Shown here piece after piece: positions 1 through 64,000 of a stretch of DNA of 64,000 nucleotides. The notes under the pieces were generated by a model, which had not been told where the DNA came from, did not search any database, and saw only the letters and a program-made list of their open reading frames with translations. Position numbers and translations under genes: made by a program. Position 1 is the first letter of the stretch. Every line of letters begins with the position of its first letter. Origin of the DNA: Salegentibacter echinorum (GTDB lineage: Bacteria > Bacteroidota > Bacteroidia > Flavobacteriales > Flavobacteriaceae); contig NZ_FQVT01000004.1 of the NCBI RefSeq assembly GCF_900129445.1, positions 310,001 through 374,000 of the forward strand, written 5' to 3'.

Positions 1-973
1 GATCAAACTGGCTAAAAAACATAAGGTAAAAACCATCATCGGCTCCTCGGGCACTATGGAAAATATTGGGGCGATGGTTGCTTCAAAAAATGAGATTACC
101 GCCAATAGAAGTCTGAATGAACTGGAATTTAGTGCTAAGGACTTTAAAAACCTGTACGAAGATTTTATTCAGCTGGATAAAAAACACCGACTTAAAGTAA
201 AGGCATTAGAAGAAAAACGGGTAGATATCATAAACCCGGGAATGGTATTATTAAAGTTCTTGGTCGATGAATTTAAAATTAAAAAAATTAGAATTTCTGA
301 AGAAGCGCTTCGGGAAGGGATGATCTTAAACTTTATAGAAACAGAAAAAGATCAGCTTAACTTAGACCTGGTTGCCAATTTTAAAGACCCGCGGCGTAGA
401 AGTATTTTTGAATTACTGCGAAAATGCGACTGGCTGGAAGCCCATTCTACCCACGTAGCTAATTTTGCCCTACAGCTCTTCGATGAATTTAAAGCTGAAT
501 TAAAGTTAAAAGAAGGTGATAGGGAACTGTTGGAGTATGCCAGCTTAATGCACGATATTGGGTATTATATTTCTTATAGAAAACACCACAAACACGCTTT
601 ATATTTAATCAAGAATTCAGATTTACTTGGTTTTAAAGAAGACGAAGTAGATTTAATGGCCAATGTAGCCAGGTATCACCGTAAATCGGCGCCCACCAAG
701 AAACATATTCCTTATAAAGAACTGAGTAAAAAGCTGCGAAAAAGGGTAAAAAAGCTTTCGGCACTACTAAGGGTTGCAGACGGCCTGGATCGCAGTCATT
801 ATCAAAATGTCCAAAAACTGGAGATTGAAAATAACAAAGAAAGTATAAGGCTTTTAATTACCACCCACAGCGCCCCCGAACTTGAGATCTGGGGATGCTT
901 GAGGAAAAGAGATTTGTTGCAAAAAGTAACCGGAAAAGAACTAAAAGTCTTTCAGGTAGTAGAAAAATCTTAA
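1..973 (+). CDS. ppx: Exopolyphosphatase / Ppx-GppA family, 5' end missing
   Basis: C-terminal part of a Ppx/GppA phosphatase, which removes terminal phosphates from polyphosphate or pppGpp. The frame is open from base 2, so the real start lies left of the window; the ATG at 56 is internal. Seen: the family's GSSGTMENIG glycine loop just before and across base 56, then an HD-type domain (HSTHVANFALQLFDEF, followed about 30 residues later by LMHDIGYY) typical of the C-terminal half of long Ppx proteins. About 323 residues are present against roughly 500 for full-length members, so the first actin-like ATPase subdomain is missing. It ends TAA at 973 and faces the symporter gene. Specificity for polyphosphate versus pppGpp cannot be read from this fragment. 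Confidence 0.9.
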   Translation, partial: IKLAKKHKVKTIIGSSGTMENIGAMVASKNEITANRSLNELEFSAKDFKNLYEDFIQLDKKHRLKVKALEEKRVDIINPGMVLLKFLVDEFKIKKIRISEEALREGMILNFIETEKDQLNLDLVANFKDPRRRSIFELLRKCDWLEAHSTHVANFALQLFDEFKAELKLKEGDRELLEYASLMHDIGYYISYRKHHKHALYLIKNSDLLGFKEDEVDLMANVARYHRKSAPTKKHIPYKELSKKLRKRVKKLSALLRVADGLDRSHYQNVQKLEIENNKESIRLLITTHSAPELEIWGCLRKRDLLQKVTGKELKVFQVVEKS

Positions 974-1087
974 CTCTGAATAATTTTAAAGTTTTTTCTA
1001 AGGTGTGTTTTAAGTCTAGTTTTATTCTTTATGTAGTTTTAGTCTTGATTCTATATTCTTGCAGCGAAAGCGATCTTGTTTCTTCGA

Positions 1088-2458
1088 TTAACCCAGGTAT
1101 TTCTTAAAATATCTTCTGGCTTCTTTCATCACTTTTGGCGCGAGAATCAATGTGGCAATCATTGTAGGGATAGCCATTAGGGCAAAAAAACCGTCAATGA
1201 GGTTAATCATTGCGCTCAAAGAAGTGGTCGCGCCCAATAAAATACTTACAATATAAAAGTAGTTATAATAATGTTTATTTTCGGCTCCCGCGAGGTAGGA
1301 GAGACATTTGGTACCGTAGTATGAAAAAGAAAACAGCGAAGAAATACTAAAAGCGGCAATACACAGCAATAGCAGGTAATCGCCCACGTAAGGAATAGAA
1401 TCCTCGAACGCGGCAGCGGTTAAACTCACCCCGTTAACATCTGTAGTTTGCCAAATCCCGGTAACCAGAATACAAAGCGCGGTTAAGGTACAAACCACCA
1501 GGGTATCTATGGCAGGTCCCAACATGGCTACCAGTCCTTCTCTAATTGGTTCTGAAGTTTTACTGGCGCCGTGTGCCATAGTCGCAGTTCCAATTCCGGC
1601 CTCGTTAGAGAAAGCTCCCCGGCGTACGCCAAGAATAATTAAGCCGCCCAGAACTCCGCCCAGCATAGGTTCGCCTTTATAATTTTCGGCCGCAAACGCA
1701 TCGGTAAAGATCATAGAGAAATACTGGGGCACTACATCAAAATTAACCACTAAAATAATTAATACTGAAATAAAGTAAAGCACCACCATTGCCGGTACTA
1801 ATCGGGAAACGGTTTGGCTAATCCGTTTTAATCCGCCTAAAATCACTACAGCCGTGAGTATCACCAGGATAATGCCAATGATAAGGTTTGTGGTAAATCC
1901 CGTAGGAACATTATTGGGCTCTAACAAAATAAAATTAATGGCCTGGGTAAGTTGGTTTACATTAAAAACGGGCAAGGCCCCAATTAAACCGGCGACACTA
2001 AAAAAGATGGCCATAAACTTCCATTTTTTTCCCAGTCCTTCTTCTATAAAATACATCACCCCGCCCTGAATGTTTCCCTGTGTATCTTTCCCCCGGTACA
2101 TCACGGCAAGGCTATTGGTGAAAAATTTGGTAGCCATTCCTACAATGGCGCTTATCCAAAGCCAAAAGATGGCACCGGGCCCGCCAAGGGCGATAGCTAC
2201 GGCTACGCCGGCAATGTTCCCCATACCCACGGTAGAGGAGAGGGCAGTAGAGAGCGCTTGAAAATGGTTTATTTCCCCGGGATCGTTCGGGTTATTGTAT
2301 TTCCCCCTTAGCAGGTCCAGCGAATGTCCCAGGTATCTAAACGGAAGAAATTTTGATAAAATAAGTAAGTAAAATCCGCCTCCTATGAGTAAAATTACCA
2401 AAGGAAGACCCCAAACCGCCGATGCGAATTGGGAGATAAGTTCGTCTAATGTATCCAT
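1088..2458 (-). CDS. Alanine/glycine:cation symporter (AGCS family)
   Basis: Inner-membrane sodium-coupled amino-acid (alanine or glycine) carrier. Seen: about ten hydrophobic segments and AGCS signatures such as STVGMGNIAGVAVAIALGGP near residue 75 and the GVRRGAFSNEAGIGTA stretch near residue 280. The length of 456 residues is normal. I start at ATG 2458 (MDTLDELI); a TTG nine bases further upstream would add three residues, and Bacteroidota ribosome-binding sites do not decide between them. The gene is convergent with the exopolyphosphatase. Its upstream side runs directly into the repeat array, so its promoter must lie between 2460 and about 2550. Exact substrate is inferred from the family. 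Confidence 0.9.
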   Translation of the reverse strand: MDTLDELISQFASAVWGLPLVILLIGGGFYLLILSKFLPFRYLGHSLDLLRGKYNNPNDPGEINHFQALSTALSSTVGMGNIAGVAVAIALGGPGAIFWLWISAIVGMATKFFTNSLAVMYRGKDTQGNIQGGVMYFIEEGLGKKWKFMAIFFSVAGLIGALPVFNVNQLTQAINFILLEPNNVPTGFTTNLIIGIILVILTAVVILGGLKRISQTVSRLVPAMVVLYFISVLIILVVNFDVVPQYFSMIFTDAFAAENYKGEPMLGGVLGGLIILGVRRGAFSNEAGIGTATMAHGASKTSEPIREGLVAMLGPAIDTLVVCTLTALCILVTGIWQTTDVNGVSLTAAAFEDSIPYVGDYLLLLCIAAFSISSLFSFSYYGTKCLSYLAGAENKHYYNYFYIVSILLGATTSLSAMINLIDGFFALMAIPTMIATLILAPKVMKEARRYFKKYLG

Positions 2459-2548
2459 AAACCACAATTACGCGGAAAATATATGAAAATATGCGGTAAT
2501 TTACACTCCGTAAGTCTGTCTTTATTTTTAACAGGAGCTTTTTTTAGA

Positions 2549-4247
2549 ATTCCCACGAAAGAAAAAATCTCTTCAATCAGGTTTATGAAAGATTCTTCGC
2601 TTCGCAAGCTGCGCTCTGAATGACAGGGGAGCTGTCGTTGTACCGCTTTGTCATTGAACCGCTTTGTCATTCCGAGACTTTTGTCATTCCGACGAAGGAG
2701 GAATCTCTTCACTCAGGCTTGTGGAAGATTCTTCGCTCCGCAGGCTGCGCTCTGAATGACAGGGTGCTGTTAAGGCTTTGTCATTCCGAGACTTTGTCAT
2801 TCCGACGAAGGAGGAATCTCTTCACTCAGGCTTGTGGAAGATTCTTCGTTCCGCAAGCTCCACTCTGAATGACAAGAGTGCTGTCGTTGTACCGTTTTGT
2901 CATTGTACGACTTTGTCATTCCGACGAAGGAGGAATCTCTTCAAGCCTCACTACTATGAATCAAATCTCATCATTTAAAAACCGCCATTCAGGATTGAAC
3001 GCTGATATCAGTTTATTTTTTTTCTTTCGTGACCAGCCTTTAATAATCTTTTCTTTCCGAATTGCTGTTTCCGCATTAAAAAAATGTTCGTGATAAATAA
3101 GAAAAAAGCATTTGTATTTTGTAGTAAAAGCTTTGGAGAAGGCTTCTGGATTTCTATGTTCAAACAAGCGTCTCTTTAAATTGTTAGTTACACCGGTATA
3201 TAAAACGGTTTTATACCTATTAGTTAAGATATAAACATAGTAATTATGGGTTCCCAGAGTTTTCATTGTTCTAATTTAAATAAAAATAAGAAACTGAGAA
3301 GCACGATGAAGATTCTTCGCTTCGCAAGCTGCGCTCTGAATGACAGGGTGCTGTTATTGTAAGGCTTTGTCATTCCGAGACTTTGTCATTCCGACGAAGG
3401 AGGAATCTCTTCACTCAGGCTTGTGGAAGATTCTTCGCTCCGCAAGCTGCGCTCTGAATGACAAGGGTACTGTCGTTGTACCGCTTTGTCATTGTAAGAC
3501 TTTGTCATTCCGACGAAGGAGGAATCTTTCACGTTAGGCTTATGGAAGATTCTTCGCTCCGCAAGCTCCACTCTGAATGACAGGGTGCTGCCGTTGTAAC
3601 ACTTGGTCATTCCGAGACTTTGTCATTCCAACGAAGGAGGAATCTTTTCAATCTGGCTTGTGGTAGGTTCTTCGCTCCGCAGGCTGCGCTAAGAATGACA
3701 AGCGTATTGTCATTTTAACGCTCTGTCATTCCGACGAAGAAGGAATCTCTTCACTCAGGCTTGTGGAAGATTCTTCGCTCCGCAAGCTGCGCTCTGAATG
3801 ACAGGGTGCTGTCGTTGTACCGCTTTGTCATTGTAAGGCTTTGTCATTCCGACGAAGGAGGAATCTTTCACGTTAGGCTTATGGAAGATTCTTCGCTCAG
3901 CAAGCTGCGCTCTGAATGACAAGGGTACTGTCATTGCAACGCTTTGTCATTCCGACGAAGGAAGAATCTCTTCAATCAGGCTTGTGGAAGATTCTTCGCT
4001 TCGCAAGCTGCGCTCTGAATGACAGGGGTACTGTCGTTGTACCGCTTTGTCATTGTAAGACTTTGTCATTCCGACGAAGGAGGAATCTTTTCAATCAGGC
4101 TTGTGGAAGATTCTTCGTTCCGCAAGCTCCACTCTGAATGACAAGCGTACTGTCATTGTAAGACTTTGTCATTCTGATTAAAAGAGGGATCTCACCAATC
4201 TGGCTTATTGAAGATTCTTCGTTCCGCAAGCTCTACTCTGAATGACA
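2549..4247 (+). repeat. Array of 12 imperfect inverted-repeat units, one holding a gene
   Basis: Twelve units, all in the same orientation, begin TGTCATTC and end GAATGACA. Full units are 80-81 bp. Unit spans: 2549-2625 (left end degraded), 2682-2761, 2795-2874, 2914-3345 (carries the GIY-YIG gene), 3384-3463, 3503-3582, 3621-3700, 3724-3803, 3842-3921, 3945-4024, 4064-4143, 4167-4247. The left arm (GACGAAGGAGGAATC) and right arm (GATTCTTCGCTCCGCAAGC) are imperfect complements around a loop such as ctcaggcttgtgg. Spacers are 23, 38-39 or 56 bp with one of 33, which fits a 23-bp core plus zero, one or two copies of a 16-bp block carrying TTTGTCATT. Apparent reading frames across it are repeat translations only. 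Confidence 0.95.
2961..3266 (-). CDS. GIY-YIG nuclease family protein inside a repeat unit
   Basis: Small single-domain GIY-YIG nuclease of 101 residues. Seen: YVYIL at 10-14 (GIY position), YTGVTNNLKRR at 23-33 (YIG plus the conserved arginine), the metal-binding glutamate in IRKEKIIKGW near residue 72, and a C-terminal NPEWRFL. The catalytic set looks complete, so the protein is probably active; the substrate is unknown. Members of this group are usually annotated as endonucleases by homology only. The gene occupies the loop of repeat unit four: the left arm ends at 2943 and the right arm resumes at about 3308, leaving only 17 and 41 bp of flank. Its final codons (gat gag att tga) resemble the gaagagatt of the neighbouring arm. 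Role in moving or copying the repeats is inference. Confidence 0.88.
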   Translation of the reverse strand: MKTLGTHNYYVYILTNRYKTVLYTGVTNNLKRRLFEHRNPEAFSKAFTTKYKCFFLIYHEHFFNAETAIRKEKIIKGWSRKKKNKLISAFNPEWRFLNDEI

Positions 4248-4292
4248 AAGTCTTATCTTTTATAAAACCAACCCGTTATTGTTTTCCGGAGC

Positions 4293-5882
4293 TTAAAATT
4301 CTGAAGTAAAATGGAATTTAATGGATGGATATTTATCGCGGGTCATTTGCAAAGAGAATTGCGAATCGGCGAGAAATACCAGCTGTCCTTTTTTGTCTTT
4401 GGCGAGAAATTTAGATTTTAATCTTTTAAAATCTTTAAACTCTTCGCTTTTTTCATCTTCAGCTTCAATCCAGGTCGCTTTGTGAACATTTAGGTTTTCG
4501 TAGGTACATTTGGCACCATATTCGTGTTCCAATCTATATTGAATTACCTCAAATTGTAGCGCACCCACGGTTCCAATAATTTTTCTGCCGTTAAGTTCTA
4601 ACGTGAAAAGCTGCGCAACCCCTTCATCCATCAACTGGTCTATTCCTTTTGCCAGTTGTTTAGATTTCATAGGATCGGCGTTGTTAATATACCTAAAATG
4701 TTCCGGGGAGAAACTTGGAATTCCGCGGTAATTTAAAGCTTCTCCTTCTGTGAGTGTATCTCCAATTTTAAAGTTTCCGGTATCGTGCAATCCTACAATA
4801 TCACCGGGATATGAAACATCTACAATCTCTTTCTTTTCAGCAAAAAATGCGTTGGGACTGGCAAACTTTAGTTTTTTATCGTTTCTCACGTGCAGGTAAG
4901 GCTTATTCCTTTCAAAAGTACCCGAAACAATTTTCACAAAAGCGAGTCGGTCTCGGTGCCGGGGATCCATATTGGCGTGAATCTTAAACACAAAACCTGT
5001 GAATTTATCCTCTTCAGGCTTAACGATGCGTTCTTCACTTTCTTTGGGACGCGGGGTAGGGGCGATGCTTATAAAACAATCTAACAACTCCCGAACTCCA
5101 AAATTATTTAAGGCCGAACCAAAAAACACCGGTTGCAGCTGTCCTCTTAGATAAGCGTCTTTGTCGAATTCAGGATAAACACCCTGCGCCAGCTCCAGTT
5201 CTTCCCTTAGCTCGTTGGCGGCCTCATCACCAATTAAATCGTCCAGCTCGCTAGAAGTAAGATCTGAAATTTCTATGGTGTCTTCAATATCTTTCCTGGG
5301 ATCACCGGTAAACAGGTTTACATTCTTTTCCCAAATATTATAAATTCCCTTAAAATCATAGCCCATCCCAATGGGGTAGCTCAAAGGGGTAACGGTAAGG
5401 TTTAATTTTTGTTCAATTTCATCAAGCAACTCAAAAGCATCTTTCCCTTCACGATCCATCTTATTAATAAAAACGATCATTGGGATATTTCGCATTCTAC
5501 AAACCTCCACGAGTTTTTCGGTTTGCTCTTCCACTCCCTTGGCAACGTCTATCACCACAATCACACTATCTACCGCGGTAAGGGTTCTAAAAGTATCTTC
5601 AGCAAAATCCTTATGCCCGGGAGTATCGAGAATGTTGATCTTTATATCCTTGTATTCAAAGCCTAAGACCGAAGTTGCTACAGATATCCCCCTTTGGCGT
5701 TCAATTTCCATAAAATCACTGGTTGCGCCTTTTTTAATTTTATTGGATTTTACCGCTCCCGCTTCCTGTATCGCGCCCCCAAATAGCAAAAGCTTTTCGG
5801 TGAGGGTGGTTTTACCGGCATCGGGGTGAGAAATAATCCCAAAAGTTCTTCTTCTGTTTAATTCTTTCTGAAAACTCTTCAT
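4293..5882 (-). CDS. prfC: Peptide chain release factor 3
   Basis: Translational GTPase that removes RF1/RF2 from the ribosome after peptide release. Seen: P-loop HPDAGKTT at 19-26, switch II DTPGH at 86-90, NKMD at 140-143, and the RF3-specific tail (domain III with [14 protein letters not shown] and the conserved end KFHFTSEF). At 529 residues it equals the length of the Escherichia coli protein. The start ATG at 5882 gives the family's usual [23 protein letters not shown]. It stands alone: the repeat array is downstream and a 340-bp gap upstream. The last repeat unit ends 46 bp beyond its stop codon, so transcripts probably run into that hairpin. Confidence 0.97.
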
Positions 5883-6222
5883 CTATAAAATATATTGGTG
5901 CTACCTGTCTTTCTTTATGCTCGACAGGAAATTGACTTTTTATAGCCTATTTTGCAAAGGCAAAAGTAATATTAATTTAATGAAAATCACTGATTTTTAT
6001 AGCTGATGAATCTGGGGTAACTTCAAGAGAGTCGAAGAAAAAGTTTCTTTATCTCAATATTCTACTCACGGTCTGTTTTTTAGAATCCTGAAGGCATATT
6101 GAAGCGAACAAACTTTAGACGATTCATAAAATTACCGGGTTTGACAGCTAAAAAAGGCTTATGTTTATAAACACTTGCAAATGGCGTTAGCTATTTTGTA
6201 CATTTGAGTTTGAAATAAAAAA
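5883..6222. other. Intergenic gap between divergent prfC and idi
   Basis: 340 bp without a convincing gene. It should hold the promoters of both flanking genes. The only signal I can support is the idi promoter at 6175-6206. Confidence 0.6.
6175..6206 (+). promoter_or_regulatory. Bacteroidota-type promoter for idi
   Basis: TTG at 6175-6177, a 21-bp spacer, then TACATTTG at 6199-6206, matching the Bacteroidota -33/-7 consensus TTTG-N19-21-TAnnTTTG. It lies 17 bp before the idi ATG at 6223. Confidence 0.6.
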
Positions 6223-6741
6223 ATGGAAAAAGAAAAAGTAATTTTAGTTAACGAGAAGGACGAGCAAATTGGGTTAATGGAGAAGATAGAAGCCCACGAA
6301 AAAGCTCTGTTACACAGGGCGTTTTCGGTATTTGTCTTTAATAAAAAAAATGAATTGATGATCCAGCAACGGGCACTTTCTAAATATCATACGCCCGGCC
6401 TGTGGACCAATACCTGTTGTAGTCACCAAAGGGAAGGGGAGAGCAACATTGAAGCCGGGAAGCGAAGGCTTCAGGAAGAAATGGGGTTTAGCACCAATTT
6501 AAAAGAAGTGATGTCCTTTATTTATAAGGCACCTTTTAGCAATGGTCTCACCGAGCATGAGTACGATTATATCATGATTGGAAATTATGAAGACGATCCA
6601 AAACCCAATCCAGATGAGGTGGCCAACTGGAAATGGATGAGCCTGGAAGACATAAAAGCTGATATAGCGGTGAACCCACAGGAATATACCGAGTGGTTCA
6701 AGATAATTTTCGATAAGTATTATTCAAGTATTAAAAAATGA
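6223..6741 (+). CDS. idi: Isopentenyl-diphosphate delta-isomerase, type 1
   Basis: Nudix-fold isomerase that interconverts isopentenyl and dimethylallyl diphosphate for isoprenoid and menaquinone-chain synthesis. Seen: H31 in LLHRAFSVFVF, the WTNTCCSHQ motif at 61-69 with catalytic Cys66 and metal ligand His68, the Nudix-like EAGKRRLQEEMGF at 77-89, and the glutamates of EHEYDY. Length 172 is normal. The stop overlaps the ATG of the next gene by four bases (ATGA), so the two are translationally coupled. A good promoter lies just upstream. Confidence 0.95.
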   Translation: MEKEKVILVNEKDEQIGLMEKIEAHEKALLHRAFSVFVFNKKNELMIQQRALSKYHTPGLWTNTCCSHQREGESNIEAGKRRLQEEMGFSTNLKEVMSFIYKAPFSNGLTEHEYDYIMIGNYEDDPKPNPDEVANWKWMSLEDIKADIAVNPQEYTEWFKIIFDKYYSSIKK

Positions 6742-7148
6742 GATTAAGCGTAAATAGAAAAGCTCATTTTAATGCAGCACACCGCTTGTATCGCAAGGAC
6801 TGGAGTGACGAAAAAAACCGGGAGATTTTTGGGAAATGCAGCAATCCGCATTATCACGGGCACAATTACGAATTAATCGTTAAAGTAACCGGGAAAATTG
6901 ATCCTGAAACGGGTTTTGTGATGGATCTAAAAAGGTTAAAAAAACTTATTTACGAAGAAGTAGAGGTTCCTTTTGATCATAAAAACCTCAATAAAGAGGT
7001 AAAACCTTTTGACGAGCTTAATCCTACCGCCGAGAATATTGTTGTAGTTATTTGGAAAAAATTACGGAATAAACTGCGGTCTAATTTAGACCTGGAAGTA
7101 ACCCTGTATGAAACTCCAAGAAATTTTGTAACCTATAAAGGAGAATAA
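6738..7148 (+). CDS. 6-pyruvoyl-tetrahydropterin synthase / QueD family
   Basis: Zinc enzyme of the PTPS/QueD family, which converts 7,8-dihydroneopterin triphosphate to 6-carboxy- or 6-pyruvoyl-tetrahydropterin (queuosine or pterin pathways). Seen: zinc ligands H15, H40 and H42 (AAH and HYHGHNY), the catalytic cysteine in GKCSNP at 32-37, and the DHKNLN motif near residue 82. At 136 residues it fits PTPS-like members. It overlaps idi by four bases and is followed one base later by the peroxiredoxin, so the three form one transcript. No other queuosine gene is nearby, so I leave the symbol blank; QueD activity is the most common outcome in bacteria. Confidence 0.85.
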   Translation: MRLSVNRKAHFNAAHRLYRKDWSDEKNREIFGKCSNPHYHGHNYELIVKVTGKIDPETGFVMDLKRLKKLIYEEVEVPFDHKNLNKEVKPFDELNPTAENIVVVIWKKLRNKLRSNLDLEVTLYETPRNFVTYKGE

Positions 7149-7149
7149 A

Positions 7150-7605
7150 ATGGCACTTGAAATTGGGGATAAGCTACCGCGTTTAACTTTGAAAGATCAG
7201 GATGGAGAAAACTATCATTTTTCCAGGGTGGAAGATAAGGCTTTAGTGATTTTCTTTTACCCAAAAGATTTTACACCGGGTTGCACCAAACAAGCTTGTG
7301 GCTTTAGGGATAGCTATGAAGAATTTCAGGATTTGGGAGCCGAAGTGATAGGAATAAGTACAGATAACGAAAATTCCCATAAAAAATTTGCAACTAAGTT
7401 GAGGTTACCTTTTGTGTTGCTTGCCGATAAAGAAAAACGCGCTCGCGAAGCCTTTGGTGTAAAAGCGGGAATGCTGGGTTTGCTCCCCGGTAGGGAAACT
7501 TTTGTGTTTGATAGGGATAAAAAGTTAATTCATCGTTTTAATAATATGGGGGCTTCAAAGCATATTCCAGAGGCTTTAAATGCATTAAAAAAAGCAGCGA
7601 AATAA
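7150..7605 (+). CDS. bcp: Peroxiredoxin, BCP/PrxQ type
   Basis: Thiol peroxidase that reduces hydrogen peroxide and organic hydroperoxides in the cytoplasm, recycled by thioredoxin. Seen: peroxidatic Cys45 in FTPGCTKQAC and a resolving Cys50 five residues on, the arrangement of Escherichia coli Bcp; no signal peptide. The length of 151 residues is normal. It is the third gene of the idi cluster (start one base after the previous stop). Linkage to isoprenoid and pterin genes gives no functional hint beyond shared transcription. Confidence 0.95.
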   Translation: MALEIGDKLPRLTLKDQDGENYHFSRVEDKALVIFFYPKDFTPGCTKQACGFRDSYEEFQDLGAEVIGISTDNENSHKKFATKLRLPFVLLADKEKRAREAFGVKAGMLGLLPGRETFVFDRDKKLIHRFNNMGASKHIPEALNALKKAAK

Positions 7606-7669
7606 TTTTTAGACTTCCGTTATTTTATAAAAGAAAATAGTGTAATTTCGCAGCCGAAAATAAAGTGAT

Positions 7670-7933
7670 ATGGCAAGTAAGAGATTATTAAAAAGGGATG
7701 TGAATTATGTAATGGGAGACATTATTGATGCGGCATACATCCATCAAATGGCAAATCCTAAGGATGCTGAAAAGACTGAAGCTATTGTTGACGAAGCAAT
7801 TGCAAATTTTGATGAATTAATCACTAAGATTAATCAAAAAAATGTGGAAAATAAAAAGCAACATTTTAAATCGATACAAAAAGAGCTGGAAACTAAGGCA
7901 GAAGCTTTAGTGACTAAGGTTAACGCGCTCTAA
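7670..7933 (+). CDS. Small conserved hypothetical helical protein
   Basis: 87-residue soluble protein I cannot assign. Seen: no signal peptide or membrane segment, strongly helical charged composition, and a lysine/glutamate-rich C-terminal half (residues 50-85) with coiled-coil character. It starts at ATG 7670 after a 64-bp gap from the peroxiredoxin; TAATTTCG near 7639 is a possible -7 element, so it may have its own promoter. It ends five bases before tRNA-Thr, so the two may be cotranscribed. Similar short proteins beside tRNA-Thr occur in flavobacteria as far as I recall, but that is not checked here. Confidence 0.7.
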   Translation: MASKRLLKRDVNYVMGDIIDAAYIHQMANPKDAEKTEAIVDEAIANFDELITKINQKNVENKKQHFKSIQKELETKAEALVTKVNAL

Positions 7934-7938
7934 TAACC

Positions 7939-8012
7939 GCCGATGTAGCTCAGCTGGCTAGAGCAGCTGATTTGTAATCAGCAGGTCGTGGGTTCGAGTC
8001 CCTCCATCGGCT
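7939..8012 (+). tRNA. tRNA-Thr (anticodon TGT)
   Basis: Cloverleaf read directly: acceptor GCCGATG pairs with CATCGGC, D-arm GCTC..GAGC, anticodon stem GCTGA/TCAGC with loop TTTGTAA (anticodon TGT, reads ACA), T-arm with GGTTCGAGTCC. Discriminator T; no encoded CCA. The 3' end is duplicated downstream. Confidence 0.95.
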
Positions 8013-8138
8013 CTTAAAATATTGAAGAATTCAGGATTTTTTAAGGACTTTAGTTTTTTAAAATAAAGGGACGAGGGTTCGGGATATCCTGAGTCCCTCC
8101 ATTTTTCGGGATCGAAGGGAGTCCCTCCATCGGCTCTT
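7996..8138 (+). repeat. Direct repeat of the tRNA-Thr 3' end (att-like scar)
   Basis: GAGTCCCTCCATCGGCTCTT at 7996-8015, which is the T-arm and acceptor end of tRNA-Thr, recurs perfectly at 8119-8138. A shorter copy, GAGTCCCTCCA, sits at 8091-8101 behind a degenerate T-loop (GGGTTCG). The 103 bp between the 20-bp copies contain no gene. This resembles attL/attR left by a tRNA-targeting integrase after loss of the element. Confidence 0.75.
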
Positions 8139-8154
8139 TAAAGATACCGTGTTT

Positions 8155-8244
8155 CGTCATTGCGAGGCACGAAGCAATCTCCAACCTGTTGGAAATCAAT
8201 AAGCAGATTACTTCACTTCTCCCGGCTATCGGGACGTAATGACG
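8155..8244. repeat. REP-like inverted repeat CGTCATTGCGAGGCACGAAG
   Basis: Ends CGTCATTG and TAATGACG are complementary; the arms CACGAAGCAATCT and AGATTACTTC are imperfect complements. Half-copies of the same family are at 20291-20314 and 62702-62735. With the 7996-8138 repeats it fills the gene-free stretch 8013-8348. Confidence 0.75.
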
Positions 8245-8348
8245 TTGACATTTTATATTTTAGACAGCCTCTTTTTGTTGGGAATATTCCGGAATCTTCT
8301 GAGTGAATTACGCTGAATTTTACAAAGCGAAAGAAATTCAACTACAAT

Positions 8349-9851
8349 TTAATGTATAACATTCAATGCTAATTTTTCTGAAGAATTAGCCTGTACCTTT
8401 TTAAATTCAACAGGATTGTCTTTTATACTTTTGTTCCAGAATGGAATCATTTCTGTCAGCTTATCTTGCCATTCCTGTTGCTTTAATTTCTCGGGATAGG
8501 CAAGCTGGATAACTTCCAACATAATATGCACAGCTACCGATGCACCGGGAGATGCACCTAACAAGGCCGTAATGGTACCGTCTTTACTGTGAACCACATC
8601 GGTGCCAAATTCCAGGATGCCGCCCTGTTCCTTGTCCCTTTTTATGATTTGCACTCGCTTGCCGGCAACTTTTAAGTCCCAATCTTCATCTTTAGCATCT
8701 TTTATAAATTTTCTAAGTTCCTCCATTCTGTCGCTATGCCCCATGCTCACCTGCTTAATTAAATATTCTGTAAGCGGAAGATTATGCCAAAATACACCCC
8801 ACATAGAAGGAATATTATCGAGATTGATGCTTTTTATAAGGTCTAATTTTGAACCTTCTTTTAGAAATTTAGTGGTAAAACCTGCGAAAGGTCCAAATAG
8901 CAATTCTTTCTTTCCATTAATATATCTTGTGTCCAGGTGAGGAGTGGACATGGGAGGAGCATCGGGTCCTGCTTTACTGTACACCTTGGCATCGTGTTTT
9001 GCGATGACCTCGGGATTATTGCAGGTAAGCCATTGCCCATCTACCGGAAACCCGCCATAGCCATCTTTTTCTTCAATTTCTACTTTTTGCAATAATGGCA
9101 GTGCGCCACCACCGGCACCAATAAAAACATGCTCGGCGTCGTAGTAAGTAATTTGCCCCGATTTAAGATCCTTTGTTTTTACCAACCATTCCAGTTCTTT
9201 TTCGGGATCTACATCTAAAACATCGGTATTTCGCAAAACCCGAACATCGAATTGTTTTTCTAATATTTTAAAATATTTTTGGGTAAGATCTTCAAAATTC
9301 ACTTCGGTGCCTATCTCCATACGAGTGCCGGCCATTTTCTGGTTTTCCCTGCCTTTGGCAATTAGTGGAAACCATTTTGCTAATGTCTTATGGTCTTCAG
9401 AAAATTGCATTTCTTCAAACATCGCGGTTTTAGTGAGGGCTTCAAAACGTTTTTTTAGAAAAGTAACATCCTCTTCGCCTGTTACCCAGCTATGATGTGG
9501 TACCGAATGAATAAAATCTTTGGGTTCTATAATCAATTTTTGTTCTACCAAATAGCTCCAAAATTGTTTGCTGGTTTCAAATTGACTAAATATTTCTAGC
9601 GCCTTGCTTATATCTATGCTTCCGTCCTCTTTTTGTGGCGTGTAATTGAGTTCGCAAAGAGCCGAATGTCCCGTGCCCGCGTTATTCCAGGCGCCAGAAC
9701 TTTCTTCTGCCACCTTATCGAGTTTTTCAAAAATAATAATCTTAAGCTTTGGGTCTATGAGTTTTAGCATTAAGGAAAGGGTAGCGCTCATAATTCCGCC
9801 CCCGGCACAGATAAGGTCGTAATTGTTTTCTTCGTGTACTTTTTTCGACAT
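8349..9851 (-). CDS. mqo: Malate:quinone oxidoreductase
   Basis: Peripheral membrane FAD enzyme that oxidises malate to oxaloacetate and passes electrons to the quinone pool (menaquinone in this phylum). Seen: N-terminal dinucleotide-binding motif AGGGIMSATLSLML at 16-29, the family stretch EESSGAWNNAGTGHSALCE near residue 50, and GASPGASVAVHIMLEV near the C-terminus. Length 500 matches the family. The start ATG 9851 gives MSKKVHEENNYDLICAGGG, one of two plausible short N-termini. Monocistronic by layout; no regulator is adjacent. Confidence 0.96.
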   Translation of the reverse strand: MSKKVHEENNYDLICAGGGIMSATLSLMLKLIDPKLKIIIFEKLDKVAEESSGAWNNAGTGHSALCELNYTPQKEDGSIDISKALEIFSQFETSKQFWSYLVEQKLIIEPKDFIHSVPHHSWVTGEEDVTFLKKRFEALTKTAMFEEMQFSEDHKTLAKWFPLIAKGRENQKMAGTRMEIGTEVNFEDLTQKYFKILEKQFDVRVLRNTDVLDVDPEKELEWLVKTKDLKSGQITYYDAEHVFIGAGGGALPLLQKVEIEEKDGYGGFPVDGQWLTCNNPEVIAKHDAKVYSKAGPDAPPMSTPHLDTRYINGKKELLFGPFAGFTTKFLKEGSKLDLIKSINLDNIPSMWGVFWHNLPLTEYLIKQVSMGHSDRMEELRKFIKDAKDEDWDLKVAGKRVQIIKRDKEQGGILEFGTDVVHSKDGTITALLGASPGASVAVHIMLEVIQLAYPEKLKQQEWQDKLTEMIPFWNKSIKDNPVEFKKVQANSSEKLALNVIH

Positions 9852-10065
9852 AGCTTGGTTTTATCCAAATGTAGAAAAAGAAGCAATAAATCTTAGCTAA
9901 TAAAATATTAAAGCTTGAAGTGCTTTTTTTAATACTGAAATCTATTTAAAGTCTTTTATATTTTATCAATTCAGGTAATACCTATTTTTACTCATCATAC
10001 TCATTTGAAAAAAGACATACTGTAACCTTTAGGATCTTTAATCTTTAAGCAGATGTTATTGAAAT

Positions 10066-10089
10066 AAAAAAAACCTGTCAGGGAACAGG
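10066..10089 (-). terminator. Terminator after the DUF4369 lipoprotein gene
   Basis: Read on the minus strand, CCTGT and ACAGG close a six-base loop and are followed by a run of eight T. It starts about 28 bp beyond the stop at 10117. Confidence 0.65.
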
Positions 10090-10116
10090 GGCGCTAATTT
10101 TTCAGAATTAAAACGA

Positions 10117-10866
10117 TTAATTCTCGGTTTCAGTTTCAACTTCTTTAATGTTCTCTTTTTGTTTTTCTTCCTTTTTTCGCTCTTTTAGATAGTCTTTTAA
10201 CTGCTCGCCATAAAGTGATTTTTTAACCTTAGGCTTTAGGGATGTATAGATGGTATCGAGGTATTTAATATTGGCATCAAATACTTCTGAAAGTGCCAAA
10301 TATGGAGCGATCTCCAAATCTTTGTTGTTTATGGCAAAGTTCACGGTATAAAGATACTTTCTTTTAAGCAAGCCTTCATATTGCTTGTCTATCGCCATTA
10401 TTTTTTCTTCATCCTTTTCTTTTTGGGCTTCGAAGTTTTCCTTAATTAGGTCCAGGTTTTTATCGTTAAAACGCGTCATCATCTGGCGGTATTCTTCCAG
10501 CTTTTCCTGGTTTTTGGCTCCGGTTATCTCAACATCTGTCCCAAATTTTTCCAGGCTGGTTTTAATGGTAACTTCCCCTTTTTCAGCAAAAAAATCTATG
10601 CGATCATCATACTGTGAATTATCCACTTTGTTGAGGTAGAGGTACATAATTTGCGGACTCTCTATATAGGTCTCTAAACTGATGTTATCATTGCCGCTCA
10701 CCACAACAGAGTCTAGATTTACCATAAGGCTATCCTCAATCTTTTGCAGATAAACAGTACCTTTTCTCAATCCTTCGATATTCGCGTTTACTACAAGGTT
10801 GCTTTCTTTCTTGTTACAGGAACTAAAGGCAATAATCGCCAGTAAAAGAATGCTTATTTTTTTCAT
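10117..10866 (-). CDS. DUF4369-type lipoprotein
   Basis: Probable periplasm-facing lipoprotein of 249 residues. Seen: signal peptide with SPII lipobox FSSC (Cys18), then an N-terminal beta domain like DUF4369 (GLRKGTVYLQKIEDS near residues 34-48), followed by a helical charged region rich in K and E. DUF4369 is typically fused to a thioredoxin-like domain for cytochrome or disulfide chemistry in Bacteroidota, but here no CxxC motif follows, so the thioredoxin part is absent and the C-terminus is low complexity (KERKKEEKQKE). Single gene with its own terminator. Function unknown. Confidence 0.8.
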   Translation of the reverse strand: MKKISILLLAIIAFSSCNKKESNLVVNANIEGLRKGTVYLQKIEDSLMVNLDSVVVSGNDNISLETYIESPQIMYLYLNKVDNSQYDDRIDFFAEKGEVTIKTSLEKFGTDVEITGAKNQEKLEEYRQMMTRFNDKNLDLIKENFEAQKEKDEEKIMAIDKQYEGLLKRKYLYTVNFAINNKDLEIAPYLALSEVFDANIKYLDTIYTSLKPKVKKSLYGEQLKDYLKERKKEEKQKENIKEVETETEN

Positions 10867-10935
10867 TTTTTTGGTTTCAGATTAGATAACAAATATCTTA
10901 TAATTTTAGTTTTTAGCGTTGTTGTTGCGTAAAAC

Positions 10936-10960
10936 TTTTACTCGATAATCGAGATTTAAA
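10936..10960. repeat. Dispersed palindromic repeat CTCGATAATCGAG, copy 1
   Basis: Core palindrome at 10941-10953 with flanks TTTTA and ATTTAAA that are shared with the copies at 34668-34692 and 46557-46581. Confidence 0.85.
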
Positions 10961-11088
10961 TACTTAAATTTTGAACTTTCATCTACATGGATAAGTTTCA
11001 ATTTATTATCAGGTCTTGCGTTTTATTTTTAACTTCAGGAAAACCTTTAAAAATAATTTCTTCTGAATTTTTTATTGCTGAAGACAAC

Positions 11089-12354
11089 TTAACTTCCGGC
11101 AGCAATTTGCATTAAAATAGTGGTCAAGATAGCGCCATAAGTTCCTACTACATAACCGAAAACGGCCAGCAGAACACCAACTGTTGCCAGGGAAGGATGA
11201 AATGCGGCTGCCACTACCGGCGCAGAAGCAGCTCCTCCCACGTTCGCCTGACTTCCAACGGCCAGGAAAAAGTAAGGTGCTTTTATAATCTTTGCGGTAA
11301 CAAATAGGAAAATGACGTGAATGGACATCCAAATCAAACCAATTCCTATTAGCCCGGGATTGTCGAAAACCATTCCTAAATCCATTTTCATTCCAATTGT
11401 AGCTACCAGGATATAAATAAAAATACTACCCAATTTACTGGCACCGGCGCCTTCATAAGATTTTAGTTTTGTAAATGAAAAAGCAATTCCCACCGCGGTA
11501 GAAATGGTAATCATCCAAAAGAAAGAGGAGGAAAACGAGGAAAGCGCACTTTTTTTGTCGTTAAAAACCTCAAAATTTGAAGATAAGAAGACCGAAATAT
11601 TATCGGCTCCCCAATGTGCCAGACCCACGGTTACAAAAGCCAGGGACAGCATAATGATATAATCTGGTAAGGTGGGATTTCGCGTAACACTTTCAGCATA
11701 ATCAGAAACTTTTTCTTTAAGTTCTGTTATGGCAGAGTTATCTGCTTTTAGCCATTTGTCGATTTTATCACTCTTACCAATCCCCATAAGTAATCCGGCC
11801 ATAAGCAGGTTTGCCACTACAATATCTACCAATACCATCCCGCCGTATAACTCGGGGTTGTATTCGTAAATTTCGAGCATAGCTGCCTGGTTGGCCCCAC
11901 CGCCAATCCAGCTTCCGGCAATGGTAGAAAGTCCGCGCCATATCGCGTCTGGGCCGGCTCCACCAACGGTTTCTGGGGAGATGGCAGATACGATTAAGAT
12001 GGCCAGGGGACCGCCCACTACAATTCCTATGGTGCCGGCAAAAAACATGATAAGGGCTTTCGGCCCCAGATTAAAAATGGCTTTTAAGTCTATACTCAAG
12101 GTCATTAAGACCAGTGCGGCTGGTAATAAATACCGACTGGCTACAAAATATAGCTGTGAAGTACTGTCGTCTATTAAGCCCAGGGAATTAAAAATTGCCG
12201 GTAATAAATAACACATCAATAAAGCCGGAACTACCGCATAGAATTTTTTCCAAAAACCTTCTTTTTTAGAAGACGTAAAAAATACAAAGCCCAAAGCGAG
12301 CATTAATAATCCAAAGACAATTGCATCATTAGTAAAAACCGGGGTATTCTCCAT
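11089..12354 (-). CDS. DUF819 family membrane protein
   Basis: Polytopic inner-membrane protein of 421 residues with about ten to eleven hydrophobic segments. Seen: family-like glycine-rich stretch STIAGSWIGGGANQAAMLE near residue 155 and a second glycine/alanine-rich segment SQANVGGAASAPVVAAA near residue 375, the two-fold repeat expected of a transporter-like fold. DUF819 proteins (Bacillus YjcL-like) are distant relatives of gluconate/citrate-type or bile-acid-type carriers, and no substrate is established. A shifted-frame 86-residue ORF over its C-terminus is a shadow. The gene stands alone between two gaps. Confidence 0.88.
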   Translation of the reverse strand: MENTPVFTNDAIVFGLLMLALGFVFFTSSKKEGFWKKFYAVVPALLMCYLLPAIFNSLGLIDDSTSQLYFVASRYLLPAALVLMTLSIDLKAIFNLGPKALIMFFAGTIGIVVGGPLAILIVSAISPETVGGAGPDAIWRGLSTIAGSWIGGGANQAAMLEIYEYNPELYGGMVLVDIVVANLLMAGLLMGIGKSDKIDKWLKADNSAITELKEKVSDYAESVTRNPTLPDYIIMLSLAFVTVGLAHWGADNISVFLSSNFEVFNDKKSALSSFSSSFFWMITISTAVGIAFSFTKLKSYEGAGASKLGSIFIYILVATIGMKMDLGMVFDNPGLIGIGLIWMSIHVIFLFVTAKIIKAPYFFLAVGSQANVGGAASAPVVAAAFHPSLATVGVLLAVFGYVVGTYGAILTTILMQIAAGS

Positions 12355-12821
12355 TGTAATTATTTTATAGCGGCGCCAAAATACAATATTTCTTAAACTT
12401 TTCTTAAGGAATAAGTCTGTAAATGCAGATATTGAAAAATACAGTTATCTAGTTGAAGATTCAAGACCGCTTCGTTGCAGGAAAAAAGAAAAAAGACTAA
12501 ACTAGAAGGTGCTTGTTTTTAGAAAATTATAGGGTAGAGGTTTTCTTTAGGTTACGCTGAGCTTTTCGAATTGTGGCGGGTTCCCAAGTCTTTTTCTCTA
12601 CATCCAGGACTTTGGTTTATAGCATAATGGTTAGGTGAGAAACCTTGACAGGCTAGGCTGAGTATAATGAATTGAGGTTAATGATAAAAAGCAAAAAATG
12701 TAACCTTCAAATGGAATTGTTAACTCAGGTTTAGCCTGTCGAAGTACTGTCAATAAGAAATTTCAGCAGTATTTCAATTGAACTTCATTAATTAGATGTG
12801 AATCTCAAATTACCAGCCGTT
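12355..12821. other. Intergenic gap with an inverted-repeat pair
   Basis: 467 bp without a gene. It holds two inverted arms: CCTTGACAGGCTAGGCTGAG (12643-12662) and its imperfect complement ACTCAGGTTTAGCCTGTCGA (12723-12742). A related GTTACGCTGAGCTTTTCGAA is at about 12551-12570. These resemble the GTCACGCTGAGC-TTGTCGAAG intergenic repeats common in Bacteroidota. Confidence 0.6.
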
Positions 12822-13634
12822 TTATGCTATTTTAAACAATTCCTTTAAGCTTTGGGCTACACCATCTTCTTTTCCACTTTTTGTGATAATATTGGCAACT
12901 TCTAAAACTTCTTCCCGGGCATTACCAACTGCTACCCCGAGACCAACGCCCTTAATCATCTCCACATCGTTGTAATTATCTCCAAAGGCTATGGTTTCTT
13001 CAGTTTTTAAGTTGAAATGATTGTCAAGTAAATATTTAATGGCCGTAAGTTTAGATATTTTTTTATCAGAAATTTCCAGGTAGGTGGGTTTAGAGCGATA
13101 TAAATGTAATTGTGCTCCATAATGCTTATCCAGAAAATTTTTAATCGCATCTATATGCGCTTCATCTCCCATGGCCATAATTTTATGAGCGCCTTTTTCT
13201 TCCTTTTTCCAGGTATCTAAGACTTCCCGATTGCTTTTTAACTGTGCCTTTACCTGGGTGTTATTTTCTTCTCTTGCGGTCCATTGGTCATTTTGTGGTA
13301 CAAACCATTCGTCTTTGTGGTAAAGGCTTAAATGACATTTCTGTTCCTGATTAAAATCCAGCAGGGATTCGAGGATATTTAGAGGGATTTCTGTAGAAGA
13401 TACGGCTTCTCCGTCAACCAGGATTAACCCGCCGTTATAGCAAATTATAGGTTGTTTTTCTATATCCAGGTCTTTTTGCAGATGTCTCATGGCAGCCGGC
13501 ATTCTGGCCGAAATCAACACAAACGGCAATTCATCTTTTAAAGTTTTTATGGTTTTGATTGTAGTGGGGGACAGTTCCCGGTCATAATTTAATAAAGTTC
13601 CATCAATGTCTGTAAAAACGATTTTGTATTCCAT
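12822..13634 (-). CDS. HAD-superfamily phosphatase, Cof type (IIB)
   Basis: Cytoplasmic phosphatase of the Cof/YbiV-like group that acts on sugar phosphates or nucleotide metabolites. Seen: motif I DIDGTLL (8-14) with nucleophile and acid-base aspartates, motif II S/T near residue 42 (LISARMP), motif III lysine, and motif IV GDNYNDVEMI near residue 218; the type IIB cap lies between. Length 270 is typical. It is the last gene of an SPFH / hydrolase / ribbon-helix-helix operon; its ATG overlaps the stop of the small gene upstream (TAATG), indicating coupled translation. Substrate unknown. Confidence 0.92.
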   Translation of the reverse strand: MEYKIVFTDIDGTLLNYDRELSPTTIKTIKTLKDELPFVLISARMPAAMRHLQKDLDIEKQPIICYNGGLILVDGEAVSSTEIPLNILESLLDFNQEQKCHLSLYHKDEWFVPQNDQWTAREENNTQVKAQLKSNREVLDTWKKEEKGAHKIMAMGDEAHIDAIKNFLDKHYGAQLHLYRSKPTYLEISDKKISKLTAIKYLLDNHFNLKTEETIAFGDNYNDVEMIKGVGLGVAVGNAREEVLEVANIITKSGKEDGVAQSLKELFKIA

Positions 13635-13801
13635 TATTTTTCTTCTTTTTTCTTTCTAGGGTGTCTTCCGGCTTCCTTTAAGGCTTTATCCAACATCCAC
13701 TCAAGCTGTCCATTGGTGCTCCTAAACTCGTCGGAAGCCCATTTCTCAATGGCTTTGAGCATCTTCTCATCTATCCTTAACGCGAATGCTTTTTTACTCA
13801 T
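13634..13801 (-). CDS. Arc-type ribbon-helix-helix protein, 55 residues
   Basis: Small gene read directly between the HAD and hydrolase genes. It encodes 55 residues starting MSKKAFALRIDEKMLKAIEK. Seen: an N-terminal strand (AFALRID), then two helices (EKMLKAIEKWASDEF; NGQLEWMLDKALKEAG), the pattern of Arc/MetJ-type DNA-binding proteins, and a basic tail HPRKKKEEK. The start lies one base after the hydrolase stop, and its TAA overlaps the HAD ATG, so it is embedded in the operon and very likely real. It may autoregulate this operon; no toxin gene is adjacent, so I do not call it an antitoxin. Confidence 0.85.
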   Translation of the reverse strand: MSKKAFALRIDEKMLKAIEKWASDEFRSTNGQLEWMLDKALKEAGRHPRKKKEEK

Positions 13802-13802
13802 T

Positions 13803-14753
13803 TTAATTATTTTCCAAATTTTTAATAAAATCTGTCAATACCCAAATTATTTCGGGATGAAGTGGTTTCTCAGGCAAATTATAACTTGCTGCATTTTGGT
13901 CTTTCTCTTCTTCTTTAATCTCCTTAAATATATGGTTCATGTCTTTCACCAAAACCAGGTCTGAATTTAAAGCGGCACTATCCAGCATTTTAGCCTGGTC
14001 TTCCTCTACCTGTAAATCCCTCGTTCCGTCTATAATTAAAACCGGTATATCTAATTTTGCAATTTCTTCGGAAGGATTATATTTTATCCACGAGGCTAAA
14101 AAGTCCTGGGAGTCTTTAGTGAAAAAAGATCCAAATAGAGCAGGATAATTCTCTGTACTGCCATTTTCTTTTATTTCTTTAAAAGCAGTTTTTAAATCAT
14201 CTCTGGCCGATGGAACTTGCCGGGAAAGCTGTTTTACAAGAATGTGATCTACGCTTTCTCCTAAGCCGGCTAAAGAGATAAAAGCATCAGCTTTATTTTT
14301 TGCAGCTACCATACCAATTAGGGAGCCCTGGCTATGCCCGGCAACAATATAGCGGCTAAACTTATTTTCTGCTTTAAAGTAATTCAGGATACTTTTAGCA
14401 TCGGTAATAAAGTCATCAAAAGAAATAGATTTTAAACCTAGTTCCTGCATTTTTAGGCTGCGTTTGTCGAACCTAAAGCTCGCGATGCCATTTTCAGCTA
14501 ATTGATGCGCGATTTCCTTTGCAAAATCGCTATTGTTCCCCATACCGGCTGGAGAATTTCCATTCCTGTTAGTTGGCCCAGAGCCCTGGATGAGTATGAT
14601 TAATGGGACATTTTTACTAGAGGATGGAACAACCAGATTTCCTTCAATGAATTTATTTATTGTGACCGTATCTTCGGTGAAATTTTGCGCTTCACTTATA
14701 CCAGGAATAACTCCGAAGCACAAACAAAACAATAAAACTCTTAGCTTTTTCAT
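13803..14753 (-). CDS. Secreted alpha/beta hydrolase
   Basis: Serine hydrolase of 316 residues exported by the Sec route. Seen: signal peptide 1-22 (cleavage after SEA), oxyanion-region QGSGPTNRNGNS near residue 56, nucleophile elbow GHSQGS near residue 139, catalytic aspartate in IDGTRDLQ near residue 243 and histidine in KDMNHIFKE near residue 275. The fold matches dienelactone hydrolase/prolyl-peptidase-like esterases; no substrate can be read. It starts three bases after the SPFH stop and is followed after one base by the ribbon-helix-helix gene, so it is in the middle of the operon. Confidence 0.88.
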   Translation of the reverse strand: MKKLRVLLFCLCFGVIPGISEAQNFTEDTVTINKFIEGNLVVPSSSKNVPLIILIQGSGPTNRNGNSPAGMGNNSDFAKEIAHQLAENGIASFRFDKRSLKMQELGLKSISFDDFITDAKSILNYFKAENKFSRYIVAGHSQGSLIGMVAAKNKADAFISLAGLGESVDHILVKQLSRQVPSARDDLKTAFKEIKENGSTENYPALFGSFFTKDSQDFLASWIKYNPSEEIAKLDIPVLIIDGTRDLQVEEDQAKMLDSAALNSDLVLVKDMNHIFKEIKEEEKDQNAASYNLPEKPLHPEIIWVLTDFIKNLENN

Positions 14754-14756
14754 CTT

Positions 14757-15617
14757 CTAATGGTTTAACGTGCCAGTATTTATTACCGGCGTCGCATCCC
14801 TATCACTGCACAATACCACCATTAAATTGCTTACCATGGCGGTCCTTTTTTCTGCATCAAATTCTACCAATTGTTTTTCGTTTAGGTCGTTTAAGGCCAT
14901 TTCTACCATACTTACTGCACCTTCTACAATTTTGTGACGCGCAGCAACAATGGCGGTAGCTTGTTGTCTTTTTAACATGGCGCTGGCAATTTCATTGGCA
15001 TAGGCCAGGTAACCAATGCGAGCTTCTAAAACCTCAATTCCGGCTATGTTTAAGCGTTCTTCCAATTCCTTTTCCAGCGCGTCACTAACTTCGTTTACAC
15101 TAGAACGTAAAGTGATATCTTCATCCAGGCCTTCATCGGCAAAATTATCATAAGGGTATAAACTGGCAAGTTTTCGCACCGCTGCATCGGTTTGTACCAC
15201 TACGAAATTCTCAAAAACATCTACATCAAAAGAAGCTTTATAAGTGTCTAGAACACGCCAAACTAAAATGGTACTAATCATTACCGGGTTCCCTAATTTG
15301 TCATTTACTTTGAGGCGTTCGCTGTCAAAATTGCGTGCCCTAAGCGAAATTTTCTTCTTGGTATAAAATGGATTTACCCAAAAAAGTCCGTTTTGTTTTA
15401 CAGTGCCACGATAATCCCCAAAAAGTAGGAGCACTCGTGATTCATTAGGGTTTACAAGAATTAATCCCGGGAGGATAAAAAGGGCAATCACGATGCCAAG
15501 TATAAACCAGCCGTTTGTTAACAATACAAAGCCTACGATGCTTCCGAAGAATAAAATTAAAAAAACGAAAAGCATGATGTAGCCATTTGAGCCCTGAAGT
15601 TCTTTTTCCTGATTCAT
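14757..15617 (-). CDS. SPFH-domain (stomatin/prohibitin-like) membrane protein
   Basis: Membrane scaffold protein of 286 residues. Seen: two closely spaced hydrophobic segments at about 13-33 and 35-52, then an SPFH/Band 7 domain (NESRVLLLFGDYRGTVKQNG; VLVWRV-like segment; AASAML-type helix ANEIASAMLKRQQA near residue 210) and a helical tail. The group forms oligomers at the inner membrane and often partners with proteases or other membrane enzymes. First gene of the operon with the hydrolase, ribbon-helix-helix and HAD genes. Start ATG 15617 gives a hydrophilic MNQEKELQGSNGY lead before the membrane anchor. Confidence 0.9.
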   Translation of the reverse strand: MNQEKELQGSNGYIMLFVFLILFFGSIVGFVLLTNGWFILGIVIALFILPGLILVNPNESRVLLLFGDYRGTVKQNGLFWVNPFYTKKKISLRARNFDSERLKVNDKLGNPVMISTILVWRVLDTYKASFDVDVFENFVVVQTDAAVRKLASLYPYDNFADEGLDEDITLRSSVNEVSDALEKELEERLNIAGIEVLEARIGYLAYANEIASAMLKRQQATAIVAARHKIVEGAVSMVEMALNDLNEKQLVEFDAEKRTAMVSNLMVVLCSDRDATPVINTGTLNH

Positions 15618-15714
15618 AAGATTTAGTTTATTTGATATTGAATTGATATCATAAATATATTATATTAAAATGATAAGCTACTAAATTTTAACATTAAAAA
15701 CATACGGTCTTCCT

Positions 15715-15722
15715 TATCTTTG
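15715..15722 (+). promoter_or_regulatory. Possible -7 element for the S1/P1 nuclease gene
   Basis: TATCTTTG matches TAnnTTTG and lies 49 bp before the ATG at 15772. I see no good -33 TTTG at the expected distance, so this is tentative. Confidence 0.4.
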
Positions 15723-15771
15723 CTGAAAAATAGCTTTTTAAAGGCTAAAAACTTATCTAAATAATAGTTAC

Positions 15772-16557
15772 ATGAAAAAAATACTGATCCTTAGCTTGAT
15801 GTTATTGAGTATAAACATAAGTTTCGCGAATTTGGATAATGATTGGGGGAAAACCGGGCATCGTGCTACCGGTGAAATTGCCGAAAATTATTTGAGCAAG
15901 AAAGCTAAGAAGGCGGTAAATAAAATATTAAACGGACAGGGCCTGGCATTTGTAGCCAATTATGCCGATGATATTAAAAGTGATCCTGAATTTAGAAAAT
16001 ACAGCCCATGGCATTATGTGAACCTGGCTGAAGGAGAGACCGAGTATAATCCAGAAACAGCCAATCCTAAAGGGGATCTTTACCAGGCTATCATGAAGTG
16101 TAAAGAAGTGCTTAAAAGTAAGTCTGCCACGAAAAAGGAAAAGCAGTTTTATTTAAAAATGCTGGTGCACTTTGTTGGGGATCTTCACCAACCTTTCCAC
16201 GTGGGGCGTGGCGCCGATAAAGGTGGTAATGACATCCAGGTGCGCTGGTATAAAAAAGGATCTAACCTGCATAGGGTTTGGGATAGTGAAATGCTTAATT
16301 CCTACCAAATGAGTTATACCGAATTAGCCGCAAACAGTCCTGATTTAAGCAGAAAAGAAATTAAAGCCATAGAAGAAGGAGAGCTTATTGATTGGGTTTA
16401 TGAATCTAAAGATCTAGCTACTAAGTTATATGACTCGGTAGAAATTGGAGAGAAATTGGGTTATAAATACATGTACAATTACCTGCCTACAGTACTAGAA
16501 CAATTGCAAAAAGGCGGAATTCGACTGGCTAAAATCCTAAACGAAATTTACGGATAA
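15772..16557 (+). CDS. S1/P1-type nuclease, secreted
   Basis: Zinc-dependent single-strand nuclease or 3'-nucleotidase exported to the periplasm or beyond. Seen: signal peptide about 1-19 (cut after FA), mature N-terminus with W25 and H30 in DWGKTGHR (zinc ligands in this family include the N-terminal tryptophan), HFVGDLHQPFHVG near residue 128 with further metal ligands, and NLHRVWDSEML near residue 175. Length 261 matches bacterial members. It likely supplies phosphate or nucleosides from extracellular nucleic acid. Its stop codon directly abuts the stop of the convergent alkB-like gene with no spacer. Confidence 0.93.
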   Translation: MKKILILSLMLLSINISFANLDNDWGKTGHRATGEIAENYLSKKAKKAVNKILNGQGLAFVANYADDIKSDPEFRKYSPWHYVNLAEGETEYNPETANPKGDLYQAIMKCKEVLKSKSATKKEKQFYLKMLVHFVGDLHQPFHVGRGADKGGNDIQVRWYKKGSNLHRVWDSEMLNSYQMSYTELAANSPDLSRKEIKAIEEGELIDWVYESKDLATKLYDSVEIGEKLGYKYMYNYLPTVLEQLQKGGIRLAKILNEIYG

Positions 16558-17148
16558 TCACATATTGTAAACTTTTCTAAAGGTGAGATTTATTCGTGGT
16601 GAAACTTTTATTTTAGTTTTTGGGAGTTGGTGTTTCCAGTGATGTTGCATACCACCTTGCATTAATAATAAACTGCCGTGGTTAAGAATTAGCTCATCTT
16701 TTAAGGATTTTTGTGTTTTATGTTTCCATCGAAACCTTCTTTTCCCACCAAGACTTAAGGAAGCAATCACCGGGTTTTTTCCCAGTACTTTTTCATCATC
16801 GGCGTGCCAACCCATACTATCCTGTCCATCGCGATAAAGGTTGGCTAGGCAGGTATTGAATTTAACTCTGGAAACCGCTTCAAGCTTTTTCATCAATTTC
16901 TTAATTTCTGAAGGAAAACTTTCAGGTTGCCATTGCAAGCCAGAGTAGGTGTAAGAAACTCCTTTTTCCGCAAAAAAAGTAGTCAGTCGCGGTTGAGGAA
17001 TGTTTTTGCCAAAAATTTTGATGTTTTTTTGCTGCCAGGAAATAGCTCTATACAGACTATCGTAAAGTGAGTTGGCTTCTTCAGGCTTTAGAAAGTCTGG
17101 ATAATAAACTAATTCGGCATCTTGGTATTTAAAAAGCTGCGATTTCAT
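16558..17148 (-). CDS. AlkB-like 2-oxoglutarate/Fe(II) dioxygenase
   Basis: Predicted nucleic-acid demethylase that repairs N-alkylated bases. Seen: HxD iron motif at H115/D117 (GWHADDEKVLG), third iron ligand H173 (HHWKHQLP), and the 2-oxoglutarate-binding RxNxTFR at 185-191. Length 196 and the FAEKGVSYTYSGLQW stretch place it with ALKBH2/3-like bacterial AlkB homologs. It is convergent with the S1/P1 nuclease, stop to stop with no gap. No Ada-like gene is in sight. Confidence 0.93.
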   Translation of the reverse strand: MKSQLFKYQDAELVYYPDFLKPEEANSLYDSLYRAISWQQKNIKIFGKNIPQPRLTTFFAEKGVSYTYSGLQWQPESFPSEIKKLMKKLEAVSRVKFNTCLANLYRDGQDSMGWHADDEKVLGKNPVIASLSLGGKRRFRWKHKTQKSLKDELILNHGSLLLMQGGMQHHWKHQLPKTKIKVSPRINLTFRKVYNM

Positions 17149-17273
17149 TTTATTCTAGTAACAGGCTTTAACGTGTTTTTCAGCATTAAATTTCAGGAAA
17201 AAGAATGAGGAATATTGCTGTTTTCCGAAGAAAAAGGGAGAGACTGCATATTTAGCTTCAGAAATATTTCCAA

Positions 17274-17633
17274 TTAAAAGCGCAAATAGAACCAGGCCCA
17301 ATAGATTAAAAAAAACTGTAGCGGAATTCTAAGGATAAGCAACCATTTTGGCACTCCGGCACCGGCTTTTTTAGAAGAAAGCATATAAAAATGCACCAGG
17401 AAAAACACTATTAACATCAGGATAATCCCATAAACAGCGAGATTCTTGGTTTCAGGAAAAAACAGTAAACAGCCAAAAAATACTTCTGCTATACCGCTTA
17501 GGTAAACCAACATTTTATGCGCCGGTAAATAAGGCGGCATAATGCGCATATAAGTTATAGGTTTTCTAAAATGATTAATACCGGCAATGATATACATTGC
17601 GCCCATAAGGTAGAGATGCCAGGGATATTGCAT
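17274..17633 (-). CDS. DoxX-like four-helix membrane protein
   Basis: Integral inner-membrane protein of 119 residues with four predicted helices (about 5-20, 40-58, 66-86, 98-117). Seen: motif GINHFRKPITYMRIMPPYLP after the first helix, typical of the DoxX-like group common in Bacteroidota. DoxX relatives have been linked to thiosulfate:quinone oxidation or redox homeostasis, but single-gene members lack an established role. It lies between alkB and the hybrid kinase, separated from each by more than 100 bp, so it is probably a single-gene unit. Confidence 0.82.
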   Translation of the reverse strand: MQYPWHLYLMGAMYIIAGINHFRKPITYMRIMPPYLPAHKMLVYLSGIAEVFFGCLLFFPETKNLAVYGIILMLIVFFLVHFYMLSSKKAGAGVPKWLLILRIPLQFFLIYWAWFYLRF

Positions 17634-17734
17634 AAATTAAATATAGGTTTTAGGCTTAAAATATACTACCGATTTTGGGATTATTTATAGTGAAATTTTT
17701 AAAAAATTGTATAATTAATTAAAATAGAATAAAT

Positions 17735-17760
17735 TGCAGGTCTTAACCTGCACTTAACCT
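17735..17760 (+). promoter_or_regulatory. Palindrome and 11-bp direct repeat before the hybrid kinase
   Basis: TGCAGGT-CTTA-ACCTGCA (17735-17752) is a perfect 7-bp inverted repeat. Overlapping it, CTTAACCT at 17742-17749 recurs at 17753-17760 with an 11-bp period. The element ends nine bases before the TTG start at 17770, so it would be an operator or a leader hairpin. Confidence 0.55.
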
Positions 17761-17769
17761 TATTGAATA

Positions 17770-19986
17770 TTGAAAAATTATTCCCCCCTATTTTTTCTAT
17801 TCGTTCTACCTTTTATACCGTCAATGGCGCAGGATAGTGCTCCAATTTCGAAAGACAGTCTGGATCATTTAACCGAGATTACTTCAGAATATTTAAATAA
17901 GTACAAATACAAAGATGGTATAGAGAATTCTATGCTACTGCTGGAACACGCCCATAATCAAAATGACGATTATTATGGTTTTCACGCTCATAACTTTTTG
18001 GGTATCGCTTATAATGAATTAAAGGATACAGTTAGGGCAGAAAAGAATTATTTAAAAGCTTTGTCCTATGCGCAGGAGCTTAAAAATGATACCCTGCTCA
18101 TTTATATCTATAACAATTTAGGGAATATTTATTCTGAAAGAAAAGGATATGAAAAAGAAGGCATCAATTACTATAACAAGGTGATAGACCTCGCCGACAG
18201 AATAGAGTTGGAAGACGAAAAGTTGGTGCCTACTGTAAATATTGCCTGGACTTATATGGATGGGGAACGGTATAGAAAAGCTTATCCATATTTAAACAAA
18301 TCGCTAAAATTAGTAGAGGAAGGTGAAGAAAATAATAATGCCCGTTCCCAACTGTATATGCTGTTGGGGAAGTATCACCATAAAACACAATCTTTAGATT
18401 CTGCAGCCTACTATTTTACAGAGGGACTAAGGCTTGCCGAAGAAGATTCCTTAATGCTTCCTGTTGCTCTTATAAGTAAGGATTATGCAAATATGCTTTT
18501 TGAAAAAGGTGATTTTGAAGTTGCCTATAAAAACCTACAAAAACACAACGAGTATAACGGAAAGGTTTTTGAAAAAGACAGGTTGGCGCAAATTGAAGCT
18601 GCCAATGCCAGGTTTGATGTAAACGAATATCAAAGAAATTTAGAAATTTCCCGGAAAGAAAAAGCCTATCAGGACGAGCTTATCGAAAAATCTACCGAGA
18701 AGATTTTGATTATGGTAATCGCCTCCCTGGCGCTTATCGTGACGCTTTTAATCCTGAATAAAATTAATCAGGATCGAAAAAAACTAATCGATCAACTTAG
18801 AGATAGAAATACACAACTGCTGGACTCGCGCGATGAAGCCGAGCGTTTGTCTAAATTAAAAACCGATTTCCTTTCAACTGTTAGTCATGAATTGAGAACA
18901 CCTCTTTATGGTGTTATTGGGCTTACGTCATTACTGTTAGATGATAAAAGCCTTAAAAAGCACGAAAGTGATTTAAAGTCTTTAAAATTTTCGGCAGATT
19001 ATCTCCTGGCGCTAATTAATGATGTATTGCAAATGAATAAAATGGAGTCTAAACAGGTGAAACTGGAGAGTATTCCATTTAATATTAGGGAGTTAATTTT
19101 AAGTATCGTAAACACTTTTGAATTTACCCGGTTACAAAATAACAATAACCTGCAGTATCATATTGGTGACGATGTTCCCGAAAATTTAATAGGTGATCCC
19201 GTGCGTTTATCACAGGTTTTGATGAACCTTGTAGGAAATGCTGTAAAATTTACCGAAGAGGGAAATATTAATATAAGAGTAGCCCTGCAAGCTAAAGTAG
19301 ATGGCAAGGCGATTTTATATTTTGAAGTAAAAGATGACGGTATGGGGATTCCAAAAAGCAAGCAAAAACTTATTTTTGAAGAATTTTCCCAGTTAAAATC
19401 TGCCAATTACAATTACCAGGGTACCGGCCTTGGTTTACCTATTGTAAAACGAATGTTAGAACTGTTTGGCTCTCAAATTCATTTAAAGAGTAAGGAAGGT
19501 CAGGGTGCGGTTTTTTGCTTTAGTTTGAGTTTAAAGGAGAAGCAAACTCCAAAAAAATCTGCCGGATTTTCACACCAGGCTTACGAAGAAAATGAACAAA
19601 ATCCTCAAAAAATCCTGGTGGTAGATGATAATAGGATTAACCAGGTAGTCACCCGAAGAATTTTAGAAAAACAAAATTTTGTTTGCGAGGTTGCCGAAAA
19701 TGGAGTAGAAGCCATAGAGCGGGTACAGACCGCCCATTTTGATCTTATTTTAATGGATCTTAATATGCCTGGAATTAACGGTATGGAAACAACACAGCGA
19801 ATAAGAGAGTTTAATCCTGAGGTGCCTATCGTGGCGCTTACTGCTGTGGAGATTGAAGAAGTGAGAAAGGAGATTTATGAGTCTGGTATGAATGATATTA
19901 TTGTAAAACCTTATGAACCGGAACGTTTCTATCAAATCCTAAGACGAAACCTTAGCGGAAGCTCTAAGGTGCTTGCAGAAAAATAG
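17770..19986 (+). CDS. Hybrid sensor histidine kinase with TPR sensor
   Basis: Membrane hybrid kinase of 738 residues. Seen in order: signal peptide 1-20 (cut after SMA), a periplasmic TPR-like region at about 25-290, one transmembrane helix at about 312-331, HisKA dimerisation with phospho-accepting H373 (STVSHELRTPLYGVIG), HATPase with N and G boxes (LMNLVGNAVKFTEEG; DDGMGIPKSKQ; GTGLGLPIVKRM), and a C-terminal receiver with phospho-accepting D663 (MDLNMPG) and K713 (IIVKPYEPE). There is no DNA-binding output, so it must signal to another protein. The start is TTG: a stop at 17764 excludes upstream starts and only TTG keeps the signal peptide. Confidence 0.93.
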   Translation: MKNYSPLFFLFVLPFIPSMAQDSAPISKDSLDHLTEITSEYLNKYKYKDGIENSMLLLEHAHNQNDDYYGFHAHNFLGIAYNELKDTVRAEKNYLKALSYAQELKNDTLLIYIYNNLGNIYSERKGYEKEGINYYNKVIDLADRIELEDEKLVPTVNIAWTYMDGERYRKAYPYLNKSLKLVEEGEENNNARSQLYMLLGKYHHKTQSLDSAAYYFTEGLRLAEEDSLMLPVALISKDYANMLFEKGDFEVAYKNLQKHNEYNGKVFEKDRLAQIEAANARFDVNEYQRNLEISRKEKAYQDELIEKSTEKILIMVIASLALIVTLLILNKINQDRKKLIDQLRDRNTQLLDSRDEAERLSKLKTDFLSTVSHELRTPLYGVIGLTSLLLDDKSLKKHESDLKSLKFSADYLLALINDVLQMNKMESKQVKLESIPFNIRELILSIVNTFEFTRLQNNNNLQYHIGDDVPENLIGDPVRLSQVLMNLVGNAVKFTEEGNINIRVALQAKVDGKAILYFEVKDDGMGIPKSKQKLIFEEFSQLKSANYNYQGTGLGLPIVKRMLELFGSQIHLKSKEGQGAVFCFSLSLKEKQTPKKSAGFSHQAYEENEQNPQKILVVDDNRINQVVTRRILEKQNFVCEVAENGVEAIERVQTAHFDLILMDLNMPGINGMETTQRIREFNPEVPIVALTAVEIEEVRKEIYESGMNDIIVKPYEPERFYQILRRNLSGSSKVLAEK

Positions 19987-20120
19987 TTTTTAGCTTCAAT
20001 AAAAAATATTTCGAAGTCTTTTAGTTCTAGTTTAGGGCTGCGCTGATAAAATCTTAATTTATGGTTCAGAATCTTTCGTCTTAATTTAGAACAGTAGACT
20101 AAGTTTTCCAGAGTTAAGTA

Positions 20121-20152
20121 AGAGAGAAGATTCTTCCTACGTCGGAATGACA
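20121..20152 (-). repeat. Half-copy of the array repeat, inverted
   Basis: GAAGATTCTTCCTACGTCGG followed by AATGACA is the left arm of the 2.5-4.2 kb unit on the minus strand; no right arm follows. Confidence 0.75.
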
Positions 20153-20442
20153 GCTCATTAAAACAGCAATAGCTTGATTAGACCATAGTTAATCTTTTCA
20201 AATTTTCTTACTGTATGTTCAATTTATCAGTTTATAAAAAAGCTGTTTTAAAAAGTATAAAGTAAGCTCTTTACGTCGTAATAGTTTTAGGATTGCTTCG
20301 TGCCGCGCAATGACGATCCCCAGAATACGTGAGATAGCCATTAACTTCAGTTTAATCAAAAATTAAACTGAATATCCTTAAAGAAGAATACCGATTATTT
20401 TGTGTTTTCTAAGTCAAATTCGTTACTAAAAATCCTTAAAAT

Positions 20443-20488
20443 AAGAAACCTCACAATCCTGATGGTTGTAGGATTATGAGGTTTTCTT
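20443..20488 (-). terminator. Terminator after htpG
   Basis: A long stem (AAGAAACCTCACAATCCT against AGGATTATGAGGTTTTCTT) around GATGGTTGT. Read on the minus strand it is followed by the T-rich TTTCTTATTTT. It lies about 37 bp beyond the htpG stop. Confidence 0.75.
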
Positions 20489-20524
20489 GATTTTATACCC
20501 GAAAACGGATATTCACAAAATCAA

Positions 20525-22411
20525 TTATTTTACCATTTCATAGCTGCGTTTTACGAAATTGGTCAACTCTTCTCCTTTTAGAAGGTTTTGTGACAATCTC
20601 GCAAGATCCAGGGAATGCTTAATAAGACGTTCCTGTTTCTTGGCAGTTTTGGTATTTAATATTTCTGAAATTAATGGGTGGTTGGTGTTCACCGCAAGGT
20701 TATACATTTCTGGCATATTGCCCATGCCAAACATACCCCCGCCACCGGTTTGCTGCATTTCTTTCATTCGTCGCATAAACTCGGGTTGCGTGATTAATAG
20801 CGGGGCAGCATCACTGTCCATCGCTTCCATTTGTACGGTATATTTTTCCTTAGGGATTACCTTTTCGAAATCTTCTTTTAATTTCTCTTTTTCTTCATCA
20901 GAAAGTTTTGAAACCTTTTCTTCATCTTTTTTGATGAGGTTATCTACCTGATCTGAATCTACTCTTACAAAAGAAGTATTTTCTTTCTCGCCTTCCATCT
21001 TTTGAAGTAAGTGCGATACTATTGGAGAATCCAGTAATAATACTTTATAACCTTTTGCTTTTGCAGCCTCAATATAACTGTGCTGCTCATCTTGATTGGA
21101 TGCATAAAGCACAACCAGTTTACCATCCTTATCGGTTTGGTTGTCTTTTATTTTCTCCTGCAGTTCATCAAAAGTATAATACTCATTATCTACCGTTGGG
21201 TAAAGTGCGAATTTTTGCGCTTTCTCATAAAATTTATCTTCAGAAAGCATACCATATTCAATAACGATTTTAATATCGTTCCATTTTTGTTCAAAATCCT
21301 CACGGTTATTATTGAAAAGGGATTTTAGCTTATCGGCTACTTTCCTAGTAATATAGCTGGAAATCTTTTTAACAGCGCCGTCTGCCTGTAGGTAAGAACG
21401 GGAAACGTTTAACGGAATATCTGGAGAATCAATTACCCCGCGTAGCATCGTTAAAAATTCCGGAACAATACCTTCAACATTATCGGTTACAAAAACCTGA
21501 TTTTGGTAAAGCTGAATTTTATCTTTCTGGATGTTCATATCCTGGGTCATCTTTGGGAAATAAAGAATTCCTGTAAGGTTAAAAGGATAATCAACATTTA
21601 AGTGAATATGAAATAGTGGCTCCTCAAACTGCATGGGGTATAACTCCCTGTAGAAACCCTTATAATCCTCATCTTTTAAATCGGTTGGCTGCTTGGTCCA
21701 GGCCGGGCTGGGATTATTGATGATGTTATCTACCGTCTTAGTCTCGGGTTTAGCATCCTCGGGAGCATCTTCCGGTAATGGTAAAGTTTCTTCCCTGGTT
21801 CCAAATTTAATTGGAATAGGCATAAACTTATTGTACTTGGTTAATAACTCCTGGATCCTGTTTTCTTCCAAAAACTCTTTTTCATCATCATTTATATGAA
21901 GAATGATTTCTGTACCGTGCTCTTTTTTATCGGCATCTTCCAGGGTAAATTCTGTAGTACCCTCGCAAACCCAATGTGCAGCAGGCTCATCTTTATAAGA
22001 TTTGGTAAGGATTTCTACTTTGTTAGCTACCATAAAGGCCGAGTAAAAACCAAGCCCAAAATGACCAATAATACCGCTATCCTGTGCAGAGTCCTTGTAT
22101 TTTTCCAAGAATTCTTCTGCACCAGAAAAAGCTACTTCATTAATGTATTTTTCAACTTCTTCTTTGGTCATCCCCACGCCCTGGTCTATCACGTGAAGTT
22201 TCTTTCCTTCTTTGTCAATCTTCACCTCAATTACAGGATCGCCATATTTTACATCGGTTTCCCCAATATCAGTAAGGTGCTTTAATTTTAAGGTTGCATC
22301 TGTAGCATTAGAGATTAACTCCCTAAGGAATATCTCGTGGTCACTGTAAAGGAATTTCTTTATCAGTGGAAAAATGTTCTCAACAGATACATTAATCTTT
22401 CCGGTTGCCAT
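20525..22411 (-). CDS. htpG: Chaperone HtpG (Hsp90)
   Basis: Cytoplasmic Hsp90 ATPase chaperone. Seen: the N-terminal GHKL ATPase with LRELISNATDATLK, the DQGVGMTKEE Mg/ATP loop and GHFGLGFYSAFMVA lid motif, followed by middle domain (LYFPKMTQDM; LNVSRSYLQ) and a C-terminal dimerisation domain. The frame is open for 44 codons upstream, but the universal Hsp90 start (MATGKINVSVENIFP) is at 22411, giving 628 residues, the normal bacterial length. A CTGACA direct repeat lies about 70 bp upstream of that ATG. Own terminator downstream. Confidence 0.97.
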   Translation of the reverse strand: MATGKINVSVENIFPLIKKFLYSDHEIFLRELISNATDATLKLKHLTDIGETDVKYGDPVIEVKIDKEGKKLHVIDQGVGMTKEEVEKYINEVAFSGAEEFLEKYKDSAQDSGIIGHFGLGFYSAFMVANKVEILTKSYKDEPAAHWVCEGTTEFTLEDADKKEHGTEIILHINDDEKEFLEENRIQELLTKYNKFMPIPIKFGTREETLPLPEDAPEDAKPETKTVDNIINNPSPAWTKQPTDLKDEDYKGFYRELYPMQFEEPLFHIHLNVDYPFNLTGILYFPKMTQDMNIQKDKIQLYQNQVFVTDNVEGIVPEFLTMLRGVIDSPDIPLNVSRSYLQADGAVKKISSYITRKVADKLKSLFNNNREDFEQKWNDIKIVIEYGMLSEDKFYEKAQKFALYPTVDNEYYTFDELQEKIKDNQTDKDGKLVVLYASNQDEQHSYIEAAKAKGYKVLLLDSPIVSHLLQKMEGEKENTSFVRVDSDQVDNLIKKDEEKVSKLSDEEKEKLKEDFEKVIPKEKYTVQMEAMDSDAAPLLITQPEFMRRMKEMQQTGGGGMFGMGNMPEMYNLAVNTNHPLISEILNTKTAKKQERLIKHSLDLARLSQNLLKGEELTNFVKRSYEMVK

Positions 22412-22480
22412 ATATTTTCGATTTTTAATAATATTTATAAGTACAATTCTATAGTCAAAAAAAATACCACGAAATGCTCG

Positions 22481-22494
22481 CTGACAAACTGACA
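22481..22494. promoter_or_regulatory. CTGACA direct repeat upstream of htpG
   Basis: CTGACA-AA-CTGACA on the plus strand, 70 bp upstream of the htpG ATG. On the coding strand it reads TGTCAGTTTGTCAG. It could be a heat-shock operator; no CIRCE element is present. Confidence 0.4.
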
Positions 22495-22581
22495 TAAGAT
22501 GTAAGTACGAAAGTCTATTTTCGTCTAATTTCTTGGTAAACAAATGCCCATAAAATATTTAACAAATAATTTGTTTAATAT

Positions 22582-22614
22582 TTTGAATTTAAAGTTAAAC
22601 AAGGTTTATCTTTG
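22582..22614 (+). promoter_or_regulatory. Bacteroidota-type promoter for the TetR/AarF operon
   Basis: TTTG at 22582-22585, a 21-bp spacer, then TATCTTTG at 22607-22614. It lies 18 bp before the ATG at 22632. Confidence 0.7.
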
Positions 22615-22631
22615 AAAAAGAATTAGAAATT

Positions 22632-23318
22632 ATGGCAACGACTAAAAAAAATACTCCAACAAAAAAAACCGTACAACAAAAAGCTTTAAGTAGAGATCGT
22701 CTAATCGCAATGTACATGGATTACGTTCTGGAAAATGAAAAGCGACCTAAAACGGTTTACAAGTTTTGCAAGGAGCATAATATTAAAGAAGAAGAATTTT
22801 ATAATTTCTTCGGAAGTTTTGAAGGTTTGCGTAAAGGCATTTGGAAAAACTTCTACGAATATACTATAGCAGCAATTAACAAGAGTAAGGAATATGAGAG
22901 CTTTGGTAATCGGGAAAAAATGCTGACTTTCTATTTCACCTTTTTTGAAATGCTTACCGCTAACAGGAGTTATGTGCTTTTTTCGCTTAAGGAATATGAA
23001 AGTAATATGAAAAACCTTGTACAATTAAGCGGACTTAGAAAAAATGTAAAGCATTTTGCTGCCGATTTGATTAGGGATGAAAATGCTGAAAAATCGATAA
23101 GCGCATTACAACAATCTGAAAGAATTTTTTCTGAAGCGGCCTGGGTACAGCTTATGTTTTTAATGAAATTTTGGATGGACGACAATTCCGCTCAATTTGA
23201 AAGTACCGATGTAGCTATAGAAAAATCTGTAAATACAGTTTTTGATGTATTTGATAATACCCCGTTAGAGCGGGTAATTGACCTTGGAAAATTTCTGTGG
23301 AAAGAAAAAAGGGCGTAA
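22632..23318 (+). CDS. TetR-like transcriptional regulator
   Basis: DNA-binding regulator-like protein of 228 residues. Seen: a basic N-terminal tail (1-18), a TetR-type helix-turn-helix region at about 20-65 (DRLIAMYMDYVLENEKRPKT; FCKEHNIKEEEFYNFFGSFEG) and an all-helical ligand or partner domain. The recognition helix is acidic and less canonical than in efflux regulators, so DNA binding is likely but not certain. It is the first gene of a two-gene unit with the ABC1/AarF kinase (six-base gap), and has a good promoter. This pairing suggests control of, or interaction with, the kinase. Confidence 0.8.
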   Translation: MATTKKNTPTKKTVQQKALSRDRLIAMYMDYVLENEKRPKTVYKFCKEHNIKEEEFYNFFGSFEGLRKGIWKNFYEYTIAAINKSKEYESFGNREKMLTFYFTFFEMLTANRSYVLFSLKEYESNMKNLVQLSGLRKNVKHFAADLIRDENAEKSISALQQSERIFSEAAWVQLMFLMKFWMDDNSAQFESTDVAIEKSVNTVFDVFDNTPLERVIDLGKFLWKEKRA

Positions 23319-23324
23319 AAAATT

Positions 23325-24632
23325 ATGAAAACAATAGACAACATACCAACTGGAAAGATAGGGCGCACGAGTAAACTTGTGCAAACCGGGGCTAAATTAG
23401 GTGGAAACTATCTAAAATATTACAGCAAAAAAGCTTTTAATTCAGAACATACCCGCGATGAATTAGACCAGAGTAATGCCGATGATATTTACGATAGCCT
23501 TAAAAGCCTTAAAGGTAGCGCGTTAAAAGTAGCGCAAATGCTGTCTATGGAAAAAAGCTTATTGCCCAATGCTTATGTTGAAAAGTTTAGTTTGGCGCAA
23601 TTTAGCGTGCCGCCGCTTTCAGCACCTTTGGTAAGAAAGACGTTTAAAAAATATAATGGAGCTTTCCCTGAAGATTTATACGATAGTTTTGCAACAAATT
23701 CTGTAAACGCTGCCAGTATTGGGCAGGTGCACAGGGCCGAGAAGAATGGGAAAAAACTTGCTGTGAAAATTCAATATCCCGGCGTTGCAGATAGTATAAG
23801 TTCAGATTTAGCGATGGTTAAACCCATTGCGACGAGAATGTTCAATCTTCAGGGTAAAGATTCTGAGAAATATTTTAAAGAAGTTGAAGGAAAACTTTTA
23901 GAAGAAACAGATTATGTTTTGGAGGTAAAGCAGAGTAAAGAGATTTCTGAAGCTTGCGCACATATTTCCAACCTTAAATTTCCGAAGTATTATGAAGATC
24001 TTTCTAGCGAACGTATTATCACGATGGACTGGATGGAAGGCAAGCACTTAAGTGAATTTGCTAAAGAGAATACTAGCCAGGAGAAAGCAAATAGAGTAGG
24101 GCAGGCGCTTTGGGATTTTTATATGTACCAAATGCACCAACTAAAAGAAGTGCACGCCGATCCCCACCCCGGAAATTTTCTAATTAATCATGCAGGGGAA
24201 CTAATAGCCATAGACTTTGGATGCATTAAAAAAGTGCCGGAAGATTTTTATGTACCGTATTTTGAACTGGCAAAGAGAGAGAATATAAACGATCCGGAAT
24301 TTTTCAACAAAAAGCTTTTTCAGCTGGAAATACTGCGAGAAGATGATTCTGAACGGGAAATAACTTATTTTTCTGAATTGTTCTATGAGATGTTAAGTCT
24401 GTTTACCAGTCCGTTTCACGAGAAAACTTTCGATTTTGCCGACGGAAAATTTTGGGAATCGATCACTCAACTTAGTGAGAAATATAGTAAAGATAGCGAG
24501 TTAAGAAAGATGAATGGTAATAGGGGAAGTAAACACTTCCTTTATATAAATCGTACTTTTTTCGGCTTGTATAACCTGTTGCACGATCTTAAAGCAAAAG
24601 TAAAAATAAAGAATTACGAAAATTATATGTAA
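23325..24632 (+). CDS. ABC1/AarF (UbiB/ADCK) family atypical kinase
   Basis: Atypical protein-kinase-like ATPase of 435 residues. In ubiquinone organisms this family supports CoQ synthesis; this lineage should use menaquinone, so the role here is open. Seen: the N-terminal signature region with ALKVAQMLSMEKSLLP (a KxAQ variant of KxGQ, with the A-rich NAASIGQVH loop near residue 127 in place of a P-loop), the VAIK-like lysine in LAVKIQYPG, catalytic HADPHPGNF near residue 283, and IAIDFGCIK with the metal-binding Asp. It follows the TetR-like gene by six bases and has a strong terminator. Confidence 0.9.
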   Translation: MKTIDNIPTGKIGRTSKLVQTGAKLGGNYLKYYSKKAFNSEHTRDELDQSNADDIYDSLKSLKGSALKVAQMLSMEKSLLPNAYVEKFSLAQFSVPPLSAPLVRKTFKKYNGAFPEDLYDSFATNSVNAASIGQVHRAEKNGKKLAVKIQYPGVADSISSDLAMVKPIATRMFNLQGKDSEKYFKEVEGKLLEETDYVLEVKQSKEISEACAHISNLKFPKYYEDLSSERIITMDWMEGKHLSEFAKENTSQEKANRVGQALWDFYMYQMHQLKEVHADPHPGNFLINHAGELIAIDFGCIKKVPEDFYVPYFELAKRENINDPEFFNKKLFQLEILREDDSEREITYFSELFYEMLSLFTSPFHEKTFDFADGKFWESITQLSEKYSKDSELRKMNGNRGSKHFLYINRTFFGLYNLLHDLKAKVKIKNYENYM

Positions 24633-24672
24633 ACGTTCATAATTAGATTATTGATTTATTGGTTAGGTTGTG

Positions 24673-24710
24673 AAAAAGCGTGGTTACCTTCTTTGGTAAG
24701 TGCGCTTTTT
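24673..24710 (+). terminator. Terminator after the AarF-like gene
   Basis: AAAAAGCG-TG-GTTACC pairs with GGTAA-GTG-CGCTTTTT around TTCTTT, with a T tail. It starts 41 bp after the stop and rules out a spurious 63-residue frame at 24651. Confidence 0.8.
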
Positions 24711-24826
24711 CTGTTTTACTCATTAATCAAGATTTCTACACTTATTCTAAAGCTCTCGTGCTTGTTTCAAAATCAAAATAATCTCTCTATAATGAAGGTA
24801 TCTCAAAAGTACTGTGTTACAGGAGC

Positions 24827-24926
24827 TGTCATTCCGACGTAAGAGGAATCTTTTCTTTTAGAATAAAGATTCTTCACTCCGCAAGCTTAGCTTGTCTTGA
24901 GCGAAGTCGAAAGGTTCTGAATGACA
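24827..24926 (+). repeat. Isolated copy of the array repeat with a 20-bp insertion
   Basis: TGTCATTCCGACG at 24827 to GAATGACA at 24926. The unit is 100 bp because an extra TTGTCTTGAGCGAAGTCG-type block lies in the right arm. The 3' end of the broken toxin gene is 20 bp away. Confidence 0.85.
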
Positions 24927-24945
24927 ATTCGTGATATTATCAACA

Positions 24946-25235
24946 CTAGAGCTGTTTTTTATTGTCTTGCCTATTATCCCAAAATGAAACTATTTCGATG
25001 GTATCATTTTTAATTTCATAGAAAATCAGATAGACTTTCATTGGTATTACGCGTGTTTTTTTATTTGACGTTAAACGTCCAATAAATTCACTTTTTGAAA
25101 GAGTATCTAGTAAATCTTCTGTTTCATCAAGAAGGATTAGACTATATGCAGCAGATTTATTTCAATATAGAATTCAAGAATATCTCTAAACTCCGATTTG
25201 GCTATATTCGACCAAATTATTTTTTTGTTAGACAT
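24946..25235 (-). pseudogene. RelE/ParE-type toxin, one-base frameshift
   Basis: Reading from ATG 25235 gives MSNKKIIWSNIAKSEFRDIL and then, at about residue 26, the frame is lost and stops after LLHIV. Dropping one base in an A run near 25156 restores a normal ParE/RelE-like toxin: KSAAYSLILLDETEDLLDTL, then a C-terminal half with RVIPMKVYLIFYEI and EIVSFWDNRQD. Total length is 96 codons plus two bases. The start overlaps the antitoxin stop by 19 bases, the usual antitoxin-first order. Either a real inactivating deletion (AAAA to AAA) or a sequencing error. The predicted activity would be mRNA cleavage or gyrase inhibition; the family alone cannot tell. Confidence 0.8.
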
Positions 25236-25453
25236 TCTTTCATTTCTGAAATTACAGATTCGTTATTTGAAAACAGACCTTTTTTTATTTGTTCTCTACC
25301 AATTGAAATTGCATCTTCTTGTTCAGAGGATAATTGATAGAGCTCTTGTTCGGATGTGTCAAATATTGTCTGAAGGGCTTTTAAAAAGTTTAAATCTTTA
25401 GACTCCTTAATTCTCGAAATCAAGTTGCTTTTTATTTGAGAAGTCATATCCAT
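25217..25453 (-). CDS. Antitoxin-like protein of a type II toxin-antitoxin pair
   Basis: Probable antitoxin of 78 residues. Seen: a helical N-terminal part (SQIKSNLISRIKESKDLNFLKA), and the C-terminal pattern QEDAISIGREQIKKG..SNNESVISEMKECL, characteristic of the small antitoxins paired with RelE/ParE toxins in Bacteroidota. Start chosen at ATG 25453 (MDMTSQIK); the frame is open nine codons further up (25480) and ATG 25447 is also possible. It lies upstream of and overlaps the frameshifted toxin. A working antitoxin beside a dead toxin is a common decay state. Confidence 0.75.
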   Translation of the reverse strand: MDMTSQIKSNLISRIKESKDLNFLKALQTIFDTSEQELYQLSSEQEDAISIGREQIKKGLFSNNESVISEMKECLTKK

Positions 25454-25601
25454 TTTAATTCGATTTATGGTATTTATCAAAATTAGTGTTATTTGTTCAA
25501 TTCTCTATTTCTTGCGTATTAGTTTTTATGTTTGTCAATACTGGTTAATCACACCCTATAATTTTTGAAAACAATCCAGATTAAACTAAATTTTCAGAAA
25601 A

Positions 25602-25644
25602 AAAAGCCCAAATTCACTGGAATTATTCGTGAATTTGGGCTTTT
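25602..25644 (-). terminator. Terminator after the S9 peptidase gene
   Basis: AAAGCCCAAATTCAC pairs with GTGAATTTGGGCTTT. On the minus strand the stem is followed by eight T. About 20 bp beyond the stop at 25665. Confidence 0.9.
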
Positions 25645-25664
25645 ATAGAATCAAAAACTCCGGA

Positions 25665-28118
25665 TTATTCTTTTACTTTTTCCGAAGTATTAATATTCCC
25701 TTCTCTGTTCTTTACATATTTCTCTAACCATTGGTCTTGTTCCCAAAGCACGTGCAAAACAGATTCTTTAGCGCTATAGCCGTGGCTTTCTTTAGGAAGC
25801 ATTACTAACCTGGCAGTTGCCCCCAAACCTTTTAAAGCATTAAAGTAGCGTTCGCTCTGCATTGGGTAAGTACCGGAATTATTATCGGCTTCCCCGTGAA
25901 TTAAAAGTAAAGGCGTTTTCATTTTGTCGGCGTGCATAAATGGCGACATATTGTAGTAAACGTCGGGAGCTTCCCAATAACTTCTTTCCTCACTTTGAAA
26001 TCCGAAGGGGGTAAGCGTGCGGTTGTAAGCACCACTTCTGGCAATTCCCGCCGCAAAAAGATTGGAATGTGATAGCAAATTAGCCGTCATAAAAGCACCA
26101 TAGCTGTGGCCTCCAACCGCTACACGATCTGTATCAACATAACCCAAATCATCTACTGCATCTATTGCAGCTTTACCATTGGCTACCAATTGTTTTCTAA
26201 AGCTATCATTGGGTTCTTCTTCGCCTTCACCAATAATTGGGAAAGAAGCATCATCTAAAACCACATAACCACGGTTTACCCAATAAATTGGCGAACCATA
26301 GTAGGGATAAGTAAAGTCATTGGCGTTTGAAGTATTTTGAGACGCCGAATTCTTGTCCTTATATTCCCGCGGGTAGGCCCAAATAATCATAGGTAGTTTT
26401 TCCGGATTATTTTTATCGAAATTTGCCGGTAGATAAAGTGTGCCGTTTAATTCCAATCCGTCGTCGCGTTGATAGGTGATTACTTCTTTGCTTACATCTT
26501 CCAGGCTTTTAAAAGGATTTTTAAAACTTGTGATTTGTGTAAGATCTTCATCGTTATCAATATTCCTAATATAGTAGTTGGGGTATTCTGCCGCCGATTC
26601 TATTCTTACCAGGATTTCGCCATCTTCAATTGCCAATGCTTCAATCAAGGTTTCTTTCTTATCGTTGTATTTGGATTGATATAATCTTTCGGTTTCTCCA
26701 TTTTCCAGATCAATTTTATCTACAAATGGAAACTGTCCTTCTTCAGAAAATCCGGCACCTAACAAAAACGCGTTTTCATCTTCCAGTTTTAAAATGCTCT
26801 GGCCAAACTCATTTTTGGTTGTCACGAACCTTCCGGGGTCACTATAGCGATCCTGGTAATTTCTATCAAAAATAACTTCCGGTTTTTCAGAAGCATCTGA
26901 AGGATTAAAAACATAGGTTCTGGTGTTTCGGTTATTCCACCAGTAATCATCGGCTATAGCCATATTATCATTTCCCCAGGTAATACCAGAAAAACGATCT
27001 ATAGTTTTTAGAATAGATTTTCCTTCTCCTTTAAAAGGCGCATTCAGTAGAAAAACCTCATCCCGGTATTCAGCTTCTACCTCGGGTTCACCTTCATCCA
27101 GTGCTTTTACATAAACTAAAGTAGCCGGTTTATCATTACGCCAGCGCATACTTCTTCTACCGGTTTGGGTGGACATAAATCCTTTTGGTAAATCCTCTAA
27201 TAATGGCTCGTCATTTACCTGGTTTACCAATTTTGCATCTTTGGTGTAAACAGTTGTTTCTGAAGGGAACCTATAGTATGGCACCAGGTATGAAAAAGGT
27301 TTTTTTAGATGACTTACCATCACATATTCTCCGTTTGGAGAGAAAGAAACATTTCCAAACATTTTAGGTTCCATCCATTTTTTTGAGGAACCATCTAAAT
27401 TTATTTTTACCAATTCTGCCCTGGCCAATTGCTCGAAGTTATACTCGTCGTTAGGATTTTTAAGAAGATCCTGGTAAGTCCTGTTTTGAGCTTCTTTCCC
27501 GTCACTTACAGAAACGGTAGGTCCCGTGGGAACTGCAGTTTCAGGATTTATCAATTCCTTCCTATCTTCAGGAAGCATTTTTACCAGGATGCTCTTGTTG
27601 TCTTTAAACCAGTTGATCACGTCGCGCATATTAGCGTTAAGTTTAGCATCGGTCAATTTTTTTGCCCGGGCATCCTCAATATTTAACACCCAAAGTTCTA
27701 CACCATTATTTGTTGTATGTGTAAAGGCTATTTTAGACTCATCTGGTGACCAATTAAAATTTGCCAGACGTGGCTCTTCCGGTAATCCCTTTACCTGGGT
27801 GGGAGTTTTGGCGTCTATGGCTTTTACTTTTAAATTATTGTAATACCGGGCACGACTGCTTATGTTGGTCACCGGGTTAATTCTTAAACCTCCCAGCCTA
27901 AGCTCTTCTTCACTAAGCTCGGCGATAGATTTATATTGATCGCGATATAGAAAGATCATCATCTCACCCTCGCTATCTAGAATAGTAGAAGGAGCCAGTG
28001 GTACATCTACCAATTCCAGGATTTCCTGTGGAGGTTTTTGGTACGTAAGATTTTCTTGTGCTAATAAGCCCGAAAAGCTTACAAAAAGGCCTAAAAAGCT
28101 AAATAAAATTTTCTTCAT
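25665..28118 (-). CDS. Secreted S9 (prolyl oligopeptidase family) peptidase
   Basis: Exported serine peptidase of 817 residues. Seen: signal peptide 1-20 (cut after LLA), an N-terminal seven-bladed beta-propeller with WSPDESKIAFTH and FSPNGEYVMVSH repeats, and a C-terminal alpha/beta hydrolase domain with catalytic S672 (GGHSYGAF), D745 (HGEADNNSG) and H779 (KESHGYS). The propeller start (RLGGLRINP) resembles S9D glutamyl endopeptidases rather than DPP4-type enzymes; specificity is not certain. Single gene with a strong terminator. Confidence 0.93.
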   Translation of the reverse strand: MKKILFSFLGLFVSFSGLLAQENLTYQKPPQEILELVDVPLAPSTILDSEGEMMIFLYRDQYKSIAELSEEELRLGGLRINPVTNISSRARYYNNLKVKAIDAKTPTQVKGLPEEPRLANFNWSPDESKIAFTHTTNNGVELWVLNIEDARAKKLTDAKLNANMRDVINWFKDNKSILVKMLPEDRKELINPETAVPTGPTVSVSDGKEAQNRTYQDLLKNPNDEYNFEQLARAELVKINLDGSSKKWMEPKMFGNVSFSPNGEYVMVSHLKKPFSYLVPYYRFPSETTVYTKDAKLVNQVNDEPLLEDLPKGFMSTQTGRRSMRWRNDKPATLVYVKALDEGEPEVEAEYRDEVFLLNAPFKGEGKSILKTIDRFSGITWGNDNMAIADDYWWNNRNTRTYVFNPSDASEKPEVIFDRNYQDRYSDPGRFVTTKNEFGQSILKLEDENAFLLGAGFSEEGQFPFVDKIDLENGETERLYQSKYNDKKETLIEALAIEDGEILVRIESAAEYPNYYIRNIDNDEDLTQITSFKNPFKSLEDVSKEVITYQRDDGLELNGTLYLPANFDKNNPEKLPMIIWAYPREYKDKNSASQNTSNANDFTYPYYGSPIYWVNRGYVVLDDASFPIIGEGEEEPNDSFRKQLVANGKAAIDAVDDLGYVDTDRVAVGGHSYGAFMTANLLSHSNLFAAGIARSGAYNRTLTPFGFQSEERSYWEAPDVYYNMSPFMHADKMKTPLLLIHGEADNNSGTYPMQSERYFNALKGLGATARLVMLPKESHGYSAKESVLHVLWEQDQWLEKYVKNREGNINTSEKVKE

Positions 28119-28255
28119 AAAATGTGGTTTTTAAAAGCTAATAAAAAGTAACTAACAATATTTTTAAGGTTAATCTTTATTATATTGCGTATCAATTTTT
28201 ATTAAATGCTTAAGTTTAAGTAGAATTCGCACTAAATATACTAAAGAAATAGGAT

Positions 28256-29266
28256 ATGTATCAATCTAAAATTGCCGGAGTGGGGAAATATGTTCCCGAA
28301 AATGTGGTCACCAATAATGATTTAGCCGAAATGATGGATACCAATGATGCCTGGATCCAGGAAAGGACCGGCATTAAAGAGCGCCGTCACATTAAAGATG
28401 GGGATGGTAATTCTACTGCAATTATGGGGGTAAAGGCTGCAAAAATTGCTTTAGAACGTGCTAAAGTTAAAAAAGATGATATTGATCTAATCGTTTTTGC
28501 AACTTTAAGTCCAGATTATTATTTTCCCGGATGTGGCGTACAGGTGCAGGAAATGCTCGATATTAAAACCTGTCCCGCTTTAGACGTGAGAAACCAATGC
28601 AGCGGATTTATTTATGGACTCTCCACGGCCGACCAATTTATAAAAACCGGAATGTATAAGAATATTCTGGTGATTGGTAGTGAAAACCACAGCGGCGGGC
28701 TCGATTTTACCACCCGCGGAAGATCTGTTTCGGTAATATTTGGAGATGGTGCAGGAGCTGTAGTACTTACACGAAGCGATAATAAAGAACAAGGTATTCT
28801 TTCCACTCATTTACATTCTGAAGGGAAACACGCTTTGGAGCTTTCGCTCAAAGGACCCAGTACCGAACATTGGGTGCCCGAAATTATTGCTGAAAATCCA
28901 CAGGGGGATGATATTCCTTATTATCCATATATGAACGGTCAATTTGTATTTAAAAATGCTGTGGTTCGTTTTTCTGAAGTAATAATGGAAGGATTAAAAG
29001 CTAATAATTTGGAAGTGAAAGATATTGATATGCTAATTCCGCATCAGGCCAATCTTAGAATTTCTCAATTTATTCAGCAGAAATTTAAACTGAGTAATGA
29101 GCAGGTGTATAACAATATTCAGAAATATGGAAATACCACAGCAGCTTCAATTCCAATAGCGCTTTGTGAAGCCTGGGAAAATGATAAGATTAAAGCGGGT
29201 GACAAAGTGGTGCTCGCCGCTTTTGGTAGCGGATTCACCTGGGCAAGTGCGGTGATAAGTTGGTAA
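28256..29266 (+). CDS. fabH: 3-oxoacyl-ACP synthase III (KAS III)
   Basis: Condensing enzyme that joins an acyl-CoA to malonyl-ACP, starting fatty-acid chains. Seen: catalytic C115 in VRNQCSGFIYGL, H in IPHQANLRISQF (near residue 263) and N in KYGNTTAASIP (near residue 294), plus the C-terminal GSGFTWASAVISW. At 336 residues it is FabH-like, with a short insert near residue 50. It stands apart from other fab genes, so it may be a second, specialised copy; FabH is the best name from sequence alone. Confidence 0.88.
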   Translation: MYQSKIAGVGKYVPENVVTNNDLAEMMDTNDAWIQERTGIKERRHIKDGDGNSTAIMGVKAAKIALERAKVKKDDIDLIVFATLSPDYYFPGCGVQVQEMLDIKTCPALDVRNQCSGFIYGLSTADQFIKTGMYKNILVIGSENHSGGLDFTTRGRSVSVIFGDGAGAVVLTRSDNKEQGILSTHLHSEGKHALELSLKGPSTEHWVPEIIAENPQGDDIPYYPYMNGQFVFKNAVVRFSEVIMEGLKANNLEVKDIDMLIPHQANLRISQFIQQKFKLSNEQVYNNIQKYGNTTAASIPIALCEAWENDKIKAGDKVVLAAFGSGFTWASAVISW

Positions 29267-29603
29267 TCCTTTTAGAGTTTATTCTAAGAAATAGTTGAAA
29301 CACCTGATTGTGTCCATTTTTATTCATAAAATCAAATTCATTAAAAATAAGACCTCACAGGTTTCAAAAACTGTGAGGTCTCTCATAGCTAAGAATTATT
29401 ATATAGCATTTAATACTGAATAAACTTTTAAAAATAATACTACTTAAGGATATTCAGATCATGTTTTCTTATTGGAAAACGCTTCATGGATTTCAAAAAC
29501 CAAAGTATAATGTAAGGAATTTGGGGATGCTTTTATGACTTAAAATGGGAATAGGTGTTTTTTATAAATGGTATTACTCTTTTCAGCTATTCTGTAATAA
29601 AAA
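29267..29603. other. Intergenic gap
   Basis: 337 bp with only the hairpin at 29351-29380. I see nothing else in it. Confidence 0.5.
29351..29380. terminator. Hairpin after the KAS III gene
   Basis: GACCTCACAG and CTGTGAGGTC form a perfect 10-bp stem around GTTTCAAAAA. The 3' side on the minus strand is T-rich (TTATTTTTAA), so it may serve either strand. It lies 85 bp beyond the fabH stop. Confidence 0.6.
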
Positions 29604-29804
29604 TTACATCTTTTTAAAATATCTAAACAGGTCATAAATTCCAAAAACGATAAACCCAATTGCTAATACCGAACCAAAATTATCGGTTTCCACAGCGGTT
29701 AAATGGGAATAGAGTCGGTAGCTACCGTAACCCAGAAATAATATTCCTAAAATTAAATACCATTTATTCCGCCGTCCATCTTTTTTCCCTTGTTGGTCAC
29801 TCAT
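29604..29804 (-). CDS. Small membrane protein
   Basis: 66-residue protein with two hydrophobic helices (about 15-30 and 42-58) around a short polar loop and basic ends; no family recognised. Start chosen at ATG 29804, which overlaps the stop of the upstream DUF2007 gene by eight bases (aat gag tga inside ATGAGTGACC), typical of coupled genes. An upstream in-frame start would add 11 residues and overlap further. Probably a membrane partner of the DUF2007 protein. Confidence 0.65.
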   Translation of the reverse strand: MSDQQGKKDGRRNKWYLILGILFLGYGSYRLYSHLTAVETDNFGSVLAIGFIVFGIYDLFRYFKKM

Positions 29805-30042
29805 TGTTATAATCTTTTGGGAAGGTCGTTTTAGCAATATTCAGGGCTTCGTCGTAGTGGTTTTTTACGACAAAAAGCTGTACCTGCCCGCGCATACCAC
29901 CACCAAAACCGCTTCTTAAACCAGAATCAAAATCATTTCTAACCCGCGACGAGATAGATGCTTTGGCAAAAAGCTCCTGTAAATATTGCACATTGGTTTC
30001 AGAGCCGGTATAGACTCTTTCATATTTTTCATCAGAACTCAT
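29797..30042 (-). CDS. DUF2007 family protein
   Basis: 81-residue soluble protein with a DUF2007-like domain (putative signal-transducing protein). Seen: YTGSETNVQYLQELFAKASI near the start and QLFVVKNHYDEALNI near the end, the beta-alpha-beta pattern of this family. Function unestablished. First gene of a two-gene unit with the overlapping small membrane protein. Confidence 0.75.
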   Translation of the reverse strand: MSSDEKYERVYTGSETNVQYLQELFAKASISSRVRNDFDSGLRSGFGGGMRGQVQLFVVKNHYDEALNIAKTTFPKDYNNE

Positions 30043-30410
30043 AAGTATATCTTTTAGTAAATTCTAAAATACAAATAAGCTGTAAGCTCAAGTTTAGTTT
30101 TATAGAGAAATTAACGTTCTTGATAGGTTAATGCGATAATGTGCTGGTGTGTTAATGTGATGATGGAGTGATTGGTGATTTGTTGATTCGTTAGTTCGAG
30201 AATCGTGATTTGTGATATAAACCCAGAACCAGTAGGCAGGATTCAGTAGGCAGTATTCAGTTGGCAGTCGCAGTAATCAGTTAGCAGTCGCAGTAATCAG
30301 TTGGCAGAACAATTAAACCTCAAACACCAAACATATTCCTAAATTAACTAATTAACATCGACTAATCGAGCAGCCAAACTGAAAACCCACAACTCACAAC
30401 CGATAACAGA
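30043..30410. other. Low-complexity intergenic text (CAGTAGGCAG words)
   Basis: 368 bp without a gene. From about 30221 it is built from repeated words: GTAGGCAGTATTCAGT, TTGGCAGTCGCAGTAATCAG (twice), CAAACACCAAACA, CACAACTCACAACCGATAAC. The same vocabulary recurs at 62618-62890. Confidence 0.75.
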
Positions 30411-31151
30411 TTACGCATTATAATACTTACTTTGCCAAATGGCAGAACTAAAATTCTTTCCTTTTTTAATACCATAAAAAATTGAAAGGCCGGCAACCCA
30501 TTTAAAAATAAAGAAGAAAATTATAAAAAACTGACTGGTTGTTTGGTTTGGTGAGAATAACCCATCTGGGATAGATAAAGCCAGTAGAAAACTTAGAGCT
30601 AATAAAAGCAACACAAAGTTTTCTATATATTTAAAAGGCCACATCATTAATTTTCTAAATGGATGTAGATCATTGCCCCATTTGTGGATGAGATAGTAAT
30701 AATTATTTCCCATTGGTGCCAATAACAAGGGATCATCGGCATTTTCGAGTTTAAAAAGTTTTGCGGGAGCAACAATCTTATAATTCTTAATGGTAATTTG
30801 ATGTTGCTTTTCCAAACTTTTTAATTTAGCAATTGCTTCATAAGGAATCTCACCTTTAAAATAGCTACTATCTAAAAATCTTAGTCTATAGTTAACGCAA
30901 ATTTTTTCAATATCAGAAAGATGAAAAATCCTATCGGTTTCCAATAAATCTAATTGAAAATGGTTATTGCCATTGCCGCCATTTTTAATTTCATCTAAAA
31001 TAAGCGCTTCTTTGTCCTGTTCCTTTTCAAAAATCTCGGCTACCTGGGACATTATATTTTTAGATGGAACTCTTTTATTACGGGTTTTGTGTAATTTGAC
31101 TTCTAAATTTGTGCGTCTCAACTTCAACTTCATATTCTTTTTCTTTAGCAT
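30411..31151 (-). CDS. Conserved hypothetical membrane protein
   Basis: 246-residue protein with no family I recognise. Seen: a basic N-terminus (first 30 residues rich in K/R), a soluble middle with YYYLIHKWGNDLHPFRK just before the membrane part, and three hydrophobic segments in the last 80 residues (about 172-190, 208-226, plus a short one). Start at ATG 31151; ATG 31133 is an alternative that drops six residues. It lies alone between two gaps. Confidence 0.7.
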   Translation of the reverse strand: MLKKKNMKLKLRRTNLEVKLHKTRNKRVPSKNIMSQVAEIFEKEQDKEALILDEIKNGGNGNNHFQLDLLETDRIFHLSDIEKICVNYRLRFLDSSYFKGEIPYEAIAKLKSLEKQHQITIKNYKIVAPAKLFKLENADDPLLLAPMGNNYYYLIHKWGNDLHPFRKLMMWPFKYIENFVLLLLALSFLLALSIPDGLFSPNQTTSQFFIIFFFIFKWVAGLSIFYGIKKGKNFSSAIWQSKYYNA

Positions 31152-31368
31152 CTCGCACTAAATTAAATAATTAGGATGATTCCTGCAATCAATTTTTCTG
31201 TTAGATGCATATATTTTTCATGAAAAGCGACTACTAAGCACTTCAGAATCTGGCGTCTAAGCCTTTAAAGCTGTTTTAAAGTGTCCTATGCTGTTAATTA
31301 AATCTCAAAAGTTAAATGAAACTTTTTTTATTCTCCTGTAAATATTATTTTCAGAAAAATCTAATTTT

Positions 31369-31953
31369 ATGAAAGAAGTAAAACTAGCAATTGTATTATT
31401 TATTGCAGGCACAGTAATGATTTCCTGCGGTTCAGGTAGCGATATTTCAAAAGAATCGGCTAAAAAGCTTAAGCGGTACAATACTTATTCTTATTTGCCC
31501 GATAAAGATACTATCGCAACCAAAAAATATGATAATGAACGTATTTATGAGGTGCTTATTTCTACGATTAACAATAATATGGCAGCAGGAGATTTTGCTA
31601 TAGATAATAGGCAGCCAGACGTGCTCATTTATATTCACACGATGTTTGATGAGAAAGTTGAAGTAAATGCGAATCCCGTTTACACTAATTTCTCTTACTA
31701 TCGTCCCGGTTTACATATAGGGTCATATTATGAGGATTATACTTATGATAATTATTTTACCATTCAGCGTATTACGGCCGATGCGGCGATTAAGCAAATA
31801 CCATATAAAGAAAAGTCTATCGTAATAGATTTTATAGACCGCAGAACAAATAAAATTCTTTGGCGAGGTACCGCCAATGAGAAAATAGGATCCCGTAGAA
31901 TGGAAAAGGATTTAAGAAACTATGTAGATGAGATTTTTAAGAAATTTCCATAA
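31369..31953 (+). CDS. DUF4136 lipoprotein
   Basis: Probable outer-membrane or periplasmic lipoprotein of 194 residues. Seen: SPII lipobox ISCG (Cys20), then a DUF4136 domain with YLPDKDTIATKKYDNERIYE and KEKSIVIDFIDRRTNKILWRG near the C-terminus. DUF4136 proteins are widespread and uncharacterised. Single gene facing pheT, with a shared bidirectional terminator. Confidence 0.88.
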   Translation: MKEVKLAIVLFIAGTVMISCGSGSDISKESAKKLKRYNTYSYLPDKDTIATKKYDNERIYEVLISTINNNMAAGDFAIDNRQPDVLIYIHTMFDEKVEVNANPVYTNFSYYRPGLHIGSYYEDYTYDNYFTIQRITADAAIKQIPYKEKSIVIDFIDRRTNKILWRGTANEKIGSRRMEKDLRNYVDEIFKKFP

Positions 31954-31972
31954 TTTCTTTTAAATGAATATG

Positions 31973-32008
31973 AAAATGGCTGTTTAATTTAGGTTAAACA
32001 GCCATTTT
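31973..32008. terminator. Bidirectional terminator, DUF4136 / pheT
   Basis: AAAATGGCTGTTTAA and TTAAACAGCCATTTT form a 15-bp stem around a short loop. It lies between the convergent stops at 31953 and 32021. Confidence 0.9.
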
Positions 32009-32020
32009 ATTTCTTCTGAA

Positions 32021-34447
32021 TTATCTCAATTCTGCCTGCAGTTCTTTCTCAAAACTTTGTTGCAGCTTTTTCATCATTTTATCAACCTGTTTATCGGTTA
32101 AGGTTTTGTTTTCATCCTGAAACATAAAACTTACCGCATAACTCTTTTTACCTTCCGGTAGGTTTTCTCCTCTATAAACATCAAAAAGCGAAACTTCTTT
32201 TAATAGTCTTTTTTCCGTTTTAAGGGCAATTTGCTCAATCTCTTCATAAGAAACGCCATTATCCAATAACAACGCAAAATCTCTTCTTATACCGGGATAC
32301 TTAGGAATTTCTTTAAAGCCCACTTTTCGGGATTTGATTACTTCTAACATCGCGTCCCAGTTAAAATCGGCATAAAGCACTTCCTGTTCAATGTCAAAAT
32401 GCTTTAATATTTTTTTACGTATTACACCAAAGGAAACTAAATTGCTTTTTGCTGAATAGAAAATAAGCCCTTCAGAAAAGACGTCAGATTTTACCGGTGC
32501 CGGTTTTAAATCTGTAATTCCCAGTCTTGAAAAAATCGCAGTGATTATTCCTTTTAAAAAGAAAAAATCGGTCTTTGTAGGTTCATTATTCCAGTTTTCG
32601 GCTTTGCGGTTACCACTTATAAAAATAGAAAGATGTTTATTTTCAACCCTGCTTCCATTAAAATCGTGATAGGTTTTTCCGAATTCAAATAACTTTAAAT
32701 TACTTCTTTTTCTATTAATATTATAGCTTACCGACTCCAGTCCCGAATAAAGCATGGATTGTCTTAAAACAGATAAATCCTGACTTAACGGATTGAGCAT
32801 TTTTACATGTTGGGAAGCATTGGTTTGCTCACTTAATTCTGAATAAAGGGGAGAGGTTAGCGAATTGGCCATAGTCTCATAAAAACCCTGTCCCACCAGT
32901 TGATTGGCGATTAAATTTTGCAGTTTGTAATCTTCAAATTTTGATGAGATGGATACCGAAGCATTTAGTTTATCGCTAAACTCAATATTGTTATAACCAT
33001 AAACCCTTAAGATCTCTTCAATTACATCTGCTTCCCGCTGCACATCTACGCGATAAGCTGGAATAGTTAGGCCCATCCCTGTTTCGGTAACATTGTTTAC
33101 CCTAATTTCCAGGGAAGCCAAAATAGACTTAATCGTTTCTTCCTGCAGGTTTTCCCCAATTAGTTTATTCACCTTATCGAAGGTTAAGAAAACCTGGAAA
33201 TCTTCAATTTTTTTTGGATAAAAATCATCTATATCACTGGTGATTTCCCCGCCTGCAATTTCCTTAATTAAAAGAGCGACGCGTTTTAAGGCATACTCAG
33301 TAATATTTGGATCTATACCACGCTCGAACCTAAAGGAGGCATCAGTGCTCAAACCGTGCCTTTTAGCTGTTTTTCTAACACTTACCGAATTAAAATAGGC
33401 GCTTTCCAAAAAGATTTGCGTGGTTGCGGTAGTTACTCCACTATTGGCGCCTCCAAAAACGCCAGCAATACATAAGGGTTTGTCTGCATCACAAATCATA
33501 AGGTCTTCTTCGTGCAGCTCGCGTTCCACATCATCTAGAGTGGTGAATTTAGTGCCTTTTTCCAGGGTTTTCACTTGAATTTGATTTCTGGAGATTTTGG
33601 CAGCATCAAACGCATGTAGTGGCTGTCCCAATTCATGCATCACATAATTGGTAGCATCTACTACGTTATTTTTAGGGCCAATACCAATGGCTTTTAACCT
33701 GTTTTGTAACCATTTTGGGGATTCTTCGATTTTTAAACCAGACATAGTTACCCCGCAATATCGTGGTGCCAGGGAAGAATCTTCTACCTTAATTTGTATT
33801 TTAAGGCTTCTGTTATCTACGTGAAAACTACTTACTGAAGGTGTGATAAGTTCCAGGTTTTTTCCCTGCTGGGTGTAACCGGCTTTAATATCCCGGGCAA
33901 CGCCCCAATGGCTCATAGCATCGGCGCGGTTTGGTGTTAGCCCAATTTCATAAACTTTGTCATTTTCAATTTCAAAAATATCGGCTACGGGAGTCCCGGG
34001 AACAAGATCGTCTTGCATTACCATAATACCTTCGTGACTTTCTCCCAGTCCCAATTCTTTTTCAGAACAAATCATCCCATAACTGGCTTCTCCTCTAAGT
34101 TTACCTTTTTTAATAGGCCATTCTTTCCCCGTTTCATCATAAAGGGTAGTGCCAATGGTTGCCACAGGAACTTTTTGGCCCGCTGCAATATTTGGCGCAC
34201 CACAAACAATTTGAACCTGCTCCCCGTTACCAAGATCTACAGTAGTAAGCTGTAATTTATCTGCATTGGGATGTTTTTTACACTCCAGTACGTGACCCAC
34301 AACAATGCCCTCCAGGCCCCCTTTTATACTCTGAAAACCTTGCAAACCTTCTACCTCTAACCCCAGATCGGTTAGTAATTCCCCCGTTTCTTCGGAAGCC
34401 TCCGGTAGTTTTATAAATTGCTTAAGCCAGTTATATGAAATTTTCAT
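32021..34447 (-). CDS. pheT: Phenylalanine--tRNA ligase, beta subunit
   Basis: Beta subunit of the alpha2-beta2 enzyme that charges tRNA-Phe. Seen in order: N-terminal EMAP/OB tRNA-binding domain (VVGHVLECKKHPNADKLQL near residue 50), B3/B4 editing domain, B5 domain (VLRVYGYNNIEF), the aminoacylation-like core and C-terminal FDX-ACB anticodon domain (FKEIPKYPGIRRDFALLLD). 808 residues is normal. No pheS next to it in this window, as is usual in Flavobacteriia. Confidence 0.96.
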   Translation of the reverse strand: MKISYNWLKQFIKLPEASEETGELLTDLGLEVEGLQGFQSIKGGLEGIVVGHVLECKKHPNADKLQLTTVDLGNGEQVQIVCGAPNIAAGQKVPVATIGTTLYDETGKEWPIKKGKLRGEASYGMICSEKELGLGESHEGIMVMQDDLVPGTPVADIFEIENDKVYEIGLTPNRADAMSHWGVARDIKAGYTQQGKNLELITPSVSSFHVDNRSLKIQIKVEDSSLAPRYCGVTMSGLKIEESPKWLQNRLKAIGIGPKNNVVDATNYVMHELGQPLHAFDAAKISRNQIQVKTLEKGTKFTTLDDVERELHEEDLMICDADKPLCIAGVFGGANSGVTTATTQIFLESAYFNSVSVRKTAKRHGLSTDASFRFERGIDPNITEYALKRVALLIKEIAGGEITSDIDDFYPKKIEDFQVFLTFDKVNKLIGENLQEETIKSILASLEIRVNNVTETGMGLTIPAYRVDVQREADVIEEILRVYGYNNIEFSDKLNASVSISSKFEDYKLQNLIANQLVGQGFYETMANSLTSPLYSELSEQTNASQHVKMLNPLSQDLSVLRQSMLYSGLESVSYNINRKRSNLKLFEFGKTYHDFNGSRVENKHLSIFISGNRKAENWNNEPTKTDFFFLKGIITAIFSRLGITDLKPAPVKSDVFSEGLIFYSAKSNLVSFGVIRKKILKHFDIEQEVLYADFNWDAMLEVIKSRKVGFKEIPKYPGIRRDFALLLDNGVSYEEIEQIALKTEKRLLKEVSLFDVYRGENLPEGKKSYAVSFMFQDENKTLTDKQVDKMMKKLQQSFEKELQAELR

Positions 34448-34556
34448 GTTTTCGTATTTTCAATTCGCAAAGATAGTATTACGAATAGTTTTGGCATAAT
34501 TGAAATTTTAATTTTTATCGGTTGTAGTTTAATAAAGTTATTATAGTTGTAATTAG

Positions 34557-34664
34557 CTCATTCCAAGGTAGGAGGGATCTCAGTAAAAGGAGAGATTCTT
34601 CGTTCCGCAAGCTCCACTCTGAATGACATTCGTACTGTCATTCCGACGAAGGAGGAATCTCCTG
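34557..34664 (+). repeat. Array repeat copy plus an extra left arm
   Basis: A degenerate unit ends GAATGACA at 34628. After an 7-bp gap (TTCGTAC) a second left arm runs TGTCATTCCGACGAAGGAGG from 34636 and breaks off at about 34664, four bases before the palindromic repeat. Confidence 0.8.
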
Positions 34665-34667
34665 GAC

Positions 34668-34692
34668 GTTTACTCGATAATCGAGATTTAAA
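34668..34692. repeat. Dispersed palindromic repeat CTCGATAATCGAG, copy 2
   Basis: Core at 34673-34685 with the shared flanks TTTA and ATTTAAA. Confidence 0.85.
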
Positions 34693-34914
34693 CTGATAGA
34701 AAATAGCAGTGATGCTTACTGTCGCTAGATTTATAAAATCGATTCTATGTGTTGCATTGCGGAATATTCCAACATAGTTGATTATTCAAAAATTAAAACT
34801 TGTTATTTCTGAAGATGATAATCGAAAAAAGTATAATTCGGAAAATCTGTAACATCCAGGTATCTACGTCGTACTTATAGTAGTAGATAAATTTATCCTG
34901 AATAATTTGATGCT

Positions 34915-35550
34915 ATGAAAAAAATACTAATCTTCGCTTTATTAATTATCACTGTACTCTTTTCTTACCTGGTAAGCTGGTCTGAGTGGTTGTTACTTAC
35001 CGTTTTATTTTTGGGCTTAGTTTTCCTAATAATTCTGGGTTTAATAAGAATATTCCGGAAGTCTAAAAAAATCCTTTTTCAATCGGCAATTCTTCTAATT
35101 GGAATATGTCTAATCGGGATTTTTGCTGGTTTGTTTAGGCCTTATGAACCAGCGCTTCTAAAATCTGGAACAATTAGTGAACAATTGGAATATGCATACA
35201 AAACAGATCAAAGTGACCGGAAGCAATTAAGATCTTTTATCCCCATGTTTAGTAAACTGCAGGAAAGAGATGTTTTGCGGCTGGAAAAAGTAAAGCAAAT
35301 TAACGCCGAAGGAGAGCTCACAAAATCCAGAGATAAATTTCACAGCGCTTTTATTTATCATCACAGCGATAATAGCGCTGATTATAAAATGGCTTCAAAA
35401 CTGGCCGCAGCAGCAGCGAAAGATGAGGGATTACAGAACGATTACCAGGTGCAATGGCTACGAAAAGCCGCTTATGACAGGTGGATGGTTTCTCAGGAAA
35501 AACCCGAAAAATACAACACTCAAAATAAATTTAGTATTGAGATTAAATAA
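34915..35550 (+). CDS. Hypothetical membrane protein
   Basis: 211-residue protein, no family recognised. Seen: three hydrophobic helices in the first 80 residues (about 4-22, 25-45, 58-77) and a soluble, mostly helical C-terminal domain of about 130 residues (KLQERDVLRLEKVKQINAE; SKLAAAAAKDEGLQ). No catalytic motif seen. Between pheT and recG, transcribed alone on the plus strand. Confidence 0.65.
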   Translation: MKKILIFALLIITVLFSYLVSWSEWLLLTVLFLGLVFLIILGLIRIFRKSKKILFQSAILLIGICLIGIFAGLFRPYEPALLKSGTISEQLEYAYKTDQSDRKQLRSFIPMFSKLQERDVLRLEKVKQINAEGELTKSRDKFHSAFIYHHSDNSADYKMASKLAAAAAKDEGLQNDYQVQWLRKAAYDRWMVSQEKPEKYNTQNKFSIEIK

Positions 35551-35652
35551 AAAATTGGGATTTTTAACCGGAGTTTGAGAAATATTTACAGAAAAGTGAT
35601 TCTTGATTCTTATGTCTTTGTTCTATTATCTTGTCTCTTGTCTTCCGCTTCT

Positions 35653-37752
35653 TCAACTAATATAATTCCAAATATTCTTATGTTTGGCTACCTGAGCATA
35701 AGTAAAGCGTATTACCTTATTTTTCTCCAGTGACAGATTGGGATCTTCTTTTAAAATTTGCATCGCGTGATAGCGCGCCGATTTTAATATCTGGTTGTCT
35801 TTTACAATATCGGCAATTTTAAGGTTGAGCACGCCGCTTTGTTGTGTGCCCATAATATCCCCGGGACCACGTAGTTTGAGGTCAACTTCCGCAATTTCAA
35901 ATCCGTCGTTAGTGGCGGTCATGGTTTCCAGCCTGGTTTTACTGTCATTAGATAATTTATGCCCGGTCATTAAAATACAAAAACTTTGCTCGGCACCACG
36001 TCCCACACGGCCCCTAAGCTGGTGTAATTGAGAAAGCCCAAAACGCTCGGCACTTTCTATAATCATCACGCTGGCATTGGGAACGTTTACACCAACTTCA
36101 ATCACGGTGGTTGCAACCATAATTTGCGTCTCCCCGCGCACAAACCTGTCCATTTCATAATCTTTGGCATCTGGTTTCATTTGGCCGTGGACTATAGAAA
36201 TCTGCTGCTGGGGAAATTCCCTGGCGATACTTTCATAACCATCCATAAGGTCTTTGTAATCCATTTTTTCAGATTCCTGAATTAACGGATAGACCACGTA
36301 AACCTGTCTTCCTTTTTTAATTTCATCTCTTATAAAAGCAAAGACTTTCAAACGATTTGCATCATAACGATGTACGGTTTTAATGGGCTTCCTGCCCGGT
36401 GGCAGTTCATCGATTACCGAAATATCCAAATCTCCATAAAGGCTCATCGCCAGGGTTCTGGGAATTGGCGTGGCAGTCATCACCAAAATATGCGGCGGGA
36501 TCTTGTTTTTATGCCATAGTTTAGAACGCTGTGCGACCCCAAACCGGTGTTGTTCATCTATAATTGCCAGTCCCAAATTCTTGAATTGCACTTTGTCTTC
36601 CAACAAAGCGTGCGTACCAATAAGAATATCGATTTCGCCATTTTCCAGTTTTTCGTGAATTTCCCGTCGAGCTTTTGTTTTGGAAGAACCAGTGAGTAAA
36701 TAAATAGTAGTATCCAGGTTTTTGCATAACTCTACCAACCCATTATAATGCTGAATGGCTAAAATTTCGGTGGGCGCCATAAGACAGGCCTGGAAATCAT
36801 TATCTAAAGCAATGAACATCGCCATGAGCGCCACAATGGTTTTTCCAGATCCTACATCGCCTTGTAGCAGTCGGTTCATTTGGGCGCCACTTCCCAAATC
36901 GGCCCTAATTTCTTTAATCACCCTTTTTTGCGCCCCGGTAAGTTCAAAGGGTAAATGATGCTGATAAAACTCCCCAAAATTATCACCAATTTTATCAAAA
37001 ACATAGCCTTTAATTTTTTGCTTTTGAAGCATGTTCTTAATGAGCAGCTGCAACTGAATATAAAAAAGTTCCTCAAATTTTAACCTGAATTGCGCTTTGG
37101 TCAATAACTCCTGGCTCTGCGGAAAATGAACGTTGAAAACTGCTTTGGCTTTAGGTAATAATTTTAATTCAGTGATAATTTCTCTGGATAAACTTTCAAT
37201 AAACTTTCCCTTGGTTTCAATAAATAGCTGCTGCATCAATTTATTGATTACCCGGTCGCTAATTCCAGATTTCGCTAACTTTTCGGTAGAAGGGTAAATC
37301 GGTTGCATAGCGGTGCGCAGTTGCTTTTTGTATTCTTCTACCGGTTCCATCTCGGGATGCGGCATACTAAAAAGCCCGTTAAACCAGTTGGTTTTTCCAA
37401 AGATCACATAAGGTGTATTGATTTTTAGGTTCTCCCTAATCCATTTTTGCCCCCTGAACCAAACCAGTTTCATTTTGCCGGTATCATCTACAAAATCGGC
37501 TACCAGGCGTTTTCCGCGTTTTTGTTCCACGCTTTTTAAATGAGTAATCTTGCCAACAATTTGTACCTCGGCCGAGTTGCGTTGTAGTTCGTTAATTTTA
37601 TAAAAACACGTTTTATCCAGGTAGCGATTTGGGAAAAAATTGAGCAAGTCCTGGTAGGTGTGTATTCCCAATTCTTTTCGCATTAAATCGGCCCGGTTTG
37701 GACCAACTCCTTTTAAGTAATCTATAGGTGTTTGTAGCAAATTCGCGTTCAT
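35653..37752 (-). CDS. recG: ATP-dependent DNA helicase RecG
   Basis: Superfamily 2 helicase that remodels stalled replication forks and Holliday junctions. Seen: N-terminal wedge/OB domain, Walker A GDVGSGKTIVA near residue 298, DEQH box (IDEQHRFGVAQR) near residue 395, motif VI-like ERFGLSQLHQLRGRVGR near residue 575, and the C-terminal TRG region. 699 residues is normal. The start MNANLLQTPIDYLKGVGPNRA matches the conserved RecG beginning. Faces the M1 peptidase across a 74-bp gap with divergent starts. Confidence 0.97.
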   Translation of the reverse strand: MNANLLQTPIDYLKGVGPNRADLMRKELGIHTYQDLLNFFPNRYLDKTCFYKINELQRNSAEVQIVGKITHLKSVEQKRGKRLVADFVDDTGKMKLVWFRGQKWIRENLKINTPYVIFGKTNWFNGLFSMPHPEMEPVEEYKKQLRTAMQPIYPSTEKLAKSGISDRVINKLMQQLFIETKGKFIESLSREIITELKLLPKAKAVFNVHFPQSQELLTKAQFRLKFEELFYIQLQLLIKNMLQKQKIKGYVFDKIGDNFGEFYQHHLPFELTGAQKRVIKEIRADLGSGAQMNRLLQGDVGSGKTIVALMAMFIALDNDFQACLMAPTEILAIQHYNGLVELCKNLDTTIYLLTGSSKTKARREIHEKLENGEIDILIGTHALLEDKVQFKNLGLAIIDEQHRFGVAQRSKLWHKNKIPPHILVMTATPIPRTLAMSLYGDLDISVIDELPPGRKPIKTVHRYDANRLKVFAFIRDEIKKGRQVYVVYPLIQESEKMDYKDLMDGYESIAREFPQQQISIVHGQMKPDAKDYEMDRFVRGETQIMVATTVIEVGVNVPNASVMIIESAERFGLSQLHQLRGRVGRGAEQSFCILMTGHKLSNDSKTRLETMTATNDGFEIAEVDLKLRGPGDIMGTQQSGVLNLKIADIVKDNQILKSARYHAMQILKEDPNLSLEKNKVIRFTYAQVAKHKNIWNYIS

Positions 37753-37826
37753 GCAAACGAAGATATTAAAATCAGGTTTTTTTCCTTAACTTTCCATAAA
37801 AATAAATTGTATCTCCTTTTTCTTGT

Positions 37827-39947
37827 ATGAAGTATTTCCTTGTAAGTATGCTCCTTTTGTGTGGAGCTTTTGGATTTAGCCAAACGCCAATCGCCGATTC
37901 TCTAAATCAAGTTAATTCCGTAGATTTTAAAAAAGCAAAGGCAGAAATTGCCATTTTTCCAAAAGCTGAAAAAGTTACCGGGAAAGTTAATTACGAATTT
38001 GATGTTTTAAAAGCTACAGATTCCATTTATATCGATGCCAGGAATATGGAATTTGAAGAGGTTTTGCTGAATGACAAAAAAGTTTCTTTTCGCAATTCTA
38101 ATGAAAGAATTTGGATAAGAAAACCGTTCCAAACTTCCAAGAACAATTTGCTACAGCTGAAGTTTTCTGCAAAACCCCAGCAGGCCATGTATTTTATTAA
38201 CTGGCAAATTTCAGACTCCATAAACGCACCAAAACAGGTCTGGACACAAGGCCAGGGGAAATATACTTCAAACTGGTTGCCTTCTTTCGATGATCAACGG
38301 GAAAAGCTGGAGTTTGATTTGAGTATTTCTTTTCCGAAGGAATTTAAAGTGATTGCCAATGGAAAGTTAGTAAAAAAAGAAGCCATCAATGATTCTTTAA
38401 CCCGCTGGAATTTTGATATGAAAAAGCCCATGAGCAGTTATTTACTGGCAATTGCGGCCGGTAAATTTTTTCAGCAGAAAGAAAACTCGGCTTCCGGGGT
38501 GCCGTTAAGTTTTAATATTCAACAAGAATTAAAGCAGAATTTAGAACCTACATATCGCTATACAAAAGAGATTTTTGACTTTTTAGAGTCGGAAATTGGA
38601 GTGCCTTATCCCTGGCAAAACTACAGACAGGTGCCGGTTAGGGATTTTTTATATGCCGGCATGGAAAATACCGGTACTACTATTTTTGCCAATGCATTTA
38701 TAACCGATTCTATAGCTTTTAAGGATAGGAATTATGTGAGTGTAAATGCGCACGAGCTGGCGCACCAGTGGTTTGGTAATATGGTCACTGCCAAAGATAA
38801 TAAGGATCATTGGTTGCATGAAGGCTTCGCTACTTTTTATTCATTACTGGCCGAAAAGGAGATTTTTGGTGATGATTATTACTATTGGAAATTATACCAA
38901 TCTGCCGAGGAACTCAAGGCACGAAGCGATAAAGGTAAAGGCGAGGCCGTGACCCAATTAAAAGCAAGCTCGTTAACCTATTATCAAAAAGGAGCCTGGG
39001 CTTTGCATATTTTAAGGGAAAAAGTGGGCAGGGAAGCATTTAATCTCGCGGTTAAAAATTACCTGGAAACGTATCAATTTAAAACAGTTTCAACCAATAA
39101 TTTTATTGCTGAAGTGGAAGCGGTAAGTAATGAGGACCTTTCAGAATTTATGCGAAAATGGATTAATCAAACCGCTTTTCAGGGAACTGAAGCTTTAAAT
39201 TCCCTGAAGAAATCTGAATTTATAAAAAGTTATCTCGAGCTTGCCGCACTTAGGGAAACTCGGTTTCAAGATAAAGAAGCACTGTTAAGCGCCGCACTGG
39301 ATTTTCCGGTAAACGATTATCTTGGGCAGGAAGTGGTGTATCAATTGGCCGGAGAAACTTCAACGGGGGCAATAGCGCTTTATAGAAAAGCATTTAAAAG
39401 TAATAATGTTTATGTAAGGCAGGCTATTGCTACAAGTATGGAGAAAATTCCGCAGGAATTAAAACCACAATTTGAATCCTTGTTGAGCGATGAATCTTAT
39501 ATCACCAAAGAAAAAGCTTTGATGAAATTATGGATGAACTTTCCCGAAGATGTAGGTAAATACCTAAATAAAACCAAAGGCGTACAGGGTTTTACCAATA
39601 AAAATGTGCATTTGTTGTGGCTAACCCTAAATTTAGTGTCTCCCGGTTATGAACCACAAAATAAAACTGCGACTTACCAAGAACTTTCTGGTTATACCCG
39701 CGAGTACCGACCTATGGAGTTAAGAAGAAATGCATTTGGGTTTCTTTACCAAATAAATAGTTTTACCACGCAAAACCTCCTGGATCTCATGCAGGGGACG
39801 CAGCATCACGATTATAAATTCAGGAATTTTTGTCGGGAGTTATTAGATGAATTGTTAAAAAGTGATGATTACAAGCAGAAATTCTTAGTTTTAAGTAATC
39901 GTCTTTCAAAAAAAGAGAGCGGTTATTTAAAATCTAAATTACCATAA
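37827..39947 (+). CDS. M1 family aminopeptidase, secreted
   Basis: Zinc metallo-aminopeptidase of 706 residues. Seen: signal peptide 1-18, substrate-binding AGMEN (278-281, the GxMEN motif), zinc motif HELAHQ at 309-314 with the third ligand E332, and a helical C-terminal half that is shorter than in PepN. The export signal points to peptide scavenging outside the cytoplasm. It is followed directly, with no spacer, by the first of two patatin-like genes (stop 39947, ATG 39948), so the three are probably one operon. Confidence 0.94.
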   Translation: MKYFLVSMLLLCGAFGFSQTPIADSLNQVNSVDFKKAKAEIAIFPKAEKVTGKVNYEFDVLKATDSIYIDARNMEFEEVLLNDKKVSFRNSNERIWIRKPFQTSKNNLLQLKFSAKPQQAMYFINWQISDSINAPKQVWTQGQGKYTSNWLPSFDDQREKLEFDLSISFPKEFKVIANGKLVKKEAINDSLTRWNFDMKKPMSSYLLAIAAGKFFQQKENSASGVPLSFNIQQELKQNLEPTYRYTKEIFDFLESEIGVPYPWQNYRQVPVRDFLYAGMENTGTTIFANAFITDSIAFKDRNYVSVNAHELAHQWFGNMVTAKDNKDHWLHEGFATFYSLLAEKEIFGDDYYYWKLYQSAEELKARSDKGKGEAVTQLKASSLTYYQKGAWALHILREKVGREAFNLAVKNYLETYQFKTVSTNNFIAEVEAVSNEDLSEFMRKWINQTAFQGTEALNSLKKSEFIKSYLELAALRETRFQDKEALLSAALDFPVNDYLGQEVVYQLAGETSTGAIALYRKAFKSNNVYVRQAIATSMEKIPQELKPQFESLLSDESYITKEKALMKLWMNFPEDVGKYLNKTKGVQGFTNKNVHLLWLTLNLVSPGYEPQNKTATYQELSGYTREYRPMELRRNAFGFLYQINSFTTQNLLDLMQGTQHHDYKFRNFCRELLDELLKSDDYKQKFLVLSNRLSKKESGYLKSKLP

Positions 39948-40850
39948 ATGCGTGCATTAGTCATATCTGGCGGAGGAAGTAAAGGCGCTTTTGCGGGCGG
40001 TGTAGCGCAGTACCTGGTGGAAGAAATGGGAAGAGAATACGATCTTTACCTGGGTACTTCTACCGGAAGCCTCTTAATCTCGCATTTGGCACTTAATAAA
40101 TGTGAAAAAATAAGGCAGGTTTACACTTCAGTAAATCAGGAAAGTATTTTTAACAACAGGCCGTTTAATATAAAAAGGCGTAATGGGTACGACCAAATAA
40201 GCATTAATCATTTTAATGTATTGCGCAATTTTATAAGCGGAAAAAAGACTTTTGGTGAAAGTAAAAACCTTAGAAAACTTATTGAAAAAACCTTTACCGA
40301 AGAAGAATTCTACACGCTACGGGCGAGTAAAAAAGACATAGTGGTTACCGTCTCGAATATTTCCATGAATGCGGTAGAATATAAATCCATACAGGATTTT
40401 GATTATAAAGAATTTTGTGATTGGATATGGATTTCCTGTAATTATACACCATTTATGAGCCTGGTGCAACGGGATGGTTGTGAATATGCCGATGGTGGCC
40501 TGGGGACCATGGTGCCTATAGAAGAAGCTATAAAACGGGGCGCCACCCATATTGATGCGGTAATTTTGCAAACTGAAGCCACTATCTACAACCGTATGCC
40601 TTCCAAAAATGTTTTTGGACTTATTACTAATCTCTTCAGTTTTATGTTAGACAGGATCGAAAAACAAAATATCCAAATAGGAAAATTTACGGCAGCCAAT
40701 AAAACAGCAACCATAAAATTTTATTACACACCTACGGTTTTAACCACCAATTCCCTTATTTTTGATAAGAAACAAATGAAATCCTGGTGGCAAACCGGTT
40801 TTAATTACGCCAGGGAAAAAAGTGAAGAACTTAATCAAATTGAACCTTAA
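39948..40850 (+). CDS. Patatin-like phospholipase, first of a tandem pair
   Basis: 300-residue patatin-family lipid acyl hydrolase. Seen: oxyanion loop SGGGSKGAFAGG at 7-18, nucleophile elbow GTSTGS at 36-41 (Ser38), and catalytic Asp182 in the ADGG motif. No signal peptide. Family members cleave phospholipids or other esters. About 60 percent identical by eye to the next gene, so the pair is a tandem duplication. Stop and next start overlap by one base (TAATG). Confidence 0.93.
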   Translation: MRALVISGGGSKGAFAGGVAQYLVEEMGREYDLYLGTSTGSLLISHLALNKCEKIRQVYTSVNQESIFNNRPFNIKRRNGYDQISINHFNVLRNFISGKKTFGESKNLRKLIEKTFTEEEFYTLRASKKDIVVTVSNISMNAVEYKSIQDFDYKEFCDWIWISCNYTPFMSLVQRDGCEYADGGLGTMVPIEEAIKRGATHIDAVILQTEATIYNRMPSKNVFGLITNLFSFMLDRIEKQNIQIGKFTAANKTATIKFYYTPTVLTTNSLIFDKKQMKSWWQTGFNYAREKSEELNQIEP

Positions 40851-41773
40851 TGCGTGCATTGGTCATATCGGGCGGAGGTAGTAAAGGCGCTTTTGCAGGC
40901 GGCGTAGCCCAACATTTAATCCAGGAAGAAGGTAAAAAATACGATCTCTTTTTAGGCACTTCTACCGGGAGTTTGCTAATTCCGCATCTTGCGATGGGCA
41001 ATATAGATAAGGTATATGATATTTATACCAATGTAAACCAGCGTAAAATTTTTAGTATAAATCCTTTTATTGTTAAGAAAAAAGAGGGTAGGGAATATGT
41101 GACGATCAACTATTTTAATATGTTTTGGCAATTTATACGAAAAAAGAGAACTTTTGGAGAAAGCCTGAATCTAAGAAAACATATTAAAAAGAATTTTTCT
41201 CAAGAAAATTTTGCCCAGCTTAAAAGCCAGAAAGAAAATGTAATTGTTACGGTATCTAATCTTTCTAAAAACAGGGTGGAATATAAGGTTATTAAAGATT
41301 TTGATTATGAAGAATTTTGTGACTGGATCTGGATAAGCTGTAACTATATTCCTTTTATGAGCCTGGCGAAAAAGGATGGTTTTGAATATGCCGATGGCGG
41401 ACTTGGCTGTGTAGTACCCATTAGGGAAGCCATTAAACGCGGCGCTACAGAAGTTGATGCGATTATCCTGGAAGCAGAAAATATGGAATACAATAAGGTG
41501 CTTGGGAAAAACCCTTTTTCACTTATGATCAACTTATTTGGCTTCTTGCAGGACCAGGTGGAATATCACGATATTGTAGAAGGAAAATTAGCAGCCTTGA
41601 ACAAAAAGGTGAAATTAAACACCTATTATACACCTACAAAACTCACCGAAAATTCTTTGGTCTTCAATAAAAAATTAATGACTGAGTGGTGGCAGCAAGG
41701 TTTTGATCACGCCAAAGAAAAACATTTGCAGTACCTGGCTACAAAACGAAAAAGCTTTTTCGGACTTTTTTAA
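40850..41773 (+). CDS. Patatin-like phospholipase, second of a tandem pair
   Basis: 307-residue paralogue of the preceding gene. Seen: the same loop SGGGSKGAF at 7-15, GTSTGS at 36-41 and the ADGGLG motif near 182-187, so the catalytic dyad is intact. The C-terminus is slightly longer (KRKSFFGLF). Overlaps the first copy by one base. Two closely related copies in one operon suggest either dosage or divergence of substrate; the sequence does not tell which. Confidence 0.93.
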   Translation: MRALVISGGGSKGAFAGGVAQHLIQEEGKKYDLFLGTSTGSLLIPHLAMGNIDKVYDIYTNVNQRKIFSINPFIVKKKEGREYVTINYFNMFWQFIRKKRTFGESLNLRKHIKKNFSQENFAQLKSQKENVIVTVSNLSKNRVEYKVIKDFDYEEFCDWIWISCNYIPFMSLAKKDGFEYADGGLGCVVPIREAIKRGATEVDAIILEAENMEYNKVLGKNPFSLMINLFGFLQDQVEYHDIVEGKLAALNKKVKLNTYYTPTKLTENSLVFNKKLMTEWWQQGFDHAKEKHLQYLATKRKSFFGLF

Positions 41774-42104
41774 AAATCTTCCACTAGAATCCTAAACTTG
41801 CTAATGTTAGGGTATGAAATTAATATTAGAAGTTTAAGAACGATGGCCACAAAATCACGAATATTTAAGTTTGGTTAAAAACTTGATGACACAGATGATG
41901 CAGATTTTCTTATAAAGTTTTCTGAAATAAATTTGGGTGTCTTGACCCCTATAAAATTAGGGATTATTGGATGCTAAGCTGACTTCAAAATCATTTTTAG
42001 ATGCGTTTTCAGTATTCCATTTTAAAGATTTGATCTTGTTTTTTCGTCGTTAAGTCAAGAAACAAGCAAGATTCTCAAAAACTGACGTATTGCTCTAGCT
42101 GTTT
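41774..42104. other. Intergenic gap with degenerate low-complexity words
   Basis: 331 bp without a gene. At about 41838-41925 it has the words CCACAAAATCACGAATATTT and GATGACACAGATGATGCAGA, like other low-complexity gaps in this window. A short frame without a start at 41960-42030 on the minus strand is not convincing. Confidence 0.5.
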
Positions 42105-43356
42105 TTACAGGATTTTATAACCAAAATTTAAGCTTATAGAATTTTTTATGTTACCATTAAAATCTTCGTTTCTCATTGAATTATTAATTGAATAACTCAC
42201 GTCTAGACTCATTTTCTTAAACTTAACCCCAGTAGAAATATCTATGTAAGGATCTGCAGTTGTTTTCTCAAAATTAAAATCTGAATTAAAATTCTTTAAA
42301 TTATAAGCTTTGGATGCATTGGTTAATATATCCAGCGCTGCAGCACCCTGAAGATAAAGATTTACTGATTTTCCCTGAAGATAGTAATATCTAATTCCAA
42401 GAGGCAAAATAATACGGGAGTAATCTATAAGTAAATCTTCCCTTTCCCCGGCCCAGGCATCTGGATTGGAGGGGGTAGAACCTTCCTTATAAATTAAAGT
42501 TTCATTGGAGGTTTTACTGTATTGAAAAGAAGGATAAGAAATAACAGCAAACTTGTTGTTGAGAGAAGGGAATATATATTCTAATTCTATACCTACTCTT
42601 GGCGAGAAATAGGAATCTGTTTCTTGTTCATTGGGAAAGGGATACTCTTGCACAAAATTTATAGCGGAATAATTTACTCCTGCTTTGAGGGCTAAATTAA
42701 ATATACCCTTTCTTCTTTTTTTATAAAAATTTTCAAACTCATCTCCTTTACAAGAGTTGTATTTGGCAAATATTTTATTTAACGATTTTTGATTATATCT
42801 TGAATTAGAAATTTGCTCCTTGTTTAAAGAGGTACATTCTAGATTATTTAGTAATTGTTGTTTATACCTATCGTTAATTCCTATCTTTGTTTCATCTATT
42901 AAGTACTTTTTATGAATTAAGGGTTCTATATTTTTCCCGTCCAGGCTGAAAAAAAACCTTTTCGGAAGCTTATTAGAACGGTACGAATATAAGCTAGCTT
43001 TACCTTCTACAGAGACCTGAAGAAAAAGCGTATCTATCCTAAAGTTGGGTTGTCTTTTGGTGTCTATTTCCTTAAGATTGTCTTGAGAGATATCTAAGTT
43101 TACAATAGCTCTCTCATTTATAGGGCGAATCTAAAATTTCAAATACCTGTACCTCTCTGATAGTTTTTTCTTTAATCTCATCTCCTTGCGATAATTTATA
43201 TTGAAAGCTATTTGGATTTATTATTGTTTCAGTATTATCAATTAAGCAAGTCGTCTTCTTTCCCTCATTATTGATGTAGTATCCAGGTTGGAAGTTTTGT
43301 GAATACAATGAAAAACTAAAGCTTAACAAGACAATACCTAATAAATATAATTTCAT
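42105..43356 (-). pseudogene. Outer-membrane beta-barrel-type protein, frameshifted
   Basis: From ATG 43356 the frame gives a signal peptide (MKLYLLGIVLLSFSFSLYSQ) and about 80 residues, then stops at 43114 after LDSPYK. A second frame is open from just downstream to 42105 and continues the same protein: ERAIVNLDISQDNLKEID, LYSYRSNKLPKRFFFSLDG, a cysteine-bearing region (LNNLECTS) and a beta-barrel C-terminus ending NSISLNFGYKIL. Restoring two bases near 43115 (TATAAATGAGAG) would give about 417 residues. Separate ORFs at 42105-42653 and 43114-43356 are therefore two pieces of one gene. Lost gene or sequencing error; function unknown. Confidence 0.75.
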
Positions 43357-43442
43357 TTTTTTTTGGATTGGGTTAATGGCTGGCTAAAGTAGCTATACGA
43401 GTGTTTTTAACAAAAGTTTAGGGTTTAAATTTTCAGGAAAAT

Positions 43443-45929
43443 TTAGTCCAATACACCCAAAAATTTTAAACCAAAAATAAAAGCTGCTTCGCGATGCCCG
43501 TCTTGATTGGAGACTACATAATCCAGGCGCAATAATCTATACTTTCCAAAACCTAAATTATCCAGGCCTACCGAGAATTCAGAATATGGTTTTTGATCCT
43601 GGGTGTAGAGGGCGTTAGCGCCAAGTACCAGGTTGTAGTTTAGTTTATTTAGAAACGGAACCTTTCCTAAAACCCATCCGTTAAAATGCTGTTCGGCGTG
43701 CGCTTCAGCATAAGTTTTATTGGTGCTAAGTGCATAATAAGGCAGCAAATTAAAACGCTGTAAATAATTCATTCCGTTGCCAATGCGGGTTTGATTTCCA
43801 GCGAAATGTTTATAATCCACAAAAGCGATCTCCTTGGCATTTAAAAAAGTGCCGGCATTTAAGTTATAACCAAACTCACCCTTATTTCCAAAGCTGATAT
43901 CTTGGCGAATAGCTACGTTAAATTGATCAAAATTATATCTTCCCTCATTAGCACCCAAAGCTTTTTCATAGCCCAGGTAAAGTGTAGGGTATTTATCGGT
44001 ATTAATGGTATATTTTCGGTTCGGGTAACTCATATATTTTTGACCAAAGCGAATTCTAGCCCTCAAATCAAGTTTAAATAGCTGGTGGTCTTTAAATAAA
44101 AGACTTCCGGAATTATAGGGTTGCAAAGGGTTGTTGGCGGTGTAACTAACGTGTTTATTTGGTGTTATCACCTGGTCTGTATGGTTTACAAGTGCATTGC
44201 GATCTTCATAAACGAGATTGCCAATAAGAAAGACGCCGTTAAAAAATTCTTGTTGATAAGCAATTTTAGCAAAACTACGTTCGTAAAGTTTTAGATAATT
44301 CCGCTCAAAGAAAAGGCTGGTGATATCGTTTATTCTTTCTGAAATTGGTTTATTATCATTAACCTGTTTGGTTTCAACACCGCCAGAAACACTTAAAAAG
44401 GCTTTGGACCTGGTGTTGAACCGTTTCTGAAATCCGCCGGTAAGTCTAAAACGATCATCACTAAAACCATAGGTAGGTTTAGCGAAAATACGCCAAAATG
44501 CGGGGGAATTTTCATCTTCGGGGTTTTGCCTGAAAGAAATATTTGAGGAAATATTCCAGCCCTGAACAGTGTTGAAATGAGTTTCAAATAAAGGAGAACT
44601 AATGTTGAAATAATTGTTTTTAAAAGAATTTTGATGAGAATATCCAAACAGCAGGTCGGTCACCTCAAATTTATTCCTAACCGCGTCTATAGAATCTTTG
44701 TAAGGTTTAGAATCGCGCAGCTCTTGTATACTATCTTTTTTTACATAATCGTTTAGTTCTTCTTTTGTGAGGGGCACGGGTCGCAGACGCTCCCAATAGG
44801 TAGAATCCTTTTTGTTGGCGGCATCGGCAAAAGATAAAATTTCGGCACCAAAACTCGAGTTATCAAATTGAGGATTGAAGTTATAATTGCTGTAAACAGC
44901 GGTAAAGCGGCCATCTCCCGAAACGCCGAACATGGAAAATTTAAAATCTACGGTTTGCGAAATTTGGATGTAAAATCCGTTTTCTTCAGAAAACCGATAG
45001 TCCTGTTTAAAATTCAGGGTTTCAATTGGTGGAATTTGGACTGCCTCGCCAGTAGTTTTTAAAGCGACCCCAAAAATTTGCCAGAGATCTTCAACAATAT
45101 AAATATATCCTGAAAATACCCGGTCTTTGACACGTTTGGGGATGACTTTTATTTTGTTGATGAGGTTGCCGTTATCGTCAAAAAAAGTTCCTTCCAGTTT
45201 ATAATTGTAGTAGTTAAAAGCATAACTGGCAATTGGGGAGACCATTTCGCTATTAATCTTAAGAGTATTTTCGTAAAAGGAAAAGTAGGACTCCTGCGCC
45301 GAATTTAAACTAAAACCATTGTCGTTACCGCTCACTTTAGAGGCGATAATTTTTTCTTTAAAGTCATCGGGTTTTCGATAAGAAATCTTAGAAATAGTTT
45401 CGCTTAGATAAACAATTCCGCTTCGGGTAGAATCTAAGCCTCCGCCAAGGTCACCAATTTCCTGCCCAAGAATTTTCTCAGGAGCATTTTTTATGCGCCA
45501 TAATCCGCGGGAATAATAATCGGCAGTGTAGGCTTCCAGTTTTGCAGCATTTTCTTTACGGGCAGCTATGGTATTTCTAATAATTGCATTCGCCGGGTTT
45601 TCTTCCGCACTAACCTGTACTTCCTCGAGATTAGTAGTTTCTGCCGTTAAACTGATGTCTAATTGGCGTTGAAAATCTTGAACATTAATACTTTTTTTCT
45701 CGGTTTTATAGCCTAAAAACTGAAATACCAGGCTGTAATTTCCCCGCTTATTTATTTTTAATTCATATTGCCCATTTTTGTTAGTTGTGGTACCATAACG
45801 CCCATCTTCGGTGTAAATATTTACATAAGCCAGAGAGTTCTCGTTCGTATCGGTAACGGTACCGGTGATTTGGGAATAGGTATTTAAAGTGGAAAGAACT
45901 AAGAACAGAAAAACTAATTTTGCGGGCAT
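43443..45929 (-). CDS. DUF5686 outer-membrane protein with carboxypeptidase-like N-terminal domain
   Basis: 828-residue exported protein. Seen: signal peptide 1-18, a carboxypeptidase-regulatory-like (CarboxypepD) domain (ITGTVTDTNENSLAYVNIY; KINKRGNYSLVFQFLGYK) as in SusC-type proteins, then a DUF5686 region (residues about 110-828) with a beta-barrel-like end. It lacks a TonB plug and is shorter than SusC. DUF5686 proteins are Bacteroidota-specific and uncharacterised; an outer-membrane assembly or transport role is inference. Next to the frameshifted barrel-type gene. Confidence 0.88.
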   Translation of the reverse strand: MPAKLVFLFLVLSTLNTYSQITGTVTDTNENSLAYVNIYTEDGRYGTTTNKNGQYELKINKRGNYSLVFQFLGYKTEKKSINVQDFQRQLDISLTAETTNLEEVQVSAEENPANAIIRNTIAARKENAAKLEAYTADYYSRGLWRIKNAPEKILGQEIGDLGGGLDSTRSGIVYLSETISKISYRKPDDFKEKIIASKVSGNDNGFSLNSAQESYFSFYENTLKINSEMVSPIASYAFNYYNYKLEGTFFDDNGNLINKIKVIPKRVKDRVFSGYIYIVEDLWQIFGVALKTTGEAVQIPPIETLNFKQDYRFSEENGFYIQISQTVDFKFSMFGVSGDGRFTAVYSNYNFNPQFDNSSFGAEILSFADAANKKDSTYWERLRPVPLTKEELNDYVKKDSIQELRDSKPYKDSIDAVRNKFEVTDLLFGYSHQNSFKNNYFNISSPLFETHFNTVQGWNISSNISFRQNPEDENSPAFWRIFAKPTYGFSDDRFRLTGGFQKRFNTRSKAFLSVSGGVETKQVNDNKPISERINDITSLFFERNYLKLYERSFAKIAYQQEFFNGVFLIGNLVYEDRNALVNHTDQVITPNKHVSYTANNPLQPYNSGSLLFKDHQLFKLDLRARIRFGQKYMSYPNRKYTINTDKYPTLYLGYEKALGANEGRYNFDQFNVAIRQDISFGNKGEFGYNLNAGTFLNAKEIAFVDYKHFAGNQTRIGNGMNYLQRFNLLPYYALSTNKTYAEAHAEQHFNGWVLGKVPFLNKLNYNLVLGANALYTQDQKPYSEFSVGLDNLGFGKYRLLRLDYVVSNQDGHREAAFIFGLKFLGVLD

Positions 45930-46103
45930 AAGGTTTGTTTAGATACATGACAAAATAAGTAAAATTTTAACAGGAGGATTTTAAATTTCGGTCAAAATTG
46001 CTGGTTTTCAAGCCTTTTTTAAGCTTTTAACCGTGTTGTTTTTTGAAAATAAGCTTAAGTGATTAATAATTTACCAAGAATCCTATCTCTTTTCAAGCAA
46101 AGG

Positions 46104-46409
46104 AGCTACAAAGGAAAAAGCGCAAAGAAACGCAAAGTATTAATATAGATAAAGTCATCATAGACCCTTAAAAAAATAAAATTTGAAAAAACGGCGGTAT
46201 TGATGTAATGAGTTGAAAAATCAAGGCTTAAAAAGTTGCCTGGAATACACGAATAATAGAAAAAAACAAAGAGTAAAGAGCAAAGAATCAAGAATGGATG
46301 GGAACTAATAGCAAGCTTCGACTCTAAATTTTCGCCACTAAAACAGGAAAACACCAAGATGCACAAAGATGCTCTTCGTGTTTTTTGGAGTTTTGGAGTC
46401 TTTGTAGCT
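46104..46409. repeat. 306-bp stretch with 10-bp inverted ends
   Basis: AGCTACAAAG at 46104-46113 is the exact complement of CTTTGTAGCT at 46400-46409. The interior is built of words such as GCGCAAAGAAACGCAAAG and CACCAAGATGCACAAAGAT. No coding frame. Confidence 0.6.
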
Positions 46410-46556
46410 TTTTAAATTTTTAATCGAGTTTTTACGACAATGGCAGTGGAAAAACATATCTAATACGCGAACTCTTTACTTCCATAGCCTAAACATGGTT
46501 TTATAATTACCTTTTTTGCTAATTAAAACCTTCAGGAAAAAGAATTGTTTGAGAAA

Positions 46557-46651
46557 TTTTACTCGATAATCGAGATTTGAATGCTCCGAGGCTTGCCTCG
46601 AAATCAAATTAATACTCGTTTATGCTACCTCGTGGGCTTGTTCCGTGGTAG
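46557..46651 (+). repeat. REP-like element with palindromic core and hairpin, copy 3
   Basis: CTCGATAATCGAG core at 46562-46574, then CCGAGGCTTGCCTCGAAAT, then hairpin arms CTACC (46625-46629) and GGTAG (46647-46651). The element aligns with 47331-47425 and, in its first half, 56767-56819. Confidence 0.75.
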
Positions 46652-46744
46652 TTTATTTTTGAAAAAGCAAGATTTTCAGTTAGTAATAATTTTGTCTTAT
46701 TTCTTTTTTCTTGCAGCCAGCGATCTTGTTTCTTTAAGAGGGTG

Positions 46745-47209
46745 CTAATTATACTCCTTCTTAATTCGGTCTAGTTTTCTTTTGTTTTCGCGGTCTTTTA
46801 TGGTATCGCGTTTGTCGTAGAGTTTCTTTCCTTTGGCCAGTGCAATTTGCATTTTTGCAAGTCCGCGGTCGTTAATAAAAACCCGTAATGGAACAATAGT
46901 TAACCCCGAATTTTTTACTTGTTTCTCCAATTTGCGCAATTCCCGACGTTGCAACAAAAGTTTTCGTTCGCTTTTGGGGTTGTGATTAAAATGGGTAGCG
47001 TGGGAATATTCTTCAACGTGCATATTTATCACAAATAGTTCGTGATTCTGAAATTCGCAAAAACTCTCGGCGATAGAAGCTTTACCCTGTCTAATGGCTT
47101 TAATTTCCGTGCCGGCGAGTTTAATCCCTGCGATATACTTATCGAGAATTTCATATTCAAACCGCGCCTTGCGATTTTTAATATTTATGGTGTTGCTGTT
47201 TTTTTTCAT
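46745..47209 (-). CDS. smpB: SsrA-binding protein SmpB
   Basis: tmRNA-binding protein required for trans-translation of stalled ribosomes. Seen: N-terminal NRKARFEYEILDKYIAGIKLAGTE, the conserved GKASIAESF and the basic C-terminal tail LAKGKKLYDKRDTIKDRENKR. Length 154 is normal. No ssrA gene is visible in this window. Confidence 0.96.
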   Translation of the reverse strand: MKKNSNTINIKNRKARFEYEILDKYIAGIKLAGTEIKAIRQGKASIAESFCEFQNHELFVINMHVEEYSHATHFNHNPKSERKLLLQRRELRKLEKQVKNSGLTIVPLRVFINDRGLAKMQIALAKGKKLYDKRDTIKDRENKRKLDRIKKEYN

Positions 47210-47330
47210 ATTACTACAAAAATAGAAAGCTTTATTTAAAAAACGTCTTAAGAGTGTTTTAAATAGTAGAAGAACCTGGTTCAGCTAAAATAATTTTCTT
47301 TGAGTAATTTTTTTCAGAATAAATTTTTAA

Positions 47331-47425
47331 ATCGCGGGGCGATAGCCAGGGGTTTAATTCCCCGGGGCTCGCCTTGAAATAAAAGAGCTTTTTCGGAAGC
47401 ATACCTCGCACCCTTGTGGCGAGGT
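47331..47425 (+). repeat. REP-like element with hairpin, copy 4
   Basis: ATCGCGGGGCGATAGCCAGG then GGGGCTCGCCTTGAAAT and a hairpin ACCTCGC (47403-47409) / GCGAGGT (47419-47425). Same layout as copy 3; the hairpin keeps pairing with changed bases. It fills much of the 47210-47540 gap. Confidence 0.75.
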
Positions 47426-47486
47426 TGTTGATTAAAACACTAGAAAGATGCTTTATAAGATTATAGCATAATCTAAACAAAGCCTT

Positions 47487-47494
47487 AACTTTGT
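47487..47494 (+). promoter_or_regulatory. Possible -7 element for the DUF6503 gene
   Basis: TAACTTTG (47487-47494) matches TAnnTTTG, 46 bp before the ATG at 47541. No clear -33 element. Confidence 0.45.
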
Positions 47495-47540
47495 GGGCTG
47501 TTTATAAGTAGTTATACCCAATATTTTAGAGAAAAAGATT

Positions 47541-48281
47541 ATGAGAAAGTACTATTTGGTCCTTAGCGTTATCCTTGTGTTATTTGCTTGCGAGAAAAGC
47601 GAGCCTACTGCCCAACAAATTATCGATAAAGCAATAGCCAAAGCAGGTGGGGATAAATATGAAAGTGCAGAAATTAGTTTTAACTTTAGGAAAGGAGCTT
47701 ATAAAAGTAGCCGGAAAAACGGGAAATTTAAGCTAGAGCGTTTTTTCCCAGATTCTACCGGAGCAACAAACCACGATGTGGTGACCAACGATGGATTCAC
47801 GCGCTATAATAATGAACAGGAGGTGAATTTAAGTGATTCGCTAAAGAATATTTATAAAAATTCCGTGAATTCGGTGCATTATTTTGTGCAGTTACCTTAC
47901 GGTTTAAACGATGCCGCCGTGAATAAGGAATTAATAGGCAAAGACACGATTCACGGTAAAGAATATTATGAAATAAAGGTGAGTTTTGATGCTGAAGGTG
48001 GTGGGGTAGATCACGAAGACCTTTATATGTATTGGATCAATACCCAAACTTTCACAGTAGATTACCTGGCTTATAGTTTTGAGGTAAATGACGGAGGAAT
48101 CCGGTTTAGAAAAGCTTATAATCCCAGAACGATCCAGGGAATAAGATTTGTGGATTATGAAAATTATAAAACCGATGATCTAAGCACTCCATTAAAAGAG
48201 CTGGATGATTTGTATGAGGCTAAACAGCTTGAATTGTTATCTAAAATTGAAAATCGGGATATAAAAGTAAGTCTGAAGTAA
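47541..48281 (+). CDS. DUF6503 family lipoprotein
   Basis: 246-residue exported lipoprotein. Seen: lipobox LFACEKS (Cys17), helix TAQQIIDKAIAKAGGDKYES, and a beta-rich body ending with the motif GIRFRKAYNPRTIQGIRFVDY. The fold recalls the LolA/outer-membrane lipoprotein-sorting scaffold, but the proteins are uncharacterised. The start ATG 47541 gives a standard signal peptide. Located upstream of the aldehyde dehydrogenase with a 129-bp gap. Confidence 0.8.
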   Translation: MRKYYLVLSVILVLFACEKSEPTAQQIIDKAIAKAGGDKYESAEISFNFRKGAYKSSRKNGKFKLERFFPDSTGATNHDVVTNDGFTRYNNEQEVNLSDSLKNIYKNSVNSVHYFVQLPYGLNDAAVNKELIGKDTIHGKEYYEIKVSFDAEGGGVDHEDLYMYWINTQTFTVDYLAYSFEVNDGGIRFRKAYNPRTIQGIRFVDYENYKTDDLSTPLKELDDLYEAKQLELLSKIENRDIKVSLK

Positions 48282-48410
48282 AATAGTCACAATATTTGAC
48301 GATGATTTTGTTAATTCTTCATAATTAACGTATTCTTGTAAAAGCTTTAACTTCACTTTAGCCGGGAAAATTCCATCCTCTTCCTAACTTTAAAAAAATT
48401 TAAAAAAGTT

Positions 48411-49796
48411 ATGAAAGAGAAAACACTAAAAACCATCAATCCTGCAACAGGAAAAGATTTAAAAGAATATAACTACTTTACAGATCAGGAAGCTAAAGAT
48501 GCGGTAGAAGAATGCCACAATGCCTTTCTAAAATGGCGCGAAAAATCTGCCGAACAACGAGCTGAGATCATTCAAAACATCGGAAAAAAACTAACGGAAA
48601 ATAAGGATAAGTTAGCAAAACTAATGACTTCTGAAATGGGGAAATTACTCGAGCATGGGGAACAGGAAGTTGACCTTTGCGCGGGGATTTGCGATTGGAC
48701 GGCAGCAAACGGCCCTGAAAATCTAAAAGACGAAGAACGAGAATTGCCAGATGGCGGAAGAGGGATTATTACTTATTCCCCGCTTGGTGTGATTTATGGA
48801 ATCCAACCCTGGAACTTTCCGTCATATCAGGTTATACGTTATGCAATTGCCAATTTAATGGCTGGAAACGGGGTGCTGCTTAAACATGCCGAAAGCGTGA
48901 CTGGTAGTGCTTTTTTATTAGAAGAAATTTTTAATGAAGCCGGACTTCCTAAAAACCTCTTCAAAGTTTTGGTGATAGACCACGATCAGTCAGACGATAT
49001 TATCTCACACAAGTTGGTTCGTGGAGTAACTCTAACGGGAAGCCCAACAGCGGGAAAAATTGTGGCTAAAAAAGCGGCTGCAGAATTGAAAAAAACAGTA
49101 ATGGAACTCGGTTCTAACGATGCTTATATGGTATTGGAAGATGCAGACCTGGAAACGGCTGTAGAATGGAGTTTAAAAGGTAGGATCTATAATAATGGGG
49201 AAACCTGCGTTGCCGCAAAAAGGTTTATTGTTGTTGAAAAACTCTACGATAAATTTAAAGAAGCCTTTGTTGAGAAAATGAAGAATTTTAAAGCCGGCGA
49301 TCCTACCAATGAAGATAGTGATTTGGGGCCAATGGCTAGAAAAGATTTACGCGACGACCTACATGAGCAGGTGGAAAACAGTGTTAAAAATGGTGCGAGC
49401 GTTCTTTGCGGAGGAAAAAAGCCGGAAGGCGATGGCTATTTTTATCCCGCGACTGTTTTGGCCAATGTGAAACCGGGACAACCCGCTTACGATGATGAAC
49501 TTTTTGGTCCTGTTGCTTCATTAATTAAAGCGAAAGATGACGATGATGCGATGCGTATAGCCAATGATAGTAGATTTGGCCTTGGAGGAGGAATCTTTTC
49601 TAAGGATGAGGAGAAAGCAGTAGAACTGGCTAGTAAATATTTTGATACAGGAATGGTATTTATTAACTCCTTTGGTTTGGCGCAACCCAATATGCCTTTT
49701 GGAGGAGTGAAAAATTCTGGATATGGCCGTGAACACGGTGGCTTTGGAATGAAAGAATTTGTAAATGCTAAAGCAATTAATATCTTAAAAGGCTAG
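48411..49796 (+). CDS. Succinate-semialdehyde dehydrogenase-like aldehyde dehydrogenase
   Basis: NAD(P)-dependent aldehyde dehydrogenase of 461 residues. Seen: N-terminal NPATGK, catalytic Glu232 (MELGSND), nucleophile Cys266 (NNGETCVAAKR) and PWNFPSYQVIRY near 133-144. Length and the KEFVNAKAI end resemble the SSADH/Sad-like group (GABA and other semialdehydes), but the substrate is inferred from family resemblance only. Single gene with a clear terminator. Confidence 0.88.
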   Translation: MKEKTLKTINPATGKDLKEYNYFTDQEAKDAVEECHNAFLKWREKSAEQRAEIIQNIGKKLTENKDKLAKLMTSEMGKLLEHGEQEVDLCAGICDWTAANGPENLKDEERELPDGGRGIITYSPLGVIYGIQPWNFPSYQVIRYAIANLMAGNGVLLKHAESVTGSAFLLEEIFNEAGLPKNLFKVLVIDHDQSDDIISHKLVRGVTLTGSPTAGKIVAKKAAAELKKTVMELGSNDAYMVLEDADLETAVEWSLKGRIYNNGETCVAAKRFIVVEKLYDKFKEAFVEKMKNFKAGDPTNEDSDLGPMARKDLRDDLHEQVENSVKNGASVLCGGKKPEGDGYFYPATVLANVKPGQPAYDDELFGPVASLIKAKDDDDAMRIANDSRFGLGGGIFSKDEEKAVELASKYFDTGMVFINSFGLAQPNMPFGGVKNSGYGREHGGFGMKEFVNAKAINILKG

Positions 49797-49830
49797 AATA
49801 CGCTTGATATAATTATTACTTTTAGTAAAG

Positions 49831-49857
49831 GCCTGGGATATATATTCCGGGCTTTTT
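49831..49857 (+). terminator. Terminator after the aldehyde dehydrogenase gene
   Basis: GCCTGGGATATATATTCCGG plus GC forms a stem closing over ATAT, followed by seven T. It starts 35 bp after the stop. Confidence 0.85.
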
Positions 49858-50039
49858 TTATTGCAGCTTCATTGGTCTAAGCTTGCGAAATCCTTATTAA
49901 ATGTCTGTTCCTATGTAGCTTGTAACTGGATTGTAAATTAATTGAATAGTGTAATTTAACTAAAATTTATGTGTAAAACTCTTACTTTATCGGGTTTACG
50001 TGATAAATTTGTTGTTTAAACCACTAAAAACTAAATTTT

Positions 50040-50657
50040 ATGAAAACTAAATTGTTATTAATTTTCCTGATAGCTTCAGTAATTGGATTTACCTCCTGTG
50101 AAGATACCAAGAAAAAAGAAGAGGAAAGAGCGAAAATGGAGCAGATGGAAGCCGAGAAAGAGGCTAAAATGCAAGCTGAAGAAGAACGAATGGAGATGGA
50201 ATCTAACAGTATTGCTGCAAAAGCGATGGCTACAGATTCTTTAAGTACTTTGGTAAGTGCTCTTCAAAATGCAGAATTAGCTCAAACTTTTACCGAAGAT
50301 GAAGGCCCATTTACAGTATTTGCTCCTACCAATAAGGCTTTTGAGCAAGTTGATAAGGCGACTTTAGACACGTTGATGATGTCAGAAAATAAAGATAAAC
50401 TATCTTCTGTATTAAAATATCACGTGGTAGATGATGAGATTACTGCACAGGATCTTAGCCAAATGATAGAAGAAAATGATGGTGAAGCTACGATTTCCAC
50501 CTTAGATGGAGGCGAGCTTAAGGCGATGATGGATGGTGATAACATCGTTCTAAAAGACGAAAATGGAAACACTGCAACTATTACTGCTACAGATATTGAA
50601 GCTTCTAATGGAATTGTGCATATAATTGATGCTGTGGTGATGAAAAAACCACAATAG
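50040..50657 (+). CDS. Fasciclin-domain lipoprotein
   Basis: 205-residue exported protein. Seen: SPII lipobox FTSCEDT (Cys20), a K/E-rich linker (residues 23-55) that looks coiled-coil, and a fasciclin (FAS1) domain (LSTLVSALQNAELAQTF; GPFTVFAPTNKAFEQV; VLKYHVV; SNGIVHIIDAVVM). FAS1 proteins mediate adhesion or surface interactions. Single gene, convergent with murB. Confidence 0.92.
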   Translation: MKTKLLLIFLIASVIGFTSCEDTKKKEEERAKMEQMEAEKEAKMQAEEERMEMESNSIAAKAMATDSLSTLVSALQNAELAQTFTEDEGPFTVFAPTNKAFEQVDKATLDTLMMSENKDKLSSVLKYHVVDDEITAQDLSQMIEENDGEATISTLDGGELKAMMDGDNIVLKDENGNTATITATDIEASNGIVHIIDAVVMKKPQ

Positions 50658-50685
50658 AATAGTCAATTGTAAATTAAAAATAAGC

Positions 50686-50716
50686 CCCGTCAGGATTCTT
50701 GACGGGACTTTTGCTT
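50686..50716. terminator. Bidirectional terminator, fasciclin gene / murB
   Basis: CCCGTCA (50686-50692) pairs with TGACGGG (50700-50706), followed by ACTTTTGCTTT. It lies between the convergent stops at 50657 and 50740. Confidence 0.8.
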
Positions 50717-50739
50717 TGTGATAACTCTTATTTTTCCTT

Positions 50740-51753
50740 CTAAAAGACATTAACTTCGGGTTCTAGTTGAAGTTTGAATTTTTCGAAAACTTTTTTCTGA
50801 ATTAATTTAGAAAGCGCGAGTATTTCTTCCCCGGTTGCGCTACCATAATTCACTAAAACCAATGCCTGATTTTTGTGGACTCCCGCATCGCCCTCTCGAT
50901 AACCCTTTAAGCCGGTTTGATCTATGAGCCAACCCGCCGGAACTTTAAATTCCTGTTCGCTAAGTTTATAAAAAGGAATCTCAGGGAAATTATTCTGCAC
51001 TTCTTTTAATTGATCCCCACTTATCACCGGATTCTTAAAAAAGCTACCACTGTTTCCTAATTTCCTGGGGTCTGGTAATTTTTCCTGTCTAATGCTAATC
51101 ACCGCATTAGAAATATCTGTTATGGTTGGGTTTTTAATTCCCATTTGCTGCAGTTGACTTGTTATAGCGCCATAGGAAGTACTAAGTTGATGATCTTTTT
51201 TTCTTAATCGAAAATTCACCGAGGTAATTACATACTCATTTTTTAGCTTATTTTTAAAGACAGAGTTTCGGTATCCAAATTCACATTGTTCCAGGTTAAA
51301 AGTTTCTACCTCTAGCGTCTGTATGCGAAGAGCTTCACAAGATTCAAAAGTATCCTTTAATTCTACGCCATAAGCTCCAATATTCTGTACCGGAGCCGTT
51401 CCTACATTTCCAGGAATAAGCGACAAATTTTCGAGTCCGCCATAGCCTTTGTTCAGACAATAAAGTACAAATTGGTGCCAGTTCTCGCCGGCACCAACTT
51501 TTAAAACTACTTCGTCCCTGCTTTCAGAAATAAGCTCTATTCCTTTAATAGCAATATGGACTACTGTTTTGTGAATATCTTTTGTGAGCAGCATATTGCT
51601 ACCGCCACCTAATATAAATAATTCTGAAGCATAGGTTTGCTGCAAAACTTTTTTTAGTTCTTCGGCGGTATGTACGGCAATAAACTTTTTTGCCTGTACA
51701 TCTACCCCAAAGGTGTTGTAGGATTTGAGGGAAAACTTTTCAGCAAACTGCAT
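50740..51753 (-). CDS. murB: UDP-N-acetylenolpyruvoylglucosamine reductase
   Basis: FAD enzyme that completes UDP-MurNAc for peptidoglycan. Seen: N-terminal NTFGVDVQAKKF, FAD-binding LGGGSNMLLT near residue 48, SLIPGNVGTAPVQNIGAYG near 117 and GSFFKNPVI near residue 225, with the catalytic serine in that motif. 337 residues matches type I/II MurB. It is the second gene of a unit with the aminotransferase (gap 5 bp). Confidence 0.96.
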   Translation of the reverse strand: MQFAEKFSLKSYNTFGVDVQAKKFIAVHTAEELKKVLQQTYASELFILGGGSNMLLTKDIHKTVVHIAIKGIELISESRDEVVLKVGAGENWHQFVLYCLNKGYGGLENLSLIPGNVGTAPVQNIGAYGVELKDTFESCEALRIQTLEVETFNLEQCEFGYRNSVFKNKLKNEYVITSVNFRLRKKDHQLSTSYGAITSQLQQMGIKNPTITDISNAVISIRQEKLPDPRKLGNSGSFFKNPVISGDQLKEVQNNFPEIPFYKLSEQEFKVPAGWLIDQTGLKGYREGDAGVHKNQALVLVNYGSATGEEILALSKLIQKKVFEKFKLQLEPEVNVF

Positions 51754-51758
51754 CGCAA

Positions 51759-52949
51759 CTATTTGTTGTATTCTTCTAAGGCTATTTTTAAAATATTCAG
51801 GGCTCTTGTTAAGTTTTCTTTTTTCAAAACATAAGCGATTCGCACCTGGTTCATCCCCGTATTTGGGGTAGAGTAGAAGCCTGCTGCCGGAGCTACCATA
51901 ACGGTTTCGTTCTCGTGTTCAAATTCTTCTAACAACCACTTAGCAAAATCGTCAGCATTTTTCACCGGTAGTTCAGCGATACAGTAAAACGCACCTTTTG
52001 GCTTTGCTACATTTACCCCTGGAATATTTTCTAAACCTTCTACTAATAGGTTCCTACGCTGGGTATATTCTTCATTCACCTCTTCAAAATAGGAGTCTGG
52101 TGTGTTTAGGGCGGCTTCTGCTGCAATTTGAGCGAAAGTTGGTGGGCTTAACCTGGCTTGTGCAAACTTCATCGCGGTTGTCATCACCTCTTTGTTTTTA
52201 GAAACCAGGCAACCAATTCTTGCACCACACATACTGTAACGTTTAGAAACAGAATCTACCATAATTGCATTTTCTTCCAGTCCTGGAATACTCATAATAG
52301 AGTGGTGTTTCACGCCATCGTAAGTAAATTCACGATATACCTCGTCTGCCACGATAAACAAATCGTGTTTTAAAGCGAGTTCTGCAAGCTGCTCGATCTC
52401 TTCGCGAGTATATAAGTAACCGGTAGGATTCCCCGGGTTACAAATTAAGATCGCTTTTGTTTTATTGGTAATAAGTTTTTCAAATTCTGAAATAGGCGGA
52501 AGTGCAAAGTTGTCTTTAATAGTTGCTCGAATAGGTAAAATATTTACACCAGATGAATTTGCGAAACCATTATAATTGGCATAAAATGGCTCTGGAATAA
52601 TAATTTCGTCCCCGGGGTCTGTAATGCTGCCCATAGCAAATAGTAAAGCTTCAGATCCCCCCGTGGTCACTATAATATCTTCCGCGTCTACCGGAATGTC
52701 ATTTTTATCATAATATTTGGCCAGTTTATTGCGATAAGACTCAAATCCTGCCGAATGACTGTAGGATAATACATCTATATCGTTGTTTTTTACTGCATCT
52801 AGAGCAACTTTTGGGGTTTCAATATCTGGCTGTCCAATATTAAGCTGATAAATTTTCTTTCCTTTTTTTCTTGCCGCTTCAGCAAATGGTACTAGTTTCC
52901 TTATTGGAGATTCGGGCATAGATTGCCCTTTGTTTGAAATACTTGGCAT
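51759..52949 (-). CDS. Class I/II pyridoxal-phosphate aminotransferase
   Basis: Amino-acid aminotransferase of 396 residues. Seen: N-terminal QLNIGQPDIETP, NPGNPTGYLYTREE near 171-184, PLP-lysine K236 in DSVSKRYSMCGARIG and the C-terminal RIAYVLKKENL arginine. The frame is open 43 codons further upstream, but the conserved family start (MPSISNKGQSMPESP) is at 52949; the longer version would run over the hairpin at 53085. Aspartate-type specificity is likely but not proven. Upstream partner of murB in a two-gene unit. Confidence 0.9.
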   Translation of the reverse strand: MPSISNKGQSMPESPIRKLVPFAEAARKKGKKIYQLNIGQPDIETPKVALDAVKNNDIDVLSYSHSAGFESYRNKLAKYYDKNDIPVDAEDIIVTTGGSEALLFAMGSITDPGDEIIIPEPFYANYNGFANSSGVNILPIRATIKDNFALPPISEFEKLITNKTKAILICNPGNPTGYLYTREEIEQLAELALKHDLFIVADEVYREFTYDGVKHHSIMSIPGLEENAIMVDSVSKRYSMCGARIGCLVSKNKEVMTTAMKFAQARLSPPTFAQIAAEAALNTPDSYFEEVNEEYTQRRNLLVEGLENIPGVNVAKPKGAFYCIAELPVKNADDFAKWLLEEFEHENETVMVAPAAGFYSTPNTGMNQVRIAYVLKKENLTRALNILKIALEEYNK

Positions 52950-53536
52950 GATTTTGATTTTAAGGATTGCAAATTGCAAATTATAGGAAGATTTCACTAC
53001 ACTTTTAAGCACGTCTTCCAGACAACGAAAATACCATTTTAGCAGATAAAACCCAAGTTTTCGAAACATTGGATACAAAAAAAGCCATCTGGATTAAGAC
53101 GGCTTTTTGTTTGTGGAATCAAAGGTTTAAAACCTTTGTGGAATTATAACTGTTGGTTAAAGAACAATAGCGTCCTAAACGTTTTTGTTGATATTTTTTA
53201 AGAACCTATTATAATTCGATAGCTTTTTATAATGATTGGGATAATTTTTAGTAGTACGGTTTCTTCGGCCTATCGAAAATTTATCGTAAAATTTGAAGTG
53301 AAAATTCCGTAAAATTTTAGGCTGTTTGAGCAAAACGGATTTTTCAAATTTATACTAAAGGTTATTGGCGAGTTCCTAAAATTTAGGGAGTGAACGATAA
53401 ATTTAGATAAAGTTTCGTAAGCCTAGACTTTTTTATTTCTTTTTTGGGCAATGCAAAAAAGAATAAATAATATTAAAAAGTTTAGAGATAAATTCTGTTC
53501 TAAAATTGATTAGGACATTACTGGTTAAAGAAAAAC
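52950..53536. other. Intergenic gap with one hairpin
   Basis: 587 bp without a gene. Holds the terminator-like hairpin at 53085-53107 and a short palindrome AAAGGTTTAAAACCTTT near 53123; nothing else recognisable. Confidence 0.55.
53085..53107. terminator. Terminator-like hairpin upstream of the aminotransferase
   Basis: AAAAAAAGCCATCT pairs with AGACGGCTTTTT around GGATTA. A/T tails on both sides fit termination in either direction. Confidence 0.6.
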
Positions 53537-53920
53537 TTATTCTTTTTCCACTACTCTTCCTTTTATTTTTAAAGCTTTGGTAGCTTCTTCAGCATTAGAA
53601 TAAACGCTTACGGTTCTTCGAATAGGTCCCACTAATTTAGTGTTGTACTTCACCATAATTTCACCAGATTCGCCGGGTTGTATTGGTTCTTCTGGCTTTT
53701 TAGGAATGGTACACCCACAACTGGAAGTAACATCAGAAATAATAAGAGGGGCGTTCCCGGTATTGGTAAATTCAAAAATCCGAACGCCATCGCTTCCTTT
53801 TTCAATTTTTCCGTAATCTATAGTTTCAGTTTTAAATTCTATTTTTGCTGTTTCCTGTGCCATTGCAGTACCTGTACCGACTGCTACAAAAATGGCAATT
53901 GCAATTAATTTTTTCATCAT
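53537..53920 (-). CDS. DUF1573 periplasmic protein
   Basis: 127-residue exported protein. Seen: signal peptide 1-21 (cut after AMA), then a DUF1573 immunoglobulin-like domain (FEFTNTGNAPLIISDVTSSCGCTIPKKP; GEIMVKYNTKLVGP) with the family's CGC motif. DUF1573 proteins are common, uncharacterised Bacteroidota envelope proteins. I use ATG 53920 (MMKKLIAIAIF): the promoter at 53942-53972 would start RNA after the longer 53971 start, which therefore cannot be right. ATG 53917 is equally possible. Confidence 0.88.
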   Translation of the reverse strand: MMKKLIAIAIFVAVGTGTAMAQETAKIEFKTETIDYGKIEKGSDGVRIFEFTNTGNAPLIISDVTSSCGCTIPKKPEEPIQPGESGEIMVKYNTKLVGPIRRTVSVYSNAEEATKALKIKGRVVEKE

Positions 53921-53941
53921 TTTCTGGTTTTTAGAGCATAT

Positions 53942-53972
53942 TAAAGATAAGCCGAAATATGCCCGATTCAAA
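53942..53972 (-). promoter_or_regulatory. Promoter for the DUF1573 gene
   Basis: On the minus strand: TTTG (53972-53969), 19-bp spacer, TATCTTTA (53949-53942), close to TTTG-N19-TAnnTTTG. 21 bp before the ATG at 53920. Confidence 0.6.
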
Positions 53973-54050
53973 ATTATAATTAAATCAACTTCTTTTAAAA
54001 TCCTTTAGTTATAATTACTTTTGCCTTTATTTTTCAAAAACCAGACCAAG

Positions 54051-56681
54051 ATGGCAATCGCATCACAATATAACTCGAAAGAGGTAGAAGATAAATGGTA
54101 TAACTACTGGATGGAAAACCGGTATTTTCATTCAGAAGTGGATGAACGGGAACCTTACACTATTGTGATTCCGCCGCCCAATGTGACCGGGGTTTTGCAT
54201 ATGGGGCATATGCTGAACAATACTATTCAGGATGTACTGGTGCGTCGCGCCCGCTTAAAAGGTTATAATGCTTGCTGGGTGCCGGGGACAGATCACGCCT
54301 CTATTGCTACAGAAGCTAAAGTGGTAGCGAAATTAAAGGCCGAGGGAATTGATAAAAATGATCTTAGCCGTGAGGAATTTCTACAACACGCCTGGGAATG
54401 GACTCATAAACACGGCGGAATTATCCTGGAGCAGTTGAAAAAACTGGGAGCATCCTGCGATTGGGAACGCACCAAGTTTACGATGGATGAAAAGATGTCT
54501 GCTTCGGTGATTAAGGTTTTTATAGATCTTTATGAAAAAGGGTTTGTTTACAGAGGCTACCGAATGGTTAATTGGGATCCTGAGGCAAAAACCACCCTGT
54601 CTGACGAGGAAGTGATTTACCAGGAAAAACAAGGAAATTTATATTACCTTAATTATAAAATTGAAGGTAGTGACGAGGTGGTAACTATCGCTACTACCAG
54701 GCCCGAAACTATTCTTGGTGATACTGCGCTTTGTATTAACCCTAATGATGAGCGCTTTGCACATTTAAAAGGTAAAAAAGCTATTGTACCGGTTTGCGAT
54801 AGGGTAGTGCCTATTATTGAAGATGAATATGTAGATATTGAGTTTGGAACCGGTTGTTTAAAAGTTACCCCGGCGCACGATGAAAATGATAAAATGCTTG
54901 GGGATAAGCATCAGTTAGATGTGATCGATATCTTTAACGATGATGCCAGCCTTAATGAATATGGTTTGCACTATAACGGAAAAGACCGGTTTCAAGTTCG
55001 AAAAGAAATCGTTGCAGAACTAAAAGAACTTGGGGTGCTAAGCAAAGTTGAAGAACATCCCAATAAAGTAGGTACAAGTGAGCGCACCGGCGCGGTTATA
55101 GAGCCTAAATTGAGTGACCAGTGGTTTCTAAAGATGAAAGAAATGGCCAAACCGGCCATTGAAGCAGTAACCGGGGATGCTATAAACTTAGTGCCAGAAA
55201 AATTCCTGAATACTTACAAACATTGGATGGAAAATGTGCGTGATTGGAATATCTCGCGACAATTATGGTGGGGACATCAAATTCCCGCTTATTACTTTGG
55301 AAGTGGAAAGGAAGACTTTGTCGTTGCTGAAACTGCCGAAGAAGCTTTGGAAAAAGCGCGTGAAAAATCGGGGAATTCATCTTTAGCACTTAAAGACCTT
55401 AAGCAGGATGAGGATGCTTTAGACACCTGGTTCTCATCCTGGTTGTGGCCAATGAGCGTTTTTAATGGAATTTTGGAGCCAGAAAATGAGGAAATTGAAT
55501 ATTATTATCCCACTAACGATCTTGTAACCGCCCCGGAAATTTTATTCTTCTGGGTGGCCCGTATGATTATGGCGGGTTATGAATACCGGGAGGAAAGACC
55601 TTTTAAAAATGTTTATCTAACCGGAATAGTGCGCGACAAACAACGTCGTAAAATGTCTAAATCCCTGGGGAATTCTCCAGATCCCTTGGGTTTAATTGAA
55701 AAGTATGGTGCCGATGGCGTTAGGGTAGGAATGTTATTGAGTTCTCCCGCGGGGAACGATCTTATGTTTGAAGAAGATTTATGTAAGCAGGGAAGCGCTT
55801 TTGCCAATAAAATTTGGAATGCTTTTAGGTTGGTAAAAGGCTGGGAAGTTTCTGAAGAAAAAGAACAGGATGAAACTGCTAAAATCGCCGTAGAATGGTA
55901 CACGGCAAAATTTAATAAAACCCTGGCAGAAATTGAAGATCATTATTCTAAATACCGTATAAGTGACGCTTTAATGTCCACGTACAAATTGGTGTGGGAC
56001 GATTACTGCTCCTGGTTTTTGGAAATGGTAAAACCGGCTTATGGCCAACCTATAGATGCTAAAACTTATAATGCAGTAATTGCTATTTTAGAAAATAACC
56101 TAAAGATTCTTCATCCTTTTATGCCTTTTGTGAGTGAAGAAATTTGGCAGGAAATAACTTCCAGAAAACCAGAAGAAGCACTTATTGTGGCGCAATGGCC
56201 GGAACTAAAGGAATTTGATGCAGAAATAATCAAAAATTTTAGTTTTGCTTCAGAAGTAATCGCGGGGCTTAGGAAAGTGAGGAAGGAGAAGAATATTTCG
56301 TTTAAAAACACTATAGATCTTAAGGTGATGAACAATGAAAATGCTTCAGAAGTATTTGACCCGGTGATCCTAAAGATGGCAAATATCGCTAATTTTGATT
56401 ATGTAGATAAACAGGTTGAGGGCGCACTTTCTTTTCGCGTAAAATCTAACGAATATTTTATCCCTATCCTGGGAGCTATAGATGTTGAAGCTGAAATTAA
56501 AAAGCTGGAAGAAGAATTAAAATACAATGAAGGATTCTTGAAATCTGTGGAAAAGAAGCTCTCAAATGAACGCTTTGTAAACAATGCGCCAGAGAAGGTT
56601 GTTGCGATAGAAAAAGCTAAAAAAGCTGATGCTGAAGGAAAAATAGAAGCAATAAAGTCTAGCCTGAATAGTTTGAGATAA
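54051..56681 (+). CDS. valS: Valine--tRNA ligase
   Basis: Class I synthetase that charges tRNA-Val. Seen: HIGH-type HMGH at 50-53 ([13 protein letters not shown]), CP1 editing insert ([15 protein letters not shown]), KMSKS ([10 protein letters not shown]) and a C-terminal coiled-coil ([21 protein letters not shown]). 876 residues is normal. A TTG start 30 bases upstream is possible but the ATG at 54051 gives the conserved [24 protein letters not shown] at 54016-54023 is a possible -7 element. Own terminator downstream. Confidence 0.97.
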
Positions 56682-56732
56682 TTTTATTGGAATTCTTAAA
56701 GCCCGATGAAGCTTTTAAAATCAAAAATAAAT

Positions 56733-56760
56733 ACCCGGTAAGTTTTTGCCGGGTTTTTTT
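56733..56760 (+). terminator. Terminator after valS
   Basis: ACCCGG and CCGGGT (56733-56754) close over TAAGTTTTTG, followed by seven T. 52 bp after the stop. Confidence 0.85.
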
Positions 56761-56766
56761 GTTTGA

Positions 56767-56819
56767 ATCGCGGGGCGATGGCCAGGAGTTTGATCCCTCA
56801 GGGGGTTAGCCTCGAAATT
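56767..56819 (+). repeat. REP-like element, copy 5 (first half only)
   Basis: ATCGCGGGGCGATGGCCAGG then GGGGGTTAGCCTCGAAAT; aligns with 47331-47382. The hairpin half is missing. Confidence 0.7.
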
Positions 56820-56873
56820 AAAGTGTATATTATTTATTTTTTTGGTGATATCTAGAGAATAAAGCTTGGCATA

Positions 56874-57146
56874 TTACTCCTCAATCTCTCCAATATGTTC
56901 CTCTACAAGCGCTATATATTTTTCTCTTGCTTCGCGTTTGCTTAGGTTTTTTACCTGCACCAGAGCATTAATTTTAAAGGCGCTTCTTAGGTCGCCTTCA
57001 TTGGTGGGAGGGATATAAAAACCATTGGCCTGCGTTGCCCTTTTGTAATAAGCATAAAAATGTAACATGACATCTGGAGCAAACTTTTCTTCAGTTTTGC
57101 TCGCCATATCGTAGGCCTTTAAAAATTTTTCTTCGGTGTGGTTCAT
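56874..57146 (-). CDS. Acyl-CoA-binding protein
   Basis: 90-residue four-helix protein that binds long-chain acyl-CoA in the cytoplasm. Seen: YKRATQANGFYIPP and the KFxAW-like variant FKINALVQVKNLSKREAREKYI, with the family spacing of ligand-binding Tyr/Lys. It closes the lipid operon LUD-cdsA-psd-ACBP (10-base gap after psd), a fitting place for a lipid-carrier protein. Confidence 0.88.
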   Translation of the reverse strand: MNHTEEKFLKAYDMASKTEEKFAPDVMLHFYAYYKRATQANGFYIPPTNEGDLRSAFKINALVQVKNLSKREAREKYIALVEEHIGEIEE

Positions 57147-57156
57147 AGCTCTTTCC

Positions 57157-57813
57157 TTATGCTTCTAAACTGGCTATTACACTTAAACCTCCTTTTACTT
57201 TTTGATCTAGACCAACTAAAATTGGAGTACCTACAGGTAATAAAACATCTACCCGCGAGCCAAATTTTATAAATCCGCTATCGCTTCCCTGTATTACTTC
57301 TTTTCCTGTTTCGGCGTAGTTTACAATTCTTTTGGCCATTGCACCGGCAATTTGTCGATATAGAATTTCACCCGCTACTTGATTTTCAACAACAACAGTG
57401 GTGCGCTCATTCTCTTCGCTGGATTTTGGATGCCAGGCTACCAGGAATTTACCGGGATGATACTTGCTATACTTCACTTTTCCGCCTACCGGATGTCTTG
57501 TCACATGCACATTTATAGGCGACATAAATATGGAAACCTGTATGCGTTTGTCTTTAAAAAACTCTTTCTCATAAACCTCTTCAATGGCAACTACCTTTCC
57601 ATCTACCGGGGAGACGATATTGGCGTCATTAAGTTGGGTTTCGCGTTTCGGATTTCTAAAAAACTGAATGATGAGTAAAAACAACACCACAGAAATTAAT
57701 AAAATGGCAAACCTTATCCAGTACGTATTTATAAACGAAACTGAAATGATATTTATTGCGATTAACAGCAGTGCTGTAACCGTCATTATTTTGTATCCTT
57801 CTTTATGAAACAT
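57157..57813 (-). CDS. psd: Phosphatidylserine decarboxylase, short type
   Basis: Pyruvoyl enzyme converting phosphatidylserine to phosphatidylethanolamine at the inner membrane. Seen: one N-terminal hydrophobic region (about 8-50, two helices), VDGKVVAIEEV, HPVGGKVKYSKYHPG and the self-cleavage site GS at 185-186 (FGSRVDVLL), where Ser186 becomes the pyruvoyl group. 218 residues is the short, archaeal/Bacteroidota type. Its start overlaps the end of cdsA by 11 bases, so the two phospholipid genes are tightly coupled. Confidence 0.94.
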   Translation of the reverse strand: MFHKEGYKIMTVTALLLIAINIISVSFINTYWIRFAILLISVVLFLLIIQFFRNPKRETQLNDANIVSPVDGKVVAIEEVYEKEFFKDKRIQVSIFMSPINVHVTRHPVGGKVKYSKYHPGKFLVAWHPKSSEENERTTVVVENQVAGEILYRQIAGAMAKRIVNYAETGKEVIQGSDSGFIKFGSRVDVLLPVGTPILVGLDQKVKGGLSVIASLEA

Positions 57814-58606
57814 AATTTAAAATATAGAGATAAGCATATACAAACGGACTCGCAAAGATAATACTATCTAATCTATCAAACAATCCGCCGTGACCGGGCA
57901 TAAGCGATCCGCTATCCTTTACACCAGCCTGTCTTTTAAATTTTGACTGGATAAGATCCCCCAAAGTACCAAAAACACTAAGTATTATAGCCATTCCCAA
58001 CCAAATAGGAAACGTGAGGAAACCGGTAAAAAAAGCGATTCCATAGCTAATCGCACAGCAAAAAATTAGACCACCAAGAAAACCTTCAATAGTTTTATTT
58101 GGGGAGATACGTTCAAAAAGTTTTCGTCGGCCAAAATTTTTACCAACAATATACGCAAAAGTATCGTTGGTCCAAATCAAGACAAAAATACCTACTACCA
58201 ATTTGGGAATAAATACCCCTTCTATGGTTGGGATTAAGGTGAGGAAAATAACCGACGAAATAAGATAAAAAATAATAATTATATATTTTTTCTTTTCAAA
58301 TACCGGGATTTTACGAACTACCAGAAGATCTTTTACCAGGAATAAATTTACAAAAATAGTAATAAAGAGCAGTAGGATTGTTGCGTCTTGATTAAACTTT
58401 AAATAACTGAAGAGGTAAAATAATAACGCCTGTACCGCATATAATGCATAACTTTTTAAATGCAGGAGTTTTTGCATTTCAATAAGACATACCAGGCCTA
58501 AGAGATAGAAAAGACTAATGAAAATAAATTCTGAAGAGAGAATGGAGGCTACTAATATTGATATATACAATAAGCCTGAAATAGTTCTAATAATACCTTC
58601 CCTCAT
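57803..58606 (-). CDS. cdsA: Phosphatidate cytidylyltransferase
   Basis: Makes CDP-diacylglycerol for phospholipid synthesis, in the inner membrane. Seen: about eight hydrophobic helices and the C-terminal signature KDSGSLMPGHGGLFDRLDS with the metal-binding aspartates. 267 residues is normal. Overlaps psd downstream by 11 bases and follows the LUD-domain gene by five bases. Confidence 0.95.
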   Translation of the reverse strand: MREGIIRTISGLLYISILVASILSSEFIFISLFYLLGLVCLIEMQKLLHLKSYALYAVQALLFYLFSYLKFNQDATILLLFITIFVNLFLVKDLLVVRKIPVFEKKKYIIIIFYLISSVIFLTLIPTIEGVFIPKLVVGIFVLIWTNDTFAYIVGKNFGRRKLFERISPNKTIEGFLGGLIFCCAISYGIAFFTGFLTFPIWLGMAIILSVFGTLGDLIQSKFKRQAGVKDSGSLMPGHGGLFDRLDSIIFASPFVYAYLYILNYVS

Positions 58607-58611
58607 ATTTG

Positions 58612-59223
58612 TTACAGATCTTCCAACAGGAGCAAATATAGGTTTTTTGTACTACTTCCATAGCTCATAAAATCTCCTTCTTTTTGGGTTTCGAAATTTT
58701 TAATGGTAGTAATATTTGAAGGAATTCGTTGTTTATTTCTAAACTTGATGCCACGAAGTCCTTCACCTATAGAATCTATAAGTTGGCTGGTAGATGAAAT
58801 AATCACAAAGTTATCTGGTAAATCCTTTAATTTTGCTTCTTTAATCTGGTTTGAGGAGATTAGAATAGAACCATCATTAGCAATAAGATATTCACAGGTG
58901 GAAAGAAAGAAAGGCGCGGCTCCACTGGGTTTAAAATCTAAATTGAAGCCATTAAATTTATTTTCCAGATTGGGATCAAGACAAAAGCACTCACTTTCAT
59001 ACCAGTCATTCTCCAGTAGTATATTATCAAAAGCTTCTAGAACTTCATCCTCATCCTCACAGTATAGAAATTTACCGCCATTATTTTTAAAATTAAGCAT
59101 AAAACGCTCATCGGTTGGTAATTTAACCTCCGGCATATATTTTCCCCGATCAGCTTTTTCAGGATTTTCCTGTTTTTTGTCTGATTTAGATTTAGGGTAA
59201 AGAAATTTTCTAAATAGACTCAT
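58612..59223 (-). CDS. LUD-domain protein
   Basis: 203-residue soluble protein with a LUD (LutC/LutB-type) domain. Seen: acidic/basic N-terminal tail, STCEYLIANDGSILISS near 128-144, FVIISSTSQLIDSIGEGLR near 158-176. LUD proteins are often lactate-utilisation-linked but the isolated form between ftsH and cdsA is uncharacterised; its presence in this lipid operon is a conserved Bacteroidota arrangement to my knowledge. Separated from ftsH by a terminator. Confidence 0.85.
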   Translation of the reverse strand: MSLFRKFLYPKSKSDKKQENPEKADRGKYMPEVKLPTDERFMLNFKNNGGKFLYCEDEDEVLEAFDNILLENDWYESECFCLDPNLENKFNGFNLDFKPSGAAPFFLSTCEYLIANDGSILISSNQIKEAKLKDLPDNFVIISSTSQLIDSIGEGLRGIKFRNKQRIPSNITTIKNFETQKEGDFMSYGSSTKNLYLLLLEDL

Positions 59224-59264
59224 AGAGTTTTGAGTGTAGTTCTAACTGTCATTTTACCAAAGAT

Positions 59265-59305
59265 AAAAAATCTTAATTTAGGACTTGCCTAAATTAAGAT
59301 TTTTT
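59265..59305 (-). terminator. Terminator between ftsH and the LUD gene
   Basis: AAAAAATCTTAATTTAGG and CCTAAATTAAGATTTTTT form an 18-bp stem around ACTTG. It ends the rsfS-ftsH transcript and isolates the lipid operon. Confidence 0.9.
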
Positions 59306-59321
59306 AAAACCTGGTTATAAA

Positions 59322-61388
59322 CTATTTGTTAATTGAATCGTTTTCTGTCAAGGTATTTTCTTCAGAATTATCTCCTGGAGTAGGATTTTGTTTGGCAGTT
59401 TCTGATGCCTGCTCCTCAATTTTTGGAGAGTCCTTTTTACCTAAAACTTCTGTCTTTTCCTTATCCTTATCAAAGGGTCTCTCTCCAAAGATACGCTCAA
59501 GGTCATCTTTAAAGATTACTTCTTTATCTAATAAAATTTCAGCCAATTGCGTTAACTTGTCTTTATGATGTTCTAACAAGTCTAAAGCTCTTTGGTACTG
59601 ACTTTCAATTAGGGCAGAAATTTCTCTATCGATAATTTCAGAAGTGCTTTCACTATATGGTTTGGTGAAATTATATTCTCCCTGTCCCGAAGAATCATAG
59701 TACGTAAGGTTTCCTACTTTCTCGTTGAGTCCGTAGATGGTCACCATCGCCTTGGCTTGTTTTGTTACTTTTTCAAGGTCACTAAGTGCGCCGGTAGATA
59801 TCTTATCGAAAATCACCCGCTCTGCGGCACGACCTCCCAGGGCAGCACACATTTCGTCAAGCATTTGCTCTGGTCGAACAATAAGTCGTTCTTCTGGTAA
59901 ATACCAGGCAGCACCTAAGGATTGTCCGCGAGGTACAATAGTCACTTTTACCAGGGGGGCAGCGTGCTCCAACATCCAACTCACTGTAGCGTGGCCGGCC
60001 TCATGAAAAGCAATCGCTTTTTTCTCATCTGGCGTGATAATTTTATTTTTCTTCTCAAGACCACCTACAATACGATCTACGGCATCTAAGAAATCCTGTT
60101 TGCCAACCGCTTTATTTCCTTTTCTGGCAGCAACAAGAGCAGCTTCGTTACATACGTTCGCAATATCTGCACCAGAGAATCCCGGGGTTTGCTTGGCCAG
60201 AAACTCCGTGTCTAATTCGTCTGCCACTTTCTTAAGTGGTCTTAGGTGAACTTCAAAAATTTCCTTACGTTCGTTAAGATCTGGCAAATCAACATAAATT
60301 TGACGGTCAAAACGTCCCGCTCGCATTAAAGCTTTATCCAGGACATCGGCACGGTTTGTCGCGGCTACCACAATCACGTTAGTGTTGGTGCCAAATCCGT
60401 CCATCTCGGTCAATAACTGGTTTAAGGTATTTTCGCGTTCGTCATTAGAACCGCCAAAATTACTTTTTCCTCGAGCTCTACCAATGGCATCGATCTCATC
60501 GATAAAAATAATTGAAGGTGATTTCTCTTTGGCTTGTTTAAAGAGGTCACGTACCCTGGAAGCACCTACCCCAACAAACATCTCTACAAAATCTGAACCC
60601 GATAGGGAAAAGAAAGGTACTTTAGCCTCCCCGGCAACAGCTTTTGCCAGTAAGGTTTTACCCGTTCCGGGAGGACCTACTAACAAAGCTCCTTTTGGTA
60701 TTTTCCCACCAAGAGAGGTATATTTGTCTGGATTTTTGAGGAAATCCACTACCTCCTGTACTTCTTCCTTCGCGCCTTCTAAGCCGGCCACATCTTTAAA
60801 AGAAGTTTTTACATCGGTATTTTGATCGAATAATTTTGCTTTAGATTTTCCTATATTGAAAATTTGACCTCCGGCACCACCACCAGCTCCAGAACTCATT
60901 TTTCGCATAATAAAAATCCAAACCCCAATAATTAAGATAAAAGGGAGTAGGGCCCAAAAGATTTCACCCCACATATTGCTCTGGGTATCGTAGGTTACTA
61001 CCGTATCCAGATTATTTTCTTTTTTTATATCTTTAATATCGTTCTCCAGGTTTTGAAGATCTCCAAATTCAAAACTATATGCCGGGGTCTCCCCACCCGA
61101 AGCAAAGATCTCTTGTTCATTAGAAGATTTGTGGACGCTTTTCTCTTTAGCCTCTTCGGTAAGATATACTTTAGCCTGTTTTCTATTTACAATTTCTACT
61201 TTTTTTACATCGCCATTACGCAAGTAGTTAAGAAATTCGGCCGGGTTTGTTTTAGCCGGTTCAGAAAAACCGCCTCCGCTAAAGAAATTTATTCCTATAA
61301 AAATGATAATTATAGCGGCATAGATCCAATAAGCACTAAATTTAGGCTTCTTAGGGTCTGTGTTTTTTTTGGGTTGTTGTTTCGCCAT
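59322..61388 (-). CDS. ftsH: ATP-dependent zinc metalloprotease FtsH
   Basis: Membrane AAA+ protease that degrades membrane and regulatory proteins. Seen: two N-terminal membrane helices (about 20-36 and 142-161) bracketing a periplasmic domain, Walker A GPPGTGKT at 238-245, Walker B IIFIDEID at 293-300, second region of homology [18 protein letters not shown], and the zinc motif HEAGH at 462-466 with the distal Asp near residue 540. 688 residues is normal. Second gene after rsfS, ended by a strong terminator. Confidence 0.97.
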
Positions 61389-61412
61389 TATTGGTAACTC
61401 TTAAATAAATTT

Positions 61413-61784
61413 TTAATAATTAGTTTCTATGGAGGTGATTTTAGCATCACCCCAAAGGCTTTCTATATCGTAAAACTCTCTAATGTGTTTTTGGAAGACG
61501 TGCACTACAATATTTACATAATCTAATAAAACCCATTCGGCGTTTTCGCTTCCCTCTACGTGCCAGGGTTTATCCTGAAGTGCTTTACTAACTGTCTTTT
61601 GAATGGAATTTACTATGGCGTTCACCTGTGTGTTGGAAGTACCGTTACAAATAATAAAATAATCACATACAGTGTTTTCTATTTGTCTAAGGTCCAGAAT
61701 ATCAATGTTATTTCCTTTTACTTCTTCAATTCCTTTAATTATATGTGCAATAAGTTGATCGTTGTTCGGTTCTTTTTTTGCCAT
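61413..61784 (-). CDS. rsfS: Ribosomal silencing factor RsfS
   Basis: Binds ribosomal protein uL14 and blocks subunit joining when nutrients are low. Seen: family motifs DYFIICNGTSNTQVNAI near 42-58, WHVEGSENAEWVLLDYVNIVVHVF near 78-101, and YYDIESLWGDA-like end. 123 residues is normal. Located directly before ftsH and divergent from birA. TAACTTTG on the minus strand near 61800 is a candidate -7. Confidence 0.93.
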   Translation of the reverse strand: MAKKEPNNDQLIAHIIKGIEEVKGNNIDILDLRQIENTVCDYFIICNGTSNTQVNAIVNSIQKTVSKALQDKPWHVEGSENAEWVLLDYVNIVVHVFQKHIREFYDIESLWGDAKITSIETNY

Positions 61785-61879
61785 TAAAATTGATTATTTT
61801 TGCAAAGTTATTACTTTTTGGCTGGTTTAAGGCTTAGTTTACATAACATTTAACGCCCGTTTTAGTTCTATTTATTTAT

Positions 61880-62608
61880 ATGCGTATAATCAAAGTTAAT
61901 GCCATCAATTCTACCAATGAGTTTGTGCGTGAACTCTACCGTAAAAACCCCGGTATAGAATCGTTCTGTGTAGTGGCGAAAACCCAAACAAAAGGAAGGG
62001 GGCAACGCGGCACCGGGTGGGCGTCTAACACAGGGGAGAACCTTACATTTAGTGTTTTATATCCCGGAATAACCCTTGCAATTAAACAGCAATTTTTGTT
62101 GAGTGCCATTGTTTCTCTGGCTGTTTTAGAAGTGTTACAGAAGTTGGACATTCCTGCACTAAGTGTAAAATGGCCCAACGACATTATGTCAGCACGCCAT
62201 AAAATTGCCGGTATTTTAATTGAAAATGTTCTAAAGGGGGAGCAAATTGCGGCTTCGGTAATTGGGGTAGGATTAAACGTAAATCAGGTTTCTTTTCCCA
62301 ATCTTCCTCAAGCCGGTTCTCTAAAACTGGTAACCGGGAATGATTTCAATTTAGAAGAATTACTAATTAAAATCTCTGATAAGCTGGAAGAAAAAATAAA
62401 CGGAATTTCTTCGGAAGAAGATAGCGTTCTTAAGGAGTATGAAAGTAAAATGTTTCGGCGCAATATAGTTTCTACGTTTCAATATCCCAATGGAGATTAT
62501 GTAAGCGGAATTATACGCGGAATCACCAATTCCGGGAGGTTAAAAGTGGAAATTGAAGACTCCGTTATTAAAACTTTCGATTTAAAAGAAGTGAAGTTGA
62601 TGTTTTAA
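61880..62608 (+). CDS. birA: Biotin--[acetyl-CoA carboxylase] ligase
   Basis: Attaches biotin to the biotin-carrier subunit of acetyl-CoA carboxylase. Seen: STNEFVRELYRK near 12, TKGRGQRGTGWAS near 37-49 (biotinyl-5'-AMP loop), LSVKWPNDIMS near 94, and a C-terminal SH3-like domain. 242 residues: there is no N-terminal helix-turn-helix, so unlike Escherichia coli BirA it is not a repressor. Divergent from rsfS; the gap downstream is low-complexity. Confidence 0.95.
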   Translation: MRIIKVNAINSTNEFVRELYRKNPGIESFCVVAKTQTKGRGQRGTGWASNTGENLTFSVLYPGITLAIKQQFLLSAIVSLAVLEVLQKLDIPALSVKWPNDIMSARHKIAGILIENVLKGEQIAASVIGVGLNVNQVSFPNLPQAGSLKLVTGNDFNLEELLIKISDKLEEKINGISSEEDSVLKEYESKMFRRNIVSTFQYPNGDYVSGIIRGITNSGRLKVEIEDSVIKTFDLKEVKLMF

Positions 62609-62617
62609 GTTTAATTA

Positions 62618-62890
62618 AGTTCAAAGTTCAAAGTTCAAAGTTCAAAGTTCAAGGTTTGATGTTTGAACTGAACAACAAACACCAAACAACAAACACAAAA
62701 AGAGATTGCCGCGCTCCTTCGTCGCTCGCAATGACCCGAACAGTTTGCAGTTGCAGTATTCAGTAGGCAAAAACGACAAACGACAAACCACAAACCAACC
62801 AAGACCTAACCTGTTTAGAACCAAACCATCGGCCCATCCCAAACCGACAACTGAAAACCGAGAACCCACAACTGATAACCGCCAACCGAT
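62618..62890. repeat. Low-complexity intergenic text (GTTCAAAGTTC words)
   Basis: GTTCAAA repeated four to five times in tandem at about 62619-62652, then CAACAAACACCAAACAACAAACAC, half of the CGTCATTGCG family at 62702-62735, CAGTTGCAGTATTCAGTAGGC, ACGACAAACGACAAACCACAAACC, and ACAACTGAAAACCGAG / ACAACTGATAACCG. Fills the birA to SRPBCC gap. Confidence 0.75.
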
Positions 62891-63289
62891 CTAAACCTTC
62901 CCGATATTTTCAGCCAGCGTATTAATAAACTTTTTAAGAGGATTTTTTATCATCATCGCCATCATCGCGTTAAATTCGCCATTAAATTCCATAAAAACCT
63001 CGCTTCTATTTTCTTCAATTTCAGAAATATGGGCTTTTAAAGTGAAATCTAATTTTTCTGAAGTAGAACCTAAAACCACCAGTTTTGGTTTTATACAGGC
63101 ATCCTCCTGAATGCGTAACTTAATTTCAGGCATGCCTTTAAGCGCGAAAATAAAGGTTTTATCGTCCCTTACTTCAATTTTCTCCTTAGTCTCTGGCATT
63201 AATTGTTCGTAATTTTCAACGTTCATAAGAAAATCGAACATTTCCTGCTCACTTTTATGAGCAGTTACTTTTGGGCTTTCTATATTCAT
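62891..63289 (-). CDS. SRPBCC-domain protein
   Basis: 132-residue START/Bet v1-like lipid- or ligand-binding protein. Seen: N-terminal ESPKVTAHKSEQEMFDFLM, central strands (FIFALKGMPEIKLRI) and the C-terminal helix FINTLAENIGKV. Function not established. It shares one base with the pyrE stop, so it is the second gene of that unit. Confidence 0.8.
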   Translation of the reverse strand: MNIESPKVTAHKSEQEMFDFLMNVENYEQLMPETKEKIEVRDDKTFIFALKGMPEIKLRIQEDACIKPKLVVLGSTSEKLDFTLKAHISEIEENRSEVFMEFNGEFNAMMAMMIKNPLKKFINTLAENIGKV

Positions 63290-63930
63290 TATTTTTTCCA
63301 GTTAGCGGGATCCTGTCGCCATTCCCTTAAAATTCCGGCTTCAGAAGCATTAATATAATTGGTGCGTTGAGCAGTTTCCAGTAAATAATCGTAGTCACTT
63401 AAAGTATGTAAATCTACCCCGGCTTCTTTAAAATTTTCTTGCGCAGTTTTAAATCCGTAAGTAAAGATCGCCAGCATACCTTTTACGTTTACTCCGGCTT
63501 CTTTTAGCGCTTTTACCGCGTTAAGACTACTTCTCCCTGTGCTGATAAGATCTTCTATGACTACCACATTCTGGCCTTCAGAAACATTACCTTCAATCTG
63601 GTTTTTACGACCGTGACTTTTAGCTTCTGGCCTTACATATACAAACGGAAGGCTTAAAATCTCTGCAACCAGAACGCCAATGCCAATAGCGCCGGTAGCA
63701 ACACCTGCTACAACGTCTGGCTTACCATAAATTTCTTCCAGCTGCCTGGCAAACTGTTCTCTTATGTGATTTCTAATGGGAGGGTAAGATAATACGATGC
63801 GGTTGTCACAATAAATTGGTGACTTCCATCCGCTGGCCCAGGTAAAGGGTTCTTGTGGGTCTAATTTAATTGCTTTAATTTGCAGCAATAATTCAGCGGT
63901 AGTTTTGGCTGTTTCTTTATTTAAAATCAT
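63289..63930 (-). CDS. pyrE: Orotate phosphoribosyltransferase
   Basis: Converts orotate and PRPP to OMP in pyrimidine synthesis. Seen: PRPP-binding motif VVVIEDLISTGRSS near 122-135, the catalytic lysine loop KSHGRKNQIEG near 103-113, and the N-terminal WASGWKSPIYCDNR. 213 residues is normal. Its start codon is only seven bases from the ATG of the divergent Nudix gene, so its promoter must lie inside that gene or overlap its start. Confidence 0.96.
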   Translation of the reverse strand: MILNKETAKTTAELLLQIKAIKLDPQEPFTWASGWKSPIYCDNRIVLSYPPIRNHIREQFARQLEEIYGKPDVVAGVATGAIGIGVLVAEILSLPFVYVRPEAKSHGRKNQIEGNVSEGQNVVVIEDLISTGRSSLNAVKALKEAGVNVKGMLAIFTYGFKTAQENFKEAGVDLHTLSDYDYLLETAQRTNYINASEAGILREWRQDPANWKK

Positions 63931-63937
63931 ACTGCAA

Positions 63938-64000
63938 ATGTATAAAGTTTTTGTTAATGATATTCCTTTAATTCTTTCAACTAAGAAAGATTTTGGTGAT
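63938..64000 (+). CDS. Nudix hydrolase, first 21 codons only
   Basis: ATG at 63938 opens a frame to the window edge: MYKVFVNDIPLILSTKKDFG, the usual start of the Nudix protein found next to pyrE in Flavobacteriia. Only the N-terminus is visible, so the Nudix box itself is not seen and the call rests on the N-terminal match and the gene order. Confidence 0.6.
   Translation, partial: MYKVFVNDIPLILSTKKDFGD

Follow-up and report, generated by a model that had tools for sequence, protein, structure and literature searches.

A small GIY-YIG nuclease gene between inverted GTC-tagged hairpins, a candidate REPtron, in Salegentibacter echinorum and distant bacteria

Ssn, a GIY-YIG family studied in Neisseria, reportedly cuts single-stranded DNA at a sequence that occurs hundreds of times, and its homologs are reported to have sequences of their own. 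CGTC-tagged REPs have been described from five phyla, mainly as pairs with the tags outside; each has an unpaired CGTC, TGTC or CCTC tag at the hairpin end, a stem of 8-9 bp, a loop of 4-5 and a CCA tail (PMC3733652). Carriers named in that paper belong to the Bacteroidetes and Alphaproteobacteria, and S. meliloti, A. lipoferum and N. aromaticivorans are among them. As of 2013 a dedicated transposase was apparently lacking, CGTC REPtrons had perhaps vanished early, and the tyrosine transposase genes of many CGTC-positive species were not flanked by CGTC REPs (PMC3733652). The word GIY is absent from that paper, which names no enzyme for CGTC REPs. A title-level search, mostly outside subscription journals and bioRxiv, found no publication linking GIY-YIG genes with REPs.

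The window, the whole stretch of 64,000 nucleotides analyzed here, contains a hairpin array at approximately 2548-4246. It has 12 units, each with the order GTC-hairpin-spacer-hairpin-GAC: ten empty units, one composite unit that holds a gene, and the first unit, whose left arm is decayed. The tag at the arms of the window's units is TGTC, and tags face outward in all ten empty units, which measure 78 bases from GTC to GAC in nine cases and 79 in one. From the translations, we read the neighbors of the array as a symporter-like gene on one side and a release-factor-3-like gene on the other. The features are as follows.

2548-4246, no strand: array of 12 inverted hairpin pairs, left arm of the first unit decayed
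2683-2760, no strand: empty unit
2796-2873, no strand: empty unit
2914-3345, no strand: composite unit of left arm, GIY-YIG gene and right arm, starting TGTCATTC and ending GAATGACA (the second copy, L003, has the same ends)
2915-2943, plus strand: composite left arm, with GTC tag, 5-bp stem ATTCC/GGAAT, 9-base loop and CTCTTCA
2961-3266, minus strand: GIY-YIG nuclease gene, 101 aa (ORF, PF01541 match, conserved residues)
3308-3344, minus strand: composite right arm, reading GTCATTCAGAGCG...GAATCTTC on that strand
3385-3462, no strand: empty unit
3504-3581, no strand: empty unit
3622-3699, no strand: empty unit
3725-3802, no strand: empty unit (single-stranded DNA folding z -2.3)
3843-3920, no strand: empty unit
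3946-4023, no strand: empty unit (single-stranded DNA folding z -2.7)
4065-4142, no strand: empty unit (single-stranded DNA folding z -2.3)
4168-4246, no strand: last empty unit of the array

We found that the gene lies inside the fourth unit. The composite has its GTC at 2915, preceded by a T at 2914, and its left arm has its last base at 2943. The right arm begins with GAAGATTC at 3308 and runs through GAATGAC to 3344, followed by an A at 3345. The 364 bases between the arms replace the spacer and hold a single ORF. The initial annotation had described a GIY-YIG gene nested in unit four, with arms and ends like those of the empty units, and both this description and its coordinates for the composite (2914 to 3345) proved correct. 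It had also noted that the last codons of the gene, GATGAGATT, resemble the arm sequence GAAGAGATT; eight of nine letters do match, which we judge to be compatible with chance. Single copies of the left-arm type occur elsewhere in the window, at 20128-20151 (minus strand), 24828-24851 (plus) and 34637-34660 (plus).

The 101-aa protein belongs to the GIY-YIG superfamily. It matches PF01541 with 52 bits (cut-off 22.6) over residues 8-83 and matches no NCBIfam family. The residues expected of such an enzyme are in place, as annotated: Y12, Y23, G25, R33, H37 and E72, which we take to be catalytic, were unchanged across the 10 homologs aligned. By sequence, the nearest solved structures are UPF0213 proteins (1zg2, 1ywl), with a weak match to SLX1 as well. 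No relative was found in a phage collection at E 1e-6, and none was confirmed in viral contigs searched with the window protein. The protein does not fit the I-TevI type of homing endonuclease, which has an extra DNA-binding region and a home in an intron or conserved gene: its domain spans residues 8-83 of 101, and Rfam had no match, and so no known intron, in 2400-4400 of the window.

The composite is a genuine unit, more than a product of chance or accident. The window's genome has nine GIY-YIG matches, and one of them (L003) is in a second full composite, in a different array on a different contig. The two genes share 89% protein identity and 87% of bases, with dN 0.053 and dS 0.752 (dN/dS approximately 0.07), and have therefore been under purifying selection. 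The two composites align without a break between the outer GTC/GAC tags, and the alignment collapses beyond the tags. Another small GIY-YIG subfamily, represented by L002/L037 (contig C27 of the window's genome), L035 and L036, has no GTC hairpins and lies beside tRNA genes: tRNA-Asp at L002/L037 and two tRNA-Val genes each at L035 and L036.

We found that relatives of the gene are flanked by outward-facing hairpins far more often than controls. A search with the window protein found a homolog in 11 of the 15 genomes of the genus, and most of the flanks viewed contain inverted arms whose sequence, judged by eye, differs by clade. Remoter relatives were collected on protein similarity alone: in one search the best 80 of 559 were kept, and 60 further regions were fetched from among the matches listed in another. 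Of 217 unique genes, 198 passed filters on flanks and length. The strict motif consisted of GTC, a 5-bp stem beginning with A, a loop of 3-35 and then C, with tags outward; it was fixed after flanks had been read, and A1 too was chosen after flanks had been viewed. Strict outward hairpins stood on both sides of 82 of the 198 genes, compared with 3/268 control ORFs and 0/3960 shuffles, and on at least one side of 134, compared with 63/268 and 60/3960. The control ORFs lie next to the focal genes and have repeats in common with them, which makes the comparison conservative. A variant with a 4-bp stem gave 85/198 genes and 1/1980 shuffles on both sides, and an inverted-repeat score of at least 20 in 250-base flanks was reached by 80/136 genes, 18/218 other ORFs and 20/2720 shuffles. 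Two sets fetched after the motif was fixed (L149-L208 and L239-L255) were held out. Among the 64 held-out loci, 20 had hairpins on both sides, 32 on any side and 40 a score of at least 20. The corresponding numbers in a plasmid collection were 10, 13 and 15 of 17 (17 of 32 records, some closely related to one another). One record of that set, L239 (NZ_CP119140.1), is labelled a plasmid but has the size of a chromosome (2.17 Mb) and is probably mislabelled.

The expectation in the initial annotation that such arms would flank homologs is borne out for these 82 genes. It fails for the 64/198 where neither side has a strict outward hairpin; inward hairpins stand on both sides of 24/198 genes, compared with 5/268 control ORFs. 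Both counts weigh against reading the composite as a REPtron, that is, as an enzyme gene between its own repeats. Some clades have longer loops that escape the strict motif, for example at L187 and L208.

The hairpins might have no functional link to the gene: GIY-YIG genes could be passengers in intergenic DNA that is rich in repeats, or RAYT-type transposases could be the owners of the repeats. Nearly a quarter of control ORFs (the 63/268 above) do have an outward hairpin on at least one side, and Y1_Tnp matches occur in 14 of the 15 genomes of the genus. We nevertheless consider this explanation extremely unlikely, given the rarity of both-sided outward hairpins at control ORFs (3/268), their absence from 14 Y1_Tnp loci, the lack of any strict hairpin in the 3.2-kb loci around the window genome's seven other GIY-YIG genes, and the pairing by clade described below. 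RAYT as the mover was rejected on the same loci: in the 14 examined of 15 fetched Y1_Tnp loci, outward hairpins were on both sides in none and on one side in one. A few Y1_Tnp genes may be misplaced, because the longest ORF overlapping each match was used as the gene. At L027 (G008:C1, approximately 2213092-2213698), an apparently interrupted GIY-YIG gene of the GTCATTGCGA type adjoins a Y1_Tnp match.

The arrangement of a gene within a hairpin pair is real, widespread and out of the ordinary, and it recurs across phyla. Record titles of loci with strict hairpins on both sides, many of them MAGs, include Oscillospiraceae, Francisellaceae, Woesebacteria, Roseofilum, Kamptonema, Syntrophaceae, Ignavibacteriales, Melainabacteria, Calditrichota and Rhodospirillales. 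Tandem arrays occur in two other genera at L187 (G027:C15:33555-36875) and L208 (G121:C1:199565-202352), with units of approximately 180 and 108 bases, respectively; in each array two units have near-identical GIY-YIG genes nested in them, which is the anatomy of the window's array in other letters. In records of Shinella, Rhizobium, Neorhizobium, Sphingobium and A. lipoferum the GIY-YIG gene has an outward CGTC hairpin on both sides, at a distance of 7-85 bases, and in Azospirillum lipoferum (L241) the gene and hairpin pairs separate sufB from sufC. In S. meliloti and one Shinella the upstream hairpin is strict and the downstream one altered, and N. aromaticivorans has arms with a G-initial stem beside the gene, which the strict motif misses. 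No inverted arms were found near the GIY-YIG gene of R. tumorigenes or Photobacterium. The homolog in N. gonorrhoeae (37.9% identity over 86%) sits among dRS3-like hairpins; the nearest one downstream faces inward, another point against the REPtron reading.

We found that each clade of genes goes with its own type of hairpin. When mapped on a quickly built tree of 199 proteins (135 with a label), the inner hairpin family required 36 changes, compared with a mean of 76.5 and a minimum of 69 in 500 shuffles. With the 5-base stem as the label there were 48 changes (shuffled mean 81.6). At 57 of 82 genes the closest outward hairpin on one side belonged to the same inner family as that on the other, where 16.3 were expected and the maximum was 29. 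In G003, G010 and G014, genes of different clades each stand by their own hairpin type (some types assigned by eye). This pairing goes beyond what general repeat richness explains. The hairpin itself is under constraint: with a pattern that leaves two stem positions free per side, 137 of the 149 copies listed (of 239 counted) were complementary, using 11 letter pairs, where 25.1 would be expected if the sides were independent.

The enzyme might instead be an Ssn-like host factor for single-stranded DNA or DNA uptake, with the hairpins as its sites; the gene would lie among them to control itself, and something else would spread the hairpins. The activity reported for Ssn in Neisseria would fit such a role, as would the position of the N. 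gonorrhoeae homolog among dRS3-like hairpins, and purifying selection suits a useful gene. A host factor leaves unexplained, however, why the gene lies inside a hairpin pair in so many clades, why two arrays of one genome have common composite ends, and why a genome can have several clades, each with its own type. We regard this alternative as rather unlikely.

Repeat copy number, compared as the initial annotation had suggested, was higher in genomes with the gene for one hairpin type and not significantly so for another. The window type, allowing up to 3 mismatches, has 47 copies in the window's genome, 10 of them in this array; among 14 congeners, two have 3 and 1 copies and 12 have none. 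In 120 genomes of the family, the type d repeat was present in 16/17 genomes with a close type d gene and 21/103 without, and the mean numbers of copies were 9.1 and 0.83, respectively (Fisher p 5.7e-9, kinship ignored). The threshold for a close gene was set afterwards, and cut-offs of 90, 95, 105 and 110 bits all gave p <1e-6. Within the genus the effect was weaker: median type d copies were 111 with the gene and 18 without (p 0.02, kinship ignored, with G005 scored as lacking the gene although its L026 is more distantly related to that clade). Median type c copies were 14 with and 9 without (p 0.25, kinship ignored), no clear increase. Exceptions in type d run both ways. G122 has the gene but lacks the repeat, 31 copies occur in G097 in the absence of a close gene, and G001, G004 and G009, which have no type d gene, hold 84, 82 and 73 copies. 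These exceptions and the type c result count against the REPtron reading. Repeats seem to outlast genes.

We compared one site with and without the gene in the 15 genomes of the genus. Upstream of trpE (trp gene names are from our reading of the sequences), the gene lies between hairpins in five genomes (G003, G005, G007, G013, G014), and a hairpin pair without the gene, some arms decayed, is found in five (G002, G004, G008, G009, G011). Four have one arm (G000, G001, G006, G012) and G010 has none. The initial annotation had named, as evidence that would speak against it, related strains with a normal loop and the gene inserted elsewhere at random; related species do have the gene-free pair at this site, and the site is filled in others. 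The pattern is compatible with gene gain or gene loss. No insertion event or target duplication was seen, a further point against the REPtron reading; at the trpE site a target-site duplication was unreadable. Type c composites L016 and L017 apparently lie between trpG and trpD, and those of five other genomes lie upstream of trpE.

The filled and empty trpE sites, and the replacement of a spacer by the gene in arrays, might also suggest a homing-type parasite that invades existing hairpin pairs as a safe place without spreading them. We find this distinctly unlikely, because the presence of the type d repeat depends on the gene, the window type is nearly confined to one genome, which has its gene, and the protein hardly exceeds its catalytic domain (residues 8-83 of 101).

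Our results are most consistent with reading the composite as a GIY-YIG "REPtron", in which two inverted, GTC-tagged cognate hairpins enclose a small nuclease gene and the nuclease drives their spread; we think this probable, with some reserve. The empty units are best read as non-autonomous relatives, made of the same two hairpins but lacking the gene. The gene lies inside its own repeats, as do many of its relatives in distant bacteria, and the enzyme is therefore probably the missing partner of this common repeat class. In the mechanism we propose, the enzyme would recognize its own hairpin folded in single-stranded DNA, at a replication fork or during DNA uptake, and would cut near the GTC tag. 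Repair of the cut would copy or shift hairpin pairs, gene-bearing or empty, to other sites, and tandem arrays would arise from repeated local copying. Spread would be by a nuclease and not by classical transposition. The initial annotation had proposed a two-part system comparable to REP/RAYT pairs with a different enzyme class. The anatomy, pairing, recurrence and co-occurrence agree with it; cleavage, and the mobilization or maintenance of empty units by the nuclease, we infer.

More tentatively, GIY-YIG clades across many phyla could form a second, independent REPtron class, each clade specific for its hairpin and spreading hairpin pairs and itself by cutting folded single-stranded DNA; this seems to us possible, if a little short of probable. 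If true, CGTC REPs would gain the enzyme reported as absent, and the mode of spread would rely on a hydrolytic nuclease instead of a transposase. A nuclease gene between its own repeats, with types matched across phyla, names a candidate enzyme for each repeat family, testable with one small protein and one oligonucleotide, and would also yield many natural nuclease/hairpin pairs.

The locus resembles REP/RAYT systems in having an enzyme gene between inverted repeats, empty pairs elsewhere and a repeat type matched to the enzyme; it differs in its tag (GTC here, GTAG there) and its enzyme (GIY-YIG here, an HUH/Y1 transposase there) (PMC3733652). The TGTC tag and the tags-outside pairs of the window's units are those of CGTC REPs as that paper describes them, and GIY-YIG genes adjoin such hairpins in S. 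meliloti, A. lipoferum and N. aromaticivorans, three of the species it names. In contrast, the window's left arm has a 5-bp stem, a 9-base loop and no CCA tail; the stem and loop described there are found in the type c relatives, GTC-ATTTCCGC-GAAG-GCGGAAAT. UPF0213 proteins (1zg2, 1ywl) are, like the window's, GIY-YIG proteins of approximately 100 aa. Ssn reportedly resembles our system in its small GIY-YIG protein, in a cognate repeat with hundreds of copies and in homologs that have their own sequences, and the N. gonorrhoeae homolog may be Ssn. If Ssn acts as reported, the activity expected here is known in kind; the additions, barring an earlier description in the work on Ssn, are the nesting in a hairpin pair, the tandem arrays, the connection with CGTC REPs and the pairing clade by clade. 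The arrangement is REPtron-like in its layout and perhaps Ssn-like in its enzyme.
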